DNA from: Campylobacterota bacterium
Lineage (GTDB): Bacteria; Campylobacterota; Campylobacteria; Campylobacterales; Hydrogenimonadaceae
Reading direction: 5' to 3'
Assembly: GCA_013153475.1 (NCBI GenBank)
Contig: JAADEJ010000092.1
Span: 1-38,957 of the forward strand
Length of the DNA stretch: 38,957 bases
Below, piece after piece: positions 1 through 38,957 of this stretch. The position numbers and the translations under genes were made by a program. The notes beneath the pieces are model-generated. The model ran no database searches. It saw only the letters and a list, made by a program, of their open reading frames with translations, and was not told the DNA's origin. Within the stretch, counting starts at the first letter, position 1. Each line of letters opens with the position of its first letter.

Positions 1-1106
1 ATTTTCATACCGGGCATCCGTAAAGATTCACGAAGTCGGGTGACTTCGTCGGTTATGATGCCGAGGTCTTCGGCAATGAGCGGCATGGGGCCGAGATCTT
101 CGCCAAGTCGGTCGAAAAAGGCTTTCCCCGGCCCTTTGACCCATTCTCCGTCCGCCGCCGTTTCCGCTTCGGCGGAAATGGCCCAGTAGGATTCGAATCC
201 TCTGAAATGGTCGATGCGGACATGGTCGTAAAGACTCAGGGCGCGGGCCATGCGCCGACGCCACCATGCATACCCCTCTTTCGCCATGGCGTCCCACGCA
301 TAAAGCGGATTGCCCCAGCGTTGGCCCGTGGCGCTGAACGCGTCGGGGGGTACACCGGCGACCCGGCGGGGATAACCGTGATCATCCAGTTCAAAAAGAT
401 GGGAAGCGGCCCAGACATCGCTGCTGTCCTCAGCGACATAGATGGGCATATCCCCTACGATCTCTACCCCTTTCAAACGGGCGTAAGACCTGAGATTTTG
501 CCATTGCCTTTCAAAAAGAAACTGCCAAAAACGCCAACGATCCACAGCTTCCGTGTGGGCGGACGCAAAAGCTTTCAGGGCATCGGGATCCCGGCGGGCC
601 AACGCCGGTTCCCAACTCTGCCACGCCCTGCCACCGTGACGCTCCTTGAGAGCCATGAAGAGCGCATAGTCGTCCAACCAGTGGGACTCTTTGGCGCAAA
701 ATGTCTCAAACGCTTCCCGCAAAAGGCCGTTTCGGCGCATGGTTCGGTACGCCTGAAAAAGCAGAGGCAGTTTGTAGGCGCGTACCCGTTCGAAATCGAC
801 CCGCTCTTCCTCGAAATCGTCACGCGATCCGTGAAGGTTTTCGCAAATAAACCCCTCCTCTTCCAGCAGAGGCAGGTCGATCAGCAGCGGGTTGCCCGCG
901 AAAGCGGAGTAGCACTGGTAGGGAGAGTCGCCAAAGCCGGTAGGCCCAAGGGGTAACACCTGCCATATCCCTACCCCGCTCTCATGCAACCGGTCGATCC
1001 AGCGGTAGGCCCACCGCCCGAAAGAGCCTATGCCGTAAGGGCCGGGAAGGGAGGTTGGATGCAGTAAAATACCGGCCCGGCGCTTTTGAAAGAGGTCCGT
1101 CTCCAT
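1..1106 (-). CDS. malQ: 4-alpha-glucanotransferase (amylomaltase, GH77), 3' end cut off
   Basis: Cytoplasmic GH77 enzyme that transfers 4-alpha-glucan segments between maltodextrins and releases glucose, so short glycogen fragments can be recycled for phosphorylase or synthase. The visible 368 residues run from an ATG at 1106 to the left edge. They show the N-terminal GILLHPTSLPGPYGIG block, VGDMPIYVA (217-225), the nucleophile Asp299 in VRIDHFRG and the acid/base Glu346 in IAEDLG. Family proteins are about 500 aa, so roughly 130 residues, including the third catalytic Asp, lie outside the window. The ATG is only 2 nt after the moeA stop codon and has no clear Shine-Dalgarno, suggesting translational coupling. 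It is the most distal operon member seen. Identification is firm. Confidence 0.96.
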   Translation of the reverse strand, partial: METDLFQKRRAGILLHPTSLPGPYGIGSFGRWAYRWIDRLHESGVGIWQVLPLGPTGFGDSPYQCYSAFAGNPLLIDLPLLEEEGFICENLHGSRDDFEEERVDFERVRAYKLPLLFQAYRTMRRNGLLREAFETFCAKESHWLDDYALFMALKERHGGRAWQSWEPALARRDPDALKAFASAHTEAVDRWRFWQFLFERQWQNLRSYARLKGVEIVGDMPIYVAEDSSDVWAASHLFELDDHGYPRRVAGVPPDAFSATGQRWGNPLYAWDAMAKEGYAWWRRRMARALSLYDHVRIDHFRGFESYWAISAEAETAADGEWVKGPGKAFFDRLGEDLGPMPLIAEDLGIITDEVTRLRESLRMPGMK

Positions 1107-1108
1107 CG

Positions 1109-2359
1109 TCAGGGGATATTGTAGGCGTCGTTGAGTTCGGAAGACGGTTTTATATCAAACAATATGACCTTGATATCCTCCCCCGCTTCGGGCATCTTCC
1201 GCCCTGCTTCGAAAACCGCCACGCAATCGGCTTCCATCAGCGGGGTGAGCATACCCGATCCCACTTTGTTGTTGCGCACGGCGTGGAATTTTCCGTCTAT
1301 CAGCTTTCCGAGCACCAGGTTGGCCCGGGTGGGCTTGGCTTTGAAAGGCGCGGCGTTTTGAACCGTGACATAGGGGTAATAAGGATGCCTGTTTCCCTGC
1401 ATTTTGTTTAGAACCGGAATGGAGAGCAAAAAGAGGTTCAACAGTGTGGTCAGCGGATTGCCGGGCATGGCCATGACAAAAGTTTGACCCATCAACCCCA
1501 TCATGGTGGGACGGCCCGGTTTGACGTTGACGCCGTGAAAAAGGGGGGCTTGCATACCGTTGGCTTCAAATGCTTCGGCCAGGTAATCGGCCTCCCCCAT
1601 GCTGATGCCGCCGGTTGTAATGATGACATCGTATCCCTTCAGCTCCCCGATAAAACGGATGGTTGCCTCTTTTTCATCGGGAATGCTTCCAATATATGAG
1701 GGTGAAAAACCGGCCCGTTTCAAAAAGGCGATCACGCCGAATCCGTTGGCGTTGTAGATGGTGCGCGCGTCGGCCTCTTCCCAGGGCTCTTTGAGCTCAC
1801 TGCCGCTGCTGGCTACGGCGATACGGAGGGGGGTGTAGACTTTGACGGCGGTAATGCCCTGCGCCGAGAGCATGGCGATATGCGCCGGCGTGAGGCATTC
1901 CCCTTTTTCAATGAGAACGGCGCCGACCTTTTGCTCCTCCCCTCTTTTGCGAAGGTTGTCACCCTTTTTGATGGTTTCGGGCAGGCGTACCCAATCTTCT
2001 CCCAATTCGGGACACTTCTCTATGGGAACGACACAATCGGCGTCTTCTGGCACTTTGGCTCCGGTCATGATCTTGTAACACGTTCCATCTTCAAGACAGG
2101 GGACTATCTCCATGCCCGCCAGAATCGTGGCGACGACCCGCACCCTTTTGCCGGCATCACCGGCTTTGACGGCAAAACCGTCCATGGCGGAGTTATCAAA
2201 TGCCGGCAGATCTTTGCGGCAGACAATCTCTTCGGCCGTTACCCGTCCAAGCGCGTCCCACAATCCTATGGTTTCGGTATGTCGCACAAGCGGCGCGTTT
2301 GTCATGGCCAGTTGGAGGGCTTCGCCGAATCCGGGGGTGTCGAGTCGCTTGATTTCCAT
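1109..2359 (-). CDS. moeA: Molybdopterin molybdenumtransferase MoeA
   Basis: 416-aa MoeA, which inserts molybdate into adenylylated molybdopterin in the last step of molybdenum cofactor synthesis. Visible family motifs: DNSAMDGFAVKAGD (55-68), the molybdate-loop stretch TGAKVPEDADCVVPIE (99-114), SSGSELKEPW (184-193), TTGGISMGEADY (248-259) and MAMPGNPLTTLLN (297-309). The open frame extends upstream to 2458, but the ATG at 2359 is chosen because AAAGGAGTCTT lies directly in front and the protein there begins with the usual MoeA N-terminus (MEIKRLDT). It sits between the antiporter (40 nt gap) and malQ (2 nt gap). It has no obvious biochemical link to glycogen genes; co-transcription is inferred only from spacing. 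Confidence 0.95.
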   Translation of the reverse strand: MEIKRLDTPGFGEALQLAMTNAPLVRHTETIGLWDALGRVTAEEIVCRKDLPAFDNSAMDGFAVKAGDAGKRVRVVATILAGMEIVPCLEDGTCYKIMTGAKVPEDADCVVPIEKCPELGEDWVRLPETIKKGDNLRKRGEEQKVGAVLIEKGECLTPAHIAMLSAQGITAVKVYTPLRIAVASSGSELKEPWEEADARTIYNANGFGVIAFLKRAGFSPSYIGSIPDEKEATIRFIGELKGYDVIITTGGISMGEADYLAEAFEANGMQAPLFHGVNVKPGRPTMMGLMGQTFVMAMPGNPLTTLLNLFLLSIPVLNKMQGNRHPYYPYVTVQNAAPFKAKPTRANLVLGKLIDGKFHAVRNNKVGSGMLTPLMEADCVAVFEAGRKMPEAGEDIKVILFDIKPSSELNDAYNIP

Positions 2360-2399
2360 AAGACTCCTTTGGGCGTAGTTACGTCTGGGCAATTTTACC

Positions 2400-3593
2400 C
2401 TATTTGGGCTTTTGCCCCAAACGATCGGCCAACGGACGGGCGCTGAGGCCGTGGGCAAAGATACTCAGCAAAACCGTCAACGCCACTGTCGCGAAAAGCG
2501 CGGCATGGGAGTGGAGCGTCTTGAGGCTCTCGGCGGCAATGAGCAGATACAACACCGACGCCACGCCTCTCGGGCCGAACCATCCGAGAAAAAGGGTCTC
2601 TTGCCACGATGTTTTCGTTCCGATAAGCGACAGGGCCGCAGGCGCCATGCGAAAAAGCGTCAGGCTCAAAAGCGAAAAGAGTAGAACCCTGTAATCCCAT
2701 GCGCCGACCGCTTCGGGAATGATGACCAGGCCGAAAACCAGGAAAATAATCATGGAGAGCAGTTCCCCTTCGCTGTGGGCAAAGGCGGCAATGTGTCTTT
2801 TTAGAACCTGACTGTAGTTACCGGCGAAGAGTCCCGCGAAATAGGCGGCTATGAAACCGTTGCCTCCAAACGCCTCGGCGAGATAGTATGAGAAGATGGC
2901 GAGCGCGACGGGAATCAGGTCGAAATAGTGGCCGTCCGCCCAGTCGTGTTTCCTGCTCAGGTTGGCCAGTTTCGCGCCCGTGTATCCGGCTGCCGCTCCC
3001 CACAGGCCGCCAAACAGTATCTGTTTGATCACATAACCGAACCATCCCTGCCCTTCTCCGCCTTCGGCGATGACCCCAAGAACCGTGACGAAGAGAGGAA
3101 ACACGATGCCGTCGTTCAGACCGCTTTCGACATTGACGGTATCGCGAATTCTTGCGGGAATCCGGGGATCGGTGACCACCGCTTTGCCCAAGGCGGCGTC
3201 AGTGGGGGCCAGAATGAGCGCCAGCAGCAGAAGATAGAGAACGGACTCTTCCGGAAAAAAGTATGTTCCGGCACCCGCGGTGATCAGTATGGTCAGAGGA
3301 AGGGCCGCAAAAAGCAGCCGCAAAGGCAACCGGCTCCATTGCTTGAGTCTATGTAACGATACGCCCGCCGCATCGGCGAAGAGAATGATGATCAGCGCCA
3401 CTTCCGCCAAGGTCCTGACCGCCCCGCTTTCAAGATGGACGGGCCGGTTTCCAAACGCGAGAGGAGAGAGCAGAATGCCGACAGCGGTAAAAACCATGGG
3501 CCCGCTGATATTGAGCCGTTCGAGGCGTCTGGAGAAGTAGCCGTATCCCAGTATGACGAGGGCGATACCCAGAAGTGTCAGGTTCTCATGCAA
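2400..3593 (-). CDS. CPA1-type monovalent cation/proton antiporter
   Basis: 397-aa polytopic inner membrane protein of the Na+/H+ exchanger (CPA1, NhaP-like) fold, exchanging Na+ or K+ for protons. Hydrophobic segments fill the whole length (about 12 helices) and there is no C-terminal regulatory or TrkA domain. Family-diagnostic polar motifs are visible: APTDAALG at 129-136 and VESGLNDG at 155-162, where N160-D161 is the ion-binding pair. The start is TTG at 3593: no in-frame ATG lies nearby and AAAGGA sits 6-7 nt upstream, overlapping the stop of the porin gene. The transported ion cannot be read from sequence. Confidence 0.88.
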   Translation of the reverse strand: MHENLTLLGIALVILGYGYFSRRLERLNISGPMVFTAVGILLSPLAFGNRPVHLESGAVRTLAEVALIIILFADAAGVSLHRLKQWSRLPLRLLFAALPLTILITAGAGTYFFPEESVLYLLLLALILAPTDAALGKAVVTDPRIPARIRDTVNVESGLNDGIVFPLFVTVLGVIAEGGEGQGWFGYVIKQILFGGLWGAAAGYTGAKLANLSRKHDWADGHYFDLIPVALAIFSYYLAEAFGGNGFIAAYFAGLFAGNYSQVLKRHIAAFAHSEGELLSMIIFLVFGLVIIPEAVGAWDYRVLLFSLLSLTLFRMAPAALSLIGTKTSWQETLFLGWFGPRGVASVLYLLIAAESLKTLHSHAALFATVALTVLLSIFAHGLSARPLADRLGQKPK

Positions 3594-3604
3594 CGGCGAT
3601 CCTT

Positions 3605-4897
3605 TCAGTCGATAAGCAATACGAAACGAAATTGGAATATATCGGTTCGACTGGTGCCATCGTCGATCCCCGCGGCGGGAACGGGACCCTGTAGACGGAC
3701 ACGGCTGTATTGCAGGTGAAACTGCGTCTGGCGGGTCGGATGCCAGATGGCTCCCAGGGAGGTGATGCCCATTTTCCCCCCTTCGATACCGTTGTCCCGA
3801 AGGTCGAGATAGGAGTAACGGGCGGAAAGCTCAAGCGCGCCCCACCCCCCTTCCGTAACGGGTCGCAGGGGTCGAACGCGTCGCACGGCACCCCGCAGGC
3901 GGTTGTACCCCCGGTGCTCACCGGTGACAAACCAGTTGATCGAGGCGTGCCATCCTTCGAAACGGTATCGCGCCGTCCGGGCATCGACTTCCTGAACGCT
4001 GTATTCGGCATCTAGCCACCATGGTCCCGCCAGCCAGCTGCTTTCAAGGTTCAGAAGCGTCGCAGAGTGGGCGGGTATGTCACCGGTGTCAAGCCACGGA
4101 TCGCAAAAGGAGAACTCCGGCCCTACCTTATAGCGTACCGAGCCTGAAGCCGCGTCGTTGTAACGATAGGCCGCCCCCAGGTGCCAAAGCTCCTCTTTTA
4201 GCGGGCTCTCGTAAGCCACGCCGCTGATGCGGGCTACATAACGGGTATCGCTATGGGCAAAACCTTTCTGCCCCTTTTCGAGCCAATCGTTGAAGACGCC
4301 CAGGCGCAGGGTCATCTCCCCTTCGGCAAGCAGATCGCTGTAGAGAATACCGTCGGCCCGGGTAGGGGTAAAGGCATCCACGTGCATGGGGCGCTCCATT
4401 ACCTGTTCAAAGACCAGTCCCATCATACGGCTCATGCCGTCGGGTTCCTTCATCTTTCCAATGCGCAGGCGGCCGTGATATTTTGAGAGCGGCAGGCTGA
4501 CGGAAGCGTCCAGTACGGAGATAGCGTCCTGCGTGTCGCTGTCGTAATCCTGCATGACGGAATTGACGGAGATGGAAAAAAGGTATATCCATGGATGGTC
4601 GAAATTGATCGTTCCCGCCGCGCCGAGCCGTAGGCCGCGTACGTCCCATCGTTCGTATCGCCCCATATCGCCGACCTGGCGGATACTCTTGCCGTTTTGC
4701 CCGAAAAGGGCGGCGTCAAGTCCCAGCAGGCCTACGGCCCGCATATTTATCCAGCGGGTATTGAGGGCGTTCCAATCGTATGCTTTGGCGTCGTAACTCT
4801 TTTTGACGGCATCCTCGAAAGTCCAGGGCGCGGCCCCGGCGGAGACGACCAGCGCCAAAAAAGTCGCCGAAAAGGTTTTACAAAGGGGGTTACTCAT
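3605..4897 (-). CDS. OprO/OprP-type (phosphate-selective porin family) outer membrane porin
   Basis: 430-aa predicted outer membrane beta-barrel. Residues 1-22 form a signal peptide ending around AGAAPW. The rest alternates short amphipathic strands rich in Trp/Tyr with turns and ends with the alternating aromatic/hydrophobic strand IFQFRFVLLID, typical of barrels although the last residue is Asp rather than Phe. The pattern (RLRIGKMKEPDGMSR, then MERPMHVDAF, ADGILYSDL, LRLGVFNDWL) matches the Porin_O_P family. Family members take phosphate, polyphosphate or other anions; substrate here is unknown. Its ATG overlaps the stop of the upstream small periplasmic gene (8-nt ATGAGTAA), so translation is probably coupled. 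The name reflects the fold, not a proven phosphate preference. Confidence 0.8.
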   Translation of the reverse strand: MSNPLCKTFSATFLALVVSAGAAPWTFEDAVKKSYDAKAYDWNALNTRWINMRAVGLLGLDAALFGQNGKSIRQVGDMGRYERWDVRGLRLGAAGTINFDHPWIYLFSISVNSVMQDYDSDTQDAISVLDASVSLPLSKYHGRLRIGKMKEPDGMSRMMGLVFEQVMERPMHVDAFTPTRADGILYSDLLAEGEMTLRLGVFNDWLEKGQKGFAHSDTRYVARISGVAYESPLKEELWHLGAAYRYNDAASGSVRYKVGPEFSFCDPWLDTGDIPAHSATLLNLESSWLAGPWWLDAEYSVQEVDARTARYRFEGWHASINWFVTGEHRGYNRLRGAVRRVRPLRPVTEGGWGALELSARYSYLDLRDNGIEGGKMGITSLGAIWHPTRQTQFHLQYSRVRLQGPVPAAGIDDGTSRTDIFQFRFVLLID

Positions 4898-5309
4898 CCA
4901 GGAACGGGCAGTTTTGCTTGGTGACTACCACATCGAAAAGCGGCCGTTTGGTGGCGGCGGAGATGTAACGGTAGACCATGGTGATACCGCTTTTCAAAAA
5001 CCTGGCGGCGCTGCGGCAAATGCCTGCCGTGACGTGCCTGGTCATGCGTTCCTTGCCTTCGGCGATCAGCGCTTCGTCACTTTTGGGGCCGGCGGAGACG
5101 GTGAAGATATGCACCAGTCGCGTGCCGTCGGCTTTTATCCCCACCAGGGTCGTAAAACGATCAATCCGGCGGGGCAGTCCCTTGGCAAGTGACTCGGCCG
5201 CCGCTTTGACCACCTCGATGTTCTGCTTGCGTACTTTCTCATCCATTGTAGACGGTTGGGCCCAAAGGCCGAACGTCAAGAGCAGTAATGCCGTAAAAGC
5301 TCTTTTCAT
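4890..5309 (-). CDS. Small secreted protein of unknown function with two cysteines
   Basis: 139-aa protein not recognised as a named family. Residues 1-17 are a signal peptide ([17 protein letters not shown], cleavage near AQP), so the mature protein of about 120 aa is periplasmic. Only two cysteines are present, Cys98 (AGICRS) and Cys134 (TKQNCPF), which could form one disulfide. Between them lies [20 protein letters not shown], with alternating beta-strand character. The ATG at 5309 overlaps the pgi stop (ATGA) and has AAGGAG 8-9 nt upstream; the GTG at 5318 abuts that site and is rejected. It is directly followed by, and overlaps, the porin gene, so a joint envelope role is plausible but unproven. 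Confidence 0.75.
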
Positions 5310-6940
5310 CGGTTCCACTCCTTAAATCGTTCAATCAATCCCGCCGTGGAGGTGTCGAAGCCGTCGGTTGCGGCGTCGTCGCGCAATGCGGGCAAAATCT
5401 CCCTGGCCAGCTCTTTGCCCAGCTCCACGCCCCACTGGTCGAAACTGTAAATGTTCCAGATCACACCCTGGGTGAATATTTTGTGCTCATAGAGCGCGAT
5501 CAGCGCCCCCAGCGTAAACGGATCGATCCTATCCAAAAGTATCGTGGTCGTGGGCCGGTCGCCCGGAAAGACCTTGAAAGGCGCCAGTTCGTCCGGCGTG
5601 CCTTCGGCCAACACCTCCTCAAGCGTTTTGCCAAACGCCAGGGCACGGGTCTGGGCGAAGACGTTGGAGAGCAGCAGGGTGTGGTGTTCTCCAACGGGGT
5701 TGTGGCTTTTGGCCGGGGCGATGAAGTCGCAGGGAACCAGTTGGGTGCCCTGGTGAATCAGCTGGTAAAAGGCGTGCTGGCCGTTGGTACCGGGCTCTCC
5801 CCAGAGTACCGGACCGGTCTGGTAGGTCACGGGCCGGCCGTTTCGGTCAACCGACTTGCCGTTGGACTCCATGTCGGCCTGTTGCAGATAGGCGGGGAAG
5901 CGGTGGAGGTACTGATCGTAAGGCAAAACGGCGTGGGTAGCCGCGCCGTGAAAGTTGCGGTACCACACCCCCAGCATGGCCAGAACAACCGGAATGTTTT
6001 GATGAAGCGGGGTGTGACGGAAGTGATTGTCCATGGCATGTGCCCCCCGCAGCAGCGCCATAAAGTTCTCAAACCCCACCGTCAAAGCAATGGAGAGCCC
6101 GATGGCCGACCAGAGCGAATAACGCCCCCCTACCCAATCCCAGAAAACAAACATATTATCAGGATCGATGCCGAACGCCTCCACCGCCTCCTTGTTGGTG
6201 CTGACGGCGACAAAGTGGTGTTTGACGGCCTCTTTGCCCAGTCTCTCTTCCAGCCACGCCCTGGCGGTTTGGGCGTTGGCCATGGTCTCTTGGGTTGTAA
6301 AGGTTTTGGACGCGACAATAAAGAGCGTGGTTTCAGGATCGAGGGTTTTGAGGGTTTCAGCGATATGGGTGCCGTCTACGTTGCTGACAAACCGGGGGGT
6401 GATCCCCTCTTTCCAAAAAGGTTTCAGCGCTTCGGTGACCATGACCGGTCCAAGATCAGACCCCCCGATGCCGATGTTGACCACGTGACTGACCGGTTTA
6501 CCCGTCGCGCCGAGCCACCGCTGTTCGTGAACGTCCCGGCAAAACAGCTCCATCTTTTTCAATACCGCCCGAACATCGGGCATCACGTCACGTCCGTTAA
6601 CATAGACGGGAGTGTCGGAGAGGTTGCGCAAAGCCGTATGCAAAACGGCCCGCCCTTCGGTACGGTTGATTATCTCCCCTTCAAACATCGCCTCCGTCGC
6701 GCTTTTGACCTCACACGCCAGTGCCAGCTCCATCAAAGCGGCAAAGATCTCATCTTCTATCAGGTGTTTGGAAAAGTCCACGATCATGCGCCCCTGAAAG
6801 TCAAGGCTGAAGCGCGTAAAGCGGTCGGGCTCTTCGCTAAAACGCCGGCGCAGGTTTCGTCCCGCTCCCTTCTCGTAGAGCGATTTGAGTTTTTGCCAGG
6901 CGGGTGTGGAAACAGGAGAGATATGTTTCATGCGACTCAC
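5306..6940 (-). CDS. pgi: Glucose-6-phosphate isomerase
   Basis: 544-aa cytoplasmic enzyme interconverting glucose-6-P and fructose-6-P, linking the glycogen pool to the phosphofructokinase encoded upstream. Full length for the family. Motifs: [12 protein letters not shown] (sugar-phosphate loop), SKTFTTQET, and the PGI signature region containing [30 protein letters not shown] with the catalytic Glu, and the C-terminal [11 protein letters not shown] with the conserved Lys. The GTG at 6940 overlaps the glgB stop (GTGA), with GAAGGAG about 10 nt upstream; an ATG three codons in (6931) is the alternative start, but it lies 19 nt from that site. The gene overlaps the following small periplasmic gene by 4 nt. 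Confidence 0.96.
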
Positions 6941-8871
6941 GGCTTTTCTTCTCCTTCCTGTGGCGTTTGGGCCCGAAAAAGGGCCACTTCCAACGGTCCC
7001 ATATCCAAAAGGGCACTGTTTGGGCGGCCGCAGCAGGGGACGGCCTGGGGGCGGAGGATTCTGGGGTTTTGGGGCAGGTCACCGCCGTAGCGCTCCCATC
7101 GGGAGTTGAACACCTCCTCCCAAACCGTTGTGTCCGGCAGCGGGATTCTATACCCCTCCTGGGCCGATCCGGCGAAACGGCAGACCGCCAGCACGGGGGC
7201 GTGCGTCTCTTCGGCCCTGCGTATAAAAACCAGGGTGTTACGCTCGGCGTCGTCGGCGTTGAGCCACGCGAACCCCTCCCGCCGTGTGTCGTAGCGATGG
7301 AGGGCCGGTTCTTCTCGGTAGAGGCGGTTAAGGTCGGCTACGAGGTTTTGCACCCCTTTGTGTAGAGGATGTTTGAGTAACTCCCACGGGAGAGAGCCCG
7401 CGTAGTCCCACTCGGTGGGTTGGGCCAACTCGTTGCCCATAAAAAGGAGCTTCTTGCCCGGGTGCGCGGCCATGTAGGCCAGCATGGCCCGCAGATTGGC
7501 CGCTTTAAAGGCGGGATCGCCGGGCATTTTGCCAAAAAGTGATCCCTTCAGGTGCACCACCTCATCGTGGCTGAAGGGTAGGACGAAGTTTTCGTCAAAG
7601 GCGTACCAGAGGCTGAAGGTGACGGTGTTGTGATTGCCCCGGCGGTAGACGGGATCGAGGGAGAAGTATTTGAGGGTATCGTGCATCCACCCCATGTTCC
7701 ATTTAAAACCAAACCCCAGTCCTCCCGCGTCCACGGGACGGGTCACGCCGTCATAGGCCGTCGACTCCTCCGCCACGGTGAAGATGCCGGGAAAGTCGGC
7801 GTAGAGCGTACGGTTGAGCTGTTTGAGAAAGTCGGCGGCCTCCAGGTTGCGGTTGTCGCCGTAGCGGTTGGGGAGCCACTCCCCCTCTTCTCTGGCATAA
7901 TCAAGGTAGAGCATACTGGCCACCGCGTCGACACGGATCGCGTCGATATGGTAACGGGCCATCCAGTAGTGGGCGCTGGAGAGAAGAAAAGCCCGTACCT
8001 CGTTGCGCCCGTAGTTGAAGATGGCGCTCTCCCACTGGGGATGGTAACCCAGCCTGGGGTCTTGATGCTCAAAAAGGCAGGTGCCGTCAAAGTTGGCCAG
8101 GCCGTGGCCGTCGGTGACGAAGTGGCTGGGCACCCAGTCCAGGATGACACCGATACCTCGGCGGTGAAGGGTATCGACAAAAGCCATAAAGGATTCCGGC
8201 GGGCCGAAACGGGCCGTCGGGGCGAAGTAGCCGGTTACCTGGTAGCCCCACGAGCCGTCGAAAGGGTATTCGGTCACGGGCATGAGTTCCACGTGGGTAA
8301 AACCGTTCTCCTCGGCGTAGTCGGCCAACGCTTCGGCGGCCTCGGTGTAGGAGAGGGGCGTGCCGTCGGGGTGGCGCCGCCAGGAGGCCAGGTGCACTTC
8401 ATAAATGGCGATGGGCGCGGTGTGGGGCGTAAAATCGGCACGCTGTCGCATCCACTCGCCGTCTCGCCAATCGTGTACGGGGCCGTCGCAGATAATGGAA
8501 GCGGAGGCGGGCGGCTTTTCGGTCCGTCGGGCAAAAGGGTCGGCTTTTTGCCGCTCTTCTCCGTCATATCCAACAATATGAAACTTATAGGTCTGGCCGG
8601 CCCGGGCCTCTTGCGTAAAGCCTTCCCAGATACCCGAACCGTCGTTTCGCAGCCGCAGGGGGTGGCGCCCGGGGGTATAGCCGTTGAAGTCGCCCACCAC
8701 CGAAACGGCACGGGCATTGGGCGCCCAGACGGCAAAGTAGACCCCCCTCCTCTCTTTTTGGGTTACGACATGGGCGCCCAGCTTCTCGTAGAGACGGGTG
8801 TGGGTACCCTCTTTGAAAAGGTAGATATCCCCGTCATTCAGGAGAGAGATGCCGTAGTCCATGGCGCTCAT
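6937..8871 (-). CDS. glgB: 1,4-alpha-glucan branching enzyme (GH13)
   Basis: 644-aa glycogen branching enzyme: cuts an alpha-1,4 chain and re-attaches it as an alpha-1,6 branch. Order: short N-terminal region, CBM48-like domain at about 40-130 ([21 protein letters not shown]), GH13 barrel, C-terminal all-beta domain. Catalytic residues are visible: Asp315 ([10 protein letters not shown]), Glu368 (VAEEST) and Asp436 (FSHDEV). The His-containing GH13 region I is DWVPSHFV (245-252). Length suits the short branching enzymes without the extra N1 module of E. coli GlgB (728 aa). The ATG overlaps the glgA copy 1 stop (ATGA), with AAGAGG upstream; an alternative ATG is three codons in. Confidence 0.97.
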
Positions 8872-10358
8872 TGCAACCTCTTCGCCTGTCGGCCGAAATA
8901 GGCGGCGTAGTAGACCGTCTCATACTCCGTCGCCGCGCGGTCCCAGTCGAAACGGGCTCTCATTCCGCGATCTCGCAGGGCCGCGAAGGTGTCGGGCGCG
9001 TTTTTGTAGGTTTCCACGGCCCATTGGACGGTATGGTAGAGCGCTTCGGGGGTGGCGTCATAAAACTTGAAACCGTTCCCCTCCCCTGTTTGGGGATTGA
9101 AGTTGACCACCGTATCGTCCAGTCCTCCGACGGCCCGGACAATGGGGGGCGTACCGTAGCGCAGCGAATAGATCTGGTTCAGCCCGCAGGGTTCAAAGAG
9201 AGACGGCATCAAAAAGAGGTCGCTTCCCGCTTCGATGCGGTGGGCCAGCTCGTTGGAGTAGCCGATATGGCAGGCGAAACGGTCGGGGTGGCGGGCGGCG
9301 ATGTCGGTAAAGAAGGCTTCAGCCCACTTCTCGCCCGTACCCAGCATCACAAACTGCGCATCCAGTCCCAAAAGACCGTGGACGGCGGCGGCGATCAGGC
9401 CGATGCCCTTCTGCTCGGCCAGCCGCCCCACGAAACCGATTACCGGCACGTCGGCTTTTTGCGGCAGGCCGAAGCGGCGCTGGAGGTCACTTTTGCAAAG
9501 GGCTTTGCCCGCCATGTCGTCTCTATCGAAGTTGGCGGCGATCAGGGAATCCGTGGCCGGACTCCACTCCTCGTAATCGACCCCGTTGAGAATGCCGTAG
9601 AGCTTGTGGGCGTGGGCCTGTAGGTGCTCTTCCAGCCCGAAGCCGAAAGCGGGCGTGCGAATCTCCGCGGCGTAGCGGCGGCTGACGGTGGTAACCGCGT
9701 CGGCGGCGGCGATGCCCCCCTTTAACAGGTTGACCGCCCCGTGATCTTCCAGTACATAGGGGTTGAAAACCTCCCAGCCGCTCTCCATGTATGCCACGAG
9801 CCCTTTATCGAAACGTCCCTGGTGTTGGAGGTTGTGCAGTGTCAGTACCGTGGCCGCCTCCTTGAAACGGGGGATGTCTGCGTAGCGGGTGTTTCGCAAA
9901 AGCGGCTGGGCGGCGGTGTGCCAGTCGTGGGCATGGATGATGTGGGGCGAAAAATCGAGCTGTTCGCAAAGGGCGAACGCCGCTTTGGAGAGAAAAACGA
10001 AGCGCTCCCCGTTGTCCCCGTAACTCTCGCCCGCCTCATCGGTATAGAGACCGTCACGTCCGAAATAGGCTTCATGGTCTATGAAGTAGACCGGCACATC
10101 AGAACGGGGCAGACGGCTTTCGTAAACGGCCGCCTCTTTTTGGCCCAACGGCCCCATTCCGACACGCAGGGGGCCGGGCAGGTGTCGCAGGGCGCTTTTG
10201 TCGATGCCGTAGTAGCGGGGCATCACCACCGCCACGTTGTGTCCCTTTTGGGCCAGCGCTTTGGGCAGGGCCCCGGCCACGTCGGCCAGCCCGCCGGTTT
10301 TGGCGAAGGGCACCGCTTCGGAGACGGTAAAGAGGATATTCAAGGGTCGGTTTGTCAT
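8868..10358 (-). CDS. glgA: Glycogen synthase, GT5 (copy 1)
   Basis: 496-aa GT5 starch/glycogen synthase extending alpha-1,4-glucan from a nucleotide-glucose (ADP-glucose in most bacteria). N-terminal Rossmann domain begins NILFTVSEAVPFAKTGGLADV, with the nucleotide-sugar-binding Lys20 of KTGGL; HAHDWHT is the conserved acceptor-site region; the C-terminal domain has GFVGRLAEQKG and SLFEPCGLNQIYSLRYG, with the catalytic Glu in FEPCG. The ATG overlaps the ROK kinase stop by 4 nt (ATGA). A second glgA lies two genes upstream in the same operon. The two differ clearly in sequence (KTGGLADV versus KTGGLGDM; SLRYGTPPIV versus AMRYGAVPVV), so they are not a recent duplication. Confidence 0.95.
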   Translation of the reverse strand: MTNRPLNILFTVSEAVPFAKTGGLADVAGALPKALAQKGHNVAVVMPRYYGIDKSALRHLPGPLRVGMGPLGQKEAAVYESRLPRSDVPVYFIDHEAYFGRDGLYTDEAGESYGDNGERFVFLSKAAFALCEQLDFSPHIIHAHDWHTAAQPLLRNTRYADIPRFKEAATVLTLHNLQHQGRFDKGLVAYMESGWEVFNPYVLEDHGAVNLLKGGIAAADAVTTVSRRYAAEIRTPAFGFGLEEHLQAHAHKLYGILNGVDYEEWSPATDSLIAANFDRDDMAGKALCKSDLQRRFGLPQKADVPVIGFVGRLAEQKGIGLIAAAVHGLLGLDAQFVMLGTGEKWAEAFFTDIAARHPDRFACHIGYSNELAHRIEAGSDLFLMPSLFEPCGLNQIYSLRYGTPPIVRAVGGLDDTVVNFNPQTGEGNGFKFYDATPEALYHTVQWAVETYKNAPDTFAALRDRGMRARFDWDRAATEYETVYYAAYFGRQAKRLQ

Positions 10359-11188
10359 GGCTTTATTGTATCCAAGAGCAGCTTAGCCCCTTCCAGCGGG
10401 GCCTCCTTGATGGCCGAAATCTCCAGCCGCAACCCCTCCAGCGCGGCGGGCATGGCGTAACGGGGCAGCAGCTCGCTCACCCGGTCGGCCAACCAGGGAT
10501 TTTTGGCCACGATACCGCCGCCAAGCACTATAAGGCGGGGATTGCACAATGTCGCCAGCGTCGCCGCGGCATAGACCATGCCCATGATGAAAAAGTCGGC
10601 GATCTCCCGGCAGCTTCCGCCGGCCCGACGCATGGTATCGAGCCTGAAGTCGCAGCCGCAGCCGAGGTGTTCGCGCCAGCGTCTCAGTCCGTTGCCCGAG
10701 GCGTGCAGTTCCAGGCAGTTGTCTTTGCCGCAGCCGCACCGAAACGGCGCGCGCTGGTAGGGTATGTGGCCAATCTCCCCCGCCATACCCCGGTAACCGT
10801 GGAAAATGGCTCCCCTCTCCACGATACCGGCTCCCAGTCCCGTGCCGGAGTAAAGGGCCACCAGGTTGGGCTCGTTCCAGTAGTGTGATTCGGCCAGGGC
10901 GGCGCAGTTGAGGTCGTTTTCGATGCGCAGTTTTACGCGGAGGGACGTTTCGGCCCAGCGGACGATATCGGGCTCGTCGATATCGATATTGGGAGCCGAG
11001 AGAATGAGCCCTTCATAGACCTGTCCCGCGTAGGCGACGGCTGTTTCCCGCAGCGAGGGATAACGCGCTTTGAGATGCTCAAGAAGCCGGGTCAGGGGCC
11101 ACGACGGGGTATCGAACCGTTCAATGCCCTCCTCGCCCGAAAGCCAGACCCGCGCGTAGGTACCGCCGTAGTCGATGGCCGCTCTCAT
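10355..11188 (-). CDS. ROK-family sugar kinase, probable glucokinase
   Basis: 277-aa ROK kinase, predicted to phosphorylate glucose released by MalQ or amylase to glucose-6-P. Visible: phosphate-1 loop AIDYGGTYAR (D6, GGT), catalytic Asp92 in IENDLNCAAL, the ATP-binding YSGTGLGAG (113-121), and the ROK zinc signature GEIGH (137-141) followed by Cys151, Cys153 and Cys158 and the sugar-binding Glu in CLELHASG. The second ATP motif is LIVLGGGIV. It is slightly shorter than typical ROK glucokinases (about 300-320 aa) but no motif is missing. It overlaps glgA copy 2 (ATGA) and glgA copy 1. Glucose is inferred from the glycogen context; other hexoses are possible. Confidence 0.85.
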   Translation of the reverse strand: MRAAIDYGGTYARVWLSGEEGIERFDTPSWPLTRLLEHLKARYPSLRETAVAYAGQVYEGLILSAPNIDIDEPDIVRWAETSLRVKLRIENDLNCAALAESHYWNEPNLVALYSGTGLGAGIVERGAIFHGYRGMAGEIGHIPYQRAPFRCGCGKDNCLELHASGNGLRRWREHLGCGCDFRLDTMRRAGGSCREIADFFIMGMVYAAATLATLCNPRLIVLGGGIVAKNPWLADRVSELLPRYAMPAALEGLRLEISAIKEAPLEGAKLLLDTIKP

Positions 11189-12585
11189 GTCAGGCTCCCG
11201 TAGAGGGTCTCATAGGCCCGGGCACAGCGCTCTATGGAGAAATCGCAGGCCATGTCAAAGCGCCGTACGGCGTTGTAGCGGCGTGAACGCCCATACAACG
11301 CGAGGGCCGTGTCCACGCTTTGAATAAGCGATGTCGCGTCGGGGCTTTCCATGCGAATTCCCTCACCGCACCGTTGCGCGCCCACGGGGTGCACCGTATC
11401 GGCCAGGCCGCCGACGGGGTTGACCACCGGCACGGCGCCGTAGCGCATGGCGATCATCTGATTGAGACCGCATGGCTCAAAGCGTGAGGGCATGAGCAGG
11501 AAATCGGAAGCGGCGTAGAGGCGGTGGGAGAGCGCCTCGTCATAACCGGCGAAGAAGCGAAAACCGGGCAAACCGTTTCGGGCGGCGAAAGCCTCCTGGT
11601 AGCGGGCCTCCCCCTCCCCCAGTACGGCGAGATTCAAGGGCCGTTTCAGCAGGGCGTCCAGCGCTTCGGCCAGCAGATCCGCCCCCTTTTGCTCCACCAG
11701 CCGGCCTATAAAGACAAAGAGGGGGCGTCTGTCGTCATTCAGACCCGCTTCGGTCAGAAAACGCTTTTTGACCCGCCGTTTGTTGGCCAGGCTTTTGGGC
11801 GTGTAGCGGTAGGGTAACGCAGGGTCGGCGGCGGGATTGAAAAAACGGGTGTCGATGCCGTTGAGAATGCCGTGAAGCTTGCCGGCGTGTTTGCGCAAAA
11901 AACCGTCCAGGCCGCAGCCGTATGCCGGGGTTTGAATCTCGGCGGCGTAGGCGGGACTGACGGTGGTAACCGCGTCGGCGAAGGCGATGCCACCTTTCAT
12001 CCAGTTGACCTGTCCGTAAAACTCCATGGTTTCCATCTCCACCCAGGCCGGCTCGATGCCGCAGCGTCCCGCCGTCTCTATGGGAAAAATGCCCTGATAG
12101 GCCAGGTTGTGGATGGTGTAGACCACTTTGGCGGCGGGATAATCACGTTTTAGCAGGGGCGCCGCCAGGGCGGTGTGCCAGTCGTTGAGGTGTACCAGCT
12201 CCGTCTTCTGCGCTTTCGCGTAGGCGGCAACGGCGTGACAAAAGAGCGAAAAACGCAGGTCGTTGTCCTCATAATCGCCCCCCGGCGGGCCGTAGGGATG
12301 GGGACGGTCGCAAAGGAGCGGGTGGTAGAGAAAAAGGGTGTCGGCCCCGTTGCCTTCGGCGGAAAAAAGCGACACCTCCCACTCCCGGTTTCCAAAACAA
12401 AAACGCAGGGATCGCCCAAGGGGCTCGATGCCGTGTTTTTGTCGGTCGATAGAGGCGTAAAGCGGTAAAACGCGGGTGATGGGCCCGTTTTTGGCAAGCG
12501 CTTCGGGAAGGGCGTGGGCCATGTCGCCCAGGCCGCCGGTCTTGACGTAGGGCCAGGCTTCCGCGCTGACAAACAGCCGTTTCAT
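11185..12585 (-). CDS. glgA: Glycogen synthase, GT5 (copy 2)
   Basis: 466-aa GT5 glycogen synthase. Motifs: Lys15 in YVKTGGLGDM, HLNDWHTALAAPLL, YTIHNLAYQG, FIGRLVEQKG and SRFEPCGLNQMIAMRYG with the catalytic Glu. The frame stays open upstream to 12741, but residues there are low-complexity Pro/Gly/Arg. The ATG at 12585 is chosen because AAGGAGTATCT lies immediately upstream and the protein then starts MKRLFVSAEAWPY, as GT5 enzymes do. The ATG overlaps the galT stop (ATGA). Both GlgA copies appear catalytically intact, so they may differ in donor preference or in priming versus elongation; sequence alone does not say which. Confidence 0.94.
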   Translation of the reverse strand: MKRLFVSAEAWPYVKTGGLGDMAHALPEALAKNGPITRVLPLYASIDRQKHGIEPLGRSLRFCFGNREWEVSLFSAEGNGADTLFLYHPLLCDRPHPYGPPGGDYEDNDLRFSLFCHAVAAYAKAQKTELVHLNDWHTALAAPLLKRDYPAAKVVYTIHNLAYQGIFPIETAGRCGIEPAWVEMETMEFYGQVNWMKGGIAFADAVTTVSPAYAAEIQTPAYGCGLDGFLRKHAGKLHGILNGIDTRFFNPAADPALPYRYTPKSLANKRRVKKRFLTEAGLNDDRRPLFVFIGRLVEQKGADLLAEALDALLKRPLNLAVLGEGEARYQEAFAARNGLPGFRFFAGYDEALSHRLYAASDFLLMPSRFEPCGLNQMIAMRYGAVPVVNPVGGLADTVHPVGAQRCGEGIRMESPDATSLIQSVDTALALYGRSRRYNAVRRFDMACDFSIERCARAYETLYGSLT

Positions 12586-13619
12586 AGATACTCCTTGATC
12601 GTTTCGGCCAGTTGGCGGGCCGCCGCTTCGGGGGGAACGGGGTTGAGGGGAATCCCCTCCGCCGCTTCCAGGCCTCCCGCGCCGTAAAGGCGGGGCGAGA
12701 GGGTCAGGGCAAAACGCCAGTAGTAAGAGAGTTCGTGCCAAAGCGCCTCGTCGCCGAAGGGTTGCGCGGGCGGGGTATTGAAAGTGAGGTTGAAAGGAAA
12801 ATCTCCCATCCCCGCTCCCGCCGCCCGCATCAGCGCGGTATAGAGGGCCGCCGCTTCATCCAAAAGGGGGTCGTCCATCTCCCAGAGGGCGACGGGAACC
12901 CCGTGTTTGGCGACCAAGACGGTTTCGTAGGCGAACCGGGGCGCGTAGGGGGCGATAAGCGCGAACCGGTCGCTCTCCGCGATGAGCCTACCGCCCTCCC
13001 CGGCTTCACGGACGGCGGCGTCAAAGGGGTTTTGCCCGTGCGCTTTGTACCATGCGTGGGCCCGTTGCAGCCGCGCAAGCGCCGGCGCGGGCACCAGGGG
13101 CATGGCGACAATCTGGGTATGGGGGTGCGGCTGGCTCGCCCCGGCGGCGCGGCCGTGGTTTTTGAAAAGGGCGAAATAGCGCAGGCGGTTGTCTTGGCGC
13201 AGATCGCGCAGGCGCTCTCTTAGGCTCCAAAGCCACGCCCGGGCGTCACGGGTACGCAAAAGCCGGGGATCAAAACGGTGCTCGGGCGAATCTATGAGAA
13301 TCTCGTGGGCTCCGAATCCCTCATATCCCTCCCCCGTCGCCGGGGCCTCGACCGGTCGGCAGGGGGTCTCCACCGCCAGGGCCAGAAAGCGGTTGGGTAC
13401 CACCCGGGTACGCCAACCGGGGGTGTTGGGCGGGGTGTTGTCGCGCAGGGCGAAGATCTCCGGCGGCGTAAGGTCTTCCCGCCCCTCGCAAAAGGGACAT
13501 TCGGCACTGTCGGGAAGATCCGGCCAGGCCTCGGGAAAATCGGGCCGGCGCATACGTTGCGGGGCGATAATGACGTGACGGTCGGCAAAAAGGTCGTATC
13601 GGATCTGGCCGGTTTGCAT
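12582..13619 (-). CDS. galT: Galactose-1-phosphate uridylyltransferase family protein (GalT-like)
   Basis: 345-aa HIT-superfamily nucleotidyltransferase of the GalT family, moving a nucleotidyl group between sugar-1-phosphates through a His intermediate. The active site is ASQPHPHTQIVAMP, with His167 (second His of HPH) the predicted nucleophile. Cys41/Cys44 (CPFC) plus His114 and His165 fit the structural metal site. The ATG at 13619 overlaps the GH57 stop (TGATG); an in-frame GTG at 13631 exists, and neither has a strong Shine-Dalgarno. No galK, galE or galM lies nearby and all neighbours handle glucose. A Leloir role is therefore doubtful; transfer to or from glucose-1-P (UDP- or ADP-glucose formation or breakdown) is a reasonable alternative, as known for some plant GalT homologues. 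Confidence 0.87.
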   Translation of the reverse strand: MQTGQIRYDLFADRHVIIAPQRMRRPDFPEAWPDLPDSAECPFCEGREDLTPPEIFALRDNTPPNTPGWRTRVVPNRFLALAVETPCRPVEAPATGEGYEGFGAHEILIDSPEHRFDPRLLRTRDARAWLWSLRERLRDLRQDNRLRYFALFKNHGRAAGASQPHPHTQIVAMPLVPAPALARLQRAHAWYKAHGQNPFDAAVREAGEGGRLIAESDRFALIAPYAPRFAYETVLVAKHGVPVALWEMDDPLLDEAAALYTALMRAAGAGMGDFPFNLTFNTPPAQPFGDEALWHELSYYWRFALTLSPRLYGAGGLEAAEGIPLNPVPPEAAARQLAETIKEYL

Positions 13620-15589
13620 CAGACGAACCACGCTTTCAAAAGTTTTTCATCCGGGTCGATACGTAAAACGAGTGACTCGGGAAAGGTCTGCACCACCCTG
13701 CCTTCCTCCGCTATCTCGAACACCAGACGGTGGGGGCCTTTGGGCAACGACGATTTGGCGAAAGCGGCCTCCGCCGCCCCTTTCAGGAGCCGAAAACGGA
13801 ACCCGTCGGGCTGCCACGGCGTACCGTCAAGGCGCAGACGCAGGGTCGTGCGGGACGTAACGGCTCCCTCCAGGCGGAAAAAGAGCTCCTTCTCATCCCA
13901 CCCCCACCGTAAGGCCTGCACCGGCCCCCGCACGGAATCCATGGTGCCGCGGGCCCGCTCCCGCATCTCTCCCGCCCCCGTCCAGGCGAAAAAAGGCGGG
14001 GTGTGCCACGGATTTGCGACGGGCGCGACGGGCGGGGTGAGCGTAACAGTCTCACGGGGACGGTGAATGGGGCGCAACAGCGCCTCGGGAGGGGTGAGGC
14101 CCATCAGGTCGTAGACGCCAAGCAGATGGCCGCGAAACAGCGTGTCAAAAGCGTCGGCGAAGTCGGTGTCGTGATCGTCGCCGTACCACCAGTACCAGTC
14201 GGAGCACTCCGCTTTGAGAAAATGCCCTTCGGCCGCTTTGGCTTTGTCGGGGTCATGGCGGGTTTCGGCGAGCTCCCACGCCGCGCGGGGCTGAAAGAGC
14301 AGTTCCCACGCCCGCCGCTTCTGGGGGTGCGCGACCCAGGTATCGAAAGTGCCGTAGATCCAGGAGCCGGGCGAGAGTTCGGGAAGAGCCGGGCAATCGG
14401 CGTTTATCGCCTCCTCCATCGTGACGGCGCGCAGATCATCCGCCCTCTCCAACGCGCCGTAGAGGCTCTCGAAAAGGTCATAGGCGTTGTCGGGGAAAAA
14501 CTCCCAGGCGTTCTCGCCGTCGAGTATCACAAAGGCGCTCCCTCCGGGAGCCTCCTGGGCGGCGGCACGCACGTTCCGCAAAAAATCGTCCATCGCCTCG
14601 GAAGCCGGCAGATGGCGGTAGCGAAACCCCAGCGCGTCGCTGAGCCGGCGATCCCGAAAGGCGATGGCTACGCCGTTGCGCCGATGGGGACGGTAACGTT
14701 CTGGCAGGTTCCCCTCTTTGCCGAGAGAGCGGGCCAGAATCTCCTCATCGGTCGCCACCCAGCGCGCGCCCGCTTCGGCGAAGAGAGCCAGGGCGTTGTC
14801 GCTGACAGCCCCTTCGGCGGGCCAATACCCGGCGGGGGAAAATCCGAAGGTCTCCTCAAAAAGCGTTTTGGCCATCAGGACCTGTCTTTTGGCGTCTTCA
14901 GGCAGGGGAAAACAGCCTTCGGGCAGGCGGGTTCGGGGATTGGCCACGGCCGCCTCGCCCATATCCAGCAGAAGCGGGAGAATGGGGTGGTAGTAGGGGG
15001 TTGTCGAGAGCGCGATACGGCCGCTTTCGGCCAGGCGGCGGTAGCGGGGAAGCAGCGCGGGCAGGCTCTCAAGGAGCTGCTCAAGCAGCGTTTGTTTTTG
15101 CCGAAGGCCGTAGGGGGCGCCCTGTTTAAGCAGCGCGCCTACCAAAGGGTCGTGGCGGCGCAGCTCCTCCGCGCACCATCCCAGCAGAAAAAGGGTCTGG
15201 AGGCTCTCAAGCTCTGCGTCGGTGTGAGACGCCTGCCCAAAGAGCTCTTTGCCTCTAATATCCGGCAGCATGGTCTCAAGGCGCAGACTTCGGCACAGGG
15301 CCGTGACACGTTCGCGCTCTTCATGGGCCAGGTTGGCGGCGGGCTTGTAAAAGAGCCGGAGCGTGGCGTCGGCCGCCAAGCCCTTCTCTTCGTATAGGCG
15401 CAACTGCTCAAGAAGCGACGGGGTCAGGTTGAAAGTGACCCGTATGTCCGGATGGCGCTCGACGTGCCAGATCATGTCCCGGTAGCTGCGAACAGCGTGC
15501 AAAAAGACCCACGGCATCTGCATCACGCCGCTTTCGTCCCGGTAATCGGGTTGGTGCATATGCCAAAGAAACGCGACGCCAAAGGCCAT
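13619..15589 (-). CDS. GH57 alpha-glucan hydrolase/transferase
   Basis: 656-aa glycoside hydrolase family 57 protein acting on alpha-glucans (alpha-amylase, amylopullulanase or glucanotransferase type). Five-region GH57 pattern: region 1 WHMHQPDYRD with H12-Q13-P14; TTPYYHPILPLL (196-207); region 3 GYWPAEGAVSD, where Glu259 is the nucleophile; region 4 VILDGENAWEFF, where Asp357 is the acid/base. A C-terminal beta-rich part (about 540-656) resembles the accessory domain of GH57 amylopullulanases. There is no signal peptide, so it works in the cytoplasm, presumably debranching or trimming glycogen; no GlgX-type debranching enzyme is in the window. The ATG directly abuts the upstream stop (TAAATG), with AAGGG about 6 nt ahead. 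Confidence 0.9.
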   Translation of the reverse strand: MAFGVAFLWHMHQPDYRDESGVMQMPWVFLHAVRSYRDMIWHVERHPDIRVTFNLTPSLLEQLRLYEEKGLAADATLRLFYKPAANLAHEERERVTALCRSLRLETMLPDIRGKELFGQASHTDAELESLQTLFLLGWCAEELRRHDPLVGALLKQGAPYGLRQKQTLLEQLLESLPALLPRYRRLAESGRIALSTTPYYHPILPLLLDMGEAAVANPRTRLPEGCFPLPEDAKRQVLMAKTLFEETFGFSPAGYWPAEGAVSDNALALFAEAGARWVATDEEILARSLGKEGNLPERYRPHRRNGVAIAFRDRRLSDALGFRYRHLPASEAMDDFLRNVRAAAQEAPGGSAFVILDGENAWEFFPDNAYDLFESLYGALERADDLRAVTMEEAINADCPALPELSPGSWIYGTFDTWVAHPQKRRAWELLFQPRAAWELAETRHDPDKAKAAEGHFLKAECSDWYWWYGDDHDTDFADAFDTLFRGHLLGVYDLMGLTPPEALLRPIHRPRETVTLTPPVAPVANPWHTPPFFAWTGAGEMRERARGTMDSVRGPVQALRWGWDEKELFFRLEGAVTSRTTLRLRLDGTPWQPDGFRFRLLKGAAEAAFAKSSLPKGPHRLVFEIAEEGRVVQTFPESLVLRIDPDEKLLKAWFV

Positions 15590-18106
15590 TTACGCCCTTA
15601 ACCACTCGGCGATGAGCCGGGTATAGGTGTCGTAAATACGCGCGCCCGCGCTCTCGTCGGCCGCCTGGAAGTAGAGGTTGAGATACTCGCCGTAGGCGTC
15701 GGGAATCATCAAAACCCAGTCGGTGGCGTTTTCCCATATCTTCACGCCGTCGACGGTGGCGCTGCGTTTGCCCTTGGCAGCCTCCAGAAAGCGGCGCATC
15801 ATCATCCCTTTTTTGGATTGGGGACAGGCGATCTTCTCGGTACGGTAGTAGAAAGGCTGTACCCGTTTGCCAATTTCCCCAAGCGTCAGGCAGTGGCGCA
15901 TGAGCAGTTGCAAAATCCGCAGCGTGGCGTAGGAGGCGTCACGATGGAGGGAAAACTCGGTAAAGGCGAAGTTGCCGTCCGTGGTGGCGATGAGATCATA
16001 GGCCCGGAGTCGGTCGGCTTTGAAGTTGTTGTAAACCCCCCACTCGATCTCAAGGTTTTCATATTCGACAATATCAGGCGCCCAGGTTGGCAAAAAGACC
16101 CGCATGGTCTCCTTTTTGACACCCGCTTCAAGGTTCATCAGGTACAACACCGTGGAGAGAGTTTTGATTTTATCGAAAAACTCCCCCTCGTCACTCACCA
16201 GCCCTACCCTCTGGCCGCCCGGGAAAATGACAAATCCCGCATCCAGCTCCAGCGAAGTCACGATGGCCGAAAGATCCCTGCGGGTACGTTCCAGCATCAC
16301 GTCCACGCCGCTGTGGCTGCCGGGATGGGGATGGGCGTTGAGGGTGATGGCGTCGATGCCCAGATCATCCAGAATCTGGGGAAAAATGTCGGCGGTGATA
16401 CCGTGCATGAGATCAACGGCGATGCGAACGGGGCGGGAACGGAGGGTTTTGCGATCCAGCCGGCTGACCACCGCCTCCCGGTAGTGGCGGCCCTCCTGCA
16501 ACTCCGGTTTTTCGATGATCTGCCCGATCTTCGTGAAATCGACCCGGCGGAACTTTTCGCCGAAAAAGCTCTTCTCCACGGCTTTGGCGGTCGCCGTGTC
16601 GATACGCAGGGCCTCTTCGTTGAAGAAGTGAATATCGGTGGCGGCGGGGTCTTCGCCGTTGCGACGCACAAAGGCGCCTCCCATGACGCCGGATGTGTGG
16701 GAAATGGCGTGGCGCAGGGCGGCGGGCGGGATGTTTTTCAGATCGATCACGTCAATGCCGGCGGAGAGTAGTCCGCCCAGGAACGCCCGTTTGATCATGC
16801 GGGAACTCTTGTCGTGATCGCGTCCCACCATGACGGTGGAACCCTGGGGAAGCTGGGCGGCAAAGGCTTCGGCCAGTTTGGTGGCCATTTCGCAGCTGAG
16901 CTCCACGTTGGAGGTGCCGGTGACAATGCCGTACTGGAAGATGGAGTTTTTGTAGCGGCTTCCCCACACCACGTTGCGGTTGACCACGGCGGCGGGCTCG
17001 ATCTCCTTGTCGGGCCAGACGGTCACATCCTGCTCGAAACGGGCCAGTTTGCCCACGCTGCACCCCTCGGCCAGAATGACGCCGGCCTTGGCCTCCACCC
17101 CGTCGCCGATCCGGTTGTTGTCGCAGATGACGGCGTTGTCCATCACCGCCCGCCTGCCGATTCGCACATCGTGCCAGATGACGCTGTTACGCAGGCGGCA
17201 TTCGTCACCGATGCGGGTGCGATCCCCTATGACGCAGTTGTTCAGGCGCACGTTTTTACCAAGCCGTACATCCGCGCCGATTACCACGTTGCCGATAATC
17301 TCCACATCTTCGCCAATCTCGCTTTCACCGGTCAGCCAGAGAGTACCGTCGGGGTACGCTACGCGGCGGCCCGGTATGGCGAAATTGAGCCGTTCGCCCA
17401 GAATGTCGGCATGCACCTCCCGATAGCTGTCGGGATTGCCCACGTCGCGCCAGTACCCTTTGGCGGTATAGCCCATCAGGTCGATCCCCTCGCGCATCAG
17501 CAGGGGAAAGAGATCTTTGGCGAAATCGAAATTCTCCTTGTGGGGAATATACTCCAATATTTCGGGTTCGATAACGTAGATGCCGGTGTTGATGGTGTCA
17601 CTGAAGACCTCGCCCCAACTCGGCTTTTCGAGAAACTTCTCTATTTTGCCCTCTTCATCGGCGATCACCACGCCAAACTGCAGCGGGTTCTCCACGGAGG
17701 TGAGGGTAATGGTGAGCCTGGACCCTTTTTGGCGGTGGTAATCGAAGATTTTGGCAAAATCAAAGTCGGTAACCAGATCGCCGCTGACAATCACGAAGGT
17801 GGTATCCAGGTACTCCCTGGCCAGGCCGACCGCGCCGGCGGTGCCGTAGTCGTCGTCGGGCAGGACGTAACGGATGGTGATGCCCCGGTCGCTTCCGTCG
17901 CCGAAACGCTTTTTGATCACGTCGGGTTTGTAGTAGAGCAGGATGATCACTTCGTCAATACCCAGCGCGACAAGCCGGTTGAGGGTATGTTCCATCATCG
18001 GCAGGTTCACGACGGGCAGCATCGGTTTGGGAACCGAATGGGTCAGGGGTTGGATGCGGGTGCCGAATCCTCCGGCGAGTATGACCGCCTTGATCTTACC
18101 GGCCAT
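15590..18106 (-). CDS. Sugar nucleotidyltransferase fused to left-handed beta-helix and degenerate phosphohexomutase domain
   Basis: 838-aa three-part protein. Residues 1-235 are a nucleotidyltransferase that makes an NDP-sugar from a sugar-1-P (LAGGFGTRIQPLT at 10-22, KPMLP, SGD at 108-110, EKP at 160-162). Residues about 255-375 are hexapeptide beta-helix repeats (VVIGADVRLG and similar). Residues about 385-838 align with phosphomannomutase/phosphoglucomutase, but the catalytic loops are changed: the TASHNP phosphoserine loop reads FVRRNGEDP (479-487), the DGDGDR metal loop reads FPGGQR (628-633), and the sugar loop and C-terminal phosphate loop are unrecognisable. Such fusions are usually annotated mannose-1-P guanylyltransferase/phosphomannomutase. 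The frame extends to 18205, but the ATG at 18106 has AAAGGAAACCAG upstream. Its substrate (mannose-1-P or glucose-1-P) is not decidable from sequence. Confidence 0.85.
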   Translation of the reverse strand: MAGKIKAVILAGGFGTRIQPLTHSVPKPMLPVVNLPMMEHTLNRLVALGIDEVIILLYYKPDVIKKRFGDGSDRGITIRYVLPDDDYGTAGAVGLAREYLDTTFVIVSGDLVTDFDFAKIFDYHRQKGSRLTITLTSVENPLQFGVVIADEEGKIEKFLEKPSWGEVFSDTINTGIYVIEPEILEYIPHKENFDFAKDLFPLLMREGIDLMGYTAKGYWRDVGNPDSYREVHADILGERLNFAIPGRRVAYPDGTLWLTGESEIGEDVEIIGNVVIGADVRLGKNVRLNNCVIGDRTRIGDECRLRNSVIWHDVRIGRRAVMDNAVICDNNRIGDGVEAKAGVILAEGCSVGKLARFEQDVTVWPDKEIEPAAVVNRNVVWGSRYKNSIFQYGIVTGTSNVELSCEMATKLAEAFAAQLPQGSTVMVGRDHDKSSRMIKRAFLGGLLSAGIDVIDLKNIPPAALRHAISHTSGVMGGAFVRRNGEDPAATDIHFFNEEALRIDTATAKAVEKSFFGEKFRRVDFTKIGQIIEKPELQEGRHYREAVVSRLDRKTLRSRPVRIAVDLMHGITADIFPQILDDLGIDAITLNAHPHPGSHSGVDVMLERTRRDLSAIVTSLELDAGFVIFPGGQRVGLVSDEGEFFDKIKTLSTVLYLMNLEAGVKKETMRVFLPTWAPDIVEYENLEIEWGVYNNFKADRLRAYDLIATTDGNFAFTEFSLHRDASYATLRILQLLMRHCLTLGEIGKRVQPFYYRTEKIACPQSKKGMMMRRFLEAAKGKRSATVDGVKIWENATDWVLMIPDAYGEYLNLYFQAADESAGARIYDTYTRLIAEWLRA

Positions 18107-18201
18107 CTGGTTTCCTTTCTGCCAACGGCGCCCTTCGGGGCGACCGAAAGCGTGGAAATTGATTTGGATCCATTTTACAGGCGCGTAACTGAAACTCCAC
18201 T
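18107..18201 (-). promoter_or_regulatory. 95-nt spacer with 5-bp hairpin, widest internal gap of the early operon
   Basis: This is the longest gap in the glycogen gene string. It holds the ribosome binding site of the fused nucleotidyltransferase (AAAGGA), a small hairpin CGCCC-TTCG-GGGCG on the plus strand (18129-18142), and, on the minus strand, a TAAAAT box that could be a -10 element without a convincing -35. There is no T-run after the hairpin, so it does not look like a terminator. An internal promoter or processing site is possible but weakly supported. Confidence 0.25.
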
Positions 18202-19161
18202 TCAATCCAGGCGGTTGAGCATGGCCAGATGGTGGGGGTTGAGACGGTTTTTGTGGCTGACGACGCTTTCGATGTCCAACAGCCCGATGGCACCGTTTTT
18301 CCAGACCGTCACCCGGTTGGCCTTCTCGCCGCTCAAGAGGCGGTCGACGGCGGTAACGGCGAACTCGAATCCCATCATTCTGTCAAAGGTAGTGGGGGCG
18401 CCGCCGCGCTGAATATGGCCCAGAACCGTCACCCGTGTCTCAAATCCCAAAGAGTTTTCGATCCAGCGGGCGATCTCTTCGGTTCGGCCGGTTCCTTCGG
18501 CCACGATGGCCAGAATATAGCGACGTCCCGCGGCGATCTCTTCTTTCAGGCGCTCTTCGGCCACGGCCCGGTTGAAATCCACTTCGGGGATGACGCAGAT
18601 CTCCGCCCCGGAGCTGATAGCCGAAATGGCCGCCAGATAGCCGCACTCTCGCCCCATCACCTCCACCACGAAGGCGCGGTTGAAGGTACTGGCGGTGTCG
18701 TAGATTTTGTCCAGCGCGTCACGGATGGTGTTGAGCGCCGTATCGACTCCCAGGCAGTAGTCGGTACCGTAGATATCGTTGTCGATGGTGGTGGGAATGC
18801 CGACAAAACGCACATCGAACTCCCCGCAGAAGCGCTCCATGGCCCGAAAGGAGCCGTCACCGCCCAGCACCACTAGCCCCTCGATCCCCTCTTTCCTGAG
18901 ATTTTCGTACGCCTGTTTGCGGTAGTCGTACTCGTAGAAACGTTGGGAGCGGGAGGAGCGAATGACCGAGCCGCCTCGGTGCAAAATGCCCGCCACGTCG
19001 GCGTGGGAGGCCCGTTTGATGCGGCCGTCGATCAACCCCTCAAGGCCGTCGAAGATCAGGTAGGGGGTCTCTCCCCGCTCCTCGGTATAGTCCACAAACT
19101 TTTTGACCGCCGCGTTCATGCCCGGGGCGTCGCCGCCGGAGCACATGATGGCCAGGTTCAT
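18202..19161 (-). CDS. pfkA: ATP-dependent 6-phosphofructokinase
   Basis: 319-aa phosphofructokinase, phosphorylating fructose-6-P to fructose-1,6-bisP and so committing glycogen-derived hexose to glycolysis. Motifs: MCSGGDAPGMN (6-16), the nucleotide loop GGDGS (100-104, Gly after Asp as in ATP-using rather than PPi-using enzymes), the catalytic Asp127 in TTIDND, MGRECG (169-174) and GHIQRGGAPTTFDR. Length matches bacterial PfkA (about 320). The ATG lies one nucleotide after the glgP stop, with AAGGGG upstream, indicating co-transcription. A classical Pfk implies glycolytic use of the stored glycogen rather than gluconeogenesis only. Confidence 0.96.
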   Translation of the reverse strand: MNLAIMCSGGDAPGMNAAVKKFVDYTEERGETPYLIFDGLEGLIDGRIKRASHADVAGILHRGGSVIRSSRSQRFYEYDYRKQAYENLRKEGIEGLVVLGGDGSFRAMERFCGEFDVRFVGIPTTIDNDIYGTDYCLGVDTALNTIRDALDKIYDTASTFNRAFVVEVMGRECGYLAAISAISSGAEICVIPEVDFNRAVAEERLKEEIAAGRRYILAIVAEGTGRTEEIARWIENSLGFETRVTVLGHIQRGGAPTTFDRMMGFEFAVTAVDRLLSGEKANRVTVWKNGAIGLLDIESVVSHKNRLNPHHLAMLNRLD

Positions 19162-19162
19162 C

Positions 19163-20830
19163 TTAGCACCCCTTCTGACCGGGTTGATAGTTGTAGAGCT
19201 TTTCGTAATACTCCGCTACCATCCGGGAGGATGTAAAGTAGCCGTGGATGTCGTTCATGCCGTTTTTGGCGATATTGACCCACGCTTTGGGGTTGTCGTA
19301 GTAGAGAGGAAGAATGCTCTTTTCCAGTTTCCGCATCATCGTTTCATAGTCGATGCGGTCGATCTCTTCATTGGGCAAAGAGGGGTCGGCGTGGGGAATA
19401 GTGAAGCAGTTGATGCCGTCTTTTTCAAACTCCGCGTGCCAGCCGTCGTCGATACTGAAGTGAATAGAGGCGTTGATGCCCGCCGTCATGCCGCTGGTAC
19501 CGCTGGCCTCCCTGCCCCAGCGGGGGGTGTTGAGCCATACGTCGCTGCCCTGCTTGAGGAGCTTGGAGAGGCGCAACTCGTAGCCGGTGAGTACGGCGAC
19601 GTTTTTGAACTCCTTGCTCATCATCACCAAGTCGTTGAACATCGAGACGGCCCGGTAATCCAACGGGTAGGGTTTGCCCGCCCAGATGATCTGGATGGGC
19701 CGCTCGCTGTTTTGGACCAGGGCGCGAAAACGCGCCATGTCATAAGTCAGTAGCCAGGGGCGTTTGTATTCGGCAAAGCGCCGCGCCCACACCAACGTCA
19801 GCACATCCGGGTCGAACAGTTTGCCGGTCTGATCGGCGATCTCCTCAAAGAGTTTGTGCTTGAGGTGCTTTTTACGCCCCATGAGCTGGTAATCTTCATG
19901 CTCCAGCATCCAACTGAGTAGCTGTTTGTCGGCCCAGTAGCGCATATTCTGGGCATTGGTGATGCTGATGATCTCACAGCGGCCGGGGACATCTTTCCAC
20001 ATTTCGTTGGCCACCCCCTCGTGAATTTTGCTCACGGCGTTGGCCCGCTTGGCTGTTTTGAGTGCTCCGACGGTGAGGGAGAAGTTTTCGTCGTAGTAGT
20101 CGAGTTTTCGCTGCACCTCTTCGACCGAAAAGCCGTTGAAAAACCCCATGCGCCCCAAAAAGTGGACATTGTGTTCCTCGTTGCCCGCCATTTCGGGGGT
20201 ATGGGTCGTAAAGACCACCCGCTTTTTGAGCTCTTCGAGGTCGGGATACTTTTTCATCAGCTCAAAAACCAGCGGCAGGGCGTGGCCTTCGTTCATGTGG
20301 TAGATGTCAATCTCCAGTCCCATCGCCTCCAGCACCTTCACCCCGCCGATGCCCAACACGATCTCCTGGGCGATGCGGGTCTCTTCGTTGGCGTCGTAGA
20401 GTTTGTGGCTGATGGTGCGGGAGAGGTAGTCGTTTTCAAACAGGTCGGTCGTCAACAGTACCACCGGCGCGCTGTCGAAGGTCTCGGAAGGCAGCAGGTA
20501 GGCTTTGACCTTGACCGGCTTGCCGTTGATCTGCACCTCCACCGTAATGCCGGTCTCTTTGAGAAAGTAGTAGAACTTGCGGCGAAAATCGACCTTGAGG
20601 GTGTTGTCCTCGTGCCGCCCCTGGTCGTAGTAGCCGTAGCTCCAAAGCATCCCCACGCCCACGGTTTTCTGGCGTTTGTCGTTGGCGCTGCGCATATGTG
20701 AGCCGGCCAGAAAACCCAGGCCGCCCGAATAGGTTTTAAGGGCCTGGTCGATGGCGAACTCCATGGAAAAGTAGGCGGCGAAGGTGTCGTATTTGTCGTC
20801 AATGACGTAACTAAAAAGGTTCTCTTGCAT
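19163..20830 (-). CDS. glgP: Short alpha-glucan phosphorylase (GT35) with Thr at the PLP-lysine position
   Basis: 555-aa GT35 protein of the compact alpha-glucan phosphorylase type (E. coli enzymes are about 800 aa), expected to release glucose-1-P from glycogen. N-terminal FSMEFAIDQALKTYSGGLG, central YHMNEGHALP and FTTHTPEMAGNEEH, phosphate-site segment WARRFAEYKRP (348-358, keeping the Arg and Lys that contact phosphate and PLP) and the PLP region EASGTSGMTAGIN (441-453). In classical phosphorylases this reads GTGNMK or GTSGMK, with the Lys forming the Schiff base to PLP; here residue 449 is Thr (codon ACG at 19484-19486). Everything else seems intact, so either a subfamily trait or altered chemistry. 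The start ATG has only a weak ribosome binding site. Confidence 0.85.
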   Translation of the reverse strand: MQENLFSYVIDDKYDTFAAYFSMEFAIDQALKTYSGGLGFLAGSHMRSANDKRQKTVGVGMLWSYGYYDQGRHEDNTLKVDFRRKFYYFLKETGITVEVQINGKPVKVKAYLLPSETFDSAPVVLLTTDLFENDYLSRTISHKLYDANEETRIAQEIVLGIGGVKVLEAMGLEIDIYHMNEGHALPLVFELMKKYPDLEELKKRVVFTTHTPEMAGNEEHNVHFLGRMGFFNGFSVEEVQRKLDYYDENFSLTVGALKTAKRANAVSKIHEGVANEMWKDVPGRCEIISITNAQNMRYWADKQLLSWMLEHEDYQLMGRKKHLKHKLFEEIADQTGKLFDPDVLTLVWARRFAEYKRPWLLTYDMARFRALVQNSERPIQIIWAGKPYPLDYRAVSMFNDLVMMSKEFKNVAVLTGYELRLSKLLKQGSDVWLNTPRWGREASGTSGMTAGINASIHFSIDDGWHAEFEKDGINCFTIPHADPSLPNEEIDRIDYETMMRKLEKSILPLYYDNPKAWVNIAKNGMNDIHGYFTSSRMVAEYYEKLYNYQPGQKGC

Positions 20831-20869
20831 CGGTGTGTCGTATCCTTGAAATAATTTTGGCGGACGCCC

Positions 20870-22501
20870 TCAATCCAGCGCGGCGTCCACGATGGCCGCG
20901 GCCTCTTGCTGGAGCGTGGCGAGATGCTCCTCGGAGTGGAGGCTTTCGGCGTAGATTTTATAAATATCCTCGGTTCCCGAAGGGCGCATGGCGACCCAGC
21001 CCCGGCGGGTGGTGAGCTTGAGCCCGCCGATGGGCGCGCCGTTGCCGGGGGCTTCGGTAAAGATCCCCTCAATCGGATCGCCTCCCAGTCTCTTGGCCGT
21101 GATGTCATCGGGTTTGAGGTTTTTAAGACGCTTCTTTTGCTCCGGCGTGGCGGGGGCGTCGGTACGGGCGTAGTAGGCCCTGCCGTGGCGCGCTTCCAGC
21201 TCCCGGTAGATGTGGGCGGGATCTTTGCCCGTCACCGCGCGGATCTCAGCCGCCAGCAGGGTCATGATAATGCCGTCCTTGTCCGTTGACCAGGGTGCGC
21301 CGTCAAAGCGGAGGAAACTCGCCCCCGCGCTCTCTTCGCCCCCAAAGCCGAGCGCGCCGTTTAGCAGTCCCTCGACAAACCACTTGAAGCCCACCGGCAC
21401 TTCATACACCGCCCTGCCCCGTTGGGCCGCGACTTTGTCGATCATGAGGCTGGAGACGAGGGTTTTGCCCACGCTGGCTTCTTTTGGCCATCGGGGCCGA
21501 TGGCCAAAAAGATACCAGACCGCTACGCTTAGGTAGTGGTTGGGGTTCATCAGCCCCGACGGGGTGACGATGCCGTGGCGGTCGGCGTCGGTATCGTTGC
21601 CAAAGGCCAGATCGTAGCGATCTTTCAACGCCACCAATGAGGCCATGGCCCAGGGGGAGGAGCAATCCATGCGGATTTTGCCGTCATGATCGAGATGCAT
21701 GAAAGAGAACGTCGGATCGACACGGGTATTGACAATATCGATCTCAAGCCCGTATCGGGCGTTGATAGCCTGATAGACCTCCAGCGCCGAACCGCCCATG
21801 GGATCGGCGGCCAGTCTCAATTTGGCCGCTTTGATGGCTTTGATGTCGATGATCTCTTCCAGGGCGTTCACATAGGGTGTGATGAAGTCGTATCGCGCGA
21901 TATTCGGACTTTGTATGGCCGTCTCGTAGCGCCAGGCTTTTACCTCGTTGTTGCCGTTTTCAAGCAGGGCGTTGGCCCGTGCCTCGATCCAGGCGGTTAC
22001 GTCGGTGTCGGCGGGGCCGCCGCTTGGCGGGTTGTATTTGAAGCCGCCGTCTTCGGGCGGGTTGTGGGAGGGGGTGATGACAATGCCGTCGGCCCTGCTT
22101 TCATGGGCGCGGTTGTGCTCCAAAACGGCAAAGCTTACCAGGGGCGTGGGGGTTTGGCTGTCGTCCGGCGCGATGCGCGTTTCAACACCGTTGGCGGCGC
22201 ACACCCTCACGGCCGTCATGAGCGCGGGTGTAGAGAGCGGATGGGCGTCACGGCCGATAAAGAGCGGCCCGTTGATGCCCTGCGCTTTGCGGTAGTCGCA
22301 AACCGCCTGGGTAACCGCCAGGATATGGGCTTCGTTGAAGCTCTTTTTCAAAGCACTCCCCCGGTGCCCGGAGGTGCCGAAAGAGACCCGCTGGGTCGCG
22401 ACGGCCGGATCGGGCGCAAGCTCATAATAGGCGGCGATCAGCTTGGGAACGTCAATCAGCATTTGGGGCGGAACCGGCTGTCCCGCAAGAGGATGGGCCA
22501 T
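20870..22501 (-). CDS. pgm: Phosphoglucomutase (alpha-D-glucose phosphate-specific)
   Basis: 543-aa phosphoglucomutase interconverting glucose-1-P and glucose-6-P, the junction between glycogen and glycolysis. All four catalytic loops are intact: phosphoserine loop ITPSHNPP (Ser145), metal loop [10 protein letters not shown] (Asp303/305/307), sugar loop [10 protein letters not shown] (387-396) and phosphate loop [12 protein letters not shown] (506-517). N-terminal FGTSGHRG is typical of the Pgm (not ManB/GlmM) group. The ATG abuts the stop of the EI24-like gene (TAAATG), with a strong AGGAGG 5 nt upstream. It provides an in-operon comparison for the degenerate hexomutase domain of the fused nucleotidyltransferase. 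Confidence 0.97.
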
Positions 22502-23440
22502 TTACGCCTCCTCGCTTTTTTGGGATTGGCGGTGCTCCATAATCCAGTGGAAGAACATCAGTTGGGCGAAAAAGGGTGTGAAGATGTTGACCACCGGCAC
22601 AAAGTTGAGCACCGCCGCCATAATGGCCACCGCGGCGATCACGGCCCGGTGGCGGGTGAGGTTCTCGTGGTCGGCTTTGGAGCAGTAGAGGTTACAGGTA
22701 GATAGAAAGTAGGACTCTTTGTAAAGCCACGCCCACAAGAAGAGCTGGACGATCACGTTGGCGACGGGAATGAAAAGGACCGGCGCCGCGATCAATGAGA
22801 TAACGAGAAAGAAGAAGGCGTCGTTGAGCAGCCTGACACCGTGAAAGCGCCCCACCCGATCCTGCGGGGGCGTAACAGAGGGGTAGTACTGCTCACGCAA
22901 GGGTTCGAGGAAATGTTTTCTAAAGAGTGACACCGCGAAAAAGAGCGAGAGAATGAAAAGGTTATAAAGCAGATAAAAGGCCAGCAGGCCGGCCGAAGCC
23001 TCGGCAACCGTGTTGAAAGGCAGCAGCGCCAGCAGCTTTTCGACACGCGGGAAGAGCTCATCCCACTTGTAGAACATGGCGGCGGCCCAGAAGCCGGAAA
23101 AGCCGAGCAGCGCCGTAAAGGTGTAGAAGTAGTAGGTACGCTCTTTGAAATAGCGCAGAATCGGCGGGCCCACCAGGGCCGTCAGGGCCGCGAAGGAGAC
23201 CAATACGGCGATGAGCCAGATGAAAAAGAGGATCATCATGGCGCCGTTGGCTTTGACCACCGAAAAGGGAATCCAGCCGATCAGTTTGGCGCATAGCGCC
23301 ACAAGCGGATCCCAGATCTGGTAACCGATCCCGATCCACAAGGCGGCCAGAGGAAGGCCGAGCAGCAGCGCAAAACGCAAGATATTCCAGCGTAACATAT
23401 CCCTTACGCTTCGAATCAGAAAACCGCTGAGTTGTCGCAT
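22502..23440 (-). CDS. EI24/CysZ-like inner membrane protein
   Basis: 312-aa polytopic membrane protein, apparently the first gene of the operon. It resembles the EI24 domain family (CysZ-like): a hydrophobic hairpin near 20-100, a second pair near 110-195 (YLLYNLFILSLFFAVSLF), and the conserved C-terminal half with FHGVRLLNDAFFFLVISL, PVANVIVQLFLWAWLYKESYF and NFVPVVNIFTPFFAQLMF. CysZ in enterics is a sulfate transporter; this homologue cannot be assigned that role with confidence. The frame extends upstream to 23482, but the ATG at 23440 has AAAGG 8 nt upstream. The stop touches the pgm start, so the two are co-transcribed although a functional link is not obvious. Confidence 0.75.
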   Translation of the reverse strand: MRQLSGFLIRSVRDMLRWNILRFALLLGLPLAALWIGIGYQIWDPLVALCAKLIGWIPFSVVKANGAMMILFFIWLIAVLVSFAALTALVGPPILRYFKERTYYFYTFTALLGFSGFWAAAMFYKWDELFPRVEKLLALLPFNTVAEASAGLLAFYLLYNLFILSLFFAVSLFRKHFLEPLREQYYPSVTPPQDRVGRFHGVRLLNDAFFFLVISLIAAPVLFIPVANVIVQLFLWAWLYKESYFLSTCNLYCSKADHENLTRHRAVIAAVAIMAAVLNFVPVVNIFTPFFAQLMFFHWIMEHRQSQKSEEA

Positions 23441-23538
23441 GGTTGAACCTTTGCGTGAATTCGTTTGATCAAAGTGTATCAAAAGGTGGCATAAACTATG
23501 ATCTTATACGCAATTAAGTCCCTCATGAAAGGTTGGCC
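23441..23538. promoter_or_regulatory. Divergent intergenic region between the glycogen operon and corA
   Basis: A gap of about 98 nt separates divergent starts, so promoters for both directions must lie here or in adjacent coding sequence. A perfect 10-bp palindrome TTTGATCAAA lies at 23464-23473 and, with a following ATCAAAA, forms TTTGAT-8 nt-ATCAAA; this could be an operator. TATGAT at 23497-23502 is a possible plus-strand -10 for corA. No strong -35 hexamer was found for either direction. GAAAGG at 23527-23532 is the corA ribosome binding site. Confidence 0.45.
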
Positions 23539-24474
23539 GTGTATATTTTTGCCGATCGCCTCTACAAAAAAGATGAAATAAAGCTGGATGATCAGAAAAA
23601 ACAGATTGTCTTTACCACTATCGACAACCGGGATATTCACGAATGGCTGACACAGCACCATTTCCCCGAAAGCTTCATCGAGGACATTACCAACGAAGAC
23701 CAGAGTATCGTTTATGAGGAGAACGAGGGCTTTAAAATGGCCATTTTCAAATATTTTGTCTCGGATGAAGAGGACGAACTGCTCTACCACGCCCAAAACG
23801 TCGCCATCATCATGACCGACAACAAGTTCATCTTTTTGGCAAGGGAGCGGCACATCATCAAAGCGGTCATCAACAAACTCTTTCGCCGCTACAAACCCAC
23901 CGACTCCATAGAGTACATCATGTACGTGGTGATTGATATTATGGTCGACCACACCATGCACATCGTGGATCGGATCGACGACCGGCTGGAAGAGATTGAA
24001 GACCGTATCTTCGACGAGACGCTGGATGAGCAGGAGGTGCAAAAGAGCCTCTATTTCGCCCGCCGCACCCTCAACCGTATCGGTAAGGTCTCGGTTCAAC
24101 ACAACGATATTGTCAACAAGATCATCAACCATTTTCCCGTGGTAATCCGCAAAAAACTGCGCTACGAGTTTATCGACCTCAAAGAGCACCTGAGCTTCCT
24201 GATCAACGAATCCAAAACCTACCTGGATCGCACCGGCTATCTTCAGACGCTTTTGATGGGTTTTTTAAGCAACCGCATGAACCAGGCCATGCAAAGACTG
24301 GCGGCCATTTCGCTTATTTTCCTGCCGCTCACCTTTATTGTCGGCAATTACGGCATGAACTTTCATTTCATGCCCGAATTGGAGTGGCGATACGGCTACC
24401 TGGCGGTCTGGGGGTTGAACATCACCATCGCCTGGCTCATTTTCCTTTGGCTGAAAAAGAAGAAGTGGATTTAA
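23539..24474 (+). CDS. corA: CorA-family magnesium/cobalt channel
   Basis: 311-aa CorA/MIT family cation channel: long N-terminal cytoplasmic alpha/beta domain, an acidic helix (DRIDDRLEEIEDRIFDETL), and two C-terminal helices with the selectivity motif YGMN in GNYGMNFHFMPEL and the basic tail WLKKKKWI. As a homopentamer it admits Mg2+ (or Co2+/Ni2+). Start: TTG at 23533 abuts the ribosome binding site GAAAGG, while GTG at 23539 lies 6 nt from it, so GTG is preferred. An ATG at 23525 is in another frame. It is divergent from the glycogen operon and followed by its own promoter-bearing neighbour, so it is probably monocistronic. Confidence 0.92.
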   Translation: MYIFADRLYKKDEIKLDDQKKQIVFTTIDNRDIHEWLTQHHFPESFIEDITNEDQSIVYEENEGFKMAIFKYFVSDEEDELLYHAQNVAIIMTDNKFIFLARERHIIKAVINKLFRRYKPTDSIEYIMYVVIDIMVDHTMHIVDRIDDRLEEIEDRIFDETLDEQEVQKSLYFARRTLNRIGKVSVQHNDIVNKIINHFPVVIRKKLRYEFIDLKEHLSFLINESKTYLDRTGYLQTLLMGFLSNRMNQAMQRLAAISLIFLPLTFIVGNYGMNFHFMPELEWRYGYLAVWGLNITIAWLIFLWLKKKKWI

Positions 24475-24501
24475 TTTAACAACTTTTAATGGTTTTTTCA
24501 C

Positions 24502-24507
24502 TATAAT
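24502..24507 (+). promoter_or_regulatory. Candidate sigma70 -10 box for the ompA-like gene
   Basis: A perfect TATAAT lies 33 nt before the start codon in an AT-rich gap after corA, preceded by a T-rich tract (GGTTTTTTCAC). No good -35 is visible at 17 nt, which is common in Campylobacterota promoters. Confidence 0.6.
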
Positions 24508-24539
24508 CCAGACAAATTCAAGAGTGGAGTGGATACGTG

Positions 24540-25658
24540 ATGAAAAAGAGTGCTACCTTTTTGTTGTTGGGATTGCTGGCGGCGGGAACGTTGTCGGCGC
24601 AGGAATACAAAAACTCGCTGAGTGCGATGCTGGGCGGTTACAGCCCGCTGGATAACGAGTGGGTGGATGACACATTCGCCGTGGGCGCGCGCCTGGGCCT
24701 GATTGAGAGCGATACCCACGGGTTGGAAGTGGAGTGGGACTTTTTAACCAAAACCGACGTCGATCCCGAAGCCGGTACCGGTAAAAGCTACGGCAATTAC
24801 GTCATGGCCAGCTATCTGTATCATTTCGCTCCCCAAAGCGAGGCGCTTCGCCCCTACCTGATCGGCGGTGTGGGCTATGAGACATGGACCAACGGCGATT
24901 TGACCGATGACGGCGTGGCCGCCGTGGGCGCCGGTGTCAAATACGCGCTGAACCAGACTCTTCATCTTCGGGCCGAAGTGCGTGACGTGATCCGCTTTGA
25001 CGACGGCGGCAACAGCCTGCTCTACATGGTGGGATTGAGCGTGCCTTTCAACGCGTTCGGCACGTCCAAATCTCAGGCCTCGACGGCCGAGCCCAAAGAG
25101 ACGGCGGTTGCCCCTCTTGGCTCTTTGGACGCGGATGAAGACGGTGTACTCGATTCACGCGATAAGTGCCCCGACACCCCCATGGGTACCATTGTGGACG
25201 AAAACGGTTGTCCCATGCCCAAGGACAGTGACGGCGACGGCGTGGTGGACGGTGTAGACCAGTGCCCGAACACCCCCGCCGGCTTCAAAGTGGATGCCCA
25301 GGGATGCGCGGTCGGCGTCACGCTCTATCTCCACTTCCCCTTCGATTCGGCCGTTATTCCCACCGATGAGCTGACCGACGTGAAAAAGGTGGCCAAATTT
25401 ATGCAAAAACATCCGCAGGTGACGGCTGAACTGGACGGCCATACCGACAGCATCGGCACAGAAGCGTACAACATGAAGCTCTCCATTCGCCGGGCCAAAG
25501 CGGTAGAGAGAGCGCTGGTCAAATACGGCGTCTCGAAAGATCGCCTGAGCGTCAAAGGGTTTGGCGAGAGCCGCCCCATCGCCCCCAACGACACTGAAGA
25601 GGGACGGGCCAAAAACCGCCGCGTCGAAGTGATTCTGATTCCCGGCGAAGGCCAGTAA
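24540..25658 (+). CDS. OmpA-family outer membrane protein with TSP3 repeats
   Basis: 372-aa outer membrane protein tying the outer membrane to peptidoglycan. Signal peptide 1-20 (cleavage after LSA before QEYKN); an eight-stranded-type barrel to about residue 165; a Pro/Ala linker; two thrombospondin type 3 calcium-binding repeats (DADEDGVLDSRDKCPDTP and DSDGDGVVDGVDQCPNTP, each with paired Cys and acidic loops); and a C-terminal OmpA peptidoglycan-binding domain with LDGHTDSIG, NMKLSIRRA and GFGESRPIAPN plus the KNRRVEV end. The ATG is preceded by an in-frame GTG (24537), and GGAG lies 7-10 nt upstream. Own promoter and terminator indicate a single-gene transcript. Confidence 0.92.
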   Translation: MKKSATFLLLGLLAAGTLSAQEYKNSLSAMLGGYSPLDNEWVDDTFAVGARLGLIESDTHGLEVEWDFLTKTDVDPEAGTGKSYGNYVMASYLYHFAPQSEALRPYLIGGVGYETWTNGDLTDDGVAAVGAGVKYALNQTLHLRAEVRDVIRFDDGGNSLLYMVGLSVPFNAFGTSKSQASTAEPKETAVAPLGSLDADEDGVLDSRDKCPDTPMGTIVDENGCPMPKDSDGDGVVDGVDQCPNTPAGFKVDAQGCAVGVTLYLHFPFDSAVIPTDELTDVKKVAKFMQKHPQVTAELDGHTDSIGTEAYNMKLSIRRAKAVERALVKYGVSKDRLSVKGFGESRPIAPNDTEEGRAKNRRVEVILIPGEGQ

Positions 25659-25668
25659 GTTCTCTCAC

Positions 25669-25701
25669 TCTCCCCTACGGGGAGAACTCTCTTTCTTTTT
25701 T
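25669..25701 (+). terminator. Intrinsic terminator after the ompA-like gene
   Basis: A 7-bp perfect stem TCTCCCC / GGGGAGA closes a TAC loop (25669-25685) and is followed, after ACTCTC, by a T-rich run TTTCTTTTTT. It starts 11 nt after the stop codon. Classic rho-independent form on the plus strand. Confidence 0.85.
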
Positions 25702-25715
25702 CTCTCTCTTTACGT

Positions 25716-25721
25716 TACAAT
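25716..25721 (+). promoter_or_regulatory. Candidate -10 box for mgtE
   Basis: TACAAT lies 28 nt before the mgtE ATG, just after the terminator T-run, which supplies a T-rich upstream region rather than a clear -35. GGGGAGG (25736-25742) is the strong ribosome binding site of mgtE. Confidence 0.45.
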
Positions 25722-25748
25722 CCGCCCAAAATTTCGGGGAGGTAAGCC

Positions 25749-27113
25749 ATGGAACGCGCGATTGATGAACTGGTAGCCGAGATCGAACGGCGTATCCGCC
25801 TCTTTCAGGAAGGGTTGGACGAAAACGCGCAGGCTTATGAGATCGCCGAACTGTTGGAAGCGGTTCGCGAACAGGACAAAGAGGCCTACCTGCGCCTGCT
25901 TACGTCACTGCCCGAAGAGCTCAAGGCGGACGTACTGGCCGAGCTCTCCAAAAACGCCCAGGAAGATGCGCTGGAGGCCATCGACGCCACGGAGTTGGCC
26001 GACATCATCGAGGAGATGGATACCGACGACGCGGCCGATATTGTCCAGCATCTGGAGGAGATGGACGAGGAGAAGGCCGAGGAGATTCTTGAGAAGATCG
26101 ACGAAGAGGACAGCCGGGTTATCCGAGAGCTTATCAGCTACGAAGAGGATGAGGCCGGCGCCCACATGCAGACCGAGCTCTTCAAGGCCTACATCGACGA
26201 AACGGTGGGCGAGTCGATCAAACGCCTCAAAGAGATGAAGAACAAAGAGGGGTTGGACAACGCCTACCACGTCTTCATTGTTGACGCGCATGACCGGTTT
26301 TTGGGCATGATGCCCATGGAAGATCTGGTCTTACACGGCCCCCAGGAGATTTACCGTAACATTTTGGAAAAAGAGGGGGCACTGACAGTCTCCATTCACC
26401 CCAAAGATCCTATTGACAAAGTGATCGAACTGGCAGGCAATTACAACATGAACGTCATTCCCGTGGTGGATGATTTCAATATTTTGCTCGGTCGTATCAC
26501 GGCTGATGATATCTACGATTTGATGGAGAAGCAGGCGACCGACCAGATCTACGGCATGGCCGGGGTTGAAGAGGAGTCCGAGGAGAGCGAAAATATCCTG
26601 GAGGCTGGAAAGAGCCGGGCTATCTGGCTTGGGATCAACCTGCTTACCGCCATTGCCGCTTCCGTTGTCATCGGGTTTTTTGATCAGACCATCCAGTCGG
26701 TGGTGGCGCTGGCGGTTTTGATGCCCATTGTCGCCTCCATGGGCGGCAACGCCGGCACCCAGTCACTTACCGTCACGGTGCGCCAGCTTGCCCTTGGCGA
26801 GATCTCCCCCACCGAAGCCAAACGGGTCATTGTCAAGGAGGTTCTGCTCTCTTTGGGCAACGGCCTGCTCTACGCGGTGGTCATGGGGCTCATCGCCTGG
26901 GTCTGGTTCAAGATGCCGATGCTGGGCGTGGTGATCGCGCTTTCTATGGTGATCAACCTGTTGGCCGCCGGCTTTTTCGGGGCTACCATTCCGCTGGTGC
27001 TCAAAGGGCTGGGCATCGACCCGGCCGTGGGCTCGACGGTACTGCTGACCACCGTGACCGACGTGGTGGGCTTTTTCAGCTTTTTGGGGCTGGCGTCGCT
27101 GATGCTGTTGTGA
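25749..27113 (+). CDS. mgtE: MgtE-family magnesium channel
   Basis: 454-aa dimeric Mg2+ channel. Order: MgtE N-terminal helical domain (1 to about 125, with repeated acidic segments such as EEMDTDDAADIVQHLEEMDEE), tandem CBS domains (about 130-255, VIPVVDDFNILLGRIT), then five membrane helices from about 290, including MPIVASMGGNAGTQSL and the Asp-containing pore helix near the C-terminus (TTVTDVVGFF). Mg2+ binding between the N, CBS and plug regions closes the channel in studied homologues. A strong ribosome binding site supports the ATG. The stop is separated by a single base from the ATG of the glycosidase-like gene. Confidence 0.95.
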   Translation: MERAIDELVAEIERRIRLFQEGLDENAQAYEIAELLEAVREQDKEAYLRLLTSLPEELKADVLAELSKNAQEDALEAIDATELADIIEEMDTDDAADIVQHLEEMDEEKAEEILEKIDEEDSRVIRELISYEEDEAGAHMQTELFKAYIDETVGESIKRLKEMKNKEGLDNAYHVFIVDAHDRFLGMMPMEDLVLHGPQEIYRNILEKEGALTVSIHPKDPIDKVIELAGNYNMNVIPVVDDFNILLGRITADDIYDLMEKQATDQIYGMAGVEEESEESENILEAGKSRAIWLGINLLTAIAASVVIGFFDQTIQSVVALAVLMPIVASMGGNAGTQSLTVTVRQLALGEISPTEAKRVIVKEVLLSLGNGLLYAVVMGLIAWVWFKMPMLGVVIALSMVINLLAAGFFGATIPLVLKGLGIDPAVGSTVLLTTVTDVVGFFSFLGLASLMLL

Positions 27114-27114
27114 G

Positions 27115-28722
27115 ATGAAAAAGCCGCTCTTTAGCCAAACCTTCACCGCCGCCGTCGCGCGGGCAAATCCTTTTAATGAAGTGGAGCTGGATGTCGTTTT
27201 TAGGCACGAAAGCGGCCAAAGCTGGAAAGTACCGGCCTTCTGGCGGGGCGGCAAGAGGTGGGAGGTGCGCTTCTACGCCCCCCTGCCCGGTTGTTATGAA
27301 GCCCGTACCCACTGCTCGGACCCTGCCGATAGCGGTCTTCATGCTATCACGTTTGACTTTACCATCAGCGATGCCGCCTACGAACACCCCCTCTATCGAC
27401 ACGGACGGCTAAAGACGGAAGAGAGGCGATTCGTATACGAAGACGGCACGCCCTTTACCTGGCTGGGCGATACCTGGTGGATGGCCCTGGGGCGCATGGA
27501 CACCCAAGAGATTGCCGAACTGGCCAAATTAAGAAAAGAGCAGGGATTTACCCTGGTGCAATTAGTGGCCGGCCTCTTTCCCGATATGGCCCCTTTCGAT
27601 CCAAGAGGCGGCGGGGAAGAGGGGTTTGTGTGGCAAAAGGGGTTTGAGGCCGTCAACCCCGCCTGGTTTGACGAAGCCGACAAAAAGCTGGAGCAGATTA
27701 TAGATGCGGGCCTGACGCCGGTCATTCTGGGAGGCTGGGGGTATTATCTTGGTTTCATGGGCGAAGAGCGGATGCGCCGTCATTGGCGCTACCTGATCGC
27801 CCGCTGGGGCGCCTGGCCCGTGATTTGGGTGGCCGCCGGCGAGGTGAGTATGCCCTGGTATCTTAGCCAAAATCGTGAGCGTGAACACCGGGCGTTGAAA
27901 GAGGGGTGGAGCCGAATGTGCGCCTATATTCGCCAAATCGATCCCTACGACCGCCTTTTGTCGGCCCACCCTTCCCATATGGCCCACCGGGAGCTAAGCG
28001 ACCCCTCCTCTTTGGATTTTGAGATGCTTCAAACCGGTCACGGCGATGAGGAGAGCGTGCGAAGCGCCGCCATCACCGTGGCCGAGGCGCAAAGAGAAGT
28101 GTCAAACAAACCGGTCGTCATGGCGGAAGTGACATATGAGGGTATTTTGGGACGCAACGGCGCGGATGTGGTGGAAAAAGCCTTTTGGGTCAGTATATTA
28201 AACGGCGCCTCCGGCTTTACCTACGGCGCCAACGGCATCTGGCAGGTCAACCGCCCCGATAGGCCTTTCGGCAAGAGCCCAAGCGGCGGTGACTGGGGTA
28301 AAACGCCCTGGCGCGAAGCGATGACCCTGCCCGGCGCCCAAAGGGTCGGGGCGGGTATGCGTTTTTTGCAAGAGATGAGCGAATTGCCTTTGACACCCTG
28401 TGAACAAAACGCCTGGCCGTTTGGCAAACAGGAGACCTTGGAGGGCCCCTTTTTCGCGCGAAACGGCAAACGGCTTTTGGTTTGTTACGGAAGTGACGGC
28501 GGTTTTTTGCGCCGTATTTTCGGATTTAGATTTCACGATCTACTGCCAAATAGCCGTTACCGGATTGATTGTTTCAATCCCCAAACCGGTGAAAAAACAT
28601 TTCTAAAAACGGTTGTCAGCGACCAAAAAGGCGACCTTGTCGTTCGGCACCGTTTCCTTGCAAAAAGCCGTGTGCTGGCCCTGGTGCTTGAGCCAACCGA
28701 CAAGAAAAGTACGCTATACTAA
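27115..28722 (+). CDS. DUF4038 (apiosidase-like) glycoside hydrolase family protein
   Basis: 535-aa protein with three recognisable parts: an N-terminal beta domain of DUF5060 type (about 1-90), a TIM-barrel catalytic domain of DUF4038 type (about 95-430) starting VYEDGTPFTWLGDTWWMALG, and a C-terminal beta domain of collagen-binding-like type (about 440-535). Candidate catalytic acids are Glu in AAGEVSMPW and Glu in VVMAEVTYEG, at the ends of barrel strands as in clan GH-A. Characterised relatives cleave apiose or other rare sugars (GH140). There is no signal peptide, so it seems cytoplasmic, unlike most degradative relatives. It follows mgtE by 1 nt and precedes the O-antigen exporter by 20 nt. 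Substrate unknown. Confidence 0.72.
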   Translation: MKKPLFSQTFTAAVARANPFNEVELDVVFRHESGQSWKVPAFWRGGKRWEVRFYAPLPGCYEARTHCSDPADSGLHAITFDFTISDAAYEHPLYRHGRLKTEERRFVYEDGTPFTWLGDTWWMALGRMDTQEIAELAKLRKEQGFTLVQLVAGLFPDMAPFDPRGGGEEGFVWQKGFEAVNPAWFDEADKKLEQIIDAGLTPVILGGWGYYLGFMGEERMRRHWRYLIARWGAWPVIWVAAGEVSMPWYLSQNREREHRALKEGWSRMCAYIRQIDPYDRLLSAHPSHMAHRELSDPSSLDFEMLQTGHGDEESVRSAAITVAEAQREVSNKPVVMAEVTYEGILGRNGADVVEKAFWVSILNGASGFTYGANGIWQVNRPDRPFGKSPSGGDWGKTPWREAMTLPGAQRVGAGMRFLQEMSELPLTPCEQNAWPFGKQETLEGPFFARNGKRLLVCYGSDGGFLRRIFGFRFHDLLPNSRYRIDCFNPQTGEKTFLKTVVSDQKGDLVVRHRFLAKSRVLALVLEPTDKKSTLY

Positions 28723-28742
28723 AAAGAAAACGGAAAGCCGGT

Positions 28743-29534
28743 TTGTATGAGTTTTTAAAAGCGATTGTACAGAATCGCAAACTGATTTTCTCTTTGACAA
28801 AAAACGACTTCAAACAGCGTTATGTCGGCAATATGCTCGGCATCGCCTGGGCGTTTATCCAGCCGACGGCGACTGTTTTGATCTTCTGGTTCGTTTTTCA
28901 GGTGGGCTTCAAGTCCAAGCCTGTCGGCGACTTTCCCTTTATTCTCTGGCTCGTTGCCGGTATGTTCCCCTGGTTTTACTTCTCCGAGGGTCTGGCCAGC
29001 GGCACCAACAGTATCATCGCCAATAGCTTTCTGGTCAAAAAGGTGCGATTTCAGGTCAACCTTTTGCCTGTCATCCCCCTGCTTTCGGCGTTGGCCGTGC
29101 ATCTTTTTTTCATCTTTTTCATGTATGGCATGTACCTCTATTACGGTATCAGCCCGTCATGGTATTGGTTACAGGTCTTTTACTACCTTTTTGCGTTGAC
29201 GCTCCTTTTGCTCGGTCTTTCGTGGATCACCGCTTCCATCGTGGTCTTTTTTAGAGACATGGGGCAGATTGTCGGGATGTTTTTACAGTTTGGCTTTTGG
29301 CTAACCCCAATCTTTTGGTCCATTGATATTCTGCCTGCCAAATACCACAAAATCATCGCCCTCAATCCTTTGGTCTATATCATAGAAGGGTACCGTGACA
29401 GCATGATTCACCATGTCGGATTTTGGGAAAAGCCCGGCATGACGCTCTATTACTGGAGCGTCACCCTGGCCATTTTCGCCCTGGGCGCCTTGACGTTCAG
29501 GCGACTTCGACCCCACTTCGCGGATGTGCTTTGA
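28743..29534 (+). CDS. wzm: ABC-2 type polysaccharide exporter, membrane subunit (Wzm-like)
   Basis: 263-aa inner membrane permease that, with Wzt, exports undecaprenyl-linked O-polysaccharide to the periplasm. An amphipathic N-terminus (LIFSLTKNDFKQRYVGNMLGIAW, typical of this family) is followed by six predicted helices and the conserved FFRDMGQIVGMFLQFGFWLTPIFW segment. The start is TTG at 28743: no in-frame ATG lies nearby, the ATG at 28747 is out of frame, and GGAAAG is correctly spaced. The stop overlaps the Wzt start (TGATG), consistent with equal subunit production. A TATACT at 28715-28720 could be a -10, without a good -35. Confidence 0.92.
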   Translation: MYEFLKAIVQNRKLIFSLTKNDFKQRYVGNMLGIAWAFIQPTATVLIFWFVFQVGFKSKPVGDFPFILWLVAGMFPWFYFSEGLASGTNSIIANSFLVKKVRFQVNLLPVIPLLSALAVHLFFIFFMYGMYLYYGISPSWYWLQVFYYLFALTLLLLGLSWITASIVVFFRDMGQIVGMFLQFGFWLTPIFWSIDILPAKYHKIIALNPLVYIIEGYRDSMIHHVGFWEKPGMTLYYWSVTLAIFALGALTFRRLRPHFADVL

Positions 29535-30817
29535 TGAATAAAACCCTTGCCGTTCGGGTCAAAAACCTGACAAAAATCTATCATCTATATGACAACCCTC
29601 AGGATCGCCTGAAAGAGGCTTTGCACCCTTTCAAAAAGAGCTACCACCACGATTTTTATGCCCTCAAAGATGTCTCTTTTGACATTTACCGGGGGGAGAC
29701 GGTGGGTATTGTGGGCAAAAACGGCGCCGGTAAGTCAACATTGCTTAAGATGATTACCGGCGTGCTGACCCCCTCTTCGGGGCAGATCGAGACCCGTGGA
29801 ACCATCGCCTCTTTGCTGGAACTTGGAGCCGGCTTCAACCCGGAGATGACGGGGTTGGAGAATATCTATCTCAACGGCACGCTGATGGGGTTGGAAAAAG
29901 AGGAGATCGAGCGAAAGCTTGACGCGATTCTCGCTTTTGCCGATATCGGCGAGTTTATCCACCAGCCGGTCAAGATGTACAGCTCCGGGATGTTCGCGCG
30001 GCTGGCCTTTTCTGTTTCCATCAACGTCGAACCCGATATATTGATTGTCGATGAGGCGCTGAGTGTGGGGGATATGGCGTTTCAGATGAAATGCTTCAAA
30101 AAATTCCAGGAGTTTCAGGAGCAAAATCGCACCATTCTTTTTGTCACCCACGCGCTCGATACGGTTATTCGCTACTGCAATCGCGGTATGGTAATCGACG
30201 AAGGCAAACTGCTATGCGACGCGGACGCCAAAACGGCGGTGGATACCTTTAAAAAAGTTTTGACGGGCACGCTTCACAGCGCTGTTTCTACCGATTCTGT
30301 CGAAGAGAAAAAAACGGAGTCACTCAAAGAGCGACGTCTGCGAGACTATTTTGACGACCACGGTGAACTGGACAGTTACGGCAATATGCGGGCCGAGATT
30401 ATCGATTTCGGTCTGCTGGACGAAGAGAATCAGCCCGTCAAAGCGCTCGATTATGACGCCCCTTTTACGATTGTGATGCGCGTCAGGTTCCACGCGGATG
30501 TGGAAGAGCCCATCTTCGCCTTTACCGTCAAAGATACCAAAGGGCTGGAGATTACCGGCACCAATACCATGATGAAACATCACCATACCGGACATTACAA
30601 AGCCGGCGATGAAATTACCGTCACGTTTACGCAGTCGGCCAACCTTCAGATAGGGCAATACGCCCTCTCACTGGGATGTGTCGGTATCAACGAAAGCGGC
30701 ATTGTCGTCTATCACCGGCTCTATGACGCCATTCTCTTTGAGGTGATCGGTTCGGCCAATATGGTCGGGTTTTTCGATTTACACAGTGAGATAACCCTAC
30801 AGACAGATGCCAACTAA
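29534..30817 (+). CDS. wzt: ABC polysaccharide exporter, ATPase with carbohydrate-binding C-terminal domain (Wzt-like)
   Basis: 427-aa ATPase energising O-polysaccharide export. Walker A GKNGAGKS (61-68), signature SSGM (150-153) in MYSSGMFARLAFS, Walker B ILIVDE (169-174), switch His in VTHALD. After a linker, residues about 270-427 form the immunoglobulin-like Wzt C-terminal domain (IVMRVRFHADVEEPIFAFTVKD, GLEITGTN, IGQYALSLGC). In E. coli O8/O9a this domain recognises the capped non-reducing end of the chain and licenses export. Its presence predicts a terminal modification, fitting the methyltransferase and kinase-like domain downstream. The frame opens at 29423, but ATG 29534 is chosen from the overlap with wzm and the family N-terminus. 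Confidence 0.94.
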   Translation: MNKTLAVRVKNLTKIYHLYDNPQDRLKEALHPFKKSYHHDFYALKDVSFDIYRGETVGIVGKNGAGKSTLLKMITGVLTPSSGQIETRGTIASLLELGAGFNPEMTGLENIYLNGTLMGLEKEEIERKLDAILAFADIGEFIHQPVKMYSSGMFARLAFSVSINVEPDILIVDEALSVGDMAFQMKCFKKFQEFQEQNRTILFVTHALDTVIRYCNRGMVIDEGKLLCDADAKTAVDTFKKVLTGTLHSAVSTDSVEEKKTESLKERRLRDYFDDHGELDSYGNMRAEIIDFGLLDEENQPVKALDYDAPFTIVMRVRFHADVEEPIFAFTVKDTKGLEITGTNTMMKHHHTGHYKAGDEITVTFTQSANLQIGQYALSLGCVGINESGIVVYHRLYDAILFEVIGSANMVGFFDLHSEITLQTDAN

Positions 30818-32393
30818 CGTATCGACTTTTCTGAATGACAGGAAAGTTTTCTGGACTTTACTTTTTTTTACGCTTTTAACGCTCTTTTTTTCCCATCCGT
30901 TCATGAAATACCCATTCGATATGTACAAGTTGCAACTGCGACTGGACCATTTTTTACTCCATCCGGACGACCTTCCGCACTATGGCAAGCATTACTGGAT
31001 CTATGCGTGGGCCCACCTTTTTCGATGGCTTGGTATCGGTACGGAAGAGATATTCGAACGGGTCTATATCATTCACAGAACACAGATCATTTTTACGTTT
31101 TTTTCACTTTTTTATCTCTCGTATACATTGGCCGAAAAACTTTTTCGTCAGGCTCTGACAAAGACCCATGCCCTCTACCTCGCCTATGTTGCCACCCTTT
31201 TATGGTTTCTCTTCTTTGCGACGGCATCCGTGGGCGAACACCATGTCTGGATTCAGTGGTACTCCATCAACTATCAGATCGCATTGCCGATGGTTCTTTT
31301 GGCTCTGGCGTTGACCATCCGTATTCTTTTTGATCCCCTCGATACGAAAAAACGGCTCCTCTACCTCTGTTTGACGCTCTTCCTTCTACTCATCGTCGGT
31401 GTCATTCACACCATGGAGTTGATCTACTATTTTCTCTATCTTTTCACGCTTTTGTTACTCTTTTACCGCCCTGTTTTTGCCATATTACGCCGCCGTCCCC
31501 TGCTTTCACTCACCGTCTTTGTTCTTTTTGGCGTGTCGGTTTATTATCTGGTTTTTTTTGTCGTTCCAACCTTTACCCATCGTAAAATTCTTTTGATTCA
31601 CTATCTTGCCAATCACGACTTTGCAGGATTGAAAGCGAAGATACTGCGTGACGGTCATATGTTGTTGTCAAAATTCAACCGTTCCTGGACCAGTGTACAT
31701 CTTCTTTATCCTGCCTCTTTGCTATTATGGACGTTGATGCTCCTTTCCCGGCCCTTTGCCCATCGGCTGAACCTGCCGTCGTTTGACCGGCGTTTCTGGT
31801 TTTTTCTGGTGGTGACATCTTTATTCGCCTATATTCCGCTCAACCTCTACACCGCCGGTGTGGCCTCATCGGTAACCTATCTAATCGTCACTTATCGCTT
31901 TTACTTCTCTTCCTTGATCTTTCTGGCCCTGCCCTTTACGACCTACTATTTTCTCTATCCCTTTTTCAAACGCAGGCCGGGCTACTGGATCGTGGCGGTT
32001 TTCGTTTTGGAAGTGGCCATCTGTGTTACGCTTTCCAAAGTGACCGACCGTTATCACCATAACTTCGCGAAAAACGTTGCCGCCTTTTTCCAACTTTTCG
32101 ATGAACGGGCCAGCGGTTATCAACTCTCCGCAAAACAAAGGGCGCAAATCGGCCGGATTCTCTTGCGTTACGGTTCAAAAAAAGCGCTTGCCGATACAAA
32201 AATATTCGCCCGGGAAGATATCGCCTTTGTCATACGACACGTCTACGGCTATCGTAACGTCTACCTGCCCGGTCACTGGAACGGCAGGCACATTAACGTA
32301 AACGGCTATCTCGAGGCATACCGTAAGTATAAAGGCAAAAAGGTTCTGATACCGGTTCCTCCCGGTTTTCCAGAATATACCCCTTACCATTGA
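30807..32393 (+). CDS. Polytopic membrane protein, possible GT-C-type glycosyltransferase
   Basis: 528-aa protein with about ten hydrophobic helices and no match that I recognise to a named family. After the first helix comes a large polar loop with acidic and aromatic residues (PFDMYKLQLRLDHFLL, HPDDLPHYGKHYW), the position where GT-C glycosyltransferases carry their catalytic acid. A soluble C-terminal tail of about 95 residues ends the protein. It overlaps the wzt end by 11 nt, so it belongs to the exporter operon. It is AT-richer than the glycogen genes. O-antigen modification or polymer assembly in the membrane is a guess from context; a flippase- or ligase-like role cannot be excluded. 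Confidence 0.6.
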   Translation: MPTNVSTFLNDRKVFWTLLFFTLLTLFFSHPFMKYPFDMYKLQLRLDHFLLHPDDLPHYGKHYWIYAWAHLFRWLGIGTEEIFERVYIIHRTQIIFTFFSLFYLSYTLAEKLFRQALTKTHALYLAYVATLLWFLFFATASVGEHHVWIQWYSINYQIALPMVLLALALTIRILFDPLDTKKRLLYLCLTLFLLLIVGVIHTMELIYYFLYLFTLLLLFYRPVFAILRRRPLLSLTVFVLFGVSVYYLVFFVVPTFTHRKILLIHYLANHDFAGLKAKILRDGHMLLSKFNRSWTSVHLLYPASLLLWTLMLLSRPFAHRLNLPSFDRRFWFFLVVTSLFAYIPLNLYTAGVASSVTYLIVTYRFYFSSLIFLALPFTTYYFLYPFFKRRPGYWIVAVFVLEVAICVTLSKVTDRYHHNFAKNVAAFFQLFDERASGYQLSAKQRAQIGRILLRYGSKKALADTKIFAREDIAFVIRHVYGYRNVYLPGHWNGRHINVNGYLEAYRKYKGKKVLIPVPPGFPEYTPYH

Positions 32394-32429
32394 GAAAGCC
32401 GGATAACGATCTTTTTATCTGATTTTCCC

Positions 32430-32435
32430 TATAAT
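32430..32435 (+). promoter_or_regulatory. Candidate -10 box upstream of the methyltransferase
   Basis: TATAAT lies 32 nt before the methyltransferase ATG in a 73-nt gap, preceded by the T-rich stretch CTTTTTATCTGATTTTCCC. No terminator was found in front of it, so it would be an additional internal promoter. Confidence 0.5.
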
Positions 32436-32466
32436 AAAACAAAATACCGACGCAAAGAGAGACGCG

Positions 32467-33357
32467 ATGCCGGCAAAGATGAATTTGGATTATCACGACG
32501 ACAAAGACCACTACAGTGACGGCGAGATTGAAGAAGAGCTTCTAAACATCGTCAAAACCCGTAACGATTACGATGAGATACTTCAAAAAGATAACCGATG
32601 GCCTATTCTCTACCACCTCTCCCCTATCCGCCGGAATATCCTCAACTGGTACCCTTTCGATCCGAACGGAAACTGCCTTGAAATCGGGGCGGGTTGCGGT
32701 GCCATAACGGGTATGCTGTGCGAAAAGCTCGCCAAAGTGACGGCCGTTGAGCTTTCCAAACGGCGCGCCACCATCAACTTTGAGCGCAACAAAGCGCATG
32801 ACAACCTTGAAATAATCGTAGCCAATCTCAACAACATCGTTTTTGATGAAAAATATGACTATATTACGCTTATAGGGGTGCTGGAGTATGCCGGTTCGTT
32901 TACCAAAACCCAAAACCCCTATCTCGATTTTCTCAAAAAGATCCGCACATTGCTCAAACCCGAAGGACGGCTTTTTATCGCTATAGAGAACCGTTACGGT
33001 CTCAAGTACTTCTCCGGTGCCAAAGAGGACCATACGGGAAGATATTTTGACGGAATTGAGGGGTATGAGGGAATCGACTGGGTCAGAACTTTCGGCAAAG
33101 AGGAGCTTACCGACCTTTTGGAGGAGGCCGGGTTTTGCGACAACATCTTCTACTACCCCCATCCCGACTACAAGATGCCCATAGAGATCTATTCGGATAA
33201 TATGCTGCCCGATGGGCAGACTTTTTTGCAGAGCGCGCCAAACTTCGATTTCGAGAGGTTTTTGCTTTTTGACGAGTCAAAAGCTTTCAAAGGGATTGCC
33301 GCCAACAAACGGTTCGACTTTTTCGCCAACTCTTTTTTGATTGATTGTGGAGTCTAA
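32467..33357 (+). CDS. SAM-dependent class I methyltransferase, candidate O-antigen chain-terminating enzyme
   Basis: 296-aa class I methyltransferase. SAM-binding motif I is CLEIGAGCGAITG (70-82), the acidic end of strand 2 is TAVELSKRRA, and the motif near strand 4 is YDYITLIGVLEYAG; an N-terminal helical extension and a C-terminal tail flank the Rossmann fold. The gene abuts, with no spacer, the gene for a kinase-like/GT2 fusion and sits in an ABC-dependent O-antigen locus with a Wzt of carbohydrate-binding type. In WbdD of E. coli O8/O9a a methyltransferase and a kinase are fused and cap the chain end; here the same activities would be on neighbouring genes. AAGAGAG is the ribosome binding site. 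Confidence 0.82.
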   Translation: MPAKMNLDYHDDKDHYSDGEIEEELLNIVKTRNDYDEILQKDNRWPILYHLSPIRRNILNWYPFDPNGNCLEIGAGCGAITGMLCEKLAKVTAVELSKRRATINFERNKAHDNLEIIVANLNNIVFDEKYDYITLIGVLEYAGSFTKTQNPYLDFLKKIRTLLKPEGRLFIAIENRYGLKYFSGAKEDHTGRYFDGIEGYEGIDWVRTFGKEELTDLLEEAGFCDNIFYYPHPDYKMPIEIYSDNMLPDGQTFLQSAPNFDFERFLLFDESKAFKGIAANKRFDFFANSFLIDCGV

Positions 33358-36081
33358 ATGAAAATCTTTTACGTTAAAAACAACAGCGAAAGAAATCCGG
33401 CGTTTCAGCTTAAAACCGTTATCTATTCGGATAAAGAGGGAAAATTTGTCAAAAAAGAGCCTTTATGTCAGGAGGCAGGAGAGCACTTCAATGGCATTGC
33501 CCGTGCGCATGACGCTTTGAAAAAGTTGCTTGCAAACTCCAGCATGGAGCCAGTTCCTATTATCCATTCGTCAGAGCAGGCAATCGTTTTTCCATTTGTG
33601 GAAGGTGAAAGTTTTCAGAGCTTGTTCGATAAAGCCTACCAGACTTCATTGGATCATGCCGTTACGTTTGTCTCTGACTATTTCAATCTTCTTAAAGCAT
33701 CTTTCCCGCTTGAACCTTTTTGCGCCGAGCAGATGGTGGATGAACAATTTAAAAAGCTTTTTGGAGAATACGACTATGCGCGACTCGACGGTTTGGAAGC
33801 GTTCAAAGAGACAACCAACCTCGACCTGATCTTGCCGAACCTGATTCAAACCGAAAACAACCGCATCGTTCTTATCGACTACGAATGGACTTTCCCTCTC
33901 TCTTTGCCGCTTGAATATATCTTCTACCGCACCCTGCTTTTGCTGCCTGCCGAAGTGAGTGAAAAGTTTCTATCAAACATGGACCATCTCGATCTTTTTG
34001 AAAAAATGGAACGCCATTTTATCGATCGATACGTCATGAAAGACGGGTTCTATTTTTACAAATACAACTACATCAAAGCCAATGTGCCCGTCACCGAACT
34101 GCTTGACGCCAAAGAACGGCATATCGATGAGTTGAAAGCGAGCGCAAAAGAGAATCTCCGGGTAGCGAACGAGATGCATAAAGTGGCCGAAAGGCTTGGA
34201 GAAGAGCTTCAGGAGACGGGCGACGATCTGACATACGCCAGGCAAATGGTGGCCTACCGTGACTGGCAGCTTGAAAACGCCCGTTTAAGTAACCGGATCA
34301 AACGGCTTGTTGCCAAACTCATTCCTTTCTACCGCGCTCCGGTGTCTGAAATGCAAGAACCCGTCCATCCCGCCAAAAAGAGGAAAAAAGGGTATCGCTA
34401 CCGCACCCCCGAATTGACACCGCAGAAAAAAGAGCTACTTGAGTCACTGCTGAAAAGCAAAGATGCCCCCACCATCTCCATTCTGATGCCGGTCTATAAC
34501 GTCGATCCCAAATGGCTGCACAACGCCATAGAGTCGGTTAAAAAGCAGTGGTACACCAAATGGGAGCTTTGCATCGTCGATGACAAAAGCACCAACGAAG
34601 CCACCCTTGAATACCTCCGTTCGCTTGACGATCCGCGTATCAAAATAAAATTTTCGGATGTCAATAAAAATATCGCCGGCGCTTCCAACGACGCCGCGCG
34701 GATGGCCACGGGAGCGTACATCACGCTGTTGGATAATGATGACGAACTCACCCCCGACGCCCTCTTTGAAGCGGTCAAAACCCTGTATGAAACCGATGCC
34801 GATTTCGTCTACAGTGACGAGGATTTCATTGATACCGAAGGCCACTGTTCCAACCCCCACTTCAAACCCGACTTCTCCCCCGACCTGCTTTTAAGCCACA
34901 ACTATATCACCCACCTGGCCTGCTTTAAAAAGAGTCTTTTTGACGAAGTCGGCGGTTTTGACGAACGTTTCAGCGGCTCACAGGATTATGATCTTTTTTT
35001 GCGCATGAGCGAAAAAACAGACAACATTCACCATATTCCCAAGGTCCTCTATCACTGGCGCACCATCGAAGGCTCTACCAGCGCCGACAGCAAAGCCAAG
35101 CCCGAAGCGCTTAAAATCAGCAAACAGGTGCTCGAAGAGACGCTCAAGCGTCGCGGCATCGACGGATGGGTGGAATACGGCAATATCGACCACTATTTTC
35201 GGGTGCGCTACACTATTCAAAACAACCCCAAAGTTAGCATTGTCATCCCTTTTAAAGACAAACCTGAGCTTTTGAGGATGTGCGTCACCTCCGTGCTGGA
35301 GAAATCGACCTATGAAAACTACGAGATCATCGGCATCAGCAACAACAGCGAAGAGGAGACGACTTTCAAGACCATGAAAGAGCTGGCGGCGCTTGACGGA
35401 CGTGTCACATTCTATGAATACAACGTCCCTTTCAACTACGCCCAGATCAACAATTACGCCGTCAACACCTATGCCAAAGGTGAGCATATTCTGCTTTTGA
35501 ATAACGATATTGAAGTGATTACCTCCGACTGGATCGAGGCGATGCTGGAGCACTCCCAGCGACCCGAAATCGGTTGCGTGGGGGCCAAACTCTATTATCC
35601 CGACGATACCGTGCAACACGCCGGCATCATCATAGGGTTGGGTGGCTACGCGGGTCACTCCCATAAACACCTGCCAAGAGAGAGCCTCGGCTACTTCAAC
35701 CGTCTCAACGCCGTTCAGAACGTCACGGCCGTCACCGCCGCCTGTTTGATGGTCAAAACCGCCCTCTACAAAGAGGTCAACGGCATGGATGAGGTCAAAT
35801 TCAAAGTCGCCTACAACGACGTGGACTTTTGTCTGCGTATCCACAAAAAGGGGTATCGCAACCTCTTTACCCCCTACGCGGAGCTCTATCACCACGAGTC
35901 GGTCTCCAGGGGGTATGAGACCACACCGGAAAAGATGGCCCGTTTCCAGAAAGAAAAAGATGCCCTCTATGAGCGCCACGGCGATCTGTTGCAACAAGGG
36001 GATCCTTTTTACAACCCCAACCTTACCCACGACAAAGAGGATTTCACGCCATGCCTGAGACGTATCGAACAAAACCGCTAA
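33358..36081 (+). CDS. Kinase-like domain, helical segment and two GT2 glycosyltransferase domains in one protein
   Basis: 907-aa multidomain protein. Residues 1-235 look like a small-molecule kinase of the protein-kinase/APH fold: candidate ATP Lys32/33 (FVKKEPL), helix-C Glu39/42, hinge FPFVEGES (78-85), NLDLILPNL with catalytic Asp156 and metal Asn161, and LIDYEW with Asp174. Residues about 246-315 are charged heptad-like helix (KERHIDELKASAKENLRVAN), probably coiled coil. GT2 domain A starts at 372 (ISILMPVYN) with LLDNDD (457-462) and QDYD (542-545); GT2 domain B starts at 626 (VSIVIPFKD) with LLNNDIEV (713-720) and NDVDFCLR (820-827). It likely builds and caps an O-polysaccharide. The ATG directly follows the methyltransferase stop; the end overlaps the next gene by 31 nt. 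Confidence 0.82.
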   Translation: MKIFYVKNNSERNPAFQLKTVIYSDKEGKFVKKEPLCQEAGEHFNGIARAHDALKKLLANSSMEPVPIIHSSEQAIVFPFVEGESFQSLFDKAYQTSLDHAVTFVSDYFNLLKASFPLEPFCAEQMVDEQFKKLFGEYDYARLDGLEAFKETTNLDLILPNLIQTENNRIVLIDYEWTFPLSLPLEYIFYRTLLLLPAEVSEKFLSNMDHLDLFEKMERHFIDRYVMKDGFYFYKYNYIKANVPVTELLDAKERHIDELKASAKENLRVANEMHKVAERLGEELQETGDDLTYARQMVAYRDWQLENARLSNRIKRLVAKLIPFYRAPVSEMQEPVHPAKKRKKGYRYRTPELTPQKKELLESLLKSKDAPTISILMPVYNVDPKWLHNAIESVKKQWYTKWELCIVDDKSTNEATLEYLRSLDDPRIKIKFSDVNKNIAGASNDAARMATGAYITLLDNDDELTPDALFEAVKTLYETDADFVYSDEDFIDTEGHCSNPHFKPDFSPDLLLSHNYITHLACFKKSLFDEVGGFDERFSGSQDYDLFLRMSEKTDNIHHIPKVLYHWRTIEGSTSADSKAKPEALKISKQVLEETLKRRGIDGWVEYGNIDHYFRVRYTIQNNPKVSIVIPFKDKPELLRMCVTSVLEKSTYENYEIIGISNNSEEETTFKTMKELAALDGRVTFYEYNVPFNYAQINNYAVNTYAKGEHILLLNNDIEVITSDWIEAMLEHSQRPEIGCVGAKLYYPDDTVQHAGIIIGLGGYAGHSHKHLPRESLGYFNRLNAVQNVTAVTAACLMVKTALYKEVNGMDEVKFKVAYNDVDFCLRIHKKGYRNLFTPYAELYHHESVSRGYETTPEKMARFQKEKDALYERHGDLLQQGDPFYNPNLTHDKEDFTPCLRRIEQNR

Positions 36082-37895
36082 TTTCGTTTCTTCTCTTTGT
36101 CGCGCTTTTTTGTGCCATCTATGTTGGACTGGTGGCTTTGGGAAACGGTACCTTTTTCGAAGCACATATGCGGGTGGCTGACGGCAGGGAGCTGAATCCC
36201 AGGATCTATTACCGCACGGCCGACCGGCCTTTTTCACAAGAAATGTCATCCGCCGCCATTCTGGAGGCTGGGTGGTACAGCATGCCGGTACGCGCCAAAC
36301 ATCCCGTTGTGCAGTACCGTTTTGATCCCGATATCAAGAAGGGTAGAAAAATTACTCTCTCGGCCGTGCGCATTCGCCGTGTATCATGGTGGAAAGAGTA
36401 TGTCTGGACCGTTTCTCCCGACACTTATGAAAAGGTCGATCAAATTGAACCGTCCACTTTTTCAAACCGTTATCCCGTCACTTTCACTACTACCGGGTAT
36501 GACGCCAAAATCTATCTTCATCCGCCCCAAAGCAAGCCGCTTGTCAAACATAGGATTGATGTCGAAAAGGTTTTTTGGGCACTCTTCTTCACCCTGGCGA
36601 CACTCTTTTTCCTGCAAATCTACCGACAGCGATCATCGGAAGAGTCCTTTTGGGCCAAAACTATCCTCTACACCCTTTTTCTCGGGTTTATCCTTTTTCA
36701 GGCGCGCTACGACCTGACCCATGTACGCTACAGTTATCCGCCCGATGAGGGGGCCCATTATCGCTACGCCATGGAGATGCACTACGCGCCGGCTTTGGTA
36801 CCCGATTTTACGAAGATGCACCACTACCTTACCCATCCGCCGCTCTATTACATCATTATCGCACAGGCTTTCGATCCAAACCGCTCGCAGCTCGAGAATG
36901 TGCGGGCCATGCGGCAGGTCACCTTCGCCATTTTCGCTCTGAGCGTCTTACTGCTTCTGATGATGGGGTATGAGGCGAAGTGGGGTATTGTTGGGCACTT
37001 TGTCTTTCTCTCGTTTTTGGCCTCGATTCCCATGTTTACCTACCTGGGCGGAAGTCTTAGCAACGACAACCTGGCCCTGCTTGCCGGCACACTCTTTCTC
37101 GTGGGGCTTAAACGTCTTTTGCCCGATGCCAAAACGTGTGACGCCTCGGCCTGCGTGCTCATCGTGTTGGGGGGACTCCTCGGTTTTTTCGCCAAATTGA
37201 CGGTGGCCATTCTTATCTTTTTCGCCCTGCTCTATTTTGTTCTTTATCGACTTTTGAAACGCGCGCCTCTTCATCTGGCCAGATGGCAGTGGTTCTTGCT
37301 CGCCGTTGCCGCCGTTCCTGTTCTTTATTACCAGCTTGACATTTCATTGACCTACCACAGTCTCATTCCCACCTACGACAAGACCCATCCCAAAGCCTTC
37401 CTCCATTCACCCTTCTATGTCCCACCCGAAATGCGCCTGCACCTTTCACTCAAAGCGTGGTTCGGGCGTATGCTGCACTACATTCAGGGCGGATGGTTCG
37501 GCATTCACTCCCACCACTCTTTCGGACACGCCACCTGGTGGGGCGTATGGGGTTCCATTTTCCTGCACGCACTGGCGGTTTTGGGGCTCTTTCTGCCCTG
37601 CCCCAAGGAGGAAAAGGACCGTAGCCTCTGCCTGCTGGGCAAGGTGGGTCTGCTCGCCTTTTTCAGCGTGGAGACGGTGCAGTTTTTCTTCTCTTACAAA
37701 GCGCATCTCAAAAACGGCTACCTGGGCGGCCTGCAACCCCGCTATTTATTACCTTTTATGGTATCGTTTGCTATATTGTCGGCATTTGTCGTAGAGAAGC
37801 TCAAACGCTTTTTTATCTGGAACGTCGTTGTGTTGGCGGCGACGTTTCACGCCCTTTACGGCAGTTTTTTCTATTTTCTTCTCTTTTACCGATAA
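36051..37895 (+). CDS. GT-C membrane glycosyltransferase (DUF2142-like)
   Basis: 614-aa inner membrane protein. One helix (about 10-32) is followed by a beta-rich periplasmic domain (38-165), then about ten helices. At 230-239 the loop after the third helix carries PPDEGAHYRY, an Asp-Glu motif with nearby His, where GT-C enzymes bind the polyprenyl-phosphate sugar; the later GGSLSNDNLALLAGTL is also typical of DUF2142 proteins. The predicted role is transfer of a sugar from a lipid carrier to polysaccharide on the periplasmic side. The immediately following GT2 resembles enzymes that make such lipid-linked donors. The start lies 31 nt inside the preceding gene; donor and acceptor are unknown. 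Confidence 0.75.
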   Translation: MPETYRTKPLISFLLFVALFCAIYVGLVALGNGTFFEAHMRVADGRELNPRIYYRTADRPFSQEMSSAAILEAGWYSMPVRAKHPVVQYRFDPDIKKGRKITLSAVRIRRVSWWKEYVWTVSPDTYEKVDQIEPSTFSNRYPVTFTTTGYDAKIYLHPPQSKPLVKHRIDVEKVFWALFFTLATLFFLQIYRQRSSEESFWAKTILYTLFLGFILFQARYDLTHVRYSYPPDEGAHYRYAMEMHYAPALVPDFTKMHHYLTHPPLYYIIIAQAFDPNRSQLENVRAMRQVTFAIFALSVLLLLMMGYEAKWGIVGHFVFLSFLASIPMFTYLGGSLSNDNLALLAGTLFLVGLKRLLPDAKTCDASACVLIVLGGLLGFFAKLTVAILIFFALLYFVLYRLLKRAPLHLARWQWFLLAVAAVPVLYYQLDISLTYHSLIPTYDKTHPKAFLHSPFYVPPEMRLHLSLKAWFGRMLHYIQGGWFGIHSHHSFGHATWWGVWGSIFLHALAVLGLFLPCPKEEKDRSLCLLGKVGLLAFFSVETVQFFFSYKAHLKNGYLGGLQPRYLLPFMVSFAILSAFVVEKLKRFFIWNVVVLAATFHALYGSFFYFLLFYR

Positions 37896-37907
37896 CAGGA
37901 GCCCTGA

Positions 37908-38867
37908 ATGAAACTGATTATCCAGATTCCCTGCTATAACGAGGCCGAAACCCTTCCCATTACCCTGGCCGATCTGCCCAGAGAGGTGGAGGGCTTTGAC
38001 AAGGTCGAGTGGCTGGTCATCAACGACGGCAGTACCGATAACACTGTTGAAGTGGCCAGAGAACACGGGGTGGATCATATCGTCGATCTCAAGTTCAACC
38101 AGGGACTGGCCAAAGGCTTCATGGCGGGTATCAAAGAGTGTCTGCGCCAGGGTGCCGATGTGATCGTCAACACCGACGCCGATAACCAGTATCAGGCCGC
38201 CGACATCCCCAAGTTGGTCAAACCGATTCTGGAGGGCAAAGCCGAATATGTCATCGGCGCGCGCCCCATTGATGAGACGGAGCACTTCTCCAAAGCCAAA
38301 AAGCTTCTACAGAAACTGGGTTCCTGGGTGGTACGCAAAGCCAGCCGCACCGACATTCCCGATGCCCCCAGCGGCTTTCGGGCCATCAGCAGAGACTGCG
38401 CCATGCGCCTGAATGTCTACAACAACTACACCTACACGCTGGAGACTATTATCCAGGCGGGTCAGAAAAACATGGCCATCACCTCCGTGCCCATCCGCAC
38501 CAACGGTTACCTGCGCCCCTCGCGCCTCTTCTCCTCCATCCCCAATTATATTAAAAAGTCGGTGGTGACCATTGTGCGGATCTTCGTGGTCTACAAGTCG
38601 TTTCAGTTCTTCATGACCATCGCCGCCATACTCTTCGGTTCCGGCTTTTTGCTCGGTCTGCGATATCTTTACTTCTACTTCACGGGAGACGGGGACGGGC
38701 ATATTCAGTCGGTGATTCTTTCGGGCGTATTGATGGGTATGGGTTTTCAGACCGGGCTCATCGCCTTTGTGGCCGACCTGCTGTCGGTCAACCGCAAGCT
38801 TCTTGAGGAGATCCGCTACGAGGAGATGAAAGAGAAGTACGACAAAGCCGCCGGCAAGAAGCAATAG
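37908..38867 (+). CDS. GT2 glycosyltransferase, polyprenyl-phosphate sugar synthase type (DPM1/GtrB-like)
   Basis: 319-aa GT2 enzyme with catalytic N-terminal domain (IPCYNEAETLP 7-17, INDGSTDN 38-45, and the DXD-type NTDADNQY 88-95) and two C-terminal membrane helices (about 233-258 and 270-296) followed by a charged cytoplasmic tail. This layout is that of dolichol/undecaprenyl-phosphate sugar synthases, which charge a lipid carrier from an NDP-sugar. The likely user of that product is the GT-C enzyme encoded just upstream (12-nt gap). CAGGAG precedes the ATG by 7 nt. Which sugar is transferred cannot be read from the sequence. Confidence 0.88.
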   Translation: MKLIIQIPCYNEAETLPITLADLPREVEGFDKVEWLVINDGSTDNTVEVAREHGVDHIVDLKFNQGLAKGFMAGIKECLRQGADVIVNTDADNQYQAADIPKLVKPILEGKAEYVIGARPIDETEHFSKAKKLLQKLGSWVVRKASRTDIPDAPSGFRAISRDCAMRLNVYNNYTYTLETIIQAGQKNMAITSVPIRTNGYLRPSRLFSSIPNYIKKSVVTIVRIFVVYKSFQFFMTIAAILFGSGFLLGLRYLYFYFTGDGDGHIQSVILSGVLMGMGFQTGLIAFVADLLSVNRKLLEEIRYEEMKEKYDKAAGKKQ

Positions 38868-38870
38868 CGC

Positions 38871-38957
38871 ATGAAAGTTCTTTTTACCTGCGCCGACAAA
38901 CCGACCATTTCGCGCAACCGGTTTCATCGCGAAACCCTGCGCCGGCGTTTTGAGTAT
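38871..38957 (+). CDS. Start of a further gene, possibly a glycosyltransferase (cut by window end)
   Basis: An open frame of 29 codons starts with ATG 3 nt after the preceding stop and runs off the right edge (MKVLFTCADKPTISRNRFHR and onward). The first strand (KVLFTCA) would suit a GT4/GT-B enzyme start, as expected in this locus, but so few residues do not allow a family call. Confidence 0.5.
   Translation, partial: MKVLFTCADKPTISRNRFHRETLRRRFEY

Follow-up and report, generated by a model that had tools for sequence, protein, structure and literature searches.

Two abutting Campylobacterota genes as a probable split form of the Klebsiella O7 ORF6-type polymerase-terminator

Introduction

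In Klebsiella pneumoniae O7, a single polypeptide, ORF6, combines a methyltransferase (MT) with a 223-residue kinase that had no annotation, followed by a CBM, a coiled coil and a GT2-GT2 pair (Kelly 2024, PMC11231755). The protein adds a phosphate at position 3 of the terminal rhamnose and then methylates that phosphate, yielding a methylphosphate, and the substitution D441A abolished both phosphorylation and export (PMC11231755). The kinase fold is related to AmiN, the nearest structure named; the MT-kinase was considered distinct from WbdD by the authors, and all N-terminal orthologues that they aligned had the MT within the same protein (PMC11231755). Methyl-ether terminators are also described: E. 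coli O8 WbdD has no kinase domain (PMC3482155), and Geobacillus WsaE, which carries GT modules, caps with 2-O-methyl rhamnose (PMC2943079).

The window analysed here covers positions 1 to 38,957 of contig JAADEJ010000092.1 (assembly GCA_013153475.1) from a Campylobacterota bacterium of the Hydrogenimonadaceae. A first-pass annotation, made from the letters alone, had read two adjoining genes of this window as a divided WbdD. The two genes instead probably encode a split polymerase-terminator of the O7 ORF6 type, capping a chain that Wzt would recognize for export. What is new is the split arrangement; the kind of terminator is already known, from a recent description.

Results

Organization of the export locus

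Features of the locus are listed in Table 1. The MT open reading frame encodes 296 aa (Pfam Methyltransf_23, E 1e-11) and abuts the gene for a 907-aa protein (33358-36081), as noted in the first pass, with the MT stop TAA standing directly before the ATG at 33358. Junctions of this type (abutting stop-ATG or short overlap) are common to most relatives, and the MT gene and the 907-aa gene are probably translationally coupled. The carbohydrate-binding C-terminal domain earlier ascribed to the Wzt of the ABC exporter was recovered as PF14524 (E 8e-39).

Table 1. Features of the locus, in window coordinates.
Feature	Position	Strand	Evidence
wzm, ABC-2 exporter permease	28743..29534	+	Pfam PF01061 E 1.5e-16
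wzt, exporter ATPase with C-terminal carbohydrate-binding domain	29534..30817	+	ABC_tran E 9.5e-25; Wzt_C PF14524 E 7.7e-39
MT, stand-alone class I SAM methyltransferase, O7-ORF6 type	32467..33357	+	Pfam; P. asturiensis match
Junction of MT gene and 907-aa gene	33344..33360	+	GGAG within final MT codons; TAA, then ATG directly
Predicted kinase domain, residues 1-243 of 907-aa protein	33358..34086	+	AF2, Foldseek, invariant columns, hhalign
Residues 245-321 as one long helix; presumed coiled-coil rod (ruler)	34090..34320	+	AF2; heptad score
Basic amphipathic rod end, residues 309-326, starts RLSNRIKRLVAKLIPF; presumed membrane contact	34282..34335	+	Motif conservation
First GT2 domain, residues 371-586	34468..35115	+	Pfam PF00535; profile
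Second GT2 domain, residues 624-863	35227..35946	+	Pfam PF13641; P. asturiensis GT2-GT2 match

GC content is 46-52% over the locus versus 55-64% across most of the left part of the window, a drop which suggests that the locus was acquired. Since rmlC is present, dTDP-rhamnose is a possible precursor of the glycan. Further to the left, an 871-aa fusion of nucleotidyltransferase, left-handed helix and phosphoglucomutase domains (15593-18205, minus strand) sits among a run of sugar-phosphate and GH57 genes.

A predicted kinase domain at the N-terminus of the 907-aa protein

Pfam, NCBIfam and PDB sequence searches found no kinase in residues 1-314 of the 907-aa protein; because these databases name none, the kinase motifs recognized in the first pass went beyond annotation. 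The domain was detectable only through structure and profile-profile comparison. An AF2 model of residues 1-330, made from an alignment of 26 relatives that spans several bacterial phyla and includes an archaeon, had a mean pLDDT of 92.5 (92-98 up to about residue 230) and was kinase-like to ~243, followed by one helix. Foldseek matched the model to aminoglycoside (APH), macrolide (MPH) and RIO kinases in the PDB (best E 4.5e-6, probability 1.00), with TM scores of only about 0.3-0.5, in part due to the long helix included in the query. R12, T20, K33, D156, N161, I173-D174-Y175-E176-W177 and R191 are invariant in the 26 relatives, which is far from chance, and K33, D156, N161 and D174 were assigned as the predicted catalytic residues. 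These results bear out the kinase fold proposed earlier and define a kinase family that is new to Pfam and NCBIfam, with K33, D156, N161 and D174-Y-E-W as a clear signature.

Homology to the fused O7-type protein

O7 ORF6 itself (MN173773.1) was compared by way of its published residue numbers, using the Pseudomonas asturiensis and C. braakii proteins as proxies. The P. asturiensis protein (WP_024686765.1, 1457 aa) is plasmid-encoded, right after wzm-wzt. It has Y28, Y66, G91, G93, E112 and Y158 at all six of the residue numbers published for the SAM site of O7 ORF6, and its D443 stands beside the published D441. Y49, G74, G76, E95 and Y141 of the window MT correspond to published positions after a uniform shift of 17. 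Window and P. asturiensis sequences are 41% identical over 288 aa of the MT (hhalign E 3e-50) and 44% identical over 534 aa of GT2-GT2, and their kinases were aligned by hhalign at 96.6% (E 6e-10, with an O7-type profile of two sequences only), pairing D156 with D443, N161 with N448 and D174 with D461. Because the two window genes are collinear with the single P. asturiensis polypeptide, they can be described as an O7-type polypeptide that lacks the CBM and is divided between MT and kinase. The layout seen in the first pass, with kinase and ruler on the glycosyltransferases and the MT apart, was correct as a description; kinase-rod-GT2-GT2 is the normal O7-type order, and the MT is the sole detached part. 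A DNA search of E. coli genomes found the P. asturiensis or Citrobacter gene in none of them.

Profiles that do detect the O7-type protein did not relate either domain detectably to WbdD. E. coli HS WbdD (708 aa; H132, H133 and R203, the phosphate-binding residues of its MT, were checked along with N356 and D369) gave hhalign probabilities of 0.2-0.7% against the kinase profile and of 15-23% against the MT profile, the latter over 45 columns that cover the generic SAM motif only. Read by eye, the position of WbdD H132-H133 is occupied by E140-Y141 in the window MT, leaving the two histidines without an apparent counterpart there, and no WbdD chain was among the 50 Foldseek matches listed for the window kinase model. 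A true split of WbdD, which the like activities and layout (by analogy), the coiled-coil rod and the adjoining Wzt domain would favor, is thus extremely improbable, and the earlier claim of a divided WbdD is not supported with respect to either descent or membership. Neither of the findings that would have spoken against the first-pass reading more broadly, lack of a kinase fold or clustering of the MT with unrelated sugar-specific enzymes, was obtained.

Split and fused arrangements among relatives

One scan of 84,980 genomes yielded 25 loci, mostly from Sulfurovum and other Campylobacterota, with the others from two records labelled Deltaproteobacteria, from Clostridia and Lachnospiraceae, from a Methanobrevibacter and from a Daviesbacteria. 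The MT is separate from the kinase gene in 18 of the 25, as in the window, and stands directly upstream of it in 17; in the eighteenth (L020) the contig stops within the MT tail. MT and kinase are fused in one frame in six loci (five Lachnospiraceae and the Methanobrevibacter), and in the remaining one (L023) the MT lies elsewhere in the genome, on a different contig. Overall, MT and kinase stand side by side or in one frame in 24 of the 25 loci, and among 298 Campylobacterota genomes the full-length MT and the kinase were found in the same three. Wzm and Wzt are usually encoded just upstream (Wzt with the C-terminal domain in 16/25), and the kinase is joined to rod and GT2 in 12/25, while in several others the protein ends after the rod.

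Assembly error was considered as the source of the split and rejected, because the same separation is seen across many assemblies, one of which is the complete Sulfurospirillum cavolei UCH003 genome. The MT tree needs two changes between split and fused; it is poorly supported, has long branches and sets no direction for the splitting. An AF2 model of the natural Methanobrevibacter MT-kinase fusion had a pLDDT of 88.3 and a pTM of 0.84, and its best 50 fold matches were all methyltransferases.

Several individual loci depart from the common layout. In S. cavolei UCH003 (L024:6001-9921) the MT is split off, and behind the kinase come a stretch similar to the P. asturiensis post-kinase region, a possible CBM counterpart, and a repeated coiled-coil unit. 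L023 and L071 belong to the same genome (G380): L023 has kinase-rod-GT with no MT, and L071 has an MT and then a GT protein with no kinase recognized in it, such that one MAG would retain both MT and kinase in trans, provided that its bin is clean. In L013 and L015 (4118-6001) the MT has an N-terminal extension of ~330 residues, nucleotidyltransferase-like by eye. Unannotated contigs labelled 'Bacteriophage sp.' (MT836085.1, MT839147.1 and MT836982.1) carry an MT of the window type and are probably bacterial fragments; scans of viral contigs found nothing.

In the five Lachnospiraceae fused proteins (L025:5389-7311, L027:5389-7329, L028:2602-4554, L029:4582-6516 and L030:5380-6888), the kinase residues are intact and the SAM-binding half of the MT is called missing, because the match of the MT part to the profile starts only near position 155. 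Judged by these sequences, the proteins are possibly kinase-only terminators. They also bear on whether the kinase-like domain of the window protein is an inactive scaffold, with the MT, as a separate gene, acting alone and capping with a methyl ether like O8 WbdD and WsaE. Methyl-ether terminators with GT modules are known (PMC2943079; O8 WbdD in PMC3482155), yet a scaffold would not need invariant active-site residues, and Lys, Asp, Asn and Asp are invariant across the 26 sequences, which come from several phyla and include an archaeal one; moreover, the homologous O7 kinase is active, with D441 essential (PMC11231755), and the Lachnospiraceae relatives retain the kinase residues despite missing the SAM-binding half of the MT. 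An inactive scaffold is therefore unlikely.

The rod and its basic end

The heptad-like helix placed at 246-315 in the first pass is predicted to be slightly longer in the AF2 model, a single 77-residue helix (245-321) directly after the kinase, with GT2 beginning at 371. Its heptad character held up less well: the score of 0.64 against a shuffle mean of 0.43, equalled by 7 of 300 shuffles, is a modest signal by itself, and the signal is stronger in several relatives than in the window helix. The stretch from kinase to rod-end motif, counted by hand, is about 30-76 residues across relatives. The motif, of the type S-[LM]-R-[IL]-K-N-R-[IL]-K, is found in 16/16 proteins examined, with a net charge of +5 to +8, and forms the extreme C-terminus in proteins that have no GT after it. 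In the window protein the rod end has a muH of 0.69, and 9 of 500 shuffles were as high. A membrane-associated amphipathic helix has been described for WbdD; by analogy, the rod end may keep the GT end close to the membrane and the kinase away from it.

Discussion

Proposed mechanism

The domain content, gene order, predicted fold, conserved catalytic residues and homology to the fused O7-type protein all point to the following scheme for a split O7-type polymerase-terminator. Working on the cytoplasmic side of the membrane, the two GT2 domains of the 907-aa protein would lengthen a lipid-linked glycan. The kinase, placed at the distal end of the rod, would phosphorylate the non-reducing end when the growing chain arrives there, and the rod would thereby set chain length. 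The separate MT, presumably in complex with the kinase in trans, would then methylate the terminal phosphate, its putative acceptor, to give a methylphosphate cap; the finished cap would halt growth and be read by the carbohydrate-binding domain of Wzt, leading to export. Against this reading, the rods are short, and the CBM that lies between kinase and rod in O7 is absent from the window protein.

Alternatively, kinase and MT could modify the glycan internally or decorate it, with no role in termination and with length set by other means. The locus encodes a 528-aa membrane protein with no Pfam match (30807-32393), a DUF2142-like membrane protein (36051-37895) and a polyprenyl-phosphate-sugar-synthase-like GT2 (37908-38867), perhaps a set that adds sugars after export, and because of these membrane proteins of no clear family and this GT2 the glycan may be decorated. 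A kinase on a polymerase-joined rod, near a Wzt with a carbohydrate-binding domain, is nonetheless the conserved arrangement of a terminator (PMC11231755), and the characterized relative modifies the non-reducing end only, so that internal modification or decoration without termination is very unlikely.

Within the split O7-type reading, it is conceivable, and we suggest it tentatively, that detachment of the MT uncouples phosphorylation from methylation so that the steps are dosed separately, with the Lachnospiraceae proteins as kinase-only terminators exporting phosphate-capped chains. Phosphorylation would then stop growth and methylation might license export, two steps independently adjustable by the cell, and the Lachnospiraceae proteins would be the mirror image of O8 WbdD.

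The terminator type described for O7 in 2024 is hereby extended to free-living Campylobacterota, and its kinase-MT pair is now also seen in Clostridia, in one bacterium of a candidate phylum and in a methanogen. Kinase and MT can be separate chains, and the separable pair allows glycan phosphorylation and methylation to be assayed one by one.

Comparison with known systems

The AmiN, APH and MPH antibiotic kinases share their fold with the window kinase, differing in substrate, in the absence of a rod or GT, and in sequence (about 10-15% identity). WsaE of Geobacillus stearothermophilus resembles the pair in having an N-terminal MT and two rhamnosyltransferase GT domains beside wzm-wzt; compared by description only, it differs as a trifunctional protein with a 2-O-methyl cap and no kinase (PMC2943079). 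The likeness to E. coli O9a WbdD (PMC3482155) is functional, a kinase and phosphate MT on a coiled-coil rod whose cap is read by Wzt. WbdD, however, has no GT and recruits WbdA, its kinase and MT are not detectably homologous to those of the window, and its kinase motif is HDD..N..DFG as against NLD..N..DYEW in the window protein. By analogy, the window pair most likely works like WbdD without being a WbdD member. O7 ORF6 differs in having the MT in the same polypeptide, whereas the window MT is a separate gene, and in an immunoglobulin-like CBM between kinase and rod, where the window helix begins right after the kinase; it shares with the window pair the order of MT, APH-like kinase, coiled coil and GT2-GT2, and an ABC exporter in the locus.
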